Source: an uncultured Desulfovibrionaceae bacterium
GTDB lineage: Bacteria; Desulfobacterota; Desulfovibrionia; Desulfovibrionales; Desulfovibrionaceae
Length of the DNA: 59,121 nt
Direction of reading: 5' to 3'
Assembly: GCA_944324045.1 (NCBI GenBank)
Contig: CALUUT010000068.1
Span: forward strand, 97,285-156,405
The notes below the pieces were generated by a model. The model ran no database searches. It saw only the letters and a program-made list of their open reading frames with translations, and was not told the origin of the DNA. Position 1 is the first letter of the stretch, and every line of letters begins with the position of its first letter. Both the position numbers and the translations under genes were made by a program. Shown in pieces: positions 1 to 59,121 of this stretch.

Positions 1-60
1 ACAGCCCCGCCGCGTGTCGTTTTTGACGCAAAAGAATGGCTGCTTTTTGGGCTTTTCTGA

Positions 61-543
61 TTATGCGACGCCGCTATTTTGTGCAGACTGATCCGAAGCG
101 ACAGCAAGTCGACTCTTACGCTCCTCCAGTCGGGCAATTTTTTCTCGCAACACGCCATTTTCCCGCAAAATTTCTTCCTTCTCGCGATGAAGTTGGCGGT
201 TTTCGGCAATCACCTCGCGAAAATCCTTATCCAGAGATTCCAGTTTTGTTTCCAGTCTGGCGCAGCGGGGGCACATGTCCTGCATGCGCGGTATGGCCGC
301 AGGCATTTCCGGCTGAAACGCCTGTTCCCGAACGTCGCTTTCACGTACAGGGCCCGCCCCCAGGAGTAGCCAATTCGGGGAAACACCAAAAATAGAACAT
401 ATATTCACACAAACACTAAAATCGGGTTCAGATTCTCCTCTTTCATATCGCCCAAGCGTATTTTTATGGATTCCGAGTTTTGCGGCGAATTCGGCCTGCG
501 TCAGGTCTCCCCGAATAATTTTAAGGCGTTCAGAGGCGTTCAA
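61..543 (-). CDS. Xre-family transcriptional regulator with Cys motif and coiled coil
   Basis: A 160-residue cytoplasmic regulator. Residues 1-65 form a phage-repressor-type helix-turn-helix (the recognition part, about residues 14-37, reads LTQAEFAAKLGIHKNTL followed by GRYERGE), which binds operator DNA as a dimer in known family members. A CPRC motif lies at 91-94, and residues 95-145 are charged heptad-like sequence that should form a coiled coil, so oligomerisation through the C-terminal half is likely. There is no LexA/CI-type protease domain, so the inducing signal is not evident. The gene is divergent from the Stealth gene at 747, and the AT-rich 200-bp gap between them holds small palindromes that may be its operators. 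The target genes are unknown. Confidence 0.85.
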   Translation of the reverse strand: MNASERLKIIRGDLTQAEFAAKLGIHKNTLGRYERGESEPDFSVCVNICSIFGVSPNWLLLGAGPVRESDVREQAFQPEMPAAIPRMQDMCPRCARLETKLESLDKDFREVIAENRQLHREKEEILRENGVLREKIARLEERKSRLAVASDQSAQNSGVA

Positions 544-652
544 ATCGTATTCCTCGATGTTGAAAGTGTACTGAACGCCCGCTGCTTGTCTATCTTGTTG
601 AAAAATAAGAATAATAATGAGGATATCTATTTTTTAACAGAAAAACCAAAAA

Positions 653-679
653 TTGTATTTACAAAATACCAAAAATGGT
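653..679. promoter_or_regulatory. Candidate operator palindromes
   Basis: Within the AT-rich divergent gap at 544-746 there are two adjacent palindromes: TTGTATTTACAA at 653-664 (five-base arms around TT) and ACCAAAAATGGT at 668-679 (four-base arms). They suit dimeric helix-turn-helix binding and lie upstream of the Xre-family gene, so autoregulation is a reasonable guess. The assignment is inference from position and symmetry only. Confidence 0.3.
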
Positions 680-746
680 TCAAAACAAGCCTGCGGGCGA
701 ATGAAGTTTCAATAGCTGACGCTGACGACTTTATCCGCCCTGTTTC

Positions 747-1817
747 ATGAAATCAACCGTAACCAGCCGTCCTGAAACAGGTATGAGACAGTTTTACGAT
801 TCCGATGCGCGAACGTCGAAGTTTCCTTTCCCCATTGACGCCGTATTCACTTGGGTTGATGGTTCTGAGCCCGCATGGCTTGCTGCCAGGCGCCGCTGTT
901 GGGAGAGCGTGGCGCAAAGGAGCGGTCAGAATGGCGCGTTTGGCGAAGACGCTCTTGCTCCTGCGCGTTTTCGGGACAATGGGGAGCTTCGTTTCGCGCT
1001 TCGCTCTTTGGAACTGTACGCCCCATGGATACGGACCGTGCATATTGTCACGGCCGGGCAGTGTCCGGACTGGCTGGACAGGGAACAGGCCAACCTGGTG
1101 GAGCACAGGCGCATTTTTCCGGACGAACGGCTGCTTCCTGTCTTCAGTACCCGGCCCATAGAATTGTGCGTGCACCGTATTCCGGGACTGGCGGAGCATT
1201 TTCTCTACTTTAACGATGATTTCATGCTTGGACGTCCTGTGCGGCAGGAAGATTTCTTTCTGCCCACAGGGACGCCTGTCGTATGGGCTGTCCGGCACAG
1301 CCGCCGTGAACTGGAAAAACGCGGTCGGGAAAAGAGCGCCACGCATACTGTGGCCGTCAACAAGTCCTGTGCGCTGATCCGGGAGCGTTTCAACCGGGAT
1401 TTTCCGTATCGGATGCGCCATTTTCCCAAAGCCATGACCGTGACGACCGCGCGGCAGGTATGGGACGTTTTTCCGGACGCCGTCCGCCGCACTTTGGCTT
1501 CGCCGTTTCGGTCATTAAACGATATCTCCATGACCATGCTGTATCCTTTGTATCTTTTGGCCACGGAACAGGGGCTGTTGCGCAGAATTAACGGCATCTG
1601 GCAGTTGCGGGATATGTTTAGCGGCGGAGTGTGTCATATGGGCACGTCGCTTGGCGATCACAACTGGAAAAGAAAACTTGCCGCCATTGCCCGTATGCGG
1701 CCGAAGACCTTCTGCCTGAACGACAGCACCTATGCCTCTGATGCGGACCGGGCGGTGTTGCGTACCTGGTTGGCCGCCCGTTTTCCGGCGCCATGCCGGT
1801 TCGAACATGATGAATAA
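747..1817 (+). CDS. Stealth-family glycan (hexose-1-)phosphotransferase
   Basis: A 356-residue protein with the four Stealth conserved blocks. CR1 is at about 29-41 (PIDAVFTWVDGSEP). CR2 at about 74-171 contains DNGELRFALRSLELYAPWI, VTAGQCPDWLD and HFLYFNDDFMLGRPV. CR3 is at about 220-275 (HFPKAMT then SLNDISMTMLYPLYLL), and a CR4 remnant lies near the C-terminus (FCLND). Characterised Stealth proteins transfer sugar-1-phosphate from a nucleotide sugar to build phosphodiester-linked capsule or exopolysaccharide. The next gene is a polysaccharide ligase/polymerase-like membrane protein and overlaps by 11 bases, so a surface-glycan role is likely. No clear ribosome binding site precedes the ATG; an in-frame ATG at 783 is an alternative start, which would still keep CR1 intact. 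Confidence 0.88.
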   Translation: MKSTVTSRPETGMRQFYDSDARTSKFPFPIDAVFTWVDGSEPAWLAARRRCWESVAQRSGQNGAFGEDALAPARFRDNGELRFALRSLELYAPWIRTVHIVTAGQCPDWLDREQANLVEHRRIFPDERLLPVFSTRPIELCVHRIPGLAEHFLYFNDDFMLGRPVRQEDFFLPTGTPVVWAVRHSRRELEKRGREKSATHTVAVNKSCALIRERFNRDFPYRMRHFPKAMTVTTARQVWDVFPDAVRRTLASPFRSLNDISMTMLYPLYLLATEQGLLRRINGIWQLRDMFSGGVCHMGTSLGDHNWKRKLAAIARMRPKTFCLNDSTYASDADRAVLRTWLAARFPAPCRFEHDE

Positions 1818-3087
1818 TGTCCGTATATTGCGATGCTTCAGGATGTTTTTTCCAGAAGGGGTTCCCTTGAAAGCGGCGTGGTTGGCGACGCTTCCGCGGA
1901 TTCTCTGGCTGGCTGCGCTTGCGCTGCACGGCAGCCTTCCGTTGCATTCCGATCTGACGACGTTTGTCCTGATCTGTGCGTTTCCGGCTCTGCTTCTGGC
2001 CCAAAGGCAGCCGCCGCGCATTCCGACCGGATATGCCGCGTTCGCTCTGGCGGGCGCGGCGCTCATGTTTGCCGCGACAGTGGTCGCAACGGCGTTGCAT
2101 CCGGAAACAATTGCCGCCGCATCCAGGATTGTTTTATGGGCGGCCTGTCTTTTCAGCGGCATGATTCTGGGGCGGGAATTGCCCGGGCATCGGTATGTTT
2201 TTTTGGGGGCGCTTGCGGCGTCGCTTCTTATTTCAGGGATAGCAGGCTTTGCCGCAGAACGGCTGTGGCCGGAAAGCGTTGATTTATGGCAGGGAGACAG
2301 GCTGAAGCTGTTCGCTATACACCCGTCCCGGCTGGCTCAATACTGCGCTGTGGCCATATTCTGGAGTCTGCAGGGATGCGTTGGGGCGAAAAGCGCGTTG
2401 CACAGGGTTGCATACGGCGTTTGCTTGGTTGCCCTTTCCAGCATGTTTTTTTTGACCAATACCAGAGCCATGCTGTTCGCCCTAGCAGTAGCCTTGCTTT
2501 GCCTGTTGCCTGCGGTTGCTCGCTGTTTCAGGAAACGGCTGCTCTTTATTTTGGCTTGTCTCATCGCCGCCGGCGGCGCCAGCCTTGTTCTGTTTCCGGA
2601 TGCTGAAGCCAGCCGCAGGCTTTATTCCGTGCTCAGCAATCCTCTGTATGACCCCACATACCGTTCCCGGCTTCCCATATGGGAGGCCGGATGGACCGCG
2701 TTTACTGAGGCGCCCCTGTTTGGACACGGGATTAAAAGTTTCCGGGAACGGTATGAGGCGTGCCGGAGCACGCGCGAAAGCGAATGGCGTGTGCGTTTTC
2801 CAGGGTATGAGCCGTCGGTCAAACATGCGCATAATATTTTTCTGGGCCGCCTTGTGGAAACTGGTCTGGCAGGATGCCTAGGCTTTATGGCGTTTTTCTG
2901 CGGAGTCATGGCCTGCGCGTTGTGCGGGCCGCAAGCGGAACGATGGATTGCGGGATGGTTTCTTTTTTTTCTATTGGCTGGTCTGATGGATGATCCGCTT
3001 TTTCGGGTGAACGACAGTTTTGTGTTTTTTGCGGCCGGCTCCGTTCTTGGCGGCGCTATCCGCCGGAAAGACGAAACGCCGGAATAG
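1807..3087 (+). CDS. O-antigen ligase / Wzy-C-like polysaccharide membrane protein
   Basis: About 426 residues, highly hydrophobic, with some ten or more predicted membrane segments. The Wzy_C/O-antigen-ligase signature is visible in the second half: LFGHGIKSFRERYE, then a periplasmic stretch ending HAHNIFLGRLVETG, then a membrane helix. A TNTRAMLFALAVALL segment precedes it. Such proteins join or polymerise undecaprenyl-linked glycans on the periplasmic face. The ATG chosen overlaps the end of the Stealth gene, implying translational coupling. The open frame continues upstream to 1732, but that part runs through the Stealth gene; an ATG at 1843 is another possible start. Which glycan is the substrate cannot be read from sequence. 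Confidence 0.82.
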   Translation: MMNNVRILRCFRMFFPEGVPLKAAWLATLPRILWLAALALHGSLPLHSDLTTFVLICAFPALLLAQRQPPRIPTGYAAFALAGAALMFAATVVATALHPETIAAASRIVLWAACLFSGMILGRELPGHRYVFLGALAASLLISGIAGFAAERLWPESVDLWQGDRLKLFAIHPSRLAQYCAVAIFWSLQGCVGAKSALHRVAYGVCLVALSSMFFLTNTRAMLFALAVALLCLLPAVARCFRKRLLFILACLIAAGGASLVLFPDAEASRRLYSVLSNPLYDPTYRSRLPIWEAGWTAFTEAPLFGHGIKSFRERYEACRSTRESEWRVRFPGYEPSVKHAHNIFLGRLVETGLAGCLGFMAFFCGVMACALCGPQAERWIAGWFLFFLLAGLMDDPLFRVNDSFVFFAAGSVLGGAIRRKDETPE

Positions 3088-3334
3088 AGCGGATGCGGCA
3101 GAAAAAACGGCCGGCCTGGGTCTTATTTCAAAAGCGTCCTGTGTCGGGCATGCGGCAAAACCCGGCGTATCCATTTTTCGGATGCGCCGGCGTATCGCCT
3201 TTTGAGATATGAATCCTTCCTGTTCCCTGTGTTCTGGCGCGTTCCGTCATTGTTGCTCGCTCTTTCGACTATCCGGATGACCGCTATTGTCGTCTTTTAT
3301 TTTTAATGAGTCTTAGTCCTAAATAAAATACCTC

Positions 3335-3340
3335 TATAAT
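3335..3340 (+). promoter_or_regulatory. Candidate -10 box inside the inverted-repeat cassette
   Basis: A perfect TATAAT lies 24 bases before the start codon of the small ORF at 3365. No good -35 hexamer is found at 16-18 bases upstream, so this rests on the -10 alone and its position. Confidence 0.35.
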
Positions 3341-3364
3341 GTATATAAAATAAAGGAGTCCAGA

Positions 3365-3541
3365 ATGAGCAGATATCGTGTAAAATGTGAACGCAGAAAA
3401 GATACTGCAAGCTCTAAATCCGTTTGGTATGAGTATGTTGAAGCCAGTTCTGAATCCGTTGCGCGTTCGATAGCCAGCGAAAAAGCAAAAATTAGACTCC
3501 CAAACGAAATTATTGCCATTTTAGAAGCAAAAAAACTTTAA
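3365..3541 (+). CDS. Small hypothetical protein in inverted-repeat cassette
   Basis: A 58-residue ORF starting MSRYRVKCERRKDTAS and ending IIAILEAKKL. An AAAGGAG Shine-Dalgarno sits six to seven bases before the ATG, much better than most gaps here offer, so translation is credible. The protein is basic, has one Cys, no membrane segment and no signal peptide. The pattern YEYVEASSESVARSIA followed by a short helix resembles small accessory proteins of unknown function often found in mobile regions, but I recognise no family with certainty. Codon use is more AT-rich than the neighbours, consistent with transfer along with the flanking repeats. Confidence 0.55.
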   Translation: MSRYRVKCERRKDTASSKSVWYEYVEASSESVARSIASEKAKIRLPNEIIAILEAKKL

Positions 3542-3646
3542 TTTATATGTAAAGTGGTTGGACAGGACTCATTAAAAATAAAATTTGTCAATAGCAGTTA
3601 TCACGGTAGAGCAATAAGGCGGCAAAGATTTTCAGGGTTTTCCGTC

Positions 3647-4543
3647 TTATTGCTTTTGTCTGCGGTTGACCAGAGCCGCATGGACCTGTTCCGCATTGTA
3701 GCTGCTGCGGACGAGCGGAGCGGAAAAGACAAAGGGTATCCCCAGTTCGCGACCTCTTTTTTCATACAGTTTGAATACGTCAGGATGAACGTAGCGTTCC
3801 ACGTGCGGGTGGCGTTGCGACGGGCGCATGTACTGCCCGATGGTCACGATATCGCATCCTATTGCGGCGAGGTCCGCCAGCGTCTCATATACTTCCTCAT
3901 CCGTTTCGCCCAGACCGACCATCAGGCCGCTTTTGCTGATGCGTCCGGCTTCTTTCACCCGGCGCAGCAGTTCGAGACTTTGCCTGTAATCAGCCTGAGG
4001 CCGGATGCGCGCATAGTGCGCAAAAGGCGTTTCCACATTATGGTTGATGATGTGCGGGGCAGCGTTTATGACTGTTTGCAGGGCTGTTTTGTCGCCCTGA
4101 AAATCCGGAATGAGAACTTCAATGGTCGGGCAGACGGCGTTGCTGCCCTGAATCGCCCTGATGGTGGAAGCGAAATGAGCGGACCCCCCGTCCGGCAGGT
4201 CGTCGCGGGTTACGGAGGTGACGACCGCATGGCGCAAACCAAGGAGCGCCGTCGCCTTGCCCACGCGGATGGGCTCTTCCGGGTTGGGCGCGCGGGTTGC
4301 ACCTTTGCCGATGTTGCAAAAGGCGCAGTTTCGGGTGCAGGTGTCGCCAAGGATGAGAAATGTGGCTGTTTTTCGGGAGAAGCATTCGAATTTGTTCGGG
4401 CACCGGGCGCTGTGGCAGACCGTATGCAGATGAAGGTGGTCCGCAAGGGCGCGCGTGTCGGAAAACGCAGGGCCGCAGGGCAGCTTAACGCGCAGCCATG
4501 GGGGGATTCTCAAAGAGGGTCTGGAATTCTCTGGAGCAGACAC
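3647..4543 (-). CDS. lipA: Lipoyl synthase
   Basis: Radical SAM enzyme that inserts two sulfurs into protein-bound octanoyl groups to make lipoyl cofactor. The auxiliary cluster motif [12 protein letters not shown] gives Cys43, 48 and 54; the radical SAM motif CTRNCAFC gives Cys69, 73 and 76; the conserved C-terminal RSSY motif is present (SSYNAEQ). I chose GTG at 4543 because a perfect AGGAGG lies six bases upstream, giving 298 residues, the normal LipA length; longer versions add a spurious N-terminus. This places the start 59 bases inside lipB, whose coding sequence therefore contains the lipA ribosome binding site, implying coupled translation. With LipB it completes endogenous lipoylation (for example glycine cleavage H protein or oxoacid dehydrogenases). 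Confidence 0.96.
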
Positions 4544-5129
4544 GTTTGACCTCCTGCATGGAAATGGAGTCGTCGCCGCGTTCACGGCATAAGGAAGTGG
4601 CCTCGGCATCGGGAAGACCGCACAGGGTAATAGCGTTGAAAAGAGAAAGGTCGCGCCCGACGTTAAGCGCAAACCCGTGGAAAGAAATCCAACGGCGCAC
4701 GCCTATGCCAAGAGAGCACAGTTTGCGCCTGCCTATCCACACGCCGGGCCGCCCTTCCCATCGCGCGGCCCGCACCTGAAAAAACGCCGCGGTGCGGATG
4801 ACGGTTTCCTCAAGGAGCGCGACGAAGTCGCGCAGGCCGTGCGGGCGTTTGTCGATGCGGACAATAGGGTAGGCCACAAGTTGCCCCGGAAAGTGACAGG
4901 TGATATTGCCGCCGCGTTCTGTGCGGACCACATCGATGCCTGATTTTTCAAGTTCCGCCGGATTGCGGCGCAGGTTTTCCGCGCCGCCATGCCGTCCAAA
5001 CGTGACGACAGGGGGATGCTCCACAAGAAAGAGCGTGTCTTCCGCGCCTTGCAGAACCTCTTCATGCCGGGTCAGTTGCGCGGTCAGAGCGTCATTATAG
5101 CGCATCATGCCAAGATCAATGATTTTCAT
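4485..5129 (-). CDS. lipB: Octanoyltransferase LipB
   Basis: A 214-residue cytosolic enzyme moving octanoyl from acyl carrier protein to lipoyl domains, the first step of lipoate synthesis. The family motif appears as [18 protein letters not shown] at about 72-89, where many homologues have TYHGPGQ. The catalytic Lys is Lys136 (RRKLCSLGI) and the catalytic Cys is Cys170 (TLCGLPDAE), with the SFHGFALNV block between them. It is the first gene of a two-gene unit with lipA and overlaps it by 59 bases. No strong Shine-Dalgarno is seen before the ATG. Complete and of normal length. Confidence 0.95.
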
Positions 5130-5396
5130 AATGAATTATTGCAAGTGCTTGAGACTGGACAGAACTGTGATCTGTGGAAGTGAGGCTGTTTTAATGAGTT
5201 TTCCGGCGCAACATCGCTGAACGTCCGATTTTGTAAATGGAGCGTCCCCTATTCAGTGCGGGGATATTTTTTAGCAGGCGGCTGCTTATGCGTTTTGCCA
5301 TGCGTTTTGTTTGTCGTTTGTTGCTGTTCGTTGTTTGCCATGTTTTTTTTCGATGGTCAAATGTGTTTGCAGACGTTGTTCCTCTGGCGCAATCGC

Positions 5397-5437
5397 AAAG
5401 CGCCGGATAGAGCATGGACGGCTTTATCCGGCGCTTT
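5397..5437. terminator. Perfect 13-bp stem between lipB and the permease gene
   Basis: Arms AAAGCGCCGGATA (5397-5409) and its exact complement (5425-5437) enclose a 15-base loop. There is no T-run on either side, so it is not a classical rho-independent terminator. The stop codon of the minus-strand permease falls in the distal arm (5424-5426), so the hairpin would form at the very 3' end of that message. Confidence 0.45.
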
Positions 5438-6515
5438 GCTGATGCATGGGCCCGCGCGGTTTTGGCTTTGAATGCCTGAGCCCGGCGGGGTGCGTAAAGT
5501 CGCCTGCGGCTATGGCGTTATTTTGCGTCGCACGGTGCGTGTATGGACTGATTTTTTTGGGCGGCCGGCGTCGCGTTGTTTTTTTCAGGTCGCGCTTGGC
5601 AATGAACCCTGTAATCCATGGCGTGAGGAACGACGTGAATATTACAGCCAGGGCCACTTGCGCTGTGGCGGCTTCGACATAAGGCAGATGCGCTGGATTG
5701 GACTGGGCCAGCATCATGGGAACCACCACGGCGATGCCCGCGACGCTGCATGTGGCTACGGCGCCGTACCCTGGACGATGTAAAACCAGGCGGTCAAGAA
5801 GATACATGAGCGGAACGCTGATAACCAGATAAATAATGGTGAGAATGATGCCGGAAAGTCCCGATTTGACCGCGGCGAACAGATTGATGGCCGAACCGAA
5901 ACAAAAACCGAGGAAAGGCAGCATGATTGGCAGCGCCGGTCCCGTCATTTTCCGGATGTTTTCGTCCAGATTGCCTAAAAGCATGCCCAGCAGAAAGGGC
6001 GCCAGCGTGGACACCGTTCCCATATAGTCTATCCCTGCTCCGCTGGCCGCTTCCATGATAAAAAGCGGGGCGGCCGGCACCGCGATGATGTTCAGAAGAC
6101 CGAACGCCGCTTTATCCACGCCGTCGCCATAGTGGTCCATAAGGGCCATGTACACGCCGGGGTTGCAACTGACCATGGTCACGCCAAGCGCCGCCGCTGA
6201 AATCCCCCAGAATCCCTCCAGGCCGAAAAAGCGCGTCACGAGCCATGCGATGACGAATCCTATTAAGAGACGCAGCACGCAGATTGCGCCGCCGCGTTTG
6301 AGCGTCTTGGGGATTTCGTGAACCCTGAACTGACTGCCGGTCAAAAAGAGCATGATGCCGATGACCGCCATGGTGCCCTTGCCCGTGAATGTGCCCGTGG
6401 TCACGCTGCCGATCTGGAGCGCTTGCGGAAAGAAGGTATTAATGACGGCGGTGATGCACATGGGAACGATCATCAGACCGCCGGGAATGCGGCGCACGTT
6501 GCCGAGTATGTTCAT
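5424..6515 (-). CDS. 2-keto-3-deoxygluconate permease (KdgT) family transporter
   Basis: A 363-residue integral membrane protein of about ten helices with the KdgT-family opening (MNILGNVRRIPGGLMIVPM), the TGTFTGKGTMAVIGIMLFLTG segment and the central SCNPGVYMALMDHYGD motif. Characterised members import 2-keto-3-deoxygluconate by proton symport, but the family is broader. Here it stands next to an ACMSD/LigW-type amidohydrolase transcribed in the same direction, so the true substrate may be that enzyme's carboxylic acid. AGGAGA lies six bases before the start. The last 40 or so residues are a polar basic tail beyond the usual end of the family, and the stop lies in a hairpin arm; a late frameshift cannot be excluded. 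Confidence 0.85.
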   Translation of the reverse strand: MNILGNVRRIPGGLMIVPMCITAVINTFFPQALQIGSVTTGTFTGKGTMAVIGIMLFLTGSQFRVHEIPKTLKRGGAICVLRLLIGFVIAWLVTRFFGLEGFWGISAAALGVTMVSCNPGVYMALMDHYGDGVDKAAFGLLNIIAVPAAPLFIMEAASGAGIDYMGTVSTLAPFLLGMLLGNLDENIRKMTGPALPIMLPFLGFCFGSAINLFAAVKSGLSGIILTIIYLVISVPLMYLLDRLVLHRPGYGAVATCSVAGIAVVVPMMLAQSNPAHLPYVEAATAQVALAVIFTSFLTPWITGFIAKRDLKKTTRRRPPKKISPYTHRATQNNAIAAGDFTHPAGLRHSKPKPRGPMHQQSAG

Positions 6516-6614
6516 GCGGGTCTCCTTTTGCGTATTGTGGCTGTTTATGACTTGGGATTAGCCGCAAATCGAGCCCGGGGACGTTTTCTCTTGGGACAAG
6601 AACCGCTCTTTGAC

Positions 6615-6662
6615 CAAAAAAGCGGATTGCCTTTTTTCCTGCAGCCAGAAGGCAATCCGCTT
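6615..6662 (-). terminator. Rho-independent terminator of the amidohydrolase gene
   Basis: Perfect 14-bp arms (AAGCGGATTGCCTT at 6620-6633 and its complement at 6649-6662) are followed, in minus-strand direction, by six T residues. It lies 50 bases after the amidohydrolase stop, so most transcripts should end before the permease gene, which has its own promoter or receives read-through. Confidence 0.85.
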
Positions 6663-6713
6663 CATGCATCCAGCCCGGCTCGAGGAGAGCGCCAGAGCGC
6701 TTGTGGCTCCTAT

Positions 6714-7655
6714 TTACTTAGCCAGACGGGGGAACAGGGCCAGCGCGTTTTGGCGGTTGATCTGGGCATGTTCATCACCCTTGAATCCGGCGTAGGCGTC
6801 CAGTTTCTTCGCAAAAGAAGCGCCTACAGCCGCAGGAGCATACGGATAGTCGCTGCCGAAAAGGATGTGCCCTGGTTTGGCGAAGGCCAGCAATGTGGGC
6901 AAGGCGGCCTCGCTCGAAGACAGGGCCGTATCAAAATAGAAGTTTTTGAACTCGGCAATTATGTCGTCTTTGTTGACTTTGCCCGGATTCAGTCCTTCCT
7001 GGAGTTCGGCAAAACGATGACTTGCATACGGCAGAAATCCGCCGGCATGTGAAAGAATGACTTTCATGTCGGGGAATTTCCGCATGACGCCTTTGAAGAC
7101 CATGCTCACAGCCGCTCGCGTGGTGTCGAAAGGATAATCCACGATGGGGCCGGGGATTCCGGGGATGACGTTGATAGCGGGCTTTCCGGGGTGAATGAAA
7201 ACCACGGCCTTTCTTTTGTTCAATTCGGCCCACAGGGGGTGATACAGTTCTTCGCCAAGATACTGGTCTTCATAGTTGGTGAGAAGCACGACGCCGTCGG
7301 CCTTGAGCACATCAAAGGCATATTCCGCTTCTTTGATGGAGCCTTCAATATTGGGAAGGGGCAAAGTGGCGAAGTTGCCGAAACGGTCCGGCTGCTTTTG
7401 CACCAGGCTTGCGGTGTATTCGTTGATCTGGCGGGCCATGTCGAGTTGTTCCTGGCCTTTCCAACCCTGCACGCTGGGCGCGGTGACGGAAAGAACGGAG
7501 GTCTTTATTTGCAGTCTGTCCATAAAGTCCAGACAGGACTGGGGCGTCCAGTCCGGGCTCTTCCATCCGGAAGGATCGCCGCCGTGAGAAGAGAGGGCTT
7601 CAACCCATACGGGAGGAACTACGTGGGTGTGAACGTCAATGCGATCGTAACTCAT
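6714..7655 (-). CDS. ACMSD/LigW-like metal-dependent amidohydrolase (probable decarboxylase)
   Basis: A 313-residue TIM-barrel protein of the amidohydrolase_2 family. Metal and catalytic positions are intact: HTH (His9, His11), the FIHPG His, the ILSHAGG His and the LFGSDYP Asp. Characterised relatives are Zn- or Mn-dependent decarboxylases or hydratases such as ACMSD, gamma-resorcylate decarboxylase, 5-carboxyvanillate decarboxylase and OMA hydratase. The exact substrate cannot be told from sequence. The start at 7655 has GGAGG seven bases upstream; a longer version beginning at 7700 has no such signal. The gene is divergent from a LysR regulator 147 bases away, the classical arrangement for LysR control, and is followed by a permease. 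Confidence 0.85.
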   Translation of the reverse strand: MSYDRIDVHTHVVPPVWVEALSSHGGDPSGWKSPDWTPQSCLDFMDRLQIKTSVLSVTAPSVQGWKGQEQLDMARQINEYTASLVQKQPDRFGNFATLPLPNIEGSIKEAEYAFDVLKADGVVLLTNYEDQYLGEELYHPLWAELNKRKAVVFIHPGKPAINVIPGIPGPIVDYPFDTTRAAVSMVFKGVMRKFPDMKVILSHAGGFLPYASHRFAELQEGLNPGKVNKDDIIAEFKNFYFDTALSSSEAALPTLLAFAKPGHILFGSDYPYAPAAVGASFAKKLDAYAGFKGDEHAQINRQNALALFPRLAK

Positions 7656-7745
7656 GGTTAAACCTCCATTTATAATTTGGTGTTGGGACGCTCGCCGCAT
7701 CCTTTGATGATTGAAGGCTAACCTAAGTATTTACATCAGTTAAAT

Positions 7746-7755
7746 ATATTAATAT
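7746..7755. promoter_or_regulatory. Palindrome in LysR/amidohydrolase divergent promoter region
   Basis: The AT-rich 147-bp gap between the divergent genes contains the perfect palindrome ATATTAATAT. LysR proteins usually bind interrupted dyads of the T-N11-A type in such gaps, so the gap as a whole is the likely operator. The exact site is not fixed by sequence alone. Confidence 0.3.
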
Positions 7756-7802
7756 GATTATTCTATAAGTAAAATTGATATATATAACAGGATTGGGGCA
7801 TT

Positions 7803-8699
7803 ATGGAATTACGCCATTTGAAATATTTCGTGACGGTCGTGAATGAGAAGCATTTCAGCCGGGCGGCGGAGAAATTGCATCTGGTGCAGCCGGCGCTCAG
7901 CATGCAGATCAGGGATATGGAACAGGAACTTGGGACAACCCTTCTGCGTCGGACAACCCGGAATATTGAGCTGACCGAAGCCGGCGCTCTTTTTTATGAT
8001 GAAGCCGTAAGGACGCTTGAACAGGCGGACAGGGCCATATATATAGCCAAACGGGCCGGAAAGGGACTTATAGGGACCATCAGAATCGGGTATGCGGGCA
8101 ATGCCATTCTTTCCGGCATCCTTCCCAAAAAACTCAGGCGGTACCGTCGCGATTATCCGGATGTGGAAGTGGAGCTTCTGGAAACCCCTCTTATGAAATG
8201 CGCCCAGGCCATTCTTGAAGACAGGCTGGACGTTTGTTTTATGCCTTCGTTTCTGGACAAAGCGCCCACCGGATTGGCCTGTCGAAAATTGGCCGATTTT
8301 CCGTGGATTATAGCCATGGCCAGCAGCCATCCGTTGACAAAGTATTTTTCTCTTACAGCCGGAATGCTTCGGAACGAAAGTTTCATTCTGTATTCGGACC
8401 CGAAGGCCACGAACGGGCATGGCGCCGTGCTGCAAAGACTCATGGGGCGGCATCTTAAGGTCGCGTATAAATCAGCGAACGCTTTTAGCGTTATTGCGCT
8501 CGCAACGGCAGGGTACGGCATCACGCTTCTGCCCGGCTCGTACTTGAGCGTGTACATTCCCCGGCTCACATACCGTTTGATACGCAATTTTAAGGAACGT
8601 TCAGATATCACCCTTTATTATCGCGTCAATGAAGATCGCCCTGTGGTCAACGCCTTCATCAACTCCGCCAACACGGAAGAAGATTCTTTTGGAACTTGA
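7803..8699 (+). CDS. LysR-family regulator, divergent from amidohydrolase
   Basis: 298 residues. The N-terminal winged helix-turn-helix is typical (LRHLKYFVTVVNEKHFSRAA, then LHLVQPALSMQIRDMEQELG, then LLRRT), placing it near the CatR/BenM/CbnR side of the family with a C-terminal periplasmic-binding-like effector domain from about residue 92. Such regulators commonly respond to an aromatic or dicarboxylic pathway intermediate and activate the divergent operon. The neighbouring ACMSD/LigW-like enzyme and permease are the natural targets. Full length, with no visible damage. Confidence 0.93.
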   Translation: MELRHLKYFVTVVNEKHFSRAAEKLHLVQPALSMQIRDMEQELGTTLLRRTTRNIELTEAGALFYDEAVRTLEQADRAIYIAKRAGKGLIGTIRIGYAGNAILSGILPKKLRRYRRDYPDVEVELLETPLMKCAQAILEDRLDVCFMPSFLDKAPTGLACRKLADFPWIIAMASSHPLTKYFSLTAGMLRNESFILYSDPKATNGHGAVLQRLMGRHLKVAYKSANAFSVIALATAGYGITLLPGSYLSVYIPRLTYRLIRNFKERSDITLYYRVNEDRPVVNAFINSANTEEDSFGT

Positions 8700-9176
8700 A
8701 CTTGGGTGAAGTGGTCTTTGAAACGCAATATCCATATGAGCCAAATACGCATTCGTAAGGCAGCACAGCGCATAAAAAGCTTTTTGGAAAATATGCGCGG
8801 GTGTTTTGGCGGCATGTATATTTTTCAGAATATGGCGGCTGCTGAAAATTCAAATAGTACTATATCTTTGTGAATAGAATACATGAAGATGGAATTGTGT
8901 TTCAGGACAAAAATATAAGGCGACGCGCAAGCGCATTTTCTGTTTTGGTCTTTGCAGGCATATCTTCTGGAAATATGCTGGAGCAGCGTGTTGCCTGATA
9001 GAATATTTTAGTATATTTTTACATAGGGATTGTGCATGATATTTTTTGCAAACAGGTCTAAACTTTAATGTTTTTTAGAAAAATCATAAAAAGCGAAACT
9101 GCGCTTTACACTCAAATAAACATATCCTTTATATAAACTTGATGAAAGTAAAGTAATCAATTTATATGGTGAGCAT
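8700..9176. other. AT-rich non-coding stretch
   Basis: About 477 bases without a credible gene, markedly more AT-rich than the surroundings, especially 8850-9176. I looked for a sigma-54 site before the gene at 9177: a GG...GC pair around 8980-8995 has 11 rather than 10 bases between the doublets and poor flanks, so none is called. The AT shift carries on into the start of the next gene and hints at foreign origin. Confidence 0.4.
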
Positions 9177-9992
9177 ATGACACAGATAAACAGTAGCAAC
9201 TTTGAAAAATCACTAAATGAACTTTTTCTTATTCTTTCATATAATAATATTACAACGCAATCTGTTCTTAATAAAATTGCTTTTATATTGAGTGCATATA
9301 TACCTATAAACGGAATTGTCCTGTCTTCATTTTATAATAGAACAATTTATAGGATTGCAAGCGTCGGATGTCTGGAAAATATTTTTCTTTTTTATGGCAA
9401 TGTGCATTTTGATGATGAAATTCTGGAAGAATTCAGCAACAATCCGAGTCATGTATCTGAAGAGGTGTCGCTTTTTTCAAGCGATCAACCTCAGTTTTCT
9501 ACATTTGCTTCGCGCGTGTACAGGCCGGGCGTGAGCAGCATTTATATTCCCTTTGGACCATTTCTGTATTTTCCGGGATATTGCTATATGAATGTTTTCT
9601 TTGCAAGCGGCCCGCAGAGTTTTCAGGATTATATTCATTGTTGCGAATGGTTTCGCCCTGCATTGACGTTTTTCGCCTCCATTATTTTGCGGAACGAGAA
9701 CTGGCGCATTCAGGATGGGCAGCTTGTCAGCGGAACATCCCCTGGGAATCCGGCAACTGCCGTTTCGGAAGGCAAAAAGGCATTTCATTCCGAATTTAAG
9801 AGCCTTGAGGCGGTAAACAGGGAGCATATCCAAAAAGCGCTTCAGCTTACCGGCGGGCGTGTGGCCGGAAAATACGGGGCCGCGGCGAAACTGGGGCTTA
9901 AGCCCACAACGTTGTGGGCCAAGATACGAAAATACGGCATTGAGATACCTAAAACCGGCAATGACCGTGAAAAGGCTTCGGAATCCTTATAG
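9177..9992 (+). CDS. GAF-like sensor with C-terminal Fis-type HTH, no AAA+ domain
   Basis: A 271-residue protein. Residues 1-170 resemble a GAF/PAS-like sensory domain of the kind at the front of FhlA/HyfR/NorR-type activators (two runs of hydrophobic strands, then a conserved-looking YIPFGP segment). A linker at 171-205 leads to a Fis/HTH_8 domain at about 212-262: VNREHIQKALQLTGGRV, AAAKLGLKPTTLWAKIRKYGI. That last part matches the DNA-binding end of sigma-54 activators, but the central ATPase with its GAFTGA loop is absent, so it cannot remodel sigma-54 RNA polymerase by itself. It may bind DNA as a sensor-repressor, or partner an AAA+ protein encoded elsewhere. The 5' half has AT-rich codons unlike its neighbours. 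The ribosome binding site is weak (GGTGAG). Confidence 0.75.
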   Translation: MTQINSSNFEKSLNELFLILSYNNITTQSVLNKIAFILSAYIPINGIVLSSFYNRTIYRIASVGCLENIFLFYGNVHFDDEILEEFSNNPSHVSEEVSLFSSDQPQFSTFASRVYRPGVSSIYIPFGPFLYFPGYCYMNVFFASGPQSFQDYIHCCEWFRPALTFFASIILRNENWRIQDGQLVSGTSPGNPATAVSEGKKAFHSEFKSLEAVNREHIQKALQLTGGRVAGKYGAAAKLGLKPTTLWAKIRKYGIEIPKTGNDREKASESL

Positions 9993-10017
9993 GGCAATGA
10001 TTGTTGTTTGCTATGCA

Positions 10018-10055
10018 ATGAGCCGTCATCATTCGATGACGGCTCATATGTTTTT
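10018..10055 (+). terminator. Rho-independent terminator after the GAF-Fis gene
   Basis: Arms at 10018-10030 and 10035-10047 (ATGAGCCGTCATC and complement) close a four-base ATTC loop, followed by ATGTTTTTG. The stem is perfect over 13 pairs and lies 26 bases after the stop codon. Confidence 0.85.
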
Positions 10056-10225
10056 GGACGATTGCGCGAAAAAGGCGTCGCGCGGCATATGCAGGTTTTG
10101 CTTGATTTCCTGCGAAAACAAGCGCATGTGCGGCAAAGAATTTTCATTGGCGTTTTCTTTCGGGAACATGCCCGCGGTTCTCTGAAGGAGAAAGGATTGA
10201 AAGCGGGCATTCATGGAGTTGTGCC

Positions 10226-10573
10226 ATGCTGCAAAAAGTATATCCGATTTTATTGTTGTGCGTGTCCAATATGTTTATGACCTATGCCTGGTATGGACAT
10301 TTGAAAGACCTGGCTGGAAAACCCGTGATCATTGTTGTTCTTTTGAGCTGGTGCGTGGCGTTTTTCGAATACTGTTTTCAGGTTCCTGCAAACAGATTGG
10401 GCTTTCGGTTTTACTCCCTTGGACAGCTCAAGATCATGCAGGAAGTCATCAGTATGGGAATATTTGCGCTTTTCAGCATCTTGTATATGAAAGACAAGCC
10501 CAATCTCGATTTCCTTTGGGCGGCGCTGTGCATGCTTGGAGCCGTTTTTTTCATGTTCCGAAGCCATCTGTAG
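10226..10573 (+). CDS. DUF486 (DMT-superfamily) membrane protein
   Basis: 115 residues with four predicted membrane helices. The DUF486 pattern is clear: MFMTYAWYGHLK near the N-terminus, LLSWCVAFFEYCFQVPANRLG in the middle and LKIMQEVISMGIF afterwards. The family belongs to the drug/metabolite transporter superfamily as small, probably dimeric membrane proteins; no substrate has been established. GGAG lies eight bases before the ATG. It stands alone between a terminator and a convergent LysR gene. Confidence 0.9.
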   Translation: MLQKVYPILLLCVSNMFMTYAWYGHLKDLAGKPVIIVVLLSWCVAFFEYCFQVPANRLGFRFYSLGQLKIMQEVISMGIFALFSILYMKDKPNLDFLWAALCMLGAVFFMFRSHL

Positions 10574-10692
10574 CGTCGCATGTGGGCGTCTCGTTTGGCC
10601 GCCGGGGCGCGGGAGAGCCTCTTTGGAAAGGGACTCGCCCGGCCCGAAAAGCGTTTTTGGAACATTTTTTATTCGTCCCGCGTCCATCGAAG

Positions 10693-11634
10693 CTAAAGCC
10701 TGTCAGCGGCTTCCGCGCTTTCAATATCTGAGGGGGGCTGAAGCTGTTCCTCCATGGTCAGAAAATGATGAATCATGGTTTGCGCGGCAGTGGTCAGATA
10801 GTGGTCCTTGAGGCGGACGACCATGGGCTCCACCTGATATTCGGCAAGATCAATAGGCAGCACAACATATTTTTTGAGGATGTGTTCCGGCACTTCCGAG
10901 GACGGAATAACCGCCACGGCTTTCATGCCGTTGGCGATAAGGTCCGCAAGCGTGCGGCAGTCCGGGCTTTCCACCACAATATTGGGGCTTATGCCCGCTG
11001 CCTTAAAAACTTTGAATAGATTGTCGAAGACGCCGGTTCCTTCAATGCGCTTGCAAAGCAGAAGCGGAAGACCGCGCAACTCTTCAAGCGTGACCGTCTT
11101 TTTGTCCCTTTCCACCGTTATTCTGTCTGAATACACAGCGGAAAAAGGGCTGGCCGGAAGCGGGATGACCTCAAAGGCTTCCGGGTCTGACGCGGGCAGC
11201 ATGATTGCGAAATCGATTTGCCGCTTTTTGAGCATATTTTCAAGAAAATTGCTGTCTCCGATGACCAGTTTGAAGCGCAGATTGGGAAATTCGTTGTGCA
11301 TGATGGGCGCGACCCGTAAAAGCCTGCTCAGGCACATGGTGGTCGCCCCCACGATAAGTCTGCTGCTGAACCCGTCTTCCGCATTTTTCACTTCAAGCGG
11401 AATTTCCTCAAGCATGGCCAGAAGCTGGTGCGCCCGCTCATACAGCACGCGCCCAGCCTCGGTTATCTGCCAGTTGCGGCCGTCGCGGATAATGAGCGTC
11501 ACGCCTAATTCATCTTCAAGCTCTTTCATCCGCTGACTTAAAGGCGGCTGAGACATATTGAGAACCCGCGCAGCCCGGCTGATCTGGCCCTGCTCTACAA
11601 TGGTACAAAAGTACATAAGTCTTTTCGCATCCAT
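10693..11634 (-). CDS. LysR-family regulator, divergent from UbiD-type decarboxylase
   Basis: 313 residues with an N-terminal LysR helix-turn-helix (RLMYFCTIVEQGQISRAAR, then LNMSQPPLSQRMKELEDELG) and a C-terminal effector domain (from about 92) ending in a polar tail. The PPLSQRMKELE type is common among regulators of aromatic-acid catabolism. It faces away from the UbiD-family decarboxylase 313 bases away, so it probably controls that gene in response to the substrate acid. An AGGAGG is present upstream, though 11 bases before the ATG; no better start lies closer. Confidence 0.92.
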   Translation of the reverse strand: MDAKRLMYFCTIVEQGQISRAARVLNMSQPPLSQRMKELEDELGVTLIIRDGRNWQITEAGRVLYERAHQLLAMLEEIPLEVKNAEDGFSSRLIVGATTMCLSRLLRVAPIMHNEFPNLRFKLVIGDSNFLENMLKKRQIDFAIMLPASDPEAFEVIPLPASPFSAVYSDRITVERDKKTVTLEELRGLPLLLCKRIEGTGVFDNLFKVFKAAGISPNIVVESPDCRTLADLIANGMKAVAVIPSSEVPEHILKKYVVLPIDLAEYQVEPMVVRLKDHYLTTAAQTMIHHFLTMEEQLQPPSDIESAEAADRL

Positions 11635-11947
11635 AACCGCAGCATCCTCCTTTTTTTATGGGTGTTTGTGGGCGCTTGATCCAGCCTTTTGCAATGGTCT
11701 CAATGCTTGAAAAATTGTTTTCTCCGTTCAGTGCGCTGTTTTTAGCAGGATATGGATATTTAGCATAGATTAAGTATTGAGTATATTCATTTTGTAAATA
11801 CAATGCATATCAAAAGAGGCATAGTACTATAATTTTATATCATATTGCTATACTAGGCAAACTAAAAAAGTATTTTGCATTTTCCGTGGAAATAAGTATT
11901 ACAGATACACCTTTCCTCAAAGACGTTATCATCAATAGGAGGATGTT
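11635..11947. promoter_or_regulatory. Divergent regulatory region between LysR and ubiD-like gene
   Basis: A 313-bp AT-rich gap with no gene. At 11792-11803 it holds the palindrome TTGTAAATACAA, the reverse complement of the one at 653-664. A TATAAT-like run (ACTATAATTTTATAT, about 11827-11841) follows. The decarboxylase has an AGGAGG six bases before its ATG. The dyad is a candidate operator, assigned only by symmetry and position. Confidence 0.4.
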
Positions 11948-13438
11948 ATGTCTTGTACGAATTGCAATGAAGTTCATGATCTTCGCTCCGCCCTGGAACT
12001 GCTTAAGCAGCATCCCGGCCAGTATCTTGAAACCGGCGTCGAAGTGGACCCTGAAGCCGAACTGTCCGGCGTATATCGTCATATTGGCGCAGGCGGAACC
12101 GTTATGCGCCCCACCAAAATCGGCCCGGTAATGATGTTCAATAAAATAAAGGGTTTTGACAATGCCCGCGTCGTCATCGGCATGCTTGCCTCGCGCAAGC
12201 GCGTGGCGTTGACCCTTGGAACCACGCCTGAGCAGCTTGGATTCCATATGTGCAAGGCTCTTACCACGCCTATTCCGCCGGTTATGGTCGAGCAGGATAA
12301 GGCGCCGTGTCAGGAAGAAGTGCATCTGGCTTCCGAGCCTGGATTTGATATCCGCAAATTGATTCCCGCTCCCACCAACACGGAAGAAGACGCCGGTCCG
12401 TACATCACCATGGGCCTGTGCTATGGCAAGGACCCCGAAAACGGACAGGAAGACGTGACCATTCACCGTCTTTGCCTCCAGGGTCCGGATGAAATATCCA
12501 TGTACTTCGTGCCGGGCCGCCATCTGGACACGTTCAGAATTAAAGCGGAAAAGGCCGGAAAGGCGCAGCCCATCTCCATCAGCATTGGCCTTGATCCGGC
12601 TGTGTACGTGGCTTCCTGTTTTGAACCGCCGTCAACGCCTCTGGGATATAATGAATTGTCCATTGCCGGTTCCCTGCGCGGCAAGCCCGTTGAAATGGTT
12701 CAGTGCCGGACCGTGGATGCAAAGGCTATCGCCAACGCTGAAATCGTCATCGAAGGCGAACTTGTCCCCAATGCCCGCGTGGTTGAAGATCAGAACTCCC
12801 ATACCGGCAAGGCCATGCCCGAATTTCCCGGCTACACCGGCCCGGCCAAACAGTCCTTGCCTGTGATCAAGGTCAAAGCCGTGACCACCCGCAAGAATCC
12901 AATTATGCAGACCTGTATCGGACCCAGCGAAGAACATGTGAATCTTGCCGGCATTCCTACGGAAGCCAGCATCATTCAGATGGTGGGCAAGGCGCTTCCC
13001 GGACTGTTGCAGAACGTATACGCGCATCCCTCAGGCGGCGGCAAGTACCTGGCCGTATTGCAGGTTAAAAAGACGGTTCCGCCTGATGAAGGACGCCAGC
13101 GTCAGGCCGCTCTTCTTGCCTTCTCCGCATTCTCTGAACTAAAGCACGTCATTTTGGTTGACGAAGACGTCGATCCCTTTGACACCAATGACGTTTTGTG
13201 GGCCATGACCACCCGCTTCCAGGGCGATGTGGATACTATATGCATCCCGGGCGTGCGTTGTCATCCGCTTGATCCTTCGCAGTCTCCGGAATTCAGCCCG
13301 TCCATTCGCGGAACCGGCATTGCCTGCAAGACAATCTTTGATGCGACGGTTCCCTTTGAACTGAAGTCGCATTTCCAGCGCTGCCACTTCAAGGATGTGG
13401 ACTACAAAAAGTTTCTTCCCGCTGACTATAAAGAGTAA
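11948..13438 (+). CDS. UbiD-family decarboxylase, LpdC (gallate/protocatechuate decarboxylase)-like
   Basis: A 496-residue cytosolic enzyme, full length for the family. Long blocks match what I know of LpdC-type gallate decarboxylases: HETDVEVDP-like YLETGVEVDPEAELSGVYR at 27-44, APTNTEEDAGPYIT at 141-154, HTGKAMPEFPGY, IGPSEEHVNLAGIPTEASI and DPFDTNDVLWAMTTRFQ. UbiD enzymes use prenylated FMN; the catalytic Arg is probably Arg174 (TIHRL) with Glu265 and Glu269 (AEIVIEG). Likely reaction: non-oxidative decarboxylation of a hydroxylated benzoate such as gallate or protocatechuate. No ubiX (prenyl-FMN synthase) or LpdB/LpdD-like subunit gene is seen here, so the cofactor must be supplied from elsewhere. 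Divergent from a LysR gene. Confidence 0.9.
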   Translation: MSCTNCNEVHDLRSALELLKQHPGQYLETGVEVDPEAELSGVYRHIGAGGTVMRPTKIGPVMMFNKIKGFDNARVVIGMLASRKRVALTLGTTPEQLGFHMCKALTTPIPPVMVEQDKAPCQEEVHLASEPGFDIRKLIPAPTNTEEDAGPYITMGLCYGKDPENGQEDVTIHRLCLQGPDEISMYFVPGRHLDTFRIKAEKAGKAQPISISIGLDPAVYVASCFEPPSTPLGYNELSIAGSLRGKPVEMVQCRTVDAKAIANAEIVIEGELVPNARVVEDQNSHTGKAMPEFPGYTGPAKQSLPVIKVKAVTTRKNPIMQTCIGPSEEHVNLAGIPTEASIIQMVGKALPGLLQNVYAHPSGGGKYLAVLQVKKTVPPDEGRQRQAALLAFSAFSELKHVILVDEDVDPFDTNDVLWAMTTRFQGDVDTICIPGVRCHPLDPSQSPEFSPSIRGTGIACKTIFDATVPFELKSHFQRCHFKDVDYKKFLPADYKE

Positions 13439-13448
13439 ATAAGCCTCC

Positions 13449-13486
13449 GGACACGGTGCGGATTATACCTCTGCCGCGCCGTGTCC
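13449..13486 (+). terminator. GC-rich hairpin after the decarboxylase gene
   Basis: Arms GGACACGGTGCGG (13449-13461) and CCGCGCCGTGTCC (13474-13486) pair over 13 positions with one G-T. The downstream sequence is CT-rich without a proper T-run, so termination may be partial, allowing read-through into the DUF554 gene. Confidence 0.5.
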
Positions 13487-13690
13487 TCCCTCTGATGATT
13501 GCAGAATTTGGGCGTTGGGCTGGGTCTGCCTCTTCTGGAGGATAGTTGCAGCTTAAAAGGCGCTTAGGGCAACCTTGCGAAAAAATATTTTCTCAGGGGT
13601 CTTGAGTTGCGCCCAGCGCCCAGGATGACACATTTGGGTTCGTTTTGGAATGGTTTCCCCCCCGGCAAACCTTAAATAAGGATGGAAGAG

Positions 13691-14425
13691 ATGGTTGGTC
13701 CGTTTATCAATGCCGCTGGTCTTGCGGTAGGCGCGATTCTGGGCGCTTCATGCAGTAAAATCATTAGCCAGAACCTCAAAGAAAAGATGCCCCTTACGTT
13801 TGGCCTGGCGTCCATGGCCATGGGAATCACCATGATTGTCAGGGTCAAGCTGCTTCCCGCAGCGATATTGGCATTGCTTCTGGGCACGATTATAGGAGAA
13901 CTGATTCATCTTGAGGCGGGAATTGGAAAGGTTGCGGGACTGACTCGCGGCATTGTGGACAAGATCATCAAACCGCGTGAAAGCGGCATGTCCCAGGAAG
14001 AATTTTCCGGAAAATTCGTGGCTATTCTGGTGCTGTTCGCGGCCAGCGGCACAGGTATTTTTGGAGCGATGAATGAAGGCATGACTGGCGACATGACCAT
14101 GCTTCTGGCCAAGGCCGCTCTTGATTTCTTCACAGCCGCCATTTTCGCCACCGGCATGGGGTATTCTGTCGTGGTGCTCGCGATACCCCTGCTTTTTGTG
14201 CAAACATGCCTGTTCTATGCAGGCGCCGCCATTATCCCTATGACCACCCCGACCATGATCGCCGATTTTTCGGCAGTGGGCGGGTTCATCATGTTTGCGA
14301 CCGGTTTCAGAATCTGCGGCATCAAGCCCTTTCCTATTGCGAACATGCTTCCGGCTTTGTTCATTGTCATGCCGATTTCCTCATTCTGGATGAATACATT
14401 CATGGTCTGGCTTAAGACATTATAG
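13691..14425 (+). CDS. DUF554 (YdfK-like) membrane protein
   Basis: About 244 residues with six or seven membrane helices. The start MVGPFINAAGLAVGAILG and the motifs LASMAMGITMIVRVKLLPAAILALLLGTIIGE and AASGTGIFGAMNEGMTGD are those of DUF554. An ATG three codons upstream (13682) is possible, but the AAGGA at 13678-13682 suits the second ATG and the family starts there. No DUF554 transport substrate is established. Placed 250 bases after the UbiD-type enzyme in the same direction, it could move that enzyme's substrate or product, which is inference from position alone. Confidence 0.85.
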   Translation: MVGPFINAAGLAVGAILGASCSKIISQNLKEKMPLTFGLASMAMGITMIVRVKLLPAAILALLLGTIIGELIHLEAGIGKVAGLTRGIVDKIIKPRESGMSQEEFSGKFVAILVLFAASGTGIFGAMNEGMTGDMTMLLAKAALDFFTAAIFATGMGYSVVVLAIPLLFVQTCLFYAGAAIIPMTTPTMIADFSAVGGFIMFATGFRICGIKPFPIANMLPALFIVMPISSFWMNTFMVWLKTL

Positions 14426-14913
14426 TGTCCGCAGCATATACCTTAAATTTAAAGCGGTTTTGGCTTGATCTGAGAACAGCGTCTTGAAACATAAGGGAAC
14501 TCCGCTTTGATGGAGAAACGTATCCGGCCGCTCAACCGGACGCCATGCTCGCGGAGTTCCCCTATGGATACTTTCAACCAAAACGTCATTAAAATATGAA
14601 GCCGGTCTTTATAATCTGGCGGCGGAGTTGGGAGAGTTTTCCATGCGCGCCGGACATGGGATTTTTCAGAGACGTTTTCCACTGATATCATGCGGCCGGA
14701 AGAGCGGGCGGCCGGAAAGCGCCGTTTGATTTCCATAGAGGGACGCTCAGCCTGGAAACAGAGCGGCTGGGAGCATGCCAGAATCCTGAAGCGTTTCGGC
14801 AGGGTCTGGAGACGGATTGGCTGCCCCGGCGCAATGGCGGAGGATTCGTTCGAGTGAAATACGTTGTGCGTCAAACAAAGACGATTGCCGAATCGGGTCA
14901 AAGCGGCCATGGC
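14426..14913. other. Gap with large imperfect inverted repeat, no clear gene
   Basis: 488 bases without a convincing gene. Open frames exist (for example a minus-strand frame at 14449-14910) but have unnatural composition and no family resemblance. Arms at 14491-14505 and 14551-14565 (15 bases, one mismatch) flank a 45-base interior that holds its own TCCGG/CCGGA stem, so a branched hairpin or cruciform is possible. No T-run follows. It may be a decayed gene or an unrecognised structured element. Confidence 0.35.
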
Positions 14914-16071
14914 CTATGGCCTTGCGCAAAGAGCGGGCGTATCTGCGAATATCCGGCTTATAATGGAGTTTGACACCAGCATTCCATTGCGCGTCAGGCG
15001 CAGATAACCGTTGCTGATGCGAATCAGGCCGTTTTTGTGCAGCAGATTGATCAGCGGTTGATGATCTTCAAAAAAGCTGCGGCCGGTCAGTTCTTCATAG
15101 GCTTTAAGCCGCATCCCCCGCGACGTGCGCAGGCGCAGCATCATCAACTCCGACAGTTTCGCCTGCAAATCCAGCGTTTCCGCATCTTCGCCGGTGCGTC
15201 CGGCATGCACCGCGGAGAAATACCGCCGCATGTCCGGCGGATTGGTCCAGCGGCGTCCTTGCAGCGTGGATGTGGCTCCTGGTCCGAATCCCAGGTATTC
15301 CTGACCTTCCCAGTATCCAAGATTGTGACGGCACTGGTATCCCATTTTGGCGAAATTGGATATCTCGTAGTGCAGATATCCTTTTTCTTCCAGAAATTCC
15401 GCACCGCGCATGAACATGAGCGCCTGACGGTCGTCGGACGGCATGGTCAGGGTTTCGCGCGCGCATTCTTCTGTCAGGGCTGTTCCCGGTTCAAGCGTAA
15501 GGCCGTAACAGGACAGGTGTTCCGGTTTAAGACGCGTGCAGACGTATTGCAGTTCATTCAGCCAGTTTCCAGGCGTTTGGCCCGGAATCGCCCAGATAAG
15601 ATCCGCGCCCACATTGGCGAATCCCGCGGCATGGGCCTCAAGCACGGCTTTTGCGCCCTGGGCCGCGTTGTGCGGTCTGCCAAGGATGCGCAAAAGCGTA
15701 TCGTCAAGACTCTGGATTCCGATGGAAAGGCGGTTTACGCCGCAACGTAAAAGGGCCGCGAACATGCCCGGCCGCAGAACGGAATCCGGGTTGGCCTCAA
15801 GACTTATTTCGGCATTGTTTGCAATGGAAAAAAAGCGTGCGAGCTGTTCAAGCATGGCGTTTATGGCGGAAGGCGTCAACAGGGAGGGCGTTCCGCCGCC
15901 GAAAAACACAGTATTTGCCGGAATCCGGCCCAGTCGCTGGCCCTGGAAGCGTATTTCACGCAGAACGTGCTCGACGTAGGCGTCCATTTCGCCCGGGTCC
16001 GGCTCTTTTGAATAAAAAGAGCAGTAGCGGCATTTGCGCACGCAAAAAGGCACATGAATATAAATCTGCAT
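14914..16071 (-). CDS. hemW: HemW (radical SAM, coproporphyrinogen III oxidase-like) heme chaperone
   Basis: A 385-residue radical SAM protein. The start holds IYIHVPFCVRKCRYCSFYS with cluster Cys10, 14 and 17; FFGGGTPSLL, the EANPDS block and SIGIQS follow. The HemW-type HNLGYWEGQEYLGFGPGA motif is present, as is a C-terminal HemN-like winged domain. HemW proteins bind heme and deliver it to apo-enzymes rather than oxidising coproporphyrinogen; without HemN controls the two roles are hard to separate, but the CRYCSF pattern favours HemW. Its ATG shares a base with the stop of queH (TGATG), so the two are translationally coupled; a GTG one codon earlier (16074) is also open. Confidence 0.9.
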   Translation of the reverse strand: MQIYIHVPFCVRKCRYCSFYSKEPDPGEMDAYVEHVLREIRFQGQRLGRIPANTVFFGGGTPSLLTPSAINAMLEQLARFFSIANNAEISLEANPDSVLRPGMFAALLRCGVNRLSIGIQSLDDTLLRILGRPHNAAQGAKAVLEAHAAGFANVGADLIWAIPGQTPGNWLNELQYVCTRLKPEHLSCYGLTLEPGTALTEECARETLTMPSDDRQALMFMRGAEFLEEKGYLHYEISNFAKMGYQCRHNLGYWEGQEYLGFGPGATSTLQGRRWTNPPDMRRYFSAVHAGRTGEDAETLDLQAKLSELMMLRLRTSRGMRLKAYEELTGRSFFEDHQPLINLLHKNGLIRISNGYLRLTRNGMLVSNSIISRIFADTPALCARP

Positions 16072-16652
16072 CACGCCCCCGGAAAGGCGTTTTTCATGCG
16101 TTCGAAGTCTTTGGCGTAGCGATCTTCAATGCTGTACAGACAGCCGCAATATTGCTGCCGGTATATGCCAAGCTCTTTTGATCTGTCTATGCCGCGCTGC
16201 CAGCCTTTGCGAAAGTCCCGATATAAAAAGGCCGGTCCCGGATGCAGGCCGGCCGCGGCCGCTCCTTGTTCCTTCAGGTATGCATGATCCTGATGCCGTG
16301 AATATAAAAGGGAGCTTGTGAAGGCGTCGCAGCCGCGCGCCGCGGCTTCAGCCGCCGTCCGGGCAAGCCGCATGGCATGGCAGACGCCGCAGCGGCCGCT
16401 GGTCCCGCTCTCTTCGCGTCCGTTTACGGCCCGGAAGAATATGCGCGCGCCCTGCGGCTCATCGTACAGGCTCAAAGGGATTCCGAAATGCGCCGCAACC
16501 TGAATCGCGCCTTCGCGGCGTTTCATGTATTCGGTAAGCGGGTGAATATTGGGATTATAAAAGAATCCGGATATGGCATGCCCCTCTTCCAGCAGTTGCT
16601 CCAGAGGAACAATTGCGCACGGGCCGCAGCATATATGCAGGAGAATATGCAT
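16071..16652 (-). CDS. queH: Epoxyqueuosine reductase QueH
   Basis: A 193-residue protein of the QueH (DUF208) family, which reduces epoxyqueuosine to queuosine in tRNA wobble position 34, as a non-homologous replacement of QueG. Visible signatures are the N-terminal Cys pair in LLHICCGPCA (Cys8, Cys9), GRCGVCHAMRLARTA in the middle and QQYCGCLYS near the end; these Cys bind the metal and Fe-S centres in studied members. AGGAG lies six bases before the ATG at 16652; the frame stays open for about 100 further codons, but that part has no family similarity. It overlaps hemW by one base. Confidence 0.93.
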   Translation of the reverse strand: MHILLHICCGPCAIVPLEQLLEEGHAISGFFYNPNIHPLTEYMKRREGAIQVAAHFGIPLSLYDEPQGARIFFRAVNGREESGTSGRCGVCHAMRLARTAAEAAARGCDAFTSSLLYSRHQDHAYLKEQGAAAAGLHPGPAFLYRDFRKGWQRGIDRSKELGIYRQQYCGCLYSIEDRYAKDFERMKNAFPGA

Positions 16653-16884
16653 CAAACGCTCCTTTATGACCGCAATACCGTCCTCTTTCAGGAGAAAAAC
16701 GGACTGATGAACAGCTCTGCCGGCAAAATTCGCTTTGCGCCTGTCTGCAAGGGACGATTTGCGCGGCGTTTTCTTGCCGGGTTGAATATTTGCCGGCGGA
16801 TGCCCCTGACTGTGGGGTGCGCCCGCGTTTTTCATCTGGAAAAAGCGCCGGCGCAGGAAAGATCCGCCCCCTGATATGTTTTGA

Positions 16885-16917
16885 ACATGTTCAGGAGAGG
16901 GGGTTTCCTGAACATGT
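16885..16917. repeat. 12-bp perfect hairpin after the RNase E/G gene
   Basis: ACATGTTCAGGA at 16885-16896 and its exact complement at 16906-16917 enclose a nine-base purine-rich loop, 16 bases beyond the stop of the RNase gene. There is no T-run in either direction. It could protect the 3' end, be a processing site between the RNase and queH messages, or act as a rho-independent-like brake. Confidence 0.5.
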
Positions 16918-16932
16918 CCGGCAAGCATGGGC

Positions 16933-19527
16933 TTAATGTCTGGGGTGGATTTCAACCCGTTGGTCGAATTCCTGTTCCAGTTCCAGAATGCGGCTGCGTT
17001 TGTTGTTCAGAAGATAGAGCGCAAGCTCCATATCAAATTCGCATATCAGAGGCGATGACTGGTTGGAGCGCAGGCGGCGTTTTATTTCCCTGAGCGCCTG
17101 TTGCGACTGCCATTCCATATTGCGCCGAAGCCCGGTGCCCCGGCACAAAGGGCATGATTCCATGGTGATGGACAGGGCTGATGAGCCAAGCCGCTGGCGT
17201 ACCAGCTCCATAAGCCCGAAGTTGCTGATCTTGCCTACGTCGTAACGCGCGCGGTCCACTTTCATGGCGTTGCGCATGGTTTTTTCCACCTCGCGCCAGT
17301 GGTTCCGGTCGCGCATTTCGATGAAATCTATAACCACCTGTCCGCCCAGGTCGCGCAGGCGCAACTGTCGGGCAATGGCCTCCGCCGCTTCCTGGTTGGT
17401 ACGCAGGGCCATGGCTTCGAAGTTGTTTTTTCCGGAAGTTTTTCCGGAGTTGATATCAATGGCCGTCAGGGCTTCTGTCTGGTCAAAGACCAGCCGGCCG
17501 CCGGAAGGGAGAAAGACTTCCCGCGCGTATATCTGCTCAAGCTGTTTTAAGAGGGAGAAACGCTCCCACAGGGTCTGCATCTGATCGCGGTGCGTTTTGA
17601 CCAGTCCCGGACGTCGGGGAAAGAGCAGACTGATGACTTCGCGTATGGATGCGGCCGTATCTTCGTCGTCCACCCAGATTTCATTGACGTCCTCGGTCAG
17701 ATAATCCCGGACGGCGCGCGCGGCCAGGTCCGGTTCGCGATGCAGCAGGCAGGGCGGCGGGGTCACGGTTCCCCTGGAGCGGATATCCTGCCACAGCCTG
17801 GTCAGGTATTGAAAATCCCGGAGCAGCGCGGCCTTGCTTGCGCCGGAACTGACCGTGCGTACAATCACGCCAAGTCCCGGCCCCGGCTCAAGCCCTTCCA
17901 GAAGGGAGCGCAGGCGTTCTCTTTCTTCGGAATTTTCCACCTTGCGGGAAACCCCTATCTGCTCGCTGCCCGGCGTGAGCACAAGAAAACGTCCCGGAAG
18001 CGAGAGGTAGGTTGTTAAAAATGCGCCTTTGCTGCCTGTGGGCTCTTTGACCACCTGTACGAGCACTTCCTGTCCCGGACGGAGCACCTTTTGCATCAGG
18101 GGGTATTTTTTGCCCTTGGCCGGCTCATGCGGCACGAGATAGTATTCCGGGTGGACTTCATCGATCTGGAGAAATCCATTTTTTTCAGCCCCATAGGATA
18201 CGAAAGCAGCCTGAAGGTTGGCGTCGATGTTATGGATGGTTCCTTTATAGATGTTTCCCTTTGTCTTTATCTGATGCTGCATTTCAACGTAATATTCTTC
18301 AATCACGCCATCTTCGGTCAGGACCACTTCAGCCTGTTCGCCAGCCTGAACGCTGATAAACATTTTGCGCCGGGCTTTTTTTTGAGGTTTCGGGGACGCG
18401 TCTTCCGGGTCCAGGTTTGTTGGTTTGTTCGCCGCGCCGGGCGTCATATTTTCTAAAAGCGCCGCATCAACGCCGCCGGCAGGGGTCTGCCGCGCGGACT
18501 CCGCATCCGCGTCAGAGGGGCTTGCTCCAGCCGCCATGCTGTCCGCGTCATCAGTCAGGCGCGGTTCAGGGATATCGTCTTCCGGCATTGTCTGTAAAAA
18601 GCCGGCATTCGAAGCAACGCTCTGAGGCTCGTCTGCAACAACGGCAGAAGGTTCCGGCGGCATGTCCGCTTGCACGGCCTGGACGTCTTCCGGCTCATTC
18701 CGCGTTGCTTCGGCATAAGCGGTATTTTTCGGCGCTGAGTTGTTTTTCGAAAGCGGCGCGCTATCCGGGCCGGCCGCGTCCGCCATGAATTCTTTTGACA
18801 GAATCTGGGCCGTCAAAGTTGGAGCGGCTTCAGGCGTTTCAAGTTCACGGGCGGCGCCTGCGCGTTTATCCGCAGATTCCGGGTCTGGAGGCGTTTGTCT
18901 GGAAGCGGGAGTTTCTGGGCCGTCGTCTTTTTTTGATATGGCAGGATTGGAAGCGTCCCGAAGGGCATCGATGCTATCCGCCGCGACAGGGGAGAGCGGC
19001 GAGGCTGTTTCGGGAATGGAAAGTTCCGCCATGCCGCTTTGTTTGGCCGCAATGCCATGTTCATTTGAGAGCGCGTCCGCATGGTCCGGCGTGTCGGGTT
19101 GTTCCGGCGCGTCATTCTTTTTGCGCCGTTTGTCCGAGGCGGACGTTCGGGAGGTCCGTGCGCTTCGTGAAGCGGTTTTTCGGGGGCGTTTGGTCTGGGA
19201 TTCCTTGTTTTGCTCTGGTTCCGCCGTATTCTGGGATGTGACGGCAACGCCGTCGCAGGTGGCTTCAGGCTGGGAAAGCGGCGCGGCGGCGGAAAGCTCT
19301 GCGGTTTCCGATGCGGGGATATCCGCGCGGGCGTCGCCGTTGTCGCTGGACGCCGTTTCCGGCGAGAGTTTTTTTTTGCGGGAAACGCGGGGTTTGGACC
19401 GGCTTTTCGTTCCGGCCGTCTTTGTTTCCTGTTCCGTTTGAGGAACGGAAGATGCGGCATTGTCTGGCTTGTCTGATGCGTGATCCTCTACTTCTACTGA
19501 CACAGTATCATTCTTCTCATTAACCAT
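16933..19527 (-). CDS. Ribonuclease E/G family protein with long N-terminal disordered extension
   Basis: An endoribonuclease for mRNA decay and rRNA/tRNA processing. The catalytic core starts at about residue 389 (MFISVQAGEQAEVVLTEDG), has the S1 part (GNIYKGTIHNIDANLQAAFVSYG), the DNase-I-like Mg site (FDQTEALTAIDINSGK, then DLGGQVVIDFIEMRD) and the Zn-link CPLCRGTG near the end, as in RNase E/G. The core is about 475 residues, RNase G size. The first roughly 385 residues are rich in Ala, Pro, Glu, Ser and Lys/Arg with no fold visible, so the disordered arm is N-terminal rather than C-terminal as in E. coli RNase E. The start at 19527 has GAGGG upstream; the frame runs on to 19647 without better signals. 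I leave the symbol blank because rne and rng cannot be told apart safely. Confidence 0.92.
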   Translation of the reverse strand: MVNEKNDTVSVEVEDHASDKPDNAASSVPQTEQETKTAGTKSRSKPRVSRKKKLSPETASSDNGDARADIPASETAELSAAAPLSQPEATCDGVAVTSQNTAEPEQNKESQTKRPRKTASRSARTSRTSASDKRRKKNDAPEQPDTPDHADALSNEHGIAAKQSGMAELSIPETASPLSPVAADSIDALRDASNPAISKKDDGPETPASRQTPPDPESADKRAGAARELETPEAAPTLTAQILSKEFMADAAGPDSAPLSKNNSAPKNTAYAEATRNEPEDVQAVQADMPPEPSAVVADEPQSVASNAGFLQTMPEDDIPEPRLTDDADSMAAGASPSDADAESARQTPAGGVDAALLENMTPGAANKPTNLDPEDASPKPQKKARRKMFISVQAGEQAEVVLTEDGVIEEYYVEMQHQIKTKGNIYKGTIHNIDANLQAAFVSYGAEKNGFLQIDEVHPEYYLVPHEPAKGKKYPLMQKVLRPGQEVLVQVVKEPTGSKGAFLTTYLSLPGRFLVLTPGSEQIGVSRKVENSEERERLRSLLEGLEPGPGLGVIVRTVSSGASKAALLRDFQYLTRLWQDIRSRGTVTPPPCLLHREPDLAARAVRDYLTEDVNEIWVDDEDTAASIREVISLLFPRRPGLVKTHRDQMQTLWERFSLLKQLEQIYAREVFLPSGGRLVFDQTEALTAIDINSGKTSGKNNFEAMALRTNQEAAEAIARQLRLRDLGGQVVIDFIEMRDRNHWREVEKTMRNAMKVDRARYDVGKISNFGLMELVRQRLGSSALSITMESCPLCRGTGLRRNMEWQSQQALREIKRRLRSNQSSPLICEFDMELALYLLNNKRSRILELEQEFDQRVEIHPRH

Positions 19528-20056
19528 GTGGCCCTCAATACAAAAGTGTGTGCGCCAAACCGGAAAACGTTTTCCGGCATTTGCTGGCTCCAATTGCCCG
19601 GCTGCGACGCGCAAAATATGGACATGGGCAATCATTTCAGAAGCCAAAGATGCGGACGCCGGATATCCGGCGTTTTTTCACGCGCCATATCGCGCCATGC
19701 GCGGTCCGGGCGCGGGATTCTTTCGCTTCGGTAACGACGCGGTCCCGGGCAAGCAAAAATTCCGCGGCTGGGAAACGTATGCGACTGGGCGTTTCCCATG
19801 ATGATAAACGCAACGCCGCTTGCGTTTATTGGTTCATAAAGGCCAAAAGGCCGCCATGAAAACAGCGCCGTGCAAATCGCGGCGACCCCGCGGGGTTCCG
19901 GCAGATTTGCGGCTGTCGCATTAAAACGGGTTTGTTGAAAAAAAGCAAGATACGACCGCTTCAATCCACGGTATATTTTCACTTTTCATGACCGGGCGTT
20001 CTTGACAGGAGTTCAGAGGGACAGTACCCATTTCCAACCATACCCAAGGAGTTTTT
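19528..20056. other. Divergent intergenic region upstream of RNase gene and trmI
   Basis: About 529 bases between divergent genes. RNase E genes in other bacteria have long autoregulated 5' leaders, and this gap could hold one. I see no tRNA, no clear ORF and no confident promoter pair. Small GC-rich stems exist throughout. Confidence 0.4.
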
Positions 20057-20923
20057 ATGCCCAATAACGGCGATCTGATCATTCTGACAAATCCCGCGGG
20101 AAAGCGTTATTTGCGCCGCGCCAATATACATGACGATTTGCACAGCAATGAAGGCGTCTTGCCCATGGCTGAGGTCATGGCGGCGGAATATGGCGCGATT
20201 GTGCGCACCAGACAGGGGTATCCTTTCAAGCTCATGCGGCCTACGCTTTCCGACCTCGTGCAGGGAGTCAAGCGCCAGACGCAGATTATTTATCCTAAAG
20301 ATATCGGCTATATCTGCGTTCGGCTTGGCGTGGGCAACGGGCGCAAGATCATTGAGGCCGGGACCGGTTCCGGGAGTTTGACCATCGCATTTTCCTGGTT
20401 TTCCGGCGAAAACGGCCGCGTATGCACATATGAGGCCCGGCCGGAATTTCATGCGCTTGCGCGGCGCAATATTGAATGGGCCGGCGTGGGGCATAATGTG
20501 ACCATGCATAATCACGACATTGCGCATGGTTTTCTGGACACGGATGCGGACGCCCTGTTTTTGGATGTGCGCACTCCATGGGAATATCTGGAGCACGCGG
20601 TCAGGGCCGTAAAGCCCGGCGCCATGCTTGGATTTCTTTTGCCCACGGTGGATCAGGTGAACACCCTGCTTCTGGCGCTTGAGCGCGGGCCATTTGACGA
20701 CTTTGAAGTGACGGAAATCCTTGTGCGCCGCTGGAAGCCGGTTGCGGACCGGCTGAGGCCGGAAGACCGCATGATCGCGCACACGGGGTTTCTTGTTTTT
20801 GCGCGGGTGCAGGAGCAGTGCGAGGATTGGAACAGCCTGCGCAAGCTTGGGACGCGCGAGCGCAAGCAGGAAGCGGCGCGTCTTGAGCGCATGGAGACTG
20901 CCGGAGACGAGGCGGCGGAGTGA
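20057..20923 (+). CDS. trmI: tRNA (adenine-58-N1) methyltransferase TrmI
   Basis: A 288-residue Rossmann-fold SAM methyltransferase. The N-terminal beta domain is followed by the RPTLSDLVQGVKRQTQIIYPKDIGYI block at 61-86 and the SAM-binding EAGTGSGSLTIA at about 100-111; FLDVRTPW holds the catalytic Asp of the LDxPxPW-type motif, here with Arg-Thr in the variable positions. The enzyme methylates A58 in the T loop of tRNAs as a tetramer. AAGGAG lies five to six bases before the ATG. The C-terminal 30 residues are a charged tail. Confidence 0.93.
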   Translation: MPNNGDLIILTNPAGKRYLRRANIHDDLHSNEGVLPMAEVMAAEYGAIVRTRQGYPFKLMRPTLSDLVQGVKRQTQIIYPKDIGYICVRLGVGNGRKIIEAGTGSGSLTIAFSWFSGENGRVCTYEARPEFHALARRNIEWAGVGHNVTMHNHDIAHGFLDTDADALFLDVRTPWEYLEHAVRAVKPGAMLGFLLPTVDQVNTLLLALERGPFDDFEVTEILVRRWKPVADRLRPEDRMIAHTGFLVFARVQEQCEDWNSLRKLGTRERKQEAARLERMETAGDEAAE

Positions 20924-21075
20924 CGTTTGGATATGCATAAAGGCGGGAATGCCGGGTTCGCGTCCGGTTATGTCCTGCGTCGGTCCGGATCAGGCAGGCG
21001 CCGTCATCCCGTGCGGCGTTTGGAAGATGCGCGGCTTAGGGGATGCGTCCGGAATCTCTCTATATTGTACCTGTT

Positions 21076-23058
21076 ATGAAGCTGACCATTCAGAATATAA
21101 GCAAGTCTTTGGGCGGCCGTGATATTTTCACGGATTTTTCTCTTGAAGTGGAATCAGGGATGCGCCTTTGCGTATGCGGCGCGAATGGAACCGGGAAGTC
21201 CACATTGATTCGGATGCTGGCCGACGCGGAAAGTCCGGACGCAGGCCGGATTCTGATTCCGCGTGAGGCGCGTGTGGGGTATGTGGCTCAGGAGTTTGAT
21301 GAACGCACTTTGGACAAACCGCTTCTGGCCTGGGTTCTTGAAGTCCTTCCTGACTGGAGCGAGTTTTGGGGGCAGTGGGAAAACGCCACGAACGACAGGG
21401 ACGAAAACGCGCTGCGGGCTCTCTCGACCCGGCAGGCGGAGCTTGAGGCGCGGTATGGGTATCATCCTGAGCACCGCGCCCGGGCGGTGCTGTACGGCCT
21501 TGGTTTTTCGGAAAAAAAGCTGGGCCTGTCCCTGCGTCAGCTTTCCGGCGGCTGGCGCGAAAGGGCAAAACTTGCGCGGGTGCTGACGGCCGGCGCGGAT
21601 ATCCTGCTTTTGGACGAGCCCACCAACCATCTGGATATCGACGCTATTGAATGGTTGGAAAGTTTTCTTCTTGAGTATAAAGGGGCGTTGGTTTTTGTGG
21701 CGCATGATCAGGTCTTTATGGACCGCATATCCACGCATGTGCTGTATCTGGGCGGAAGCCGTCCCCTTTTTCGCAAAGGCAACTTTTCCCGTTTTCTGGA
21801 GCTTCAGGAAACCGTGGAGGAGCAGCGCGAGCGGGACGCCAAGCGCATCGCTGGAGAAATAGAGCGCAAAATGGACTTTGTGCGCCGTTTCAAGGCCAAG
21901 GCGACCAAGGCCCGGCAGGCCGCATCCCGGCAGAAGATGGCCAAACGTCTGGAAAAGGAGCTGGAAACGCTTCAGCCCGAAGCCCGGCGCAGGGATCTTT
22001 CTTTTCGCTGGCCTGAAGCGGCGCGCGCGGACAAGGTTGTGGCGAGCGCCGTGGGGCTTGGCTATACCTTTCCGGATGGCAAGACGCAATTTCATGATTT
22101 GAATTTTCAGTTGTACCGGGGCCAGAAGATCGCCCTGGTCGGGCCGAACGGGTGCGGAAAAACCACCTTGCTCAAAGTGCTGGCTGGGAAACTGGAGCGC
22201 ACGCAGGGCAATGTGGCGTTTGGGCCGTTGACCCGCATGGGCTTTTTCAGCCAGCACCAGATGGAGATTCTTTCGCCTCAGGGCACGGTGCTTGGTGAAA
22301 TACGTCGTTTGTCCGACCCCAAATTGACTGAAGAGGATCTCATGTCCGCCCTTGGGCTTTTTCTTTTGGGGCAGGATTTTTTTGAGCGCAGCGTCGCGTC
22401 TCTTTCCGGCGGCGAGAAAAGCAGACTGTTGCTTGCGATTTTGTTCTTGTCGCGCAGCAACTTTCTGATGCTGGACGAACCTACGAACCATCTTGATCTG
22501 GAGAGCCGGGAAACCCTGGTGGAGGCGCTTTCGGAGTTCAACGGCACTGTGCTTATGGTCGCGCACGACCGGCATCTGCTCTCCGCCGTCGCCGATGAGG
22601 TGTGGGCCATGGGAGAGGACGGCCTTACCATATATGAAGGCGGCTATTCTGAATATGATGCGGCCAGAAAAGCGCAAAAAGACGGGATGCCGGCGTCTTT
22701 GGGCGCATCCGGCGCCGCGCCCGCGCCGTCTTTGACCAGGGAAGACGTAAAGCGGTTGCGCCGGGAAAAGGCTGAGCAGCGCAATGCGCTGTCCCGCCGG
22801 ATGCGTCCGCATCAGGAAGCATTCGCAGCCAGGGAAAAGGAACTGGAAGCGCTTATGCATGAACAGGCTGAAATTGAAAGCCTGCTGGCGGATCCGGCGG
22901 TGTATGCGGATTCTGCAAGAGCTGCGGAGCTTATGAAGCGGCATCATGCGATTCAGGCGCGGTATGAGGGACTTTTTGCGGAAATGGAACGCCTTGAGGC
23001 GGTGCTTGCGGAATTTGAAAAAGAAAAGCGGGCTCTTGAAAGCGACGGTGAGTCATGA
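21076..23058 (+). CDS. ABC-F family ATPase (Uup/EttA-like)
   Basis: 660 residues, soluble, with two ABC cassettes and no membrane domain. The first has Walker [10 protein letters not shown] (about 33-41), signature [15 protein letters not shown] and Walker [13 protein letters not shown]; the second has [26 protein letters not shown] and [13 protein letters not shown]. The inter-cassette arm is charged and helical, and a C-terminal coiled coil (about 555-660) resembles the Uup tail. ABC-F proteins act at the ribosomal E site to relieve stalling or in 50S assembly; this one most resembles Uup/YdiF, not antibiotic-resistance types, as far as can be judged by eye. Start at 21076 fits the family ([14 protein letters not shown]); 21043 is also open. 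It overlaps the Nudix gene by four bases (ATGA). Confidence 0.93.
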
Positions 23059-23486
23059 AAAGCGTAACGGTTGCAGCCGGCATCCTTTGGGACAAAGGGC
23101 GCTGCCTTGCGGCGCGGCGTCCTTCTGGAAAACCCCAGGCCGGCTTCTGGGAATTTCCCGGTGGAAAAGCGGAACCCGGCGAACGCCCGGAAGACGCGCT
23201 TGTCCGCGAGTTGCGCGAGGAATTGGGCGTTACGGTCCGGGCCTTTCACTTTTGGAAGGAAGTTTGTCACGACTATGCGCCCGGCTCTCAGGGCGATGGA
23301 AGCGGGCCTTTGCGGGTGCGTCTCTTTTTTTTCCATGTCACGGAATTTGAGGGCGTCCCTGCATCTGTTGAAGGGCATGACCTGCGCTGGGTCGCTCCGC
23401 GCGCCGCTTTGTCTCTTGATTTTCTGGAAGCGGACAGGCCCCTTGTCGCGGAGCTTGCGTCCCTAGCGCCGGGTTTTTTCTTTTGA
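23055..23486 (+). CDS. MutT-like Nudix hydrolase
   Basis: A 143-residue protein with a complete Nudix box at about 37-59 ([23 protein letters not shown]), matching GX5EX7REUXEEXGU. The N-terminal [17 protein letters not shown] and WEFPGGK are typical of MutT, which hydrolyses 8-oxo-dGTP. Other nucleotide substrates are possible. ATGA overlap with the ABC-F gene implies coupled translation. Confidence 0.93.
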
Positions 23487-23710
23487 TGGAAATGCTTCCT
23501 TGCGGGGTATGAATCCGGCATGGTTTTGAAGAGAAACCGTAGAAAACGGGAGGGCTTCTTTGAATGCGGCCGCCTTGTCTGGATCATGCAGTTTTCAGGA
23601 AAAGCCGCGAGCGCGTTATTGTCATCCGTGCGACATTATCCTATGCTGCTCTTCTGGAATGCCGGTGTGACGTTTTTTTAAGGACATGCCTTTGAGCAAG
23701 GAGATTTTAG

Positions 23711-24760
23711 ATGGGACAGGATTCGCTTGTTGTCGCCGTTGTCGGAGCTACCGGCGCGGTTGGCCGTGAGATGTTGAAAACGTTGGAGCAACGGAATTTT
23801 CCCGCGACCAGGGTGCGCGCGCTGGCTTCGGCGCGTTCCGCCGGAAGCGTCGTGCCTTATATGGATGGAGAACTCACGGTTGAGGAATTGACCACGGATT
23901 CTTTCAAAGGCACGGATCTTGCGCTTTTTTCCGCCGGCGGCTCCACCTCCGAAAAGTTTGCGCCATATGCCGTAAACGCCGGATGCGTGGTCGTGGACAA
24001 CTCCAGCGCCTGGCGTATGGATGAACGGTGTCCCCTGGTCGTGCCTGAAGTGAACCCGCATGCCCTGGAGCGGCATAAGGGCATTATCGCCAACCCCAAC
24101 TGTTCCACCATTCAGATGCTTGTGGTTTTAAAGCCCTTGCATGACGCGGCGGGCATCAAGAGAGTGGTTGTTTCCACCTATCAGGCCGTGTCCGGAACCG
24201 GTCAGAAAGCCATCGACGAGCTTGACCGCCAGGTCCGCCAGATGTTCAACATGCAGGAGCCTGAGGTCAGCGTCTATCCGTATCGCATCGCGTTCAACTG
24301 TCTGCCGCAAATCGACGTCTTCCTTGACAATGATTACACCAAGGAAGAGATGAAGATGGTGAACGAAACCGTTAAAATACTGGAAGACCCCACAGTCAGG
24401 GTCACGGCCACGACCGTGCGCGTTCCCGTATTCTACGGGCATTCCGAGTCGATCAACATTGAGACGGCCAAAAAATTGACGGCTGCCGAAGCCCGCGCCG
24501 TGCTCTCCAAAGCGCCGGGGGTGGTTGTTTATGACAACCCGTCTTTGAAGTATTATCCCATGGCCATTGACGCGGCTGGTGAAGACGAGGTTTTCGTGGG
24601 CCGCATCCGTGAGGATGAAACAATTGATAACGGCCTTAATTTGTGGGTTGTTGCGGACAATATCCGTAAAGGGGCCGCGTTGAACGCTGTACAGATCGCG
24701 GAACTTTTGGTGGAAAAGAACCTGCTTTCCGTCAAGGAGCCGGATTTGTTCCTGCGCTAG
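23711..24760 (+). CDS. asd: Aspartate-semialdehyde dehydrogenase
   Basis: 349 residues, NADPH-dependent reduction of aspartyl-4-phosphate to aspartate semialdehyde, the branch point to lysine/diaminopimelate, methionine and threonine. The nucleotide loop is GATGAVGREML (12-22), the active-site Cys is Cys131 in ANPNCSTIQM, with the YQAVSGTGQKAIDEL helix and RVPVFYGHSESINIE (substrate-binding Arg and His) after it. AAGGAG precedes the ATG by about seven bases. Alone in its transcription unit, 224 bases after the Nudix gene. Confidence 0.97.
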   Translation: MGQDSLVVAVVGATGAVGREMLKTLEQRNFPATRVRALASARSAGSVVPYMDGELTVEELTTDSFKGTDLALFSAGGSTSEKFAPYAVNAGCVVVDNSSAWRMDERCPLVVPEVNPHALERHKGIIANPNCSTIQMLVVLKPLHDAAGIKRVVVSTYQAVSGTGQKAIDELDRQVRQMFNMQEPEVSVYPYRIAFNCLPQIDVFLDNDYTKEEMKMVNETVKILEDPTVRVTATTVRVPVFYGHSESINIETAKKLTAAEARAVLSKAPGVVVYDNPSLKYYPMAIDAAGEDEVFVGRIREDETIDNGLNLWVVADNIRKGAALNAVQIAELLVEKNLLSVKEPDLFLR

Positions 24761-24802
24761 GCGCTTTCGCCAGAAACTGTTTCCCGTCCGGTATCGATAA
24801 AG

Positions 24803-24863
24803 GGTGTTTTTTGTTTTGGCCGACTGCCAGAAGAGGGCATGGTTGCCGCAAAAACACCTTTTT
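24803..24863 (+). terminator. Possible terminator after asd
   Basis: GGTGTTTTT (24803-24811) pairs with AAAAACACC (24850-24858), followed by TTTTT. The loop is long (38 bases) but contains a GGC/GCC inner stem. Its place 43 bases after the asd stop and the T-run fit weak termination. Confidence 0.4.
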
Positions 24864-25053
24864 CGTGCCGGAGCGGCAAAAGATGTTTTTGAAACGCGCC
24901 ATGGCTTATGATGCGCAAAACGTCTTCGCTTTGACAAGTGAAAGGCGGCTTGTGCCCGTTTTTTTGGTAAAGCGCGCATGGCTGTTGTTTTCAGGGAATG
25001 ATTTATTTTTTTGAAATAGATTTGCAAAGGTCTGTGCATAAAGGGCGGCTGTC

Positions 25054-26118
25054 ATGCGTGTTCTGCATATGGATTTTGGCCGGGAAATGCGCGGTGGGCA
25101 GCGCCAGGTATATTATTTGGTCCGCGGTCTGGCCAAAGAAGGGGTTGTAACGCCGCTTGCAGCTTGCGTGAACCGTTCGCCCCTGCATGACGCGCTCGAT
25201 GCCGCCGGAATTCCGGTCATCGCGTTAAACGATCCCAAAGAATGGAATCCCTGTGTGTTTTTCCGCATGGCCTGGGCCAACAGAAAGACTCCCTGTTCCA
25301 TAATTCATACGCATGACGCGCGGGCGGCTTCCCTGGGCGCGCTTTTGCATAAAAGCGTCATGCGCGGCGCGAAACTGGCGCATACCCGGCGCACCATATT
25401 GCCCATGCGCCAAGGCTGGAGCAGAAAAAAATATCTTGAGGCCGACGCCGTGGCCTGCGTCAGTCATGGAGTCGCCGCGGCCATGCGCGATTCGGGAATG
25501 CCCGAAGAGAAATTGCTCGTCATTCCTTCAGCCATTGATCCCGAACGCTATACGCCCAAAGTGGAGCGAAACGACGGCCGTTTTGTTTTTGGCATGGTCG
25601 GGGCACTGACGCCGGAAAAAGGGCATTCGCTGTTTCTTGAAGCGCTTGGCCTGCTGCATTCGCGCCAGGCTTTGCCGCCCTGGGAAGCCCGGTTCGCCGG
25701 GAGCGGTCCCCTGCTGCATGAACTGCTGAAAAAAGGCGAAGAGCTTGGCATTCTTGATCATCTGTCTTTTTTGGGATGGCAGGAGAGCAGTTGCGTCTTG
25801 CCTCAATGCGATGTGCTTGTCGTGCCCTCCATTGAGCGCGAAGCCAGTTCCGGCGCTGTGCGGGAAGGGTGGGTCGTGGGACTTCCGGTGGTCTGTTCTG
25901 ATTTGCCCGGCAATACGGAATTGGTGAAGGACGGGGAAAACGGCCTTGTTTTCGCCAATCTGTCTGCCGAATCTCTGGCCGGGCAGTTGCTGCGAATTCT
26001 GCACGAGCCGGAAACCGCGGCGCGCCTTGCGGCCGGCGGGCGGCATTCCCTTGAGCCCTTTCTTGTCGGCGCCATGGTTCGCAGTTATACGGAGCTGTAT
26101 GCCCGGCTTTTGGCCTGA
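25054..26118 (+). CDS. GT4-type glycosyltransferase (LPS/surface glycan)
   Basis: 354 residues with a GT-B fold. The N-terminal domain includes GGQRQVYYLVRGLAKEG; the C-terminal nucleotide-sugar site shows FGMVGALTPEKGHSLFLEAL, ARFAGSGP and the EX7E region (SIEREASSGAVREGWVVGLPVVCSDLPGNTELV). The AREASSG block replaces the EPFG of many GT4 enzymes. Members transfer hexoses or heptoses onto lipid A core or capsule; the acceptor is unknown. Shine-Dalgarno is weak. Single gene. Confidence 0.9.
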   Translation: MRVLHMDFGREMRGGQRQVYYLVRGLAKEGVVTPLAACVNRSPLHDALDAAGIPVIALNDPKEWNPCVFFRMAWANRKTPCSIIHTHDARAASLGALLHKSVMRGAKLAHTRRTILPMRQGWSRKKYLEADAVACVSHGVAAAMRDSGMPEEKLLVIPSAIDPERYTPKVERNDGRFVFGMVGALTPEKGHSLFLEALGLLHSRQALPPWEARFAGSGPLLHELLKKGEELGILDHLSFLGWQESSCVLPQCDVLVVPSIEREASSGAVREGWVVGLPVVCSDLPGNTELVKDGENGLVFANLSAESLAGQLLRILHEPETAARLAAGGRHSLEPFLVGAMVRSYTELYARLLA

Positions 26119-26611
26119 GCGTTTATATTATGGCTGCATGGCGTCAAGCCGCATGGCTCCGGACTCGACCTGCCGCACCGCCCATTCTTCAAGAATATGA
26201 AGCGGGGCATTTGCGTATTGCTTCAGTTTCTGGCGGATGTTCGTCCGTTCCTCTTCTGTCATGCTGTTCCAGCGCATTTCAGCGTCTTTTCTGAACGCGG
26301 CGTCTTGCGCAGTCGTGCCGCCGCCCAAAAAACGGCCGGGAAAACCTGGTTTGCCGCTTTGCGTACATGTTTTTGTTTTTACTGAAGAATTGCGTCCTGC
26401 CGGCAGCCTGCGGCGCTGTGCGCGGGGATTTGTTGCATCTGTGGCGGTTTCTGGTTACTCTTATTAATCATGCCGTTGGGTCGCGTCCTTATGCTTTGAA
26501 AAAACAGAGCTACGTCGGGCGCGATGAGGTTTTCGGCATGGATGTTTTCCGGCCGGTTCATATGTTTGTTTGAACCGGCCGCCACACCCACAATCCGTCT
26601 GGAGGAGTTCC
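26119..26611. other. Gap before the liv operon with a doubtful small ORF
   Basis: About 490 bases. A minus-strand frame at 26128-26328 could encode about 50-66 residues rich in charged helix (RWNSMTEEERTNIRQKLKQY, then APLHILEEWAVRQVESG), somewhat like DUF3106-type repeats, with only weak start codons (TTG, or an internal ATG) and no Shine-Dalgarno. The protein-like composition makes it worth a check, but I do not call it as a gene. The rest should hold the livJ promoter. Confidence 0.3.
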
Positions 26612-27745
26612 ATGAGGTTGATGAAAATTTTGGGAGCATGCGCGTTGTCGTTGCTTATGGCCGGTACGGCGTTGGCCGAAGATGTCATAAAGATTGGCGT
26701 GTATTTGCCGCTTACGGGCCAGAACGCGTTTGGCGGGCAGCTTGAGCTTGAAGGCATCAAGCTTGCGCATGCGGAAGTGGGCGAAGTGCTTGGCAAAAAG
26801 GTGGAGCTTGTCGTCGCGGACAACAAATCTGAAAAGGTTGAAGCGGCCAATGCCGTAAAGCGCCTTATCGAAAAGGACAAGGTCGCGGCCATTATTGGCA
26901 CATATGGCTCATCTCTTGCCATGGCCGGCGGCGAAGTCGCGGAAAAGGCCGGCATCCCGGTTATGGGCACATCCTGCACCAACCCGCTTGTGACCGAAGG
27001 CAAGAAATATTATTTCCGCGCCTGCTTTATCGACCCCTATCAGGGAGCGGCGGCCGCCACGTATGTATTCCGCGATCTTGGATTTAAAAGAGCCGCCATT
27101 CTCAAGGACGTGGCCAGCGACTACGGCATCGGCCTTGCCAACTTCTTCAAAAAGTCCTTTAAAAAACTGGGCGGCGAAATCGTGTCCGACATGAAGTATG
27201 CTTCCGGCGACCAGGATTTCACGGCCCAGCTTACGGAAATCATCAGCCAGAAGCCTGACGTGCTCTTTATTCCCGCCTATTTTGCCGAAGGCGCGATCAT
27301 CATGAAGCAGGCCCGTGAACTGGGGGCGACCTTCCGCATCATGGGCGCGGACGCCATGGACAACCCTGACACCGTGGCCATTGCCGGACAGGCTGCCGAA
27401 GGCTTTTTGCACACCACCTTCCCTTATGATGAAAAAATGCCCAATATGAACCCCGCCGCAAAAAAATTCACGGAAAACTGGAAGGCCGCGCATCCTGATA
27501 AGGCCACCAACGTGAATGTGGCTCTCGGCTACAGCGCGTATATGCTGTTCATGGACGCCATCAAGCGCGCCGGCTCCGCTGAACCTGAAGCCATCACCAA
27601 GGCCCTTGCCCAAACCAAGGATATGCCTTCCGTGACCGGCAACCTGACGCTCAACGCTTCCCATGACGCTGAAATGCCTGTAGGCATCATTGAAATCAAA
27701 AATGGTCAGCGTGTGTTCTTGGGCACTGTCGTTCCCGCCCTGTAG
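26612..27745 (+). CDS. livJ: Branched-chain/related amino-acid ABC transporter, substrate-binding protein
   Basis: 377 residues. A Sec signal peptide (MRLMKILGACALSLLMAGTALA, cleavage before EDV) exports it to the periplasm. The rest is a type I periplasmic binding fold of the LIVBP/Peripla_BP_6 type: IGVYLPLTGQNAFGGQLELEG, IGTYGSSLAMAGGEVAEKAGIP, and SDYGIGLANFFKKSFKKLGG. GGAGGAG precedes the ATG at 26612 by five bases, correcting a longer open frame. Ligands of this family include branched-chain amino acids, amides, urea and aromatic acids, so specificity is open. It is followed by livH-M-G-F. Confidence 0.9.
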   Translation: MRLMKILGACALSLLMAGTALAEDVIKIGVYLPLTGQNAFGGQLELEGIKLAHAEVGEVLGKKVELVVADNKSEKVEAANAVKRLIEKDKVAAIIGTYGSSLAMAGGEVAEKAGIPVMGTSCTNPLVTEGKKYYFRACFIDPYQGAAAATYVFRDLGFKRAAILKDVASDYGIGLANFFKKSFKKLGGEIVSDMKYASGDQDFTAQLTEIISQKPDVLFIPAYFAEGAIIMKQARELGATFRIMGADAMDNPDTVAIAGQAAEGFLHTTFPYDEKMPNMNPAAKKFTENWKAAHPDKATNVNVALGYSAYMLFMDAIKRAGSAEPEAITKALAQTKDMPSVTGNLTLNASHDAEMPVGIIEIKNGQRVFLGTVVPAL

Positions 27746-27752
27746 CTCTCAT

Positions 27753-27777
27753 GCGCCGCGGTTCGCCGCCGCGGCGC
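27753..27777 (+). repeat. GC-rich hairpin between livJ and livH
   Basis: GCGCCGCGG (27753-27761) and its exact complement (27769-27777) enclose a seven-base loop, eight bases past the livJ stop, in a 317-bp non-coding gap. In other binding-protein operons such stems stop 3'-5' decay and keep the binding-protein message more abundant than the membrane components. No T-run, so read-through to livH is expected. Confidence 0.5.
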
Positions 27778-28062
27778 GGCAAACTTCCGAAAGCAGCGGG
27801 TTTCATGGAGAAATCCGTTGCTCCGGACGATTTGAATAATCGATGGGCGCTTTGGGGCGCGCTTTTTGAAGCTGCCCGGCGATTGGGGCGCGGTTTGTAA
27901 AACAGGGTCCGGACGCTGTTTTCGCGCCTGTTGCGGGAGCGAAAGGGTTTTTTGCCGGAATAAGGCGCGGCCGCCCGTGTCGCGGACAGCGCCGCGAAAA
28001 GACAAATTGGCGAACCATGCGCGCGCCGGCGCTTTTTGTGAACACAGGAGAAGGATTGACGC

Positions 28063-28956
28063 ATGACCTCGGCAATGTTCATCCAGCATTTTTTCAATGC
28101 CCTGACGCTTGGGTCGCTCTATGGCCTTATCGCCATAGGCTACACCATGGTGTATGGCATATTGCGGCTCATCAACTTCGCGCATGGCGATATCTTCATG
28201 ATGGGCGCGTATTTCATTTTTTTCGGCACGGTTTCTTTTTTTCTTCCCTGGGGCGTAGCCGCTGTTCTGGCCATTGCCGCCGCCAGCCTGTGCGGCGTGA
28301 TCATTGACCGCATCGCCTATCAGCCGTTGCGCAACGCGCCGCGGATTTCCGCATTGATCAGCGCGATAGGCGTATCCTTTCTTATTGAAAACCTGGCCCT
28401 TGTGATTTTTACCGGTTTGCCGCGTCCGGTCGTGCAGCCCGAATGGCTGGTCAAGCCGCTTGCCTTTGGAAATGTGCGCATTTTGCCGCTTGGGCTGGTG
28501 GTTCCGGCGATATCCTTCATTCTTGTGGCGGCGCTTTTATGGGTCGTATATCGCACCAAGCCGGGACTCGCCATGCGCGCCATATCCAAGGATATTGAAA
28601 CCACGCGTCTTCTTGGGGTCAAGGTCAACAAGATCATTGCCTTCACCTTTGCCCTGGGTTCCGCTCTTGCCGCGGCTTCGGGCATCATGTGGGCCTTGCG
28701 TTACCCGCAGATTCATCCGTTTATGGGGGTTTTGCCGGGATTCAAGGCGTTTATCGCGGCGGTCTTCGGCGGCATCGGCTCCATCCAGGGGGCCATGGTC
28801 GGCGGCTTGATTCTGGGATTCATAGAAATCATGCTCGTGGCGTTCTTCCCGGAATTTTCGGGATACCGCGATGCGTACGCCTTTATCCTCCTTATCGCCA
28901 TACTGCTCGTGAAGCCGACCGGACTTCTGGGTGAAAAGCTGGAGGAAAAAATCTGA
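28063..28956 (+). CDS. livH: Branched-chain amino-acid ABC transporter permease LivH
   Basis: 297 residues with about eight membrane helices. Family motifs are present: GSLYGLIAIGYTMVYGILRLINFAHGDIFMMGAY near the N-terminus and GVLPGFKAFIAAVFGGIGSIQGAMVGGLILG near the C-terminus, the latter being the coupling-helix region that touches the ATPases. GGAGAAGG precedes the ATG. Its stop overlaps the start of livM by one base. Confidence 0.93.
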   Translation: MTSAMFIQHFFNALTLGSLYGLIAIGYTMVYGILRLINFAHGDIFMMGAYFIFFGTVSFFLPWGVAAVLAIAAASLCGVIIDRIAYQPLRNAPRISALISAIGVSFLIENLALVIFTGLPRPVVQPEWLVKPLAFGNVRILPLGLVVPAISFILVAALLWVVYRTKPGLAMRAISKDIETTRLLGVKVNKIIAFTFALGSALAAASGIMWALRYPQIHPFMGVLPGFKAFIAAVFGGIGSIQGAMVGGLILGFIEIMLVAFFPEFSGYRDAYAFILLIAILLVKPTGLLGEKLEEKI

Positions 28957-30044
28957 TGCAACAGAAAAAAAAGAACCGTTTCAGGGATACCTGCCTTACC
29001 ATCATCGTCATCGTCCTGCTCGGCTGCTTTTTACATTATGCTCAGAATCATTTTAACGGCTATGCCATTCAGATCATCAACCTTGTGGCGGTGAACGCCA
29101 TTCTGGCCCTGTCCATGAACATCATTTACGGGTTCACCGGCATGTTTTCACTGGGTCAGGCCGGGTTTATGGCCATTGGCGCGTATGTAAGCGCCTTGTG
29201 TGTGCTGACCCCTGAGCAGAAGGAAATGATGTGGATTTTAGATGAAATCATCTGGCCGTTTTCCACCATCCATACTTCTTTCTTTGTGTCCGTTGTGGCC
29301 GGCGGCCTTATCACCGCGTTCATAAGTCTTTTGATCGCCCTGCCGGTGCTGCGGCTTGGCGGCGATTATCTGGGAATCGCCACCCTTGGATTTGCGGAAA
29401 TCATTCGGGTGGTCATCACCAATGCGACTCCGATCACCAATGGCGCGCTTGGCATCAAGGGCATTCCGCTTCATGCGAACATGTGGTGGAATTACGGCTG
29501 GCTGCTTTTCACCCTGTATTTCATGATTGTGCTTTTGCGGTCAAACTTCGGGAATGTGTTCAAGGCCATTCGGGACGATGAGGTCGCGGCCAAGGTCATG
29601 GGCATCAACACATTCAAATACCGAGTCATTTCCTTTTGCATCGGCGCGTTTTTCGCGGGAGTCGGCGGAGCGCTCATGGGCAATCTCATTACCACGATTG
29701 ATCCCAAGATGTTTAACTTCCTGCTCACGTTCAACATCCTCATGATTGTGGTCGCAGGCGGCCTGGGGTCTCTGACCGGCAGCATCCTTGGAAGCGTGAT
29801 CATCACGGTGCTTCTTGAGTGGCTGCGCATCGTGGAGGAACCCATGACCATCCTCAATTTTGAAATACCCGGCATTCCCGGCATGCGCATGGTCATTTTC
29901 GCGGTCGCGCTTTTGGTCATCATCCTGTTCCGAAGGGAAGGGCTCATGGGGATGCGCGAGTTTTCCTGGGACTCCGTTATCGGATTTCTGTCAAGGCCGT
30001 TTAATCGGAACAAAAACGCGGATACGGGCAAGGAGCAGGCATGA
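28956..30044 (+). CDS. livM: Branched-chain amino-acid ABC transporter permease LivM
   Basis: 362 residues with about nine membrane helices. It has the LivM pattern NLVAVNAILALSMNIIYGFTGMFSLGQAGFMAIGAY, GDYLGIATLGFAEIIRVVITN and GGLGSLTGSILGSVI. It pairs with LivH to form the membrane channel. The C-terminal 40 residues are cytoplasmic and charged. It overlaps livG by four bases (ATGA). Confidence 0.93.
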   Translation: MQQKKKNRFRDTCLTIIVIVLLGCFLHYAQNHFNGYAIQIINLVAVNAILALSMNIIYGFTGMFSLGQAGFMAIGAYVSALCVLTPEQKEMMWILDEIIWPFSTIHTSFFVSVVAGGLITAFISLLIALPVLRLGGDYLGIATLGFAEIIRVVITNATPITNGALGIKGIPLHANMWWNYGWLLFTLYFMIVLLRSNFGNVFKAIRDDEVAAKVMGINTFKYRVISFCIGAFFAGVGGALMGNLITTIDPKMFNFLLTFNILMIVVAGGLGSLTGSILGSVIITVLLEWLRIVEEPMTILNFEIPGIPGMRMVIFAVALLVIILFRREGLMGMREFSWDSVIGFLSRPFNRNKNADTGKEQA

Positions 30045-30832
30045 CCCCGGCAAAACACAAAAATCTGCTTGAGCTTCGCGACGTCACAATCCGTTTCGGC
30101 GGCGTGACCGCGGTGCGCAATCTGTCCATGGATATTCCCAAAGATTCCATCGTGGGTCTGATCGGGCCGAATGGCGCGGGCAAAACCACGGTCTTCAATC
30201 TTATAACCGGTTTTTACCGTCCCAATGAAGGCTTCATTCGCTTCAGGGACAGAGACATAACAGGATTGCCGCCGCATCGCATCTGCGGCAAGGGCATTTC
30301 CCGCACCTTTCAGAACATTCGGCTTTTTGCCAATGAAAGCGCGTTGGAAAACATCATGATCGGCTGCCATGTGCGCAGAAAAAGCGCATGGTGGATGATG
30401 CCCTTGCTTATTCCTTCCTGCGTCCGCGAAGAAAAAAACATTCGGGAAACCGCCTGGAAGCTTCTTGCAACCATGGGTCTTGAGCAGTATGCGAATGTGC
30501 CGGCCGTGTCATTGCCTTATGGCGCGCAGCGCCGCCTGGAAATTGCGCGGGCTTTGGCCACGGAGCCGTCTCTTTTGCTTCTGGATGAACCCGCCGCCGG
30601 AATGAATCCTCAGGAAAGCACGGAACTTATGGATTTTATCCGGCATATCCGCAGGGAATACGAACTTACCATCCTGCTTATAGAACATGACATGAAGGTG
30701 GTTATGGGCGTGTGCGAACACCTCTGGGTTCTTGAATACGGTCAGTGCATCGCCTCCGGAACGCCGGATGAAATTCAGAAAAACCCCAAGGTCATTGAGG
30801 CCTATCTCGGCGAGGAGGTGTTTGATGCTTGA
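30041..30832 (+). CDS. livG: Branched-chain amino-acid ABC transporter ATPase LivG
   Basis: 263 residues. Walker A GPNGAGKTTVFNLITGF (about 42-58), GISRTFQNIRLF (Q-loop), the degenerate signature SLPYGAQRRLEIARALA typical of LivG, Walker B LLLLDEPAAGMNPQE and the switch His in LLIEHDMKVV are all present. The LivG-specific insertion between the Q-loop and the signature is there. It drives import with LivF. It overlaps livF by eight bases. Confidence 0.95.
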   Translation: MTPAKHKNLLELRDVTIRFGGVTAVRNLSMDIPKDSIVGLIGPNGAGKTTVFNLITGFYRPNEGFIRFRDRDITGLPPHRICGKGISRTFQNIRLFANESALENIMIGCHVRRKSAWWMMPLLIPSCVREEKNIRETAWKLLATMGLEQYANVPAVSLPYGAQRRLEIARALATEPSLLLLDEPAAGMNPQESTELMDFIRHIRREYELTILLIEHDMKVVMGVCEHLWVLEYGQCIASGTPDEIQKNPKVIEAYLGEEVFDA

Positions 30833-31541
30833 GATAACTGATCTGCATGTCCGTTATGGGGGAATCCATGCGGTCAAGGGCGTGACCCTGTCTATCCCCA
30901 AGGGCAGCATCGTGACGCTTATCGGCGCAAACGGCGCGGGCAAGTCGAGCGCCATCCGCGCCGTGGCCGGACTGGTCAAGGGGATTGAGGGCGAAATCAT
31001 TTTTAACGGCCGCGACGGACGAACCAGCCTCAAGGGATTGCCGCCGGAAAGCATGGTGCGCAAGGGCATAGCGCTTTCCCCTGAGGGCAGACGCATCCTG
31101 CCGCATCTGACCGTTATAGAAAATCTGCGTCTTGGGGCGTATTCGCGCAACGATGCGGAGCGCATTGAGGACGACATTGAATATGTCTATTCGTTGTTTC
31201 CCCGCCTTAAAGAGCGGTCCTGGCAAAAAGGCGGAACGCTTTCCGGCGGCGAACAGCAGATGCTTGCCGTGGGACGGGCCTTGATGAGCAGGCCGGATCT
31301 GATCATGCTTGACGAGCCGTCTTTGGGGCTTGCGCCGCTTCTGGTACGCGAGATATTTGAGATCATTCTCCAGATCAATGCGGAAGGGAAAACCGTGCTT
31401 TTGGTTGAGCAAAACGCGTTCGCCGCTCTGAAAATCGCTCATTACGCCTATATCCTTGAGGTCGGGCGCATCGTGCTTCAGGGGTCGGGTCAGGAGCTTT
31501 TGACCAATCCCAAGGTCAAAGCCGCGTATCTTGGCGGCTAG
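30825..31541 (+). CDS. livF: Branched-chain amino-acid ABC transporter ATPase LivF
   Basis: 238 residues. Walker A GANGAGKSSAIRAVAGL (about 37-53), ALSPEGRRILPHLTVIENL, signature LSGGEQQMLAVGRALM, Walker B LIMLDEPSLGLAPLL and switch His replaced by Gln (LVEQNAFAAL), as is normal in LivF. The ATG at 30825 has GAGGAGG upstream inside the end of livG; the longer open frame from 30732 is not needed. Last gene of the five-gene operon. Confidence 0.95.
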   Translation: MLEITDLHVRYGGIHAVKGVTLSIPKGSIVTLIGANGAGKSSAIRAVAGLVKGIEGEIIFNGRDGRTSLKGLPPESMVRKGIALSPEGRRILPHLTVIENLRLGAYSRNDAERIEDDIEYVYSLFPRLKERSWQKGGTLSGGEQQMLAVGRALMSRPDLIMLDEPSLGLAPLLVREIFEIILQINAEGKTVLLVEQNAFAALKIAHYAYILEVGRIVLQGSGQELLTNPKVKAAYLGG

Positions 31542-31551
31542 CGGATTCTCC

Positions 31552-31596
31552 AAAACGCCCTTTTGCCTTCCATGGGCGGACGGGCGTTTTGCGGCT
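31552..31596 (+). terminator. Terminator of the liv operon
   Basis: AAAACGCCC (31552-31560) and GGGCGTTTT (31582-31590) with a 21-base loop that may fold further; the second arm ends in four T. Eleven bases after the livF stop. Confidence 0.6.
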
Positions 31597-31741
31597 TTTT
31601 GGTCATAGAAAACGAGGTTAGACGGCATTTCATCCGTGCAAGACGCTGCCGGAGCGGTGCGCGGCCGCAATGCCGCCCGCTGTTTTTCGACGCGGCAAAA
31701 ACGCTTTTCATTTGGATTGGATGCCGGTATAACCCACGTCC

Positions 31742-32944
31742 ATGCAACACGGTCACGAACATGGAATGCGGCGCATCGCGCGTTTGTTGCCGCATACGCC
31801 CAAGGCGCATTACCGGACGGCGCTTAATGTTTTTTTCTTTGCCATGGGCACGGTGTTCGCGTCATGGGCCATACGCATTCCGGATGTCAAACGCGCCCTG
31901 GGTTTAAGCGACGCCCAGTTGGGCGGAGTATTGTTTGCGTCTCCGCTGGGGGAGCTGGCGTCCATCGCGCCAAGCGCCTGGCTGATAGGCCGGCTTGGCA
32001 GCCGCAGGGTCATCGCGTTGGCCATGACGGCCATGCCGCTTTCCCTTATCGGTCTTGGGCTCTCTGACTCCATATATCAGCTTTTTGGCGCGCTTTTTTG
32101 TTTCGGCCTGTTCAACAACATGCTGAATATCGCCCTGAATGCGCAGGCTGTGGGCGTGGAGACCCTCTATGGACGCAGCATTATGGCCACCTTTCACGGC
32201 ATGTGGAGTCTTGGCGGCGTGGCCGGCGGTCTTGCGGGGTCGGTTCTGGCGCCTTTGGGCGTCGCTCCTCTGCCGCATTTCTGCGGAATTTTTATTTTTG
32301 TCATGATTCTTCTTTTGACCCTGCGCAAATGGACTCTGCCGCGCGAAGTGCGTTTTGGACATGCGGCCGAGTCATCCGGCCGGGCGCGGTACAGGCCGGA
32401 TGCGTATCTTCTGGCGCTTGGCTGCAGCGCTTTTGGGTGCATGGCGACTGACGGCGCCATGTATGACTGGAGCTCCGTGTATTTTGCGCAGGTGGTGCGT
32501 CCGGAAGAAAGCCTGGTGCGGCTTGGGTATATGGCCTGCATGTGCGCCATGGTGCTTGGCCGGCTCATGGCCGACGGCCTGGTGAACCGTCACGGGGTGC
32601 GGCCGGTCTTGCAGTTAAGCGGCATGTGCATTGCCGTAGGGTTGTCGCTGGCGCTTGCGTGGCCCTGTTTGGGCGCGGCCACGCTTGGTTTTGCGCTGGT
32701 CGGGTTCGGCATGGCGTCCGTGGTGCCGCTTTGCTACAGCTTGGCCGGAAAGTCCACCAGGGTTCCGGCGCGGGTCGCCATTTCTCTGGTGTCTTCGGTC
32801 AGCTTTCTTGGATTTTTGGCGTGTCCGCCCATGGTCGGTTTTTTATCGCACGCTTTGAATTTGCGTTGGGCGCTTTCGCCGATTGTACTGGTGGGCGTGG
32901 CTATCGTATTTTTGGCCGCGCTTGTGAAACGGTTGCATGCCTGA
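31742..32944 (+). CDS. Major facilitator superfamily transporter (YbjJ-like)
   Basis: 400 residues, twelve predicted membrane helices. The opening helices (TALNVFFFAMGTVFASWAIRIPDVKRALGLSDAQLGGVLFASPLGE) and ATFHGMWSLGGVAGGLAGS in helix 5 are characteristic of the YbjJ/fucose-permease-like MFS group. Motif-A-like LIGRLGSRRV follows helix 2. The substrate is unknown; related proteins carry sugars or drugs. The first ATG lacks a Shine-Dalgarno and an ATG at 31766 is an alternative. Confidence 0.85.
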   Translation: MQHGHEHGMRRIARLLPHTPKAHYRTALNVFFFAMGTVFASWAIRIPDVKRALGLSDAQLGGVLFASPLGELASIAPSAWLIGRLGSRRVIALAMTAMPLSLIGLGLSDSIYQLFGALFCFGLFNNMLNIALNAQAVGVETLYGRSIMATFHGMWSLGGVAGGLAGSVLAPLGVAPLPHFCGIFIFVMILLLTLRKWTLPREVRFGHAAESSGRARYRPDAYLLALGCSAFGCMATDGAMYDWSSVYFAQVVRPEESLVRLGYMACMCAMVLGRLMADGLVNRHGVRPVLQLSGMCIAVGLSLALAWPCLGAATLGFALVGFGMASVVPLCYSLAGKSTRVPARVAISLVSSVSFLGFLACPPMVGFLSHALNLRWALSPIVLVGVAIVFLAALVKRLHA

Positions 32945-33005
32945 CGCGCGATGCGGCATTTTTCAGCATGACGGCGGATAGCGCGTTTATATAGCAGGAG
33001 GAAGC

Positions 33006-33647
33006 ATGCTCGCCATTTTGGATTACAAGGCCGGAAATCAGACCAGCGTCCGGCGCGCGTTTGATCACCTTGGGATAGAATGCCGGATTACCGCGGAACC
33101 TGAAGTCCTGCTCGCGGCTCAGGGCGTTATTTTTCCGGGCGTGGGCGCTGCCGGGCAGGCTATGCGTCAACTGGCGGCGACAGGGATGGATGCCGTTTTG
33201 CGGCGTCTTGTCCGGGAAAACAGGCCGCTGCTTGGAGTATGTCTTGGATGCCAAATCCTTGTGGAAGCAAGCGAGGAAAACGATACGAAAACGTTGGGCG
33301 TGTTTCCCGGCGTGTGCAAACGTTTGCCGTCGGAACTTGAAGATGAGGATGGGCAGCCCATCCGTATTCCGCACATGGGATGGAACAGTCTGGATTTCAG
33401 ACAGGATTGCCCGTTGTTTGCCGGCATTAAAGACCATTCTGAATTTTATTTTGTGCACAGTTACTATGTGCATACGGACCCTGGTCTGGTGCTTGCCGTG
33501 GCCCGGCATGGGCTTGAGTTTTGCGCGGCATACGGCCGCGACGGACTGTGGGCCGTGCAGTTTCACCCGGAAAAAAGCGGGCGCGTCGGACTGCAATTGT
33601 TGCGCAACTTCGCGGACTATTGCGCCTTAAGGAGCGGCCATGCTTAA
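33006..33647 (+). CDS. hisH: Imidazole glycerol phosphate synthase, glutaminase subunit
   Basis: 213 residues, class I glutamine amidotransferase that feeds ammonia to HisF in histidine synthesis. Catalytic Cys79 is in [11 protein letters not shown], where most HisH proteins read GICLGMQ; His and Glu are in VQFHPEKSG. The NQTSV and [10 protein letters not shown] segments are typical of HisH. GGAGG precedes the ATG. It overlaps hisF by eight bases; the other his genes are not in the window. Confidence 0.96.
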
Positions 33648-34419
33648 AAAACGAATCATTCCCTGTCTTGATGTGCGTGACGGGCGGCTTACCAAGGGCG
33701 TCAAGTTTAAGGGCAACGTCGATATCGGAGACCCTGTTGAAACAGCCCGGCGGTATTATGAGGAAGGCGCGGACGAGATAGTTTTTTATGACATTACGGC
33801 GTCCCATGAAAAACGGGGCATTTTTCTGGATGTGGTGGAACGGGTTGCGGCTGAAATTTTTATCCCGTTTTCCGTGGGCGGCGGCATTGCTTCGGTCGCG
33901 GACATGCGGGCCGTGCTGCTTGCCGGCGCTGAAAAGGTTTCGGTGAACTCAGCGGCCGTGAAAAATAAGGGATTGATCAGTCAGGGAGCGGACGCCTTTG
34001 GTTCTCAGGCCATTGTCGTGGGCATGGATGTAAAGCGGACGACAGCGACGCCGGAAATCCCTTCGGGCTATGAAATAGTCATTCATGGCGGCCGAACGGC
34101 CATGGGGCTTGACGCCATAGACTGGGCAAAGGAGTGCGAACGCCTGGGGGCCGGCGAATTGTGCGTCAATTCCATTGATGCGGACGGGACCAAACAGGGG
34201 TACGAACTGACGCTGACGCGCATGATAAGCGAGGCTGTGCGCATACCGGTCATTGCGTCCGGCGGCGCGGGGAATCCGCTGCATGTGCTTGAGGCTGTCG
34301 TCAAAGGCAAGGCTTCGGCCGCGCTTGTGGCCTCCATTACGCATTACGGGGAATATTCCATTCGTGAACTTAAAGAATATGCGCATGCGCATGGAGCGCC
34401 CATGCGCCTTGAGTGGTAA
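33640..34419 (+). CDS. hisF: Imidazole glycerol phosphate synthase, cyclase subunit
   Basis: 259 residues, a beta/alpha barrel. The start [25 protein letters not shown] is canonical, with catalytic Asp11 in LDVRDG and the second catalytic Asp in [13 protein letters not shown]; phosphate-binding SGGAGNP is intact. It uses HisH-derived ammonia to make IGP and AICAR. Coupled to hisH by overlap. Confidence 0.97.
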
Positions 34420-34483
34420 GACCTGGCGCATGGGGTTTGGTTTCCGGAACTATGCCCTTGCGCATCAGGTTTTGTGAAGGGCA

Positions 34484-34528
34484 AAAGAATGAGCCGCGAC
34501 CAGCGAATACGGCCGCGGCTCATTCTTT
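34484..34528. terminator. Shared bidirectional terminator between hisF and dnaJ
   Basis: Fifteen perfectly paired bases (AAAGAATGAGCCGCG at 34484-34498 and complement at 34514-34528) around a 15-base loop. It sits between convergent genes, and the A-rich outer ends give short T-runs on both transcripts. Confidence 0.75.
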
Positions 34529-34595
34529 GGGAAAACTGTTTTGATGTAAACAGCATTTGCCTGGAAGTATTGCGCTTTTCGCGTTTGCTTCGTTT

Positions 34596-35717
34596 TTACT
34601 CCATGCCCATGGCTTTGCCGACTTTTTTGAGAAATTTTTTGGCTTTTGCCTTGGGCCGCTCTTCTTCAAGCTTCTCAAATTGCCGCAACAGTTCTTCCTG
34701 TTTGGCGGACACTGAAGACGGTATTTTCACATCCACATGCACCAGAAGGTCGCCGCGCCGCTTTGGATTGTTGGGATGGGGAACGCCCAGCCCTTCCATC
34801 CGGAAAAGCGTTCCGGGCTGGGTTCCCTTGGGAATGTCCACAACCGCAGGCTCGTCAAGCGTGGGCACTTCCTGCTTGTGTCCCAGCACCGCCTGGACAA
34901 AGGAGATTTCCGTGTTCACCAGAAGGTTCAGGCCTTCTCTGGAAAACGTTTTGTCTTCATCCACATGCAAGACGACATACAAGTCGCCGGCGGGGCCGCC
35001 ATTGCGGCCGGGTTCGCCTTCATTGCGCAGGCGCAGACGCATGCCGTTATCGACGCCTGCGGGAATATGCACGGAAATGTCCTTGGTTTCCTCCACAAGC
35101 CCCCGCCCTTTGCAGCGTGGACATGGGGTCGGTATGACTTTTCCCGTCCCCCGGCATACGGGACAGGGCACCGACACATGGAACGGGCCCTGCCGCTGGA
35201 TGAGTTGGCCTTCCCCGCCGCAATGCCGGCATGTTTCGACCTTGGTTCCAGGCGCCGCCCCGGTTCCTTTGCAATCCGGGCATTCGGCATTGCGCGTTAC
35301 GCGGATTTTGACGTCGTCGCCCTTGACGGCCTGCCGGAACGAAATCCGCAGGTCATAGCGCAGGTCCGCGCCGGCCTGGGCCCTTGAGCCCCGGTTTCCG
35401 CCCATACGGCCGAAACCAAAAAATTCGCTGAATATATCCCCAAAATGAGCAAAGATATCCTCATTCGAGGAGAATCCGTTGAATCCGCTTCCGCTTACGC
35501 CGGCATGGCCGAATTTGTCGTATCTGCTGCGTTTTTCCGGGTCGCGCAGCACTTCATATGCCTCAGCGGCTTCCTTGAATTTTTTTTCCGCCTCCGCATC
35601 CCCCGGATTTCTGTCCGGATGGTACTTCATGGCCAGTTTGCGATAGGACTTCTTTATTTCTTCTTCAGAAGCCGTCCGGCTCACATTAAGAACTTCGTAA
35701 TAGCAACGTTGACTCAT
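34596..35717 (-). CDS. dnaJ: Chaperone DnaJ
   Basis: 373 residues, type I Hsp40. The J domain has HPD at 33-35 and ends near residue 70; a Gly/Phe-rich region follows ([18 protein letters not shown]). Four zinc motifs are intact: [24 protein letters not shown] and CPRCKGRG. The C-terminal substrate-binding domains and dimer region follow. It stimulates DnaK ATPase and delivers clients. It lies 28 bases after rpoZ on the minus strand, probably cotranscribed. Confidence 0.97.
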
Positions 35718-35745
35718 AACTGGGCGCTTTGGGGGTTAAGGTTGT

Positions 35746-35982
35746 TTATTTACGGGTGTAGGAAAGAGGCGCGTCTTCAAGAGACGCCGCAAGATTCGCA
35801 TCTTCCGGCAAAACCTTTCCGGCGGCTATTTCCCGCAGAGCGGTCACCACTTCTTTGTTTTTGGAGTCAACCAGAGGCTCATACCCCTCACGGTATTGGC
35901 TGACTCGTTTTATAGCCATCTGGACGAGCAGAAATCGATTATCCACACGTTTCTGGCAATCTTCAACTGTAATGCGCGCCAT
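35746..35982 (-). CDS. rpoZ: RNA polymerase omega subunit
   Basis: 78 residues, starting [33 protein letters not shown], the typical omega N-terminus that wraps the beta-prime C-terminus. AAGGAG lies seven bases before the ATG. It is upstream of dnaJ on the same strand, an arrangement familiar from Desulfovibrio-like genomes to my knowledge. Confidence 0.95.
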
Positions 35983-36173
35983 GAGTAACTCCTTCTTTAA
36001 ATGGCTGACCGGCGATGCCGGGATTATTTTTCAGTCAGGGCAATGCGGAGACGACGGCGTCATTGCCTGTGCCGCGAGCAAATCCGTTTTGCCGAAAAGT
36101 ATGCCTGCTTCAATGCTGCCATGCGCCATGTTTGGGGAAAGATGCATGTCTTTTTTCCACGCATGAACGATTT

Positions 36174-37703
36174 TTACGGTTGGACCTGCATATACCGTTC
36201 GGCTTCGCGGGCCGCATTTTCCCGCGCCTTGGCTCCGGCGTCGGGCGCGGGCAGATGGCTTAACATTTCCGACACAAAGGTGGAAGAAACAGCGTACCAT
36301 GGCTCTTTGTCTCCAATGAGAACCCAGTAGCGGGGTCTGGAGCCGTTTCCCGTTCGAAATTCAAGCACGACGGGGCCGTTTTGGGTGGCGAATTCCCAGC
36401 GCACCAAAGGGAGTGCCCGTCTCGCCGGATCGGATAGGGCATCCGCGTTTTCCAGAAAATCGCTTTCGCCCTGCATGGCTCCAAGTCTCCAGATCAGAGT
36501 TTCCATGCCCACAATAGGCGTATTTTCCATCGCGTCATACCAGGAGTCGCCGCGCCGCATGAAGGAAAAATGCCGGGTTCGGCCGCTTCTGTCCCAGACA
36601 GTCAGCGTTGCGGCGCCGACGTCTTTCAGCACGCCCTGCAGCAAAGGACGAGAGCGCAGGGCGCTTAAGGATTTGCCCAGGGCTGCGACCCGGTCCGCCG
36701 GGATGATGAAAAAACCGTTTTGACGGGACGAGTAGGCGAGAAAAATTTCTCCCCAACCAAAATCCGCCCGGGAAAAATCATTGTGCGCCGGTTCGTCGTC
36801 CTCGCCTTCGCTTTTAAGACGATAAATAAGCAGTTCCTGTGAAATGTCATCCCCTTTTGCCCAAAGACGAATCCCGATATAGGGGGAAGAAAGTTGCATC
36901 GGCTTGATATTGGTAAATAATTCAGCATTCTGCAATGTCGTGATGGAATGCAGGACATATTCCGTGGACGCTTGCGGAACTTCGGCCCACAAAAGCCGTT
37001 CCGGCTTTGCAAAAGCAAAAGCGCCGTCGCGGTTTCGTTCTATGCTCCATGTTTCGCCAAGAGGCCACAGAATTTCAAAGCGGGAAATATTGTCTTGTCG
37101 GATGCTGAAGAGCCGTAAATCCGTATACCAGTTCACGGGCTTGCGGACCAGTTCGCCAAAACGCGACTCCACCTCAAGCGCAATCGGCTCGCCGCCGTCA
37201 TAGGATGCGAGCACCGTGAGCATGTCCTTTTTTTCTTCCGCCAATGGGCGCGCCGCCAACTCAAGAAGCCATTCATGGCTGTTGTCGTCGCGCAGGCTCA
37301 CGCGCATCAATTTGTCCGGAGCTTCGGGAAACGTGGTAGGCGGCTCCACAGGAACGGGACGGGCGGATTGCAGCAAAGCAAGAAGACGCTGCAGGTGCCC
37401 AACATCAGCCAGCGCGTAGTACTGGTCGCAGTTTTGATCAATATTGCTTTGCAGGCCGGGCGGCAACGGCGCCTGGGCGTTTTTCTGGGTCACGAACCAT
37501 GTTTTTCCCTTGGCGTCGTTTTTGGCCGGATTTTCCCGGACAAGTGAATACGTAAAGATTCCTTTAATCCTAATTGCCGTGATGTTTTGCGAAGAAGGCC
37601 AGGGCGCTTGGGATATCATGCCGGAAATTCGACTTTTCATAAACAAGCCGGCCAGAAGCAGGACCGCCGCCCCTAAAAAAAGAAAAAGATACCTGCGCTT
37701 CAT
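36174..37703 (-). CDS. DUF4340 domain protein, membrane-anchored
   Basis: 509 residues. One N-terminal membrane helix (residues 4-22, YLFLFLGAAVLLLAGLFM) and a large extracytoplasmic part with repeated DUF4340-type beta units; VNWYTDLRLFSIRQDNISRFEIL (about 190-212) is a typical segment. In many genomes DUF4340 proteins sit behind gliding-like ABC-2 transporter genes (GldF/GldG type); none is here, so this copy is orphaned. No enzyme motif is visible. No strong Shine-Dalgarno. Function unknown. Confidence 0.85.
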   Translation of the reverse strand: MKRRYLFLFLGAAVLLLAGLFMKSRISGMISQAPWPSSQNITAIRIKGIFTYSLVRENPAKNDAKGKTWFVTQKNAQAPLPPGLQSNIDQNCDQYYALADVGHLQRLLALLQSARPVPVEPPTTFPEAPDKLMRVSLRDDNSHEWLLELAARPLAEEKKDMLTVLASYDGGEPIALEVESRFGELVRKPVNWYTDLRLFSIRQDNISRFEILWPLGETWSIERNRDGAFAFAKPERLLWAEVPQASTEYVLHSITTLQNAELFTNIKPMQLSSPYIGIRLWAKGDDISQELLIYRLKSEGEDDEPAHNDFSRADFGWGEIFLAYSSRQNGFFIIPADRVAALGKSLSALRSRPLLQGVLKDVGAATLTVWDRSGRTRHFSFMRRGDSWYDAMENTPIVGMETLIWRLGAMQGESDFLENADALSDPARRALPLVRWEFATQNGPVVLEFRTGNGSRPRYWVLIGDKEPWYAVSSTFVSEMLSHLPAPDAGAKARENAAREAERYMQVQP

Positions 37704-38144
37704 TTTGCCGGGACGCCCTTCTTGGTGAATTCGCTATAAGACCGCCGAAACATGCCTGCTTAAAAAGGCGGGGGAGTCGTTCTATAGGTTTTTACATGCG
37801 ATGCGCGTTGTATTTATTTCCGGATGCTGTTTTTTTACCGAAAGCCTGTTCAAGCGGCGGGATTCGCTGGCCAGGCTTTTTTTACCAAAACGCATTTCTG
37901 CCTTGGCAGAATCATGCATGTCCAGGAAAACCTTATATAAGGGGAGTTCTCTTAAAAGGCAGATATAGTATCTTTAATTTTATGACGTGTCAATATTTAT
38001 ATCTCAAGCGGAACGATATTTGCTTGTCGTGCAAGACGAATCCGCGCTGTCCGGGCTTGTCATTGAAAAGAACAGCCTGTATAAAACCAAAGCCGGCGCG
38101 TATTTTATAGAGAGAGCGAGTTTGCGGAGAATTCGGGAAAGAGC
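37704..38144. other. Gap upstream of the PP-loop gene
   Basis: About 440 bases, AT-richer in its second half. Apart from the doubtful Cys-rich mini-ORF at 37982 I see no gene. It must contain the promoters of both divergent genes. Confidence 0.35.
37982..38110 (+). CDS. Doubtful small Cys-rich ORF
   Basis: A 42-residue frame beginning MTCQYLYLKRNDICLSCKTN with five Cys (two as a CLSC pair) and ending in a basic tail. It is reminiscent of small Cys-rich proteins common in Desulfovibrio-type genomes, and lies 34 bases upstream of the PP-loop gene. There is no Shine-Dalgarno, and an overlapping frame is also open, so this is at best a candidate. Confidence 0.25.
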   Translation: MTCQYLYLKRNDICLSCKTNPRCPGLSLKRTACIKPKPARIL

Positions 38145-38894
38145 ATGTCGCGGAAATATACGTACGTTCAGGAACAGTGCATTCGTCTTGCAGGAAAACT
38201 TTCGCAGGCGACGAACATGCTTCATCCCGGCGCTCGTGTCGGCATTGCGGTGTCCGGCGGGGCGGACAGTTGGGTGCTGCTCAAGGTTATGCTGATTCGG
38301 CAGGGCATTGTTCCATTTCCTTTTGAAATAATGGCCCTGCATATCAACCCGGGATTTTGCGCCGCAAGTCATGAGCCTTTGGCCGCATGGCTTGCGGAAA
38401 ACGGCGTTGCGGGACATATTGAGCTTACGGATCATGGCCTTTTGGCCCACTCTCCTGAAAACCGGAAAAAATCTCCCTGTTTTTTATGCGCCATGCTGCG
38501 CCGCAAGCGTCTTTTTGAGCTGTGCCGTCAGTACAGGTTGACCCATCTTGCCATGGGGCATAACTTTGAGGATCTGGCCGCCACATTTTTCATGAATATG
38601 CTCAATGGCGGCCGTATAGATGGACTGGCCATGAAAGAATCTTTTTTTCAGGGCGCGCTGACCATGATTCGCCCCCTTTTGCTGGTAAAGAAACATATGA
38701 TCACAAAGGCGGCCAAATCATGGGGGCTGCCGGTGTGGAGCAATCCCTGTCCATCCGCCGGAAAGACCGGCCGCAGCGAGGCCATGGCGGCCATGGAGGC
38801 GCTTTGCGGTCATGACCGGAACAGAAAGGCGAATATTTTTACGGCGTTGACCAAGTGGCAGCTCGACTTGACACAGGCTTTAAAAGCGGAGTAA
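38145..38894 (+). CDS. TtcA-like PP-loop ATPase (tRNA thiolation type)
   Basis: 249 residues with the PP-loop SGGADS at 37-42, an SxxN-region Cys pair PCFLC (Cys112, Cys115), HNFEDLAATFFMNMLNGGRIDG and a third Cys in NPCPSAG. This matches TtcA-type enzymes, which adenylate a tRNA base and use a [4Fe-4S] cluster held by three Cys to add sulfur (2-thiocytidine 32 in TtcA). The MLNGGRI stretch is typical. It is shorter than E. coli TtcA, and the exact tRNA position is not established. TilS is less likely, as its C-terminal domain is missing. Confidence 0.85.
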   Translation: MSRKYTYVQEQCIRLAGKLSQATNMLHPGARVGIAVSGGADSWVLLKVMLIRQGIVPFPFEIMALHINPGFCAASHEPLAAWLAENGVAGHIELTDHGLLAHSPENRKKSPCFLCAMLRRKRLFELCRQYRLTHLAMGHNFEDLAATFFMNMLNGGRIDGLAMKESFFQGALTMIRPLLLVKKHMITKAAKSWGLPVWSNPCPSAGKTGRSEAMAAMEALCGHDRNRKANIFTALTKWQLDLTQALKAE

Positions 38895-39195
38895 AAACCT
38901 GCCTGGTTTGAATATTATTTTCATTTATGATTCCACGCGCATGCCCGCGCAGGCTGTTTTCAGCGGCAGCGTCAACGAAAAAGAGGGGCGGCCTTTTTCA
39001 TCTTTTTCCGTGGCCTCGTCCAAAAAGCGAGGAGTAATCCGCACGACTCCCCTATCCTTCGGCTGCGAAATCAGTCGGCGGATGGGGCGGCTATGCCTTG
39101 AAACATTTTAAAAAGATTCCGTTCTCATGGTCGCGGGCCTTCTTAAGGCACTGTTTCCTGCTGGTTCCAACCGGCAAATTCTGTAAGGAAAACCA

Positions 39196-40101
39196 ATGCT
39201 TTTTAAAAAGTACCATATCGTCATATTCAAAGAGCGCGGCGGAGAGCACCGCAATTTTTTTATACGCGGCTGGCTGCTTCCATTTTTAATTGCGCTTATT
39301 CTTGTTCTTGCGGCCGGCAATGTGTATCTTTTTCGGTATGTGCCCCAGAGGAGCGCTCTTGAAGTCCGGCTGCAGCAGTCTGAAAAGGTCATGGAAGAGC
39401 AGAACAGCCAGCTTGTCAATATGACGGCGAAGTTGCGCCAGCTGCAGGCGGACTTGGCGCGCATTCAGCAGTTTGATTCCAAATTGCGCGTCATGATGAA
39501 TGTGGACAAAGAAACGTCCGCCGAAAAAACGGCCATGGGCGGCCCGGTTACGGAAGATTTCAGTAAGACCTACCTTCCTTTGCATCGCCAGGAATTGCTT
39601 ACCCGTAAAATGCATACCTTTATAAAGCAGCTGGATACCGATGTGCGCCTTGAAGAAGTGCGGCAGCAGGAATTGTTTCATGCCCTGCGCGAGAGCCGCG
39701 AACTTTTGGCCGGCACGCCTTCCATCTGGCCTGCGGAAGGCTGGGTCACGTCCTCTTTCGGCACGCGGAACTCTCCTTTTACGGGGAGGCGTGATTTCCA
39801 CAAGGGAATCGACATTGCCGCGCCTCACGGCACGCATGTCTATGCTCCGGCCAAGGGAACGGTCACATTCAGCGGGAATGACGGGGCGTATGGCAATTCC
39901 GTCACTATCCTGCACGGCAACGGCATTGCCACCCGCTATGGGCACATGCAAAAAACCAGCGTCAAGCAGGGACAGGTCGTGAACCGCGGCGACATTATCG
40001 GCTTTGTCGGCTCCACCGGCCGCAGCACCGGCCCGCATCTGCATTATGAGGTGATGCTGAACGGGGTATGCGTAAATCCGATGCGGTATATTCTGGAATA
40101 G
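39196..40101 (+). CDS. M23-family murein endopeptidase, membrane-anchored with coiled coil
   Basis: 301 residues. A short cytoplasmic N-terminus precedes one membrane helix (about 24-46), then a coiled coil (about 55-95), then a LytM/peptidase M23 domain from about 180 to the end. Zn ligands are in FHKGIDIA (His and Asp) and GPHLHYEV (HxH). Such proteins cleave peptide cross-links during cell growth or division. AAGGA precedes the ATG. A strong terminator follows, so it is separate from flgE. Confidence 0.92.
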   Translation: MLFKKYHIVIFKERGGEHRNFFIRGWLLPFLIALILVLAAGNVYLFRYVPQRSALEVRLQQSEKVMEEQNSQLVNMTAKLRQLQADLARIQQFDSKLRVMMNVDKETSAEKTAMGGPVTEDFSKTYLPLHRQELLTRKMHTFIKQLDTDVRLEEVRQQELFHALRESRELLAGTPSIWPAEGWVTSSFGTRNSPFTGRRDFHKGIDIAAPHGTHVYAPAKGTVTFSGNDGAYGNSVTILHGNGIATRYGHMQKTSVKQGQVVNRGDIIGFVGSTGRSTGPHLHYEVMLNGVCVNPMRYILE

Positions 40102-40122
40102 GCGGATATTGATATTTTTAGC

Positions 40123-40168
40123 AATACGAGCCCTCCCGGCCAAGCGCCGGGAGGGCTCGTATTTTTTG
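40123..40168 (+). terminator. Strong rho-independent terminator after the M23 gene
   Basis: Arms of 18 perfect base pairs (AATACGAGCCCTCCCGGC at 40123-40140 and complement at 40146-40163), five-base loop, followed by six T. Twenty-two bases after the M23 stop. Confidence 0.95.
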
Positions 40169-40172
40169 TCGC

Positions 40173-40188
40173 TGGCATGTTCTTTGCT
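40173..40188 (+). promoter_or_regulatory. Sigma-54 promoter of flgE
   Basis: TGGCATGTTCTTTGCT fits the -24/-12 consensus TGGCAYG-N4-TTGCW exactly: GG and GC doublets with 10 bases between. It is 53 bases before the flgE ATG and directly after the upstream terminator, so flgE probably starts its own transcript. In polar-flagellate bacteria hook genes are sigma-54 class genes under an FlrC/FleQ-like activator, which is not encoded in this window. Confidence 0.85.
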
Positions 40189-40240
40189 TTGAAAGGCTCA
40201 GAGGGAATATCTTTCCGCATTTTCTCTAAGGAGATGACCT

Positions 40241-41776
40241 ATGAGCCTTAGCGCATTATATAATGGAGCTTCGGGCCTGGTTGCCTTGGGCAACGGCATG
40301 CAGGTCGTCAGCAATAACCTGGCGAACCTGAATACGACGGCATATAAGGAGCGCCTGGCGCTTTTTCAGGATTTGACCTATTCAATGGAAACCACGCCTT
40401 CCAATTTGCAGACCAATATATCGCAGACGGGCCACGGCACAATGTTGGCTGCGATTTCCACCCGCTTTTATGAGAACGGCGGTTTTGAGACGTCCACAGC
40501 GGCAACGGATCTTGCCATAAGCGGAAGCGGTTTTTTTCAGGTCACCCGAGGGGATGCCGTTCATTATACCCGCGCGGGAAATTTCCGTTTGAACAACGCC
40601 GGCGAACTTGTGGATGCGAGCGGTTTTGTCTTGAGCGCCCGTCCCATCGAAAATGGCGGAACAGGCGCATTGCAACCGGCGGTCATCACGCCGGAAAGAC
40701 GGGAAATGGCGGCCAGAGCGACAACCGCGGTGCAGCTTGGCGTCAATATAGGCTCGCAAACGGACAAAAGCGTCAATGCGGCTAATCCTTTTTTCAGTCT
40801 TGCGCAGCGCTGGAACGGAACGGCCGATGAGCCGCTTTCAAGCGGGGCATATGCTTTTGCCAATGATTTCAGGGTGTATGACGCGACCGGAAAGAGTCAT
40901 ACGCTTACGCTGTACGCTGATGGCGTGACTACGGACGCTCAAGGAATGAAAGTCTATGAATATGTGGTCGGCATGAATCCGGCGGAAGATGCGCGCAACA
41001 TGTCAGGCGCCGGGGCTGGTCTTTTGATGGCCGGGACGCTTATATTTTCTCCGGCCGGCCAACTTTTGTCGATGAGCGCGTATGTCCCCACCGAAGGTTC
41101 TGACCCGTCGGATCTTTCCACGTGGGTTCCGGCTTCGGAAGGAGAGAACGGACCGGCCATGAATGTGAATTTTGCCGTGTCCAATGCGTCGGCGGAAAAT
41201 ACGCCCCAGACAATAAGTCTGAACCTGGGGCTGGGCGACCAGTGGAGCAGGGCAAACGGCAGCCCGGCGGGCATCGGCACGGACATAACCAGGGTTCCGG
41301 GATACTCTTTGGCCGTAAACCCGCCTGCAAATGGCGGCGGAGCGTCAGGACCATATGCATCCACGGCGTTTGAAGGGGACTCCGCGCAGAATTACGCCAA
41401 TCAGAACGGTTACGCGAACGGGTATTTGGTCCGGGTGGCCTTTACCGAAGACGGAATCATGCGGGCCACCTATTCGAACAATATGACGGCCGACCTGTTT
41501 CAGGTTCCGTTGTTCAACTTCAGAGGGGTACAGGATCTTCATGCTGAGGGCATGAACCATTTCACGCCCACGGATGCGTCCGGCGAAGCCATGGAAGGCG
41601 TTGCCGGCAGCGAGAACTTTGGAACGATATATGGCGGCGCTCTTGAATTGTCCAATGTGGATATGGCCCGGCAAATGACGCAGATGATTATGATTCAGCG
41701 CAATTATCAATTCAACAGCAAAACCGTGCAGACCGCGGACGCCATGATTCAAAGGGCCATGGAACTGAAGCGCTGA
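40241..41776 (+). CDS. flgE: Flagellar hook protein
   Basis: 511 residues, exported by the flagellar type III system. The N-terminal axial motif SALYNGASGLVALGNGMQVVSNNLANLNTTAYK is the FlgE/FlgF/FlgG rod-hook signature and the C-terminal ELSNVDMARQMTQMIMIQRNYQFNSKTVQTADAM is the paired end. The length and large central domain (about 150-380) mark the hook rather than rod proteins. AAGGAGA precedes the ATG. Sigma-54 promoter upstream, terminator downstream, so it is monocistronic, away from other flagellar genes. Confidence 0.95.
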   Translation: MSLSALYNGASGLVALGNGMQVVSNNLANLNTTAYKERLALFQDLTYSMETTPSNLQTNISQTGHGTMLAAISTRFYENGGFETSTAATDLAISGSGFFQVTRGDAVHYTRAGNFRLNNAGELVDASGFVLSARPIENGGTGALQPAVITPERREMAARATTAVQLGVNIGSQTDKSVNAANPFFSLAQRWNGTADEPLSSGAYAFANDFRVYDATGKSHTLTLYADGVTTDAQGMKVYEYVVGMNPAEDARNMSGAGAGLLMAGTLIFSPAGQLLSMSAYVPTEGSDPSDLSTWVPASEGENGPAMNVNFAVSNASAENTPQTISLNLGLGDQWSRANGSPAGIGTDITRVPGYSLAVNPPANGGGASGPYASTAFEGDSAQNYANQNGYANGYLVRVAFTEDGIMRATYSNNMTADLFQVPLFNFRGVQDLHAEGMNHFTPTDASGEAMEGVAGSENFGTIYGGALELSNVDMARQMTQMIMIQRNYQFNSKTVQTADAMIQRAMELKR

Positions 41777-41911
41777 TTCACAGGCATTTTGCGTGGTTCC
41801 CTTTTTAGTGCGGGGCCGTCCACGCGGCTCTATTAGTTCTGGATATGAAAATCCGCCGGCAGAAGTTGTCTGGAGAGCAGGCAATCATCCATGCAATGCA
41901 TATGGCAAGGC

Positions 41912-41952
41912 AAACGGGAATTTCGAATGTGTTCGGCTTTCCCGTTTTTTTT
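41912..41952 (+). terminator. Terminator of flgE
   Basis: AAACGGGAA (41912-41920) pairs with TTCCCGTTT (41939-41947), 18-base loop, then a run of eight T in all. It lies about 135 bases after the stop; the gap before it holds nothing else visible. Confidence 0.85.
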
Positions 41953-42089
41953 GAGGGAAAATTCTGCTTTATTTTATGAACGCATGCCAGGAACAGGACA
42001 TTGAACTTCAAGGAGAAACTTTGTAGTATCGTTTTTATAACGGCATGTGTTTTTGCCGCTAAAACGTCGCAGCAATTTGGAAGGTTCGC

Positions 42090-42722
42090 ATGAAGAAGCA
42101 GACAATAGGCGCATGGTTTTTGGCGGCGATTATGACGGTTTTCGCGTTGCCTGACGCAAAGGCCGGCGGGTTCGATTTTTTTCAGGATATCCATAAAGGC
42201 ATGCCGGACGCCGCTCTCAGAGCGTTGGGCGCAAAGCCCTGTGCGGACGCTTTGTGCATGGATACTGTGATTGGCGGAAAAAAATGGGACGGCCGTTATC
42301 ACATGAAAGACGGGCGGCTTGAAGCCGTCATTCTCGAAGGAACCGCGGCCGACGGTATGGCTTTGGACCTGGCTATCAAAGAATCCACGCTTATTCCGGT
42401 CTATGTTGAAATTGACGGAAAGACATTTGAAATAGCTGCGGAACTGCGCGCCGGAAAGTCGCCCAAAGAGGCCATGCAGGCGCTTATGGCGTTTTTTCAA
42501 AAAGCGGGCGAGCCAAAGCGGATGCAGACCGGATATACGAATAAAGCCGCCCTTGATATGCTGGTTAAAAGCGGCAAACCTTTCGCAGAGACCTATTCCG
42601 TTGCGCCGGATGCGCCCATCATTGTAACTCTTTTGGTTTCCAAAAAAATGCGCGTTCTTTCTTCCACAGCGGCAATCCTGCATTCGCCTGAGATGCTTCC
42701 GCTTGCGCGCGGCGAAAAATAG
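42090..42722 (+). CDS. Exported protein of unknown function
   Basis: 210 residues with a Sec signal peptide (MKKQTIGAWFLAAIMTVFALPDAKA, cleavage before GGFDFF). The mature part begins DFFQDIHKGMPDAALRALGAKPCADALCMD; the two Cys five residues apart may form a disulfide in the periplasm. No membrane segment after the signal. The pattern looks like beta strands that read as a SmpA/BLP-like or lysozyme-inhibitor-like fold, but I cannot name a family. GGAAGG precedes the ATG by six bases. Single gene. Confidence 0.75.
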   Translation: MKKQTIGAWFLAAIMTVFALPDAKAGGFDFFQDIHKGMPDAALRALGAKPCADALCMDTVIGGKKWDGRYHMKDGRLEAVILEGTAADGMALDLAIKESTLIPVYVEIDGKTFEIAAELRAGKSPKEAMQALMAFFQKAGEPKRMQTGYTNKAALDMLVKSGKPFAETYSVAPDAPIIVTLLVSKKMRVLSSTAAILHSPEMLPLARGEK

Positions 42723-42912
42723 CGCCGCTCTCTTTGCCGTCTTGCCGTATTATTCCACATCAATGGCGAATGGTTTGAGTGGGCCGTATCAGAAGCAGTT
42801 TTCCCTTGCGGGCAATGCCTCCTGGTTCCATGCCGCAGGCTGGCCTGTTTTTTCATGATTATGAGCAGAATTAAGCCAACGGCAATCCATCAGCAAGCAG
42901 AGATGTGTATTT

Positions 42913-43543
42913 ATGGATTTTTATGAAGTTCTGGAAAAAAGGCGTACAATTCGTGATTTTTCCGAACGTGAAGTCAGCGATGCGGTGTTGAAAAAAGTTC
43001 TGGGCGCCGCGTTCAAGGCGCCAACCAACGACCACTTGCGCCAGTTTGAATTCATCGTGGTGCGCGGACGCGAAAATATTTCCCAGCTTATCGCACCTGT
43101 GGCAGAAAATACGCAGAATATTCAGCAAACTGGCCTTGAGGCCGCTGCCGGCAGCATGGACAGAGATGAACACGCCATGTTTGTGGATGCCCTGCCCAAG
43201 CAACAGCGTATGCTTATTCAGAGCAATTGCCTTATTCTGCCTTTTTTTTCGACAAAAGGACTATCCTCTGTGTCAGCCTGCCGACCAAAGCTCGTTAAAT
43301 TATTTTGCTTCCGCATGGGCTGCGGTGGAAAATATTCTGTTGGCGGCAACGGCGGAAGGGCTTGCCTGCGCGTTTCGCATCCCCATCGGCAATGAACCGG
43401 AGCATGTGAAGCGGCTTGTCAACGCTCCTGTGGAATACGAATTTGCCTGCTTTCTCGCTATCGGCTACGCAGCAAAGAACGCGCATATCTGCAAACAGAA
43501 AGTCATTCGCGTGGAGGATAGAATCCACTGGAATGTCTGGTGA
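42913..43543 (+). pseudogene. Nitroreductase-family protein, frameshifted at a T8 run
   Basis: The first part (42913 to about 43249) encodes MDFYEVLEKRRTIRDFSERE and APTNDHLRQFEFIVV, the FMN-binding N-terminus of NAD(P)H nitroreductases. After a run of eight T at 43242-43249 the family match continues one frame over: RQKDYPLCQPADQSSLNYFASAWAAVENILLAATAEGLACAF, ending at 43543. Removing one T restores a single protein of about 209 residues. The break may be a genuine inactivation, a slipped-strand phase switch, RNA polymerase slippage, or a sequencing error. As read, the protein stops at about residue 160. Confidence 0.75.
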
Positions 43544-43674
43544 CAGGCGCTTCCCATGCTTTTGCATTGCAGAGGCATGGAGACGAAATGCCTGGGAAAT
43601 TCCTGCATTAACTCTTGAGGAGGGCAAACGGCATCAGTTATGGCGGGAATTTTCGATAAAGAGCCGCCCGTTAT

Positions 43675-44547
43675 TCAGGCGGCACTTTTTTTTTGGCAGA
43701 AGAAGACGCCGCCTAAAACCAGGGCGGAAGCAGCCCATTGTCCGGGGCTGAATTGCTCGTCAAGAACGATAAAGCTCATGATCAGGGTGAAAACCGGTAT
43801 GACGTTGAGAAAGACAATGGCGCGGGGGGCCGGCAGGCGGCACAGGCCGTAATTGTACAGGGCGAACGCGCCCATGGTGATGATGACGCCCAGATAGACG
43901 ACGGACAGGAGCGGACCAGCTTCGAAATGGGCCGGCAGCGGTATGCCTGTGATCAGTATTGCCGCCCCGAAAAAAAGAACGCCCGCGCCGGCCTGGAGCG
44001 CCGCAAGAAATAAAGGCGGATAATTCTTGCTTAGCCGCTTTGAGGCGACGGCATAACTGGAAGCGGCAAGCGCCGCTCCTGTTTCCAGGATGTTTCCAAG
44101 CAAAGGAGCAGGGGCCGCCTCTGTACGAACGCCCGCGATACTAAGCCAGGCAATTCCCGCGATGGTCAGAAGAATGCCGCCCCATACCCGGACGCCTGGA
44201 CGTTCCTTAAGAAACGCCCAGGCGCCGATTGCGGTAAAAAGCGGTTGCGCCGCGATGATCATCCCGGCCTGGGCCGCCGAGGTGCAGCGCAGGGCATGGG
44301 ATTCGCACATGAAATACAGACAGGGTTCACACAGAAACATGATCAGAAACAGGGGAAGGTCGCTGCGCGAGACCCTGACTTTGCGCAGGGCGGGAATCAG
44401 CGGACAGAATGCTATGGCGGCCACGAGCATGCGCAGAAACATGAGCATCATGGGATGAAATGCCTCGAGCGCGTTTTTGGCGACCACAAAGGAACTGCCC
44501 CATAAAAAGGCCGCGAGCAGCAGCGACAAAACAGCGGCGGACGACAT
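43675..44547 (-). CDS. EamA-family (DMT superfamily) permease
   Basis: 290 residues, ten predicted helices from two EamA repeats. The opening LLLAAFLWGSSFVVAKNAL and SLVYLGVIITMGAFALYNYGL-like repeat parts mark the family; residues near the end are KKSAA. Likely exporter of amino acids or metabolites, substrate unknown. AAGGAG stands only two bases before the ATG, unusually close. It precedes folD by 28 bases on the minus strand in reverse order of transcription (folD lies upstream). Confidence 0.92.
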   Translation of the reverse strand: MSSAAVLSLLLAAFLWGSSFVVAKNALEAFHPMMLMFLRMLVAAIAFCPLIPALRKVRVSRSDLPLFLIMFLCEPCLYFMCESHALRCTSAAQAGMIIAAQPLFTAIGAWAFLKERPGVRVWGGILLTIAGIAWLSIAGVRTEAAPAPLLGNILETGAALAASSYAVASKRLSKNYPPLFLAALQAGAGVLFFGAAILITGIPLPAHFEAGPLLSVVYLGVIITMGAFALYNYGLCRLPAPRAIVFLNVIPVFTLIMSFIVLDEQFSPGQWAASALVLGGVFFCQKKSAA

Positions 44548-44575
44548 GACTCCTTGTCCTGATCTTAGGCGGCGC

Positions 44576-45451
44576 TTACGATTCCTGGTCCATTCCCGTA
44601 TGCGCGCGCCAGGCCTTGATTGTATTGCGCAGGAGAATGGCGATGGTCATGGGGCCGACGCCGCCCGGAACCGGGGTTATGGCCGAAGCGATGGGATATA
44701 TGCCCTCATAATCGCAGTCCCCGCACAAACCGCCGTTCACTCTGTTGATGCCGATATCAAGCACGACCGCGCCCGGCCGCACCATGTCCGCCGTGATGAA
44801 ACGCGGTTTGCCCATGGCGACGCACAGAATATCGGCTTCGCGGCATACGTCCGCGAGGTTGCGGGTTCCGGAATGACAGACCGTGACCGTGGCGTTTGCG
44901 TCTTTGCCCGGCGCGGCAAGCATATATGCCAGGGGTTTTCCGACGATATTGCTGCGCCCTACCACCACAGCGCGTTTTCCTGACGGAGAAATGCCGTAGC
45001 GGCGCATCAGTTCCATGACGCCTTCAGGCGTGCAGGGCCGCAGGCCCGGCAAACCGAGACTCAGGCGGCCCATGCTTTCCGGGTGAAAACCGTCCACGTC
45101 CTTATCCGGCCGGATGCGCCCGAGAAAGGGGTGGCTTTCCAGACCGTCAGGCAGGGGAAGCTGCAAAAGGATGCCGTCCATATCTTCCCGGTCGTTCAGA
45201 CGGTCAATGAGGGCCATAAGTTCACTTTGCGGGGTGGATGCGGGCAGTCTGAAGGCTTCCGATATCACGCCTATTTCCGCGCAGGCGCGTTCTTTGAAAC
45301 GCACGTAAACCTGCGAAGGCGGGTCTTCGCCGATCAGGATTACGGCAAGGCCGGGACGCCGGCCGGCCCGGGCAGTAAGAGCGGCAACAGTTTCCTTAAG
45401 TTCGGAACGTATCGCGGCGGCCGTGGCCTTGCCGTCCAGAATTATGGGCAT
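44576..45451 (-). CDS. folD: Bifunctional methylenetetrahydrofolate dehydrogenase/cyclohydrolase
   Basis: 291 residues. Interconverts 5,10-methylene- and 10-formyl-tetrahydrofolate with NADP. Catalytic Lys53 is in VYVRFKERACAEIG; QLPLPDGL, DVDGFHPESMGRL and VVGRSNIVGKPLAYML (NADP loop) are intact; the end has TPVPGGVGPMTIAILL. AGGAG stands six bases before the ATG at 45451; the frame runs on upstream without support. Upstream of the EamA gene in transcription order. Confidence 0.96.
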   Translation of the reverse strand: MPIILDGKATAAAIRSELKETVAALTARAGRRPGLAVILIGEDPPSQVYVRFKERACAEIGVISEAFRLPASTPQSELMALIDRLNDREDMDGILLQLPLPDGLESHPFLGRIRPDKDVDGFHPESMGRLSLGLPGLRPCTPEGVMELMRRYGISPSGKRAVVVGRSNIVGKPLAYMLAAPGKDANATVTVCHSGTRNLADVCREADILCVAMGKPRFITADMVRPGAVVLDIGINRVNGGLCGDCDYEGIYPIASAITPVPGGVGPMTIAILLRNTIKAWRAHTGMDQES

Positions 45452-45681
45452 ACAATCTCCTGTTGAACAGCGGTTTTTCGGAGCAGCCATATGGCGGCAT
45501 TTCCTGTCCTTCAAAGCCGCGTTGCATTAATTTATGAGCTCATGTCGTTTTTCGGGTTTTTTAACCGCCGCCATGTTCCCGTAGTATTTTTATAATGCGC
45601 CAGATTTTCATCTTTTTGTCTGGAACAGGAACCGGAACACTTCGCGGATGCGGCGCGAAATGTTCCGGAAAGAGACCAGGC

Positions 45682-45719
45682 CAAAAAGGGACCGCCGCCG
45701 GTTTAATCCGGCGGCGGCA
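45682..45719 (-). terminator. Terminator of eno
   Basis: CCGGCGGCGG/CCGCCGCCGG arms (45692-45701 and 45708-45717) around a six-base loop; in minus-strand direction TCCCTTTTTGG follows. Ten bases after the eno stop. Confidence 0.85.
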
Positions 45720-45728
45720 ATGCCCGGT

Positions 45729-47105
<1,377 letters not shown>

Positions 47106-47239
47106 TCATCAAAAAGGATGCAAAAGCTGTTTGGATGCCGTTCTCTTTCCAGATGCCGCGGCGTTCGCAATTCCGGCATCCGGCCGGTCCGCGCGTCGGA
47201 AATGGAGAATGCAGGCTCAAACGGCTTTAAGAAGCCGGA

Positions 47240-48058
47240 TTATACAGAGATGCCATGGTATTGCAACAAAAAGCGCCCGCCTTCCAGAAGCAGATTGGGA
47301 TGCACATGGTCAATGCAGGGGGTCACCGGCGCAAGCGTGGTTGCAAAGCCGCCGGTGGCTATCACCTTCGTCGAGTCGGAAGTCTCTTCCCGCATGCGGC
47401 GCACGATTCCTTCCGTCAATCCCGCGAAACCATAAACGAATCCGTATGTCAGATGCGTTTGCGTGGTTCTGGCCATGATGGAAGCCGGCTGGCGGCCCGG
47501 CTCGCAGTCAAGATTCAGGTTGACTTTGGGCAGGCGCGCGGCGCGCCCGGAAAGACCGTCCGCGGAAGAAAACACGCCCGGGCTTATGACGCCGCCTAGA
47601 TACTCTGAGCCTTTGATGCAGTCAAAAGTCGTGGCCGTGCCGTAGTCGATGCAGATGAGATATTCCGGGGCGGGGTACAATACGCGCGCGGCAAAACACC
47701 CAAGAAGCCGATCCGCTCCAAGTTCATGGCCTTTTTGGCCAAGGCCCTCGATGGGAACGGCGATATCGTCAGGGAGAAAAAGCAGCTCGATGTTGAAAAA
47801 GCGGGCGCAGGCGTGTTTCAGCGCGGCGTTGAGTCCGGGAACCACGGAGGAGCATACGGCGGCTTTTGCATGTTCAGGCTTAAAGCCCGCATGACGGACA
47901 AGGTCCATGATGCGCACGCCCCAAAGATCGCCGGTTGCATGATATTCCGTAGGCAGGGCATAGCTTGCGGCAATGGAGTTTTTATCCGCGATGCCCACCT
48001 TGACGTGCGTGTTGCCCACGTCAAAAATCAGATGAAAAGGGGATGCGTTGTTTGACAT
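47240..48058 (-). CDS. coaX: Type III pantothenate kinase
   Basis: 272 residues, ASKHA fold, first step of coenzyme A synthesis, K+-dependent and not feedback-inhibited by CoA in studied members. P-loop-like DVGNTHVKVG (14-23), ELGADRLLGCFAAR and IDYGTATTFDCI are the family motifs. The start MSNNASPF is chosen with GGAG eight bases upstream; ATG two codons before (48064) is also possible, and the long open frame to 48835 has no homology. Confidence 0.95.
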   Translation of the reverse strand: MSNNASPFHLIFDVGNTHVKVGIADKNSIAASYALPTEYHATGDLWGVRIMDLVRHAGFKPEHAKAAVCSSVVPGLNAALKHACARFFNIELLFLPDDIAVPIEGLGQKGHELGADRLLGCFAARVLYPAPEYLICIDYGTATTFDCIKGSEYLGGVISPGVFSSADGLSGRAARLPKVNLNLDCEPGRQPASIMARTTQTHLTYGFVYGFAGLTEGIVRRMREETSDSTKVIATGGFATTLAPVTPCIDHVHPNLLLEGGRFLLQYHGISV

Positions 48059-48239
48059 GGGCATTCTCCGACAGAATATGGAAGTTTGACTTTGGAAACA
48101 GGCTCGCCGCGCAATGTTTATGCGGGGATTCATTCCCGCTTCAGCGCTTTTACCCTTTGCTGAAGTGTGATGCAAGATTCCTTTTTGGGATGTTTTCAGG
48201 CGGAAATGGGTCAGGAGTTTTTTTTGAATAGCCCACGTT

Positions 48240-48268
48240 TTGACATTGCGATGCGGATAGACTAAAGC
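48240..48268 (+). promoter_or_regulatory. Candidate sigma-70 promoter before the CheX-like gene
   Basis: A perfect TTGACA at 48240-48245, 17-base spacer, then TAAAGC at 48263-48268, a weak -10. Oriented toward the CheX-like gene, 130 bases away. Confidence 0.35.
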
Positions 48269-48280
48269 TGGACGGAAAAC

Positions 48281-48304
48281 AACGCGGGCAAAGCCGCGTT
48301 TTTT
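48281..48304 (+). terminator. Terminator-like hairpin in the CheX leader
   Basis: AACGCGG (48281-48287) and CCGCGTT (48294-48300) enclose a six-base loop, followed by TTTTTT. It looks like a plus-strand rho-independent terminator although no plus-strand gene ends here. It could be an attenuator in the leader of the following gene or the end of a very short RNA. Confidence 0.5.
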
Positions 48305-48397
48305 AAGAGAGCGTTCAGTTTTTTGGAAAAATGAAGACCGGCAAAGCAAGGCGGCGCGTCTTGCCGCGCGCTTTGCCCAAAAACTGTTAAAGGGCGC

Positions 48398-48871
48398 ATG
48401 ATCATGGCGTATGGCGTTGAGATAGCAAAACCTTTTGTAAACGCTGCCGTAAATGTCGTGTCCACCATGGCGTCCATCACGCCAAAGGCCCAGACTCCTT
48501 TTGTGAAGAAAAGCGGAACGCCTTCCGGGGATGTGACGGCCATCATAGGTTTTACCGGACAATGCAACGGCACCATTGCGGTTTCTTTTACCCGTCCGTG
48601 CGCCATCGCCCTGGTCCGGGCCATGCTTGGCGACGACATTCAGGATATCATCCAGGATACAAAAGACGCGGTAGGCGAGCTGACCAATATGATAAGCGGT
48701 CAGGCGCGACAGATTTTGGGTGAAATGGGGTTGAAATTTCAGGGCTCGACCCCTTCCATCATTCTTGGCCGGGATCTTACGGTGACCCATGCCGCCAAGG
48801 GACCGGTCATCGCCATTCCGTTCACCACCCCGCATGGCGATTTTATGCTGGAATTCTGCTTTCAGGAATAA
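48398..48871 (+). CDS. CheX-like CheY-P phosphatase (chemotaxis)
   Basis: 157 residues, soluble. The CheX/CheC-type active pair is visible: Glu94 and Asn97 in VGELTNMISGQAR, placed after IALVRAMLG and before KFQGSTPSIILGRD. CheX dephosphorylates CheY-P at flagellar motors or in other two-component systems. ATG at 48398 or 48404; the first is listed. Upstream Shine-Dalgarno is a modest AAAGGG. Single gene. Confidence 0.87.
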   Translation: MIMAYGVEIAKPFVNAAVNVVSTMASITPKAQTPFVKKSGTPSGDVTAIIGFTGQCNGTIAVSFTRPCAIALVRAMLGDDIQDIIQDTKDAVGELTNMISGQARQILGEMGLKFQGSTPSIILGRDLTVTHAAKGPVIAIPFTTPHGDFMLEFCFQE

Positions 48872-48965
48872 ACAGGAAAAAACGAATAAGCGCTATGCAG
48901 GGGATGAATTGCTCCAGGCCTTGTTTTGATTGACAATATCGCGGCGGATTCGCATAATTATCATC

Positions 48966-49111
48966 ATTCTCAGGGCGGGGTGAAAGTCCCCACCGGCGGT
49001 GTCCCCGGGCGCATCTGCCCGGCAAGCCCGCGAGCGCGTCCCATGGGGGACGGCAGCAGATCCGGTGAGAATCCGGAGCCGACGGTGACAGTCCGGACGA
49101 AAGAGAATAGG
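48966..49111 (+). ncRNA. FMN (RFN) riboswitch
   Basis: The aptamer is recognisable: TCTCAGGGCGGGGTGAAAGT at the start, CCCACCGGCGGT, GCGAGCG, the GGCAGCAGATCCGGTGAGAA block and ending GACGGTGACAGTCCGGACGAAAGAGAA. A six-way junction with P1 formed by TTCTC (about 48967) and GAGAA (about 49104). It binds flavin mononucleotide and would lower ribB expression when FMN is plentiful. Two downstream stems (49122-49140 and 49175-49199, then a T-run at about 49210) are the probable expression platform. Confidence 0.95.
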
Positions 49112-49283
49112 CCGTTTTTTCTCCGCGTCTCATGCGCGGATATCTCCTTGAAAAGATTGAGGAGTCCTGCCTGCCGCCCTGATGCTGCATCAGGAGGCGT
49201 CTTTACAATGCTTTTTTCAGGTTTCCGTTTTTTGGGGAAACAGGTATTGTAAGCCGCCCCCTTTTAGGATGAAAGGAGCAGTT

Positions 49284-49955
49284 ATGAGTCAGCATCAGTC
49301 TTTACTTTCCACCTTTGGAGCTCCTGTAGAGCGCGTTGAAGCCGCCTTGGAATCATTGCGCCGGGGCAAAGGCGTCCTGGTTGTGGACGACGAGAGCCGG
49401 GAAAATGAGGGAGATCTCATTTTTTCAGCCCAGCATCTTACGGAAGCGCAAATGGCCATGCTTATCCGGGAGTGCAGCGGCATTGTATGTCTTTGTCTGC
49501 CGGAAGAGCGGGTGCGGCTTCTTGAGCTCCCCATGATGGCGTCTAAAAATACCAACAGACAGGGAACGGCCTTTACCGTGTCCATCGAGGCCGCAGACGG
49601 CGTGACCACCGGCGTGTCGGCCAGGGACAGGACGCGCACCATCCAGGCGGCCATTGCCGATAACGCGGTTCCTGGGGATATCCTTCGCCCTGGTCATGTT
49701 TTCCCGCTTCAGGCGCGTTCCGGCGGCGTGCTTGAGCGGCCCGGACATACTGAAGCGACAGTGGATCTTATGCGGCTTGCCGGATTGAAGCCTTTTGGGG
49801 TGCTGTGCGAGCTGACCAATCCTGACGGCAGCATGGCCCGGCTTCCCGAGGTGGTCGATTTTGGCTTGAAGCACGATTTTCCGGTGATCAGCGTGGCGGA
49901 CCTGATTTTTTTCCGTAATCAGATCTGCGGCGGCGGATATGAGCGGACGCGGTAA
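49284..49955 (+). CDS. ribB: 3,4-dihydroxy-2-butanone 4-phosphate synthase
   Basis: 223 residues, makes the four-carbon unit of riboflavin from ribulose 5-phosphate. Mg/substrate motifs are [10 protein letters not shown] (35-44), [27 protein letters not shown] and [16 protein letters not shown]. It is the stand-alone enzyme without a GTP cyclohydrolase II domain. AAGGAG precedes the ATG by six bases. Transcribed from the FMN riboswitch; the longer frame from 49182 runs into the leader and is discarded. Confidence 0.96.
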
Positions 49956-50388
49956 AAGGTTGCATCGGGGAGGCCCGGCCTCCCCAGAACGTGAAACGGC
50001 GTTTTCTGTTGTTTTGGCGCGTCCTTCCGGAGCGGCCCTGTCAGGGATGCGATTTTCCCGTCCTTTACAAGACCTGGTTTTTATGCAAAAATCATACGAT
50101 ATATGAATGTTTCTGGCCGGCAATAGATGGAAATGCCGTCCGGATGGAATTGAAAGGACAGCGCCGGAAAACCGCATTGGAAAAGTTTGGGATCATGAGT
50201 ATTGCTTTCGTTGCTTCGAGATGTTTTTCGCGGAGGCCTTCAGCAACGGCTGAACGCACATTTTTTTGAATGCAAGGCGGCTGGGCCGCCTTTTTTTTCG
50301 CAGCCCTTTTCTGATGAGGGATGGTTGAAACAGCGCGTTTCCGCAAAGCCTATGCCCGGCCGCAACCGGATGGAACGAGGTGCAGCGC
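49956..50388. other. Gap between ribB and pyrB
   Basis: About 433 bases; only the terminator at 50274 stands out. Small open frames lack ribosome binding sites and family resemblance. Confidence 0.4.
50274..50298 (+). terminator. Rho-independent terminator before pyrB
   Basis: AAGGCGGC (50274-50281), three-base loop, GCCGCCTT (50285-50292), then a run of eight T. It is 320 bases past ribB, so it may end the ribB transcript or act as an attenuator in a pyrB leader; it lies 91 bases before the pyrB start. Confidence 0.8.
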
Positions 50389-51330
50389 ATGGAAAACCGT
50401 TATACGTGGCGTCACAAGGATTTGCTGGATGTTGTTCAGCTTTCGCTTGATGATGTGGAGCATCTGCTTAATACGGCGCAGCAGTTTTATGAAATAAACG
50501 CCCGGCCTGTGAAGAAGGTGCCGACATTGAAGGGAAGAAGCGTGGTGCTTTTGTTCATCGAGGCGAGCACGCGCACGAAAACGTCCTTCGACATGGCCGG
50601 AAAGCGTCTGTCCGCGGACACCTTTGCCCTGGCCAAAAGCGGCTCCTCCATGCAAAAGGGAGAAACGCTCAAGGATACGGCCCTGACCCTTCAGGCCATG
50701 AATCCGGATGTCATCGTCATTCGGCATTCATCAAGCGGCGCGGCGCAGTTTCTGGCGCAACGTCTCAATTGCGCCGTGGTCAACGCCGGAGACGGCTGGC
50801 ATGCGCATCCGACTCAGGCATTGCTTGACGCCTTTACCCTGCGCCAACGCTGGGAAAATCGTTTTGCGGGGAAAAAGGCGCTTATTCTTGGAGATATTGC
50901 GCACAGCCGCGTGGCCCGCTCCAATGTGCATCTGCTTGCCAAGCTTGGCGTGCGCGTGCGCCTGTGCGCGCCGCGAACGCTTTTGCCGCGCGGCGTGGAG
51001 GATTGGCCCGCCGAGGTTTACACGGACATTGACGCGGCTGTGCGCGACATGGACGCGGTCATGTGCCTGCGTCTGCAGCTTGAACGCCAGCAGGCCGGGC
51101 TTTTGCCCTCTCTGGCGGAATATTCCGCCCGCTATTGTCTGACCCGGCGTCATATGGAAAGCGCGGCTCCCGGCGCTTTGATTTTGCATCCCGGCCCCAT
51201 GAACCGGGGGCTTGAGATAGCTTCCGATATTGCGGACAGTCCTGAAAGCGTGGTTCTTGATCAGGTGAGTTCGGGCGTTGCCGTCCGCATGGCCGTATTA
51301 TTTCTTCACGCAACGCGCAATGAGGCATGA
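50389..51330 (+). CDS. pyrB: Aspartate carbamoyltransferase catalytic subunit
   Basis: 313 residues, first committed step of pyrimidine synthesis. Carbamoyl-phosphate motif [10 protein letters not shown] (58-67), aspartate-domain motif [12 protein letters not shown], and [11 protein letters not shown] are present. The ATG at 50389 has GAGG eight bases upstream; a GTG three codons before is also open. pyrC follows nine bases later. Confidence 0.96.
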
Positions 51331-51339
51331 GGAGGCGTC

Positions 51340-52608
51340 ATGACCCATTCTTTGTGTCTTAAGAATGCTTTGTATCTGGGCAAGCCCATGGATGTTCATG
51401 TGCGCGCCGGGCGCATTGAAAAATTCGTTTCGGCCGGTTCCGCGGAAATTTCGAGCGATGTTCCTGTTCATGATGCGGCCGGCGCGATTCTGTTTCCAAG
51501 CTTCATTGACGCGCATGTGCATTTGCGCGAGCCGGGCTACGAGTACAAAGAGGATATCCGTTCCGGGCTTGAGGCCGCGGCGTATGGCGGATTTGGAGCG
51601 GTTATGCCCATGGCCAACACGAAACCGGTAAACGACAATGCCGCCGTGACCAGGCTGATGCTGGACAAAGCGGCCCGGCACTGGCCGAACGGCCCCAGAA
51701 TTTTCCCTGTGGGCGCGGCCACCGTGGGTCTCGAGGGCGCGGAGCTTGCGCCCATGGCCGAACTTGCCGCGGCCGGATGCGTGGCCATATCCAACGACGG
51801 CAAGGGGGTGTCCAGCGCGGAGATGTTCAGGCGCTGCATGGAGTATGCCGCAAATTACGGATTAATCGTCATTGATCACTGCGAGGATGCGACTTTGGCC
51901 AAAGGCGCGCACATGAATGAGGGAAAGACGAGCACGGCGCTTGGGATCAAGGGGCAATCCGTCGTGGCTGAGGCCGCTCAGGTGGCGCGGGATATTCTGC
52001 TGGCCGAATATCTGGGAATTCCCGTGCATATCGCGCATGTAAGCTGCGCCCAGTCCGTGGAATTGCTGGCCTGGGCCAAGAGCCGCGGCGTGCCTGTCAC
52101 GGCTGAAACATGTCCGCACTATCTTTTGCTCGATGACACGGCGCTTATGGGATATGAGCCGAATGCCAAGGTCAATCCGCCGCTGCGCACGCCAAAGGAT
52201 GTGGCCGCCGTGCGCGCGGCGGTGAAAAGCGGCGTGATCGACATGCTGGTCACGGATCACGCCCCGCATGCCGCCCATGAGAAAGAAGTGCCGCTGGATG
52301 AAGCGCCAAACGGCATTTCCGGGCTGGATACGGCCGTAACCCTGACGTACGCTCTGATACGCGAAGGGGCTCTGGATGAGGCGGACGGCATTCGTCTGTG
52401 GTGCGAAGCCCCGGCCAGAACCTTCAAACTGCCCCGGAACGGTTTTGAAGCCGGGGATCCGGCGGATTTCTTTCTGTTTGACCCGCAGATAGTCTGGACG
52501 CCCGGACCGCAGACCATGCATTCAAAGAGCGCGAACACGCCGTTTTTGGGGCGGGAGCTGCGCGGCCGGGTGTGCGCGCATTGGATAGGCGGCGTGCGTG
52601 TCGCGTAA
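51340..52608 (+). CDS. pyrC: Dihydroorotase
   Basis: 422 residues, class I zinc dihydroorotase, closes N-carbamoylaspartate to dihydroorotate. Metal motif DAHVHLREPG (His59, His61), the GGFGAVMPMANTKPVND signature, DHCEDATLA and VTDHAPHAAHEK are intact. Its length fits PyrC that partners PyrB in a complex in some bacteria. GAGG precedes the ATG. Operon with pyrB. Confidence 0.96.
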   Translation: MTHSLCLKNALYLGKPMDVHVRAGRIEKFVSAGSAEISSDVPVHDAAGAILFPSFIDAHVHLREPGYEYKEDIRSGLEAAAYGGFGAVMPMANTKPVNDNAAVTRLMLDKAARHWPNGPRIFPVGAATVGLEGAELAPMAELAAAGCVAISNDGKGVSSAEMFRRCMEYAANYGLIVIDHCEDATLAKGAHMNEGKTSTALGIKGQSVVAEAAQVARDILLAEYLGIPVHIAHVSCAQSVELLAWAKSRGVPVTAETCPHYLLLDDTALMGYEPNAKVNPPLRTPKDVAAVRAAVKSGVIDMLVTDHAPHAAHEKEVPLDEAPNGISGLDTAVTLTYALIREGALDEADGIRLWCEAPARTFKLPRNGFEAGDPADFFLFDPQIVWTPGPQTMHSKSANTPFLGRELRGRVCAHWIGGVRVA

Positions 52609-52634
52609 AGGCGGTTGTTTTTATATGCAGGAGT

Positions 52635-52666
52635 GCCCGGATTTCCGGCTTTTGCCGGGCTTTTTT
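52635..52666 (+). terminator. Terminator of the pyrBC operon
   Basis: GCCCGG (52635-52640) and CCGGGC (52655-52660), with a CCGG inner stretch, followed by six T that run into the stop codon of the convergent gene. About 27 bases after the pyrC stop. Confidence 0.75.
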
Positions 52667-53654
52667 AGCGGCTGAACGTCAGACTGCCTTTGCCCAGAAG
52701 GTCGTGCATGTGCACGAGCCCCAGAAGGGTTTTATCCGGACCCAGCACCGGAAGCGCGGTAATGGCTTTGTTTTCCATAATGTCCAGAAGTTCGGCCACG
52801 GATTGATCCGGTTGCGCATATGCCGGATTGCGGGTCATGACGTCCGCGACCGGGCGTTCCGGATGCAGTTCGCCACGGCACAGACTGCGGCGCACGTCGC
52901 CGTCCGTGAGAATTCCGGTCAACTCGTTCTTTTCGTTGGTGAACACCACGGTGCCAAAGCCGCCGGCGTCAAGCGTGGGCAAGGCTTCCTTTATCAGGGC
53001 CGTGTCCAAAAGCCGGGGGATGTTTTGGGAGTGCATGCAGTCCGCGGCTTTTTGGGACAGTCTTTCCCCCAGAGCGCCGGCGGGGTGGCAGCGCAGAAAA
53101 TCTTTTTCCGTGAACGCCTTGGCCTGCATGAGGCATACGGCCAAAGCGTCGCCCATCGCAAGGGTCGCCGTGGTGCTGGCTGTAGGCGCAAGGTTGTGCG
53201 GACAAGCTTCACGCGGCACGTTCACATTGAGTATAATGTCGCACAGCCGTCCGAGGGCGGATTCCGGTTTGCCGGTCATGCCGATTATCGGGCATCCGAA
53301 ACTGCGCAGGGCTGGAATGATTGCGTTAAGCTCCTGAGTTTTTCCGGAATAGGATATGGCGATGACAATATCTTCCTTTCTGAGCGCGCCCATGTCGCCA
53401 TGCGCGCCTTCAACAGGATGCAGAAAAAATGCCGGGGTGCCTGTCGAGGAGAACGTGGCCGCGACTTTTCGCCCCACAAGTCCGGATTTGCCAAGTCCGG
53501 TGACCACCACGCGGCCCTGGCACTGCGCCAACAGTTCGACGGCTCTGGAAAACTCCGGGCCGATGCGCTCTTTTAAAGAGGCAAGCCCTTGAATTTCTAT
53601 GTCCAGAACTTTTTGACCAGCTTTAATCCAATTGCTGTTTTCCATTTCCGTCAT
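52665..53654 (-). CDS. Arabinose-5-phosphate isomerase (KdsD/KpsF/GutQ family)
   Basis: 329 residues. A SIS domain at about 30-180 (VVVTGLGKSGLVGRKVAATFSSTGTPAFFLHP, SYSGKTQEL) and two CBS repeats in the last 130 residues (FGTVVFTNEKNELTGILTDGDVRRSL; ITALPVLGPDKTLLGLVHMHDLL). Interconverts ribulose and arabinose 5-phosphates for Kdo and lipopolysaccharide. Which member (KdsD, KpsF or GutQ) cannot be told by eye. It convergently meets pyrC, and its stop falls in the terminator T-run. Confidence 0.95.
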   Translation of the reverse strand: MTEMENSNWIKAGQKVLDIEIQGLASLKERIGPEFSRAVELLAQCQGRVVVTGLGKSGLVGRKVAATFSSTGTPAFFLHPVEGAHGDMGALRKEDIVIAISYSGKTQELNAIIPALRSFGCPIIGMTGKPESALGRLCDIILNVNVPREACPHNLAPTASTTATLAMGDALAVCLMQAKAFTEKDFLRCHPAGALGERLSQKAADCMHSQNIPRLLDTALIKEALPTLDAGGFGTVVFTNEKNELTGILTDGDVRRSLCRGELHPERPVADVMTRNPAYAQPDQSVAELLDIMENKAITALPVLGPDKTLLGLVHMHDLLGKGSLTFSR

Positions 53655-53664
53655 CCCCAGTTTT

Positions 53665-54309
53665 TTACGCTATCGCGCCCTGACGGCGCGCTGTTTGCAG
53701 AAATTCCGGCCATGCTTCTCTGAGAGCGGCAAAAGCCTTGCGCCGGTGGCTGACGGCATTTTTTTGTACGGCGTCGAGTTCGGCCGCATGGCGGCCGTAT
53801 TCGGGCGCCACAAACACGGGATCATATCCAAAACCGTTGGTTCCTCTGGGGCGCGCGGCGATTGCGCCTTCCCACTGTCCGCGCCGCACAAGGGTCATTC
53901 CGTCTGGCGTCGCGGCGGCGGCCGCGCAGATGAACCGGGCTGTGCGCCGCTCCTGGGGCACGTCGCGTAAAAGGTCGAGCAGTTTCGCGATATTGGCGGC
54001 GTCTGTGGCCGGATATCCGGGCCTGTCGCTGAATCGCGCGGAATAGACGCCGGGCGCGCCATGCAAAGCGTCCACCGCAAGGCCGGAATCGTCGGCTACA
54101 GCGATATGACCAGTGAGCATGGCCGCGGTTTTGGCCTTGATGAGGGCGTTTTCTTCGAATGTGGTCCCGGTTTCCGGGATATCGCCAACTTCAGGAAAGG
54201 CGTCAAGGCCAAGAACACGGCAATCCATATCCTCAAGCAGCGCATGCAGTTCCCGGACCTTGCCCGCGTTGCGGGTGGCAAGAACAATAGTCGTTTTGAC
54301 GTTTGACAC
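53665..54309 (-). CDS. rdgB: XTP/dITP diphosphatase (RdgB/HAM1)
   Basis: 214 residues; removes non-canonical purine nucleotides (dITP, XTP, dHAPTP). Motifs TTIVLATRNAGKVREL at the start, FEENALIKA, VADDSGLAVDAL and SARFSD then GFGYDPVF are typical. I chose GTG at 54309 because AAGGA stands seven bases upstream and the family starts there; a longer frame runs to 54456. Nearly adjacent to the isomerase gene (10 bases). Confidence 0.95.
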   Translation of the reverse strand: MSNVKTTIVLATRNAGKVRELHALLEDMDCRVLGLDAFPEVGDIPETGTTFEENALIKAKTAAMLTGHIAVADDSGLAVDALHGAPGVYSARFSDRPGYPATDAANIAKLLDLLRDVPQERRTARFICAAAAATPDGMTLVRRGQWEGAIAARPRGTNGFGYDPVFVAPEYGRHAAELDAVQKNAVSHRRKAFAALREAWPEFLQTARRQGAIA

Positions 54310-54383
54310 CGTATATTCCTTATGTTTTTTCAAGATGACGCGGTTGTGGCGAAACACCTGTGGACCATGCTGCAAAAAGGAAA

Positions 54384-54415
54384 GCGCGTCAAGGTTTGCG
54401 CGCTTCTTGACGCGC
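54384..54415. repeat. 10-bp inverted repeat in rdgB/cupin divergent gap
   Basis: GCGCGTCAAG (54384-54393) and CTTGACGCGC (54406-54415), perfect, with a 12-base loop. No T-run. It sits between divergent genes, so it might be a protein-binding dyad. Confidence 0.35.
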
Positions 54416-54475
54416 GGGGCCGCTTCTGTCAGGAAAAAACATTTGCGAGTCGGCAATCAGCAAAGGAGAATTTGC

Positions 54476-54829
54476 ATGATCATCAAGGCGGAAGAGCGGA
54501 AACCGTCGGAGCGGCGGAATCCCTGCGGCGGAGAGGGAATCATTTACGGGTTGGGTTCGGTGCGCGCGGAAGACCCCATTTTGAATACGCGGATCAGCAT
54601 GGCGGCTCAGATGACGCTCGCGCCCGGGGCCAGCGTGGGCGTGCACGTTCATGAAAACGACGAAGAGCTGTATTATATTGTTTCAGGGCATGGCAGCTAT
54701 ATTAAAAACAACGGCGACAGGGAAGATATCGGCCCCGGCGACGTGACCCTGACCCGCAGAGGAGAGCGGCACGGCATCCATGCGGACAAAAATGAGCCGT
54801 TGGTGTTTTTTGCGGTTATCGTGAAGTGA
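54476..54829 (+). CDS. Small cupin-domain protein
   Basis: 117 residues, one cupin barrel. Cupin motif 1 is VGVHVHENDEELYYIVSGHG with HxH and Glu as metal ligands, and motif 2 is GPGDVTLTRRGERHGI with the last His. The small size fits a metal-binding sensor, isomerase or dioxygenase-like protein; no substrate can be assigned. AAAGGAGAA precedes the ATG. Followed by rimO after 10 bases, so they may be cotranscribed. Confidence 0.9.
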   Translation: MIIKAEERKPSERRNPCGGEGIIYGLGSVRAEDPILNTRISMAAQMTLAPGASVGVHVHENDEELYYIVSGHGSYIKNNGDREDIGPGDVTLTRRGERHGIHADKNEPLVFFAVIVK

Positions 54830-54839
54830 CGGACAGGCT

Positions 54840-56138
54840 ATGCTCAAAATATACAGCGTGAGTCTTGGGTGTCCGAAAAACCGGGTGGACACGGAACGCC
54901 TTTTGGGTTCCCTTGGTCCGAGCATGACCGTTTCAGAACCGCAGGAGGCGGACCTTGTGTTTGTCAATACCTGCGGTTTCATCCGCCCGGCCATTGAGGA
55001 GAGCGTTCGCACCGTGCTTGAACTTGCGGACAGCCTCTCCGAAGCGCCGCGGCGTCCTTTTCTGGCCGTCGGAGGGTGCCTTGTCGGGCGATTTGGCGCG
55101 GGCGCGTTCGCAGGGGAAATTCCGGAGGTGGATCTGTGGCTTGACAACCGCGAGCTTGCGCTTTGGCCGGAACGTTTGGGCCGCGCGTTGGGGCTTGCGC
55201 CTGAGCCCGGCAGATTGCTTTCCACCGGTCCGTCGTATGCCTATCTCAAACTGAGCGACGGGTGCGACCATGGCTGTTCGTTTTGCACCATACCGTTTAT
55301 TCGGGGACGGTTGCGCAGCGCGCCGGAAGAGGCGCTTCTTGAAGAAGCGCGGAGACTTGTCGCCGGCGGAGTCAAGGAGCTGACGCTTGTGGCCCAGGAC
55401 GTCGCGGCGTACGGCCGGGACGCCGACCGGCGCGGGGCGTTGCGCTTCCTGGTGGAAAAACTGTTGCGGCTTGACGGGCTTAAATGGGTCAGGCTCATGT
55501 ATTTGTATCCGGCCGGATTGAACAGGGAATTTCTGACGTTTGTCCGCGATGCGGCCCAAACCGGGTCCGGACCGCGCCTTGTGCCCTATTTTGACGTGCC
55601 CATGCAGCATGCGCATCCGGACATTCTTGCGCGCATGGGCCGGCCGTTCGCCAGAAATCCGCAGGAAACCGTGGACCGCATCCGGGATATTCTGCCGCAC
55701 GCCGCCTTGCGGACCAGCATGATTGTGGGGTTTCCCGGCGAAACGCTGAAGCATTTTGATCATCTTGTCGAATTTGTGGAAAAAAACAGGTTTCATCATC
55801 TTGGCGTTTTCGCCTATGAGGCGGAAGAGGGCACAGACGCCGCCCGCATGCCCAAACAGGTCAGCCGGAAGGTGAAAGAGGAGCGCAGGGATATCCTTAT
55901 GTCGCGTCAGGCGGAAATAAGCCGGGAAATTCTGTCTGAATGCCAGGGGCTTAGAATGGATGTGCTGGTGGACGCCGCGCATGGCGAATGGCCGGGCCTG
56001 CACACGGGCCGGGTTTGGTTCCAGGCGCCTGAAGTGGACGGCGTAACATACATAAGCGGGCCGGGAGTTGTTCCGGGCGCGATGGTCTCTGCGGATATCA
56101 TGGAAAGCGCGGAGTATGATTTGACGGCCCTTGCCTAG
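54840..56138 (+). CDS. rimO: Ribosomal protein S12 methylthiotransferase RimO
   Basis: 432 residues, radical SAM methylthiotransferase that modifies Asp89 of S12. Cys11 (LGCPKNRVDTE), Cys45 (NTCGFI) and Cys80 form the auxiliary cluster of the UPF0004 domain; CDHGCSFC (142, 146, 149) binds the SAM cluster; a C-terminal TRAM domain (about 365-430) binds substrate. The CPKNRVD start is characteristic of RimO rather than MiaB. Ten bases after the cupin gene. Confidence 0.96.
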   Translation: MLKIYSVSLGCPKNRVDTERLLGSLGPSMTVSEPQEADLVFVNTCGFIRPAIEESVRTVLELADSLSEAPRRPFLAVGGCLVGRFGAGAFAGEIPEVDLWLDNRELALWPERLGRALGLAPEPGRLLSTGPSYAYLKLSDGCDHGCSFCTIPFIRGRLRSAPEEALLEEARRLVAGGVKELTLVAQDVAAYGRDADRRGALRFLVEKLLRLDGLKWVRLMYLYPAGLNREFLTFVRDAAQTGSGPRLVPYFDVPMQHAHPDILARMGRPFARNPQETVDRIRDILPHAALRTSMIVGFPGETLKHFDHLVEFVEKNRFHHLGVFAYEAEEGTDAARMPKQVSRKVKEERRDILMSRQAEISREILSECQGLRMDVLVDAAHGEWPGLHTGRVWFQAPEVDGVTYISGPGVVPGAMVSADIMESAEYDLTALA

Positions 56139-56304
56139 ATAGGGTCTGTTTCCTTCAAGACCGTAAGTTGCGGCGTTTTTCGCGCGCCGCCGGCCGGAAA
56201 AGCGCCGTTCCGGGGAAAAGGCGCGGCTCTTCAGTGCGGCCGCGTTGTGCGCCGCGTATGCGGGCCATTTCCGGCGGCGCGTCAATTATCTATTGTCATT
56301 CGCA

Positions 56305-56310
56305 TATAAT
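56305..56310 (+). promoter_or_regulatory. Candidate -10 element of rpsA
   Basis: A perfect TATAAT 63 bases before the rpsA start, in an AT-rich dip of the gap 56139-56372. The -35 region is not well conserved. Confidence 0.35.
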
Positions 56311-56372
56311 TCTGATATGAGAACCCACTCTCTTTTAGGAGAGATAAATCCGTTACTGGCTTGGAGGAGTGT

Positions 56373-58094
56373 ATGGCTGGAACCCCCGAAACCCTGGACG
56401 CCGAGATTAATTTCGAGAGCGCCCTGGAAGACTACTTGAACTGCGACTTCGGCGATCTTGAAGAAGGCACCATCGTAAAAGGCGAAGTGGTGCGCGTGGA
56501 CGAGGACAATGTTCTCGTGGACGTGAATTTCAAATCCGAAGGACAGATCCCGACCGCTGAATTTCGGGACGCCAACGGCAATATCTGTGTGTCCGTGGGC
56601 GACAAGGTAGATGTTTACGTTGCAAGAAAGAACGAGATGGAAGGCACGATCAGCCTCTCCTTCGAGAAGGCGAAGCGCATGCAGCTTTTCGACCAGCTCG
56701 AAGACGTGCAGGAAAAGAACGGCACCATCAAGGGCGTCATCACCCGGCGCATCAAAGGCGGCTACACTGTTGATCTGGGCGGAGTCGAGGCGTTTTTGCC
56801 CGGCTCTCATGTCGATTTGCGGCCTGTGCCCGACATGGACGCTCTGGTCAATCAGGAATATGAATTCCGCATTTTAAAGAGCAACCGCCGCCGCAGCAAT
56901 GTAATCGTTTCGCGGCGCGTTCTTCTTGAAGAAGAGCGCGACTCCAAGCGTCAAGGACTGCTCCAGACCTTGGACGAAGGGCAGATTGTGCGCGGCCGCG
57001 CCAAGAACATCACCGAATATGGCGTATTTGTCGATCTTGGCGGTCTCGACGGCCTTTTGCATATTACCGATATGTCCTGGAAGCGCATCCGTCATCCGAA
57101 GGAAATGGTGCAGCTTGGTCAGGAACTGGAACTTAAGGTGCTTTCCTTTGACAAGGATACCCAAAAGGTTTCTCTGGGCCTTAAGCAGCTTGTTTCCGAT
57201 CCGTGGCAGGATATTACCGCGAAGTATCCGGAAGGCGCCCGTCTTTCCGGCAAGGTGACCAATCTCGTCGATTACGGCGCGTTCGTGGAGCTTGAACCCG
57301 GCGTTGAAGGCCTGGTGCATATCTCTGAAATGTCCTGGACGCGCAAACTGCGCCATCCTTCCCAGATGGTGCGCGTGGGCGATGAAGTTGAAGTCGTCAT
57401 CCTGGGCGTGGATCAGGACAAGAAGCGCGTTTCTCTCGGCATGAAGCAGGTGAAGCCCAATCCCTGGGAAATCGTGGCCGAGAAGTATCCTGAAGGCACC
57501 ATTATTGAAGGCACGATCAAGAACATTACCGAATTCGGCATGTTCATCGGCATTGAAGACGGCATTGACGGCCTTATTCATGTTTCCGACATTTCCTGGA
57601 CCAAGAAAATCCGTCATCCCAATGAAATGTTCAACGTGGGCGACGTCGTTCAGGCCAAGGTGCTGACCGTGGACCAGGAAAGCGAAAAGTTCACCCTGGG
57701 CATCAAGCAGTTGACCGAAGACCCCTGGAGCAAGGTGCCCAGCACGTATCCCGTGGGCGCGACGGTTGAAGGCACGGTTACCAATATTACGGATTTCGGG
57801 CTGTTTGTGGAAGTGGAAGAAGGCATTGAAGGCCTGGTTCATGTGTCTGAAATCAGCCAGAAAAAGATCAAGTCTCCTTCCGAACTCTTCAAGGAAGGCG
57901 TCAAAATCACGGCCAAGGTTATTCACGTGTCCGCTGAGGAACGCCGTCTCGGGCTGTCGATAAAGCAGCTTAAAGAAGAGGAAGAACGCAAAAAGCCCAA
58001 GGAATTCCGTTCTGTCGGCACGGAAAACGCCGGTCAGACTTTGGGCGATATCTTAAAGCAGAAGCTTGAAGAAGATTCCACGGAAAGCAACTAG
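56373..58094 (+). CDS. rpsA: Ribosomal protein S1
   Basis: 573 residues with six S1 RNA-binding domains. Domains 1 and 2 (about 30-105 and 110-190) are the divergent, ribosome-binding pair; domains 3-6 are typical (GRAKNITEYGVFVDLGGLDGLLHI, GKVTNLVDYGAFVEL, GTIKNITEFGMFIGI and GTVTNITDFGLFVEV). S1 captures mRNA leaders on the 30S subunit. The ATG at 56373 has GGAGGAG upstream. Full length and unbroken, with a polar Lys/Glu tail. Confidence 0.97.
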   Translation: MAGTPETLDAEINFESALEDYLNCDFGDLEEGTIVKGEVVRVDEDNVLVDVNFKSEGQIPTAEFRDANGNICVSVGDKVDVYVARKNEMEGTISLSFEKAKRMQLFDQLEDVQEKNGTIKGVITRRIKGGYTVDLGGVEAFLPGSHVDLRPVPDMDALVNQEYEFRILKSNRRRSNVIVSRRVLLEEERDSKRQGLLQTLDEGQIVRGRAKNITEYGVFVDLGGLDGLLHITDMSWKRIRHPKEMVQLGQELELKVLSFDKDTQKVSLGLKQLVSDPWQDITAKYPEGARLSGKVTNLVDYGAFVELEPGVEGLVHISEMSWTRKLRHPSQMVRVGDEVEVVILGVDQDKKRVSLGMKQVKPNPWEIVAEKYPEGTIIEGTIKNITEFGMFIGIEDGIDGLIHVSDISWTKKIRHPNEMFNVGDVVQAKVLTVDQESEKFTLGIKQLTEDPWSKVPSTYPVGATVEGTVTNITDFGLFVEVEEGIEGLVHVSEISQKKIKSPSELFKEGVKITAKVIHVSAEERRLGLSIKQLKEEEERKKPKEFRSVGTENAGQTLGDILKQKLEEDSTESN

Positions 58095-58157
58095 ACAGAG
58101 AGCCGGAGATTTTCAGGCGCGCGCCTGAAGTCCTGGCATGGATATGGATAAAGCAGA

Positions 58158-58197
58158 AATCGGGGCGTCGGTTCATACCGGCGTCCCGATTTTTTTA
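58158..58197 (+). terminator. Terminator of rpsA
   Basis: ATCGGGGCGTCGGT pairs with ACCGGCGTCCCGAT with small mismatches over a four to six-base loop, followed by seven T. Sixty-odd bases after the rpsA stop. Confidence 0.85.
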
Positions 58198-58252
58198 TGG
58201 TTCTGGGCATAAAACGTGGCCTGTCCGCGGCCTGTTCAGGTTTTGGCGCGTT

Positions 58253-59121
58253 TTACGGAAGCGTTGCGTTTGGCGGCGTCGTTGCGTTTTGCGCGGTTTT
58301 GGCCTGCATTGCGGCGTCTTTTTTGCGGTTGGCAAGGATGCGGTTTTTAAGAGAGTCGTATACCGGCGTCGAACCCAGGGTATTGGCGGTGACCGTTGCA
58401 ATATACGAGGCGATTACGGCCGCGGGCAGACAATGGTACGCCCCCGACATTTCAATGACCAGAAAAGCGCCGGTAAGCGGAGCGCGCACGGTGCCGGAAA
58501 AAAGCCCGGCCATGCAGAGTACGATGAACGCCCCTGTCTGTGTGGCGGCGGCCATGGAAAAGTGAAGCGCAAGTCCGCCTGCGAGCGCGCCTGTGATGCC
58601 GCCGATACTGAGCATGGGCATAAGCAGGCCGCCCGGCACTCCTGAAGCGAAACTCAAAATGGAAAATGCGATTTTGACCAGAAGCAGGAATCCGAGCGTG
58701 GATGTGGCGAACGGCCGAAACGCCAGCGCGTCCATCGAAATGCCTATGCCGCTTAATACCTGTGGATAGACATAGAGCAATAGCCCGCTTGCCATAAAAG
58801 GCAGAATGGGTTTCATGGGAATGGGAAGAAGGCGCTGGCGGTCGTAAAGACGGGTAACAGACAGCAGCGCGATATTGTACAGCGCCCCGAAAAGGCCCAT
58901 GCCAAAACCAATGATGATGACCATCCAGCTTTGGGTCAGAGTCAGTCCCGCGATATCGGCAAACGGGAACACCAGGCCGAACCCAAAGATGCTGTTGACC
59001 ACAATCCATGCCGCGGACGCCGCTGATGCGACAAAAAGCGAAATAGGAAAGAAGATGATTGTTTTTACTTCTTCAAACGCAAAGAGGATTCCAGAAACAG
59101 GGGCGACAAAAGAGGCAATCA
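58253..59121 (-). CDS. ClC-family chloride channel/transporter (5' end outside window)
   Basis: The last about 289 residues of a ClC protein; the frame is open through the window edge, so the N-terminus is missing. The sequence upstream of the first internal GTG reads VAPVSGILFAFEEVKT, the conserved GAPxxGxLFAxEE-type helix; later come the GMGLFGALYN and GVPGGLLMPMLSIGGITGALAG blocks with the GIFxP-like selectivity part (here PGGLLMPML) and a Tyr region near SGAYHCLPAAVIASYIATV. It moves Cl- or F-like anions, as channel or proton exchanger. The CBS domains seen in some ClCs are absent. Confidence 0.9.
   Translation of the reverse strand, partial: IASFVAPVSGILFAFEEVKTIIFFPISLFVASAASAAWIVVNSIFGFGLVFPFADIAGLTLTQSWMVIIIGFGMGLFGALYNIALLSVTRLYDRQRLLPIPMKPILPFMASGLLLYVYPQVLSGIGISMDALAFRPFATSTLGFLLLVKIAFSILSFASGVPGGLLMPMLSIGGITGALAGGLALHFSMAAATQTGAFIVLCMAGLFSGTVRAPLTGAFLVIEMSGAYHCLPAAVIASYIATVTANTLGSTPVYDSLKNRILANRKKDAAMQAKTAQNATTPPNATLP

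Follow-up and report, generated by a model that had tools for sequence, protein, structure and literature searches.

A 58-codon orphan ORF between exact 18-bp inverted repeats in the gap separating lipA from an O-antigen ligase gene in an uncultured Desulfovibrionaceae bacterium

Inverted arms in an AT-rich intergenic stretch

The window, which here means the whole 59,121-nucleotide stretch of DNA that was analysed, contains a short AT-rich unit at 3295-3583. The unit sits between the 3' ends of two convergent genes, one for an O-antigen ligase and the other lipA, which lipB adjoins. The features of the locus are as follows.

1732-3087, + strand: left neighbour, O-antigen ligase (Wzy_C, by Pfam)
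3269-3319, + strand: left long imperfect arm, identical to the right long arm in 40 of 51 columns, with one gap
3287-3291, + strand: TTGTC, left copy of the sole 5-bp direct repeat near the ends, a possible but weak target duplication
3295-3312, + strand: left exact 18-bp arm, TTTTATTTTTAATGAGTC, from the inverted-repeat search
3335-3340, + strand: TATAAT, a -10-like hexamer
3352-3358, + strand: AAAGGAG, Shine-Dalgarno-like, 6 nt ahead of the ATG
3365-3541, + strand: orphan ORF of 58 codons (58 aa), single-sequence model beta-beta-alpha-beta
3560-3609, - strand: right long imperfect arm
3566-3583, - strand: right exact 18-bp arm, perfect reverse complement of TTTTATTTTTAATGAGTC
3585-3589, + strand: TTGTC, right copy, a possible but weak target duplication
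3610-3654, no strand assigned: hairpin directly after the right long arm, its + strand side bearing a T-run
3647-4672, - strand: right neighbour lipA, lipoyl synthase (radical SAM, LIAS_N, by Pfam)

The two exact arms are spaced by 253 bp, and their pairing is beyond chance. First-order Markov simulations of the whole window (n=50) never gave an exact inverted pair of at least 18 at a spacing of 50-700 bp (the largest was 16, once), and none of 1000 first-order simulations of the local 500 bp reached an exact pair of 18 (the largest was 14). Consistently, the 18-bp pair is the longest spaced inverted pair of the 156,405-bp contig (gap 60-1500), the next one being 15. The first-pass annotation of this DNA had proposed perfect 18-bp inverted repeats at 3295-3583, and its coordinates were exact.

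A longer, imperfect inverted repeat, 3269-3319/3560-3609, has the exact arms as its core. Immediately outside the exact arms, 17 of 26 columns still match (P about 1e-5), and the first 44 columns of the long arms were also recovered by the inverted-repeat search. Two points of the first-pass annotation are corrected by this: the arms extend imperfectly beyond 18 bp on either side, and the AT-rich block runs over 3285-3657. Folding of the + strand RNA of the whole stretch gave a z of -5.43, and none of 100 shuffles was equally stable.

No clear target duplication was found at the exact arms when 3270-3299 was compared with 3580-3605. The same comparison listed no direct repeat of at least 4 flanking 3269/3609, and none was seen by eye beyond it. 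The TTGTC copies lie 3 and 1 bp outside the left and right exact arms, and the bases that separate them from the arms show no mirror match between the two sides. Their number is not beyond chance: by our own estimate, about 0.8 five-base direct repeats are expected in the two compared stretches of 26-30 bases, so TTGTC proves little as a target duplication. When one TTGTC copy was removed and the flanks were joined, an imperfect palindrome without interruption was obtained, which means either that a palindrome received the unit or that the whole is one long stem. This palindrome of joined flanks was not found elsewhere in the genome.

At 32.5%, the GC content of 3295-3583 is well below the 54.8% of the window, which bears out the earlier description of the stretch as AT-rich. 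A likelihood fit placed the AT-rich block at 3285-3657 (start 3261-3298 and end 3593-3672 within 2 lnL), so that the block also takes in the hairpin to the right of the unit. Its left compositional edge coincides with the left arm. AT-rich islands are not rare here, and 15 runs of 250-bp windows below 38% GC were counted in the 156-kb contig.

The 58-codon ORF and its product

The ORF, the TATAAT and the Shine-Dalgarno sequence had all been pointed out by the first-pass annotation, and each was recovered at the position listed above. A scan with the two-hexamer promoter consensus gave no -35 partner for TATAAT. When the inner 253 bp were shuffled (n=5000), an ORF of at least 58 codons arose in 6.6% of the shuffles, and such an ORF preceded by AAGGAG or AGGAGG, a motif picked after inspecting the sequence, in 0.08%. 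Because the combination of ORF and motif was this rare, the 58-codon ORF is probably a real gene. The hairpin at 3610-3654 may be a terminator for + strand transcripts. A probable terminator, an exact 18-bp hairpin with a 5-base loop, was observed at 40123-40163 of the window.

A database match for the small protein had been suggested as a check, and none emerged. The 58-aa protein fell into no family of Pfam, NCBIfam or PADLOC, its only match in PHROGs had an E of 0.097 over 20 residues, and no match was obtained in phage and plasmid records. Among stretches picked up by pattern, none of 31 in viral_contigs and none of 320 in genome_contigs (where records of the own genome may be omitted) was confirmed. 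Whole-genome searches returned the own genome and one weak match (E 0.076) among 149 relatives including the own genome, the own genome and nine weak matches (E 0.03-0.09) among 395 genomes of the phylum including the own, and nothing in a further set of 4 genomes. The ten weak matches were rejected, as their frames are short, broken or within longer frames of other proteins. One of 398 genomes of another phylum also matched (E 0.007); this match has two internal stops and was rejected on its row. PDB sequences gave a single match with an E of 1.7. As far as sequence comparison reaches, the 58-aa protein is an orphan in all searches of this analysis.

AlphaFold2 with the single sequence predicted a strand-strand-helix-strand layout. 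The best of five models had a mean pLDDT of 83.5, and the other four 59.6-73.5; an antisense 61-aa ORF, modelled as a comparison, gave predicted helices with a pLDDT of 74.5. Foldseek against PDB found nothing at E ≤0.001. Against the viral models of BFVD, 1521 matches were returned at E up to 10, none of them at or below 0.001; the top match had an E of 3.4e-3, a TM of 0.69 and 30% identity, and the best 50 of the 1521 were mostly small uncharacterised phage proteins. Since the layout is simple, the likeness of the predicted fold to small phage proteins is a hint, not homology.

Search for further copies and related ends

A second copy of the unit was not found in its own genome, where two weak rows were the arms matching each other; collapsed repeats could escape in this 117-contig assembly. 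At up to 2 mismatches the arm occurs in the genome solely at its two known places, so the further arm copies that the first-pass annotation had proposed to look for did not appear. That annotation had itself named the lack of a second copy as one half of what would count against its reading, and this half is what we observed.

At the same time, one exact arm was found at 69 loci of genome_contigs and 7 loci of viral_contigs. The best reverse-complement partner within 3 kb of these 76 loci had 2 mismatches at 1 locus, 3 at 1, 4 at 13 and 5-6 at 61, and the reversed control pattern at the same loci gave 2 mismatches at 1, 3 at 1, 4 at 7 and 5-7 at 67. As the arm partners do not exceed the control, these counts give no clear sign of an element family. 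A transposase with matching ends, also sought on the suggestion of the first-pass annotation, was not found, the 76 single-arm loci having no pair above control. Six Prochlorococcus loci (L055, L072, L092, L098, L102 and L104) have the exact 18-mer in common, along with upstream DNA that is almost the same; they represent a single conserved site where the arm fits by chance. In the genome, the outer arm GGATGACCGCTATTGTC recurs neither exactly nor with one mismatch; at 2-3 mismatches it has 7 other places, versus 1 for the control.

A distant-mode search with the unit DNA matched 2 records among plasmids and, among phages, 5 that are all Lactococcus SK1-like; no match covered more than 12% of the query. 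The Geobacillus plasmid match (E 7e-3, 41 nt around one arm) was set aside as chance, as this stretch has no arm partner; its second match was the query's other arm on the same spot. The Lactococcus phage SK1 match (E 8e-3, 38 nt of the AT-rich leader) was likewise set aside as chance. A Pseudoalteromonas record among the distant-mode matches had an E of 0.3.

The surrounding genes were scanned as 20 genes of the window (to about 26 kb) and 10 genes upstream, which is part of the contig. Pfam found no transposase, integrase or phage structural gene among them, and neither a recombinase nor a prophage context was seen. A small HTH_3 regulator with the look of a phage repressor lies at the left end of the window (64-543, - strand), and an FMN riboswitch (102 bits) lies at 48962-49112. 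Among 59 relative genomes including the own, 28 match 2600-4700 by DNA, setting aside one 28-base row in the lipA/lipB half. All 29 relative loci (L007-L035) have lipA and none has an O-antigen ligase within 1.5 kb flanks; the 58 other genomes all lie outside the source genus (g1).

The hairpin at 3610-3654 touches another element of this genome, an interspersed structured repeat of about 165 bp that starts with AAGCAATAAGGCGGCAAAGCC and is 75-92% alike to the query. The first 28 nt or so of the hairpin match the start of this repeat, and the other hairpin strand begins alike; the window holds only the repeat's start, at this place. The first 18 nt of the repeat occur at 45 places of the genome at up to 2 mismatches, versus 0 for the control pattern, and two of the 45 are both strands of the window hairpin. 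With a 178-base query, the own genome gave at least 42 matching rows spread over at least 40 places, one of which is that of the query itself (40 of 95 candidates were scored). Examples from the own genome (G000) are C8:16310-16487, C68:43931-44094 and C51:29994-30151. Among the relatives searched, the repeat is nearly confined to this genome, with weak matches in 2 of the 58 others. Rfam against 8 repeat loci gave no match except a nearby tRNA. An alignment of 14 loci, which are those of 30 fetched with a match at the expected place, folds into hairpins, with double changes at 3 of 33 pairs and a covariation term of 0.19 that is no help. Many copies end in GAGGAAGATAGATGA, which resembles a ribosome-binding site followed by a start codon.

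Possible origins of the unit

Taken together, the feature is real and is probably a true small gene in a unit-like frame, present as a single copy and with no relatives found, whose movement we only infer. The first-pass annotation had called it a MITE or a gene-carrying mini-cassette. The compact unit with inverted ends and one gene stands. The MITE reading is not supported: its genome has a single copy, matching ends were not found elsewhere and no target duplication is convincing. Like bacterial MITEs, the unit is small, AT-rich and intergenic and has inverted ends; unlike them, it has a passenger ORF (58 codons with a Shine-Dalgarno sequence) and a single copy in a 117-contig assembly. MITEs are normally repeated in a genome.

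Mobile insertion cassettes offer a closer comparison. As PMC3913671 describes them, they are bracketed by inverted repeats with no transposase gene nearby and usually with a target duplication, and PMC5444012 distinguishes them by their coding sequence from MITEs, which carry no gene. The inverted repeats are 24 bp and imperfect in mic-qnrD and 22 bp in MICE-qnrS2 (PMC3913671, PMC5444012). Like MIC231 of Bacillus cereus, mic-qnrD and MICE-qnrS2, our unit bears a gene, is bracketed by inverted repeats and has no internal transposase gene. Those cassettes differ in having recognisable genes and, for mic-qnrD, a clear 2-bp duplication, whereas here we found an orphan 58-aa gene, one copy and no clear duplication. 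Two features of mobile insertion cassettes are present, namely the two bracketing inverted repeats and a coding sequence without a transposase gene; ends that match an insertion sequence able to move the unit in trans were not found. Because no matching ends occur elsewhere, we do not count the unit as a proven mobile insertion cassette; it is cassette-like at best.

We tentatively favour, at a little short of even confidence, the view that the stretch is what remains of a single insertion, similar to a mobile insertion cassette, that carried an orphan gene. A transposase acting in trans would have placed a short AT-rich unit of foreign origin, flanked by inverted ends, where the O-antigen ligase gene and lipA face each other with their 3' ends, and a small gene would have come with it, complete with a ribosome-binding site. 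This supposes that the unit moved at all and that its ends would be the 18-bp arms, not the 51-column arms. The ORF would be expressed from TATAAT, with a transcript ending at the hairpin 3610-3654, and its product may be a small accessory protein, moron-like and derived from a phage or plasmid. Like morons and small phage proteins, this is a small AT-rich gene standing as its own unit, with a predicted layout resembling BFVD proteins; unlike morons, it has no prophage among the scanned genes and no sequence homologue in phage records.

The paired arms, the foreign-looking composition, the well-formed ORF and the intergenic place downstream of both neighbours point to a cassette-like insertion, as does the lack of an internal transposase, for which the unit is too short. 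So do the left edge of the AT-rich block, which fits the left arm, the pLDDT of the best model (83.5 versus 74.5 for the antisense ORF), the small phage proteins ranking first in Foldseek, the TTGTC copies, one of which when folded away restores the palindrome, and the absence of a transposase nearby, as for the cassettes described in PMC3913671. Against it, no further copy, matching transposase or matching ends were found; the arms continue past 3295/3583 (17/26), which does not suit ends there unless the target was palindromic; AT-rich islands are common (15 runs); and four of the five ORF models have a pLDDT of only 59.6-73.5. That the unit is a single-gene cassette of an undescribed family, trans-moved, with ends unlike any found and a phage-like accessory protein of 58 residues that has no homologues by sequence, seems very doubtful.

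The arms could also belong to a stem that never transposed, in which case an AT-rich orphan gene, arrived by ordinary recombination or born in place, would lie within that stem in the convergent gap. We regard this as the main rival, a substantial possibility if somewhat below an even chance. The arms would come from local inverted duplication or template switching and be kept, or be decaying, as RNA or DNA structure, and the stem with the hairpin 3610-3654 would separate the two converging transcripts. The symmetry is indeed one continuous imperfect 51-column stem and not clean 18-bp ends, the + strand RNA fold is far more stable than its shuffles (z -5.43, 0/100), and the single copy, the convergent 3' ends and the AT-rich block past the right arm to about 3657 fit as well. 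However, the exact 18-bp core and the left compositional edge at the left arm look unit-like, and we know of no insulating role for a stem with a 240-base coding loop, which counts against it. The 40 of 51 matching columns might alternatively be the imperfect ends of a larger transposable element (3269-3609, 341 bp) that has decayed after loss or replacement of its transposase; this is unlikely, as no direct repeat of at least 4 was listed flanking 3269/3609 and the outer arm GGATGACCGCTATTGTC does not recur in the genome at up to one mismatch.

In an invertible segment, site-specific recombination would flip what lies between the arms and with it the ORF and its promoter. In favour of this, the arms are inverted, suit such a role in length and enclose a -10-like hexamer, a likeness shared with invertons. 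Unlike in invertons, no gene points away from the segment and no recombinase was seen among the genes scanned (20 in the window and 10 upstream, part of the contig). Whichever way the segment lay, it would drive neither of the two neighbours, and since both converge on it, a live inverton is improbable. Chance pairing can be given hardly any weight: AT-rich sequence does yield more chance repeats, yet none of the 1000 local simulations of the same first-order composition reached 18.

Inverted ends and an ORF are thus insufficient to call a MITE. If the cassette-like insertion is the right reading, this would be a very small gene-bearing cassette, with an orphan gene parked by a mover that left no other trace, and the origin of some orphan small genes would become testable.
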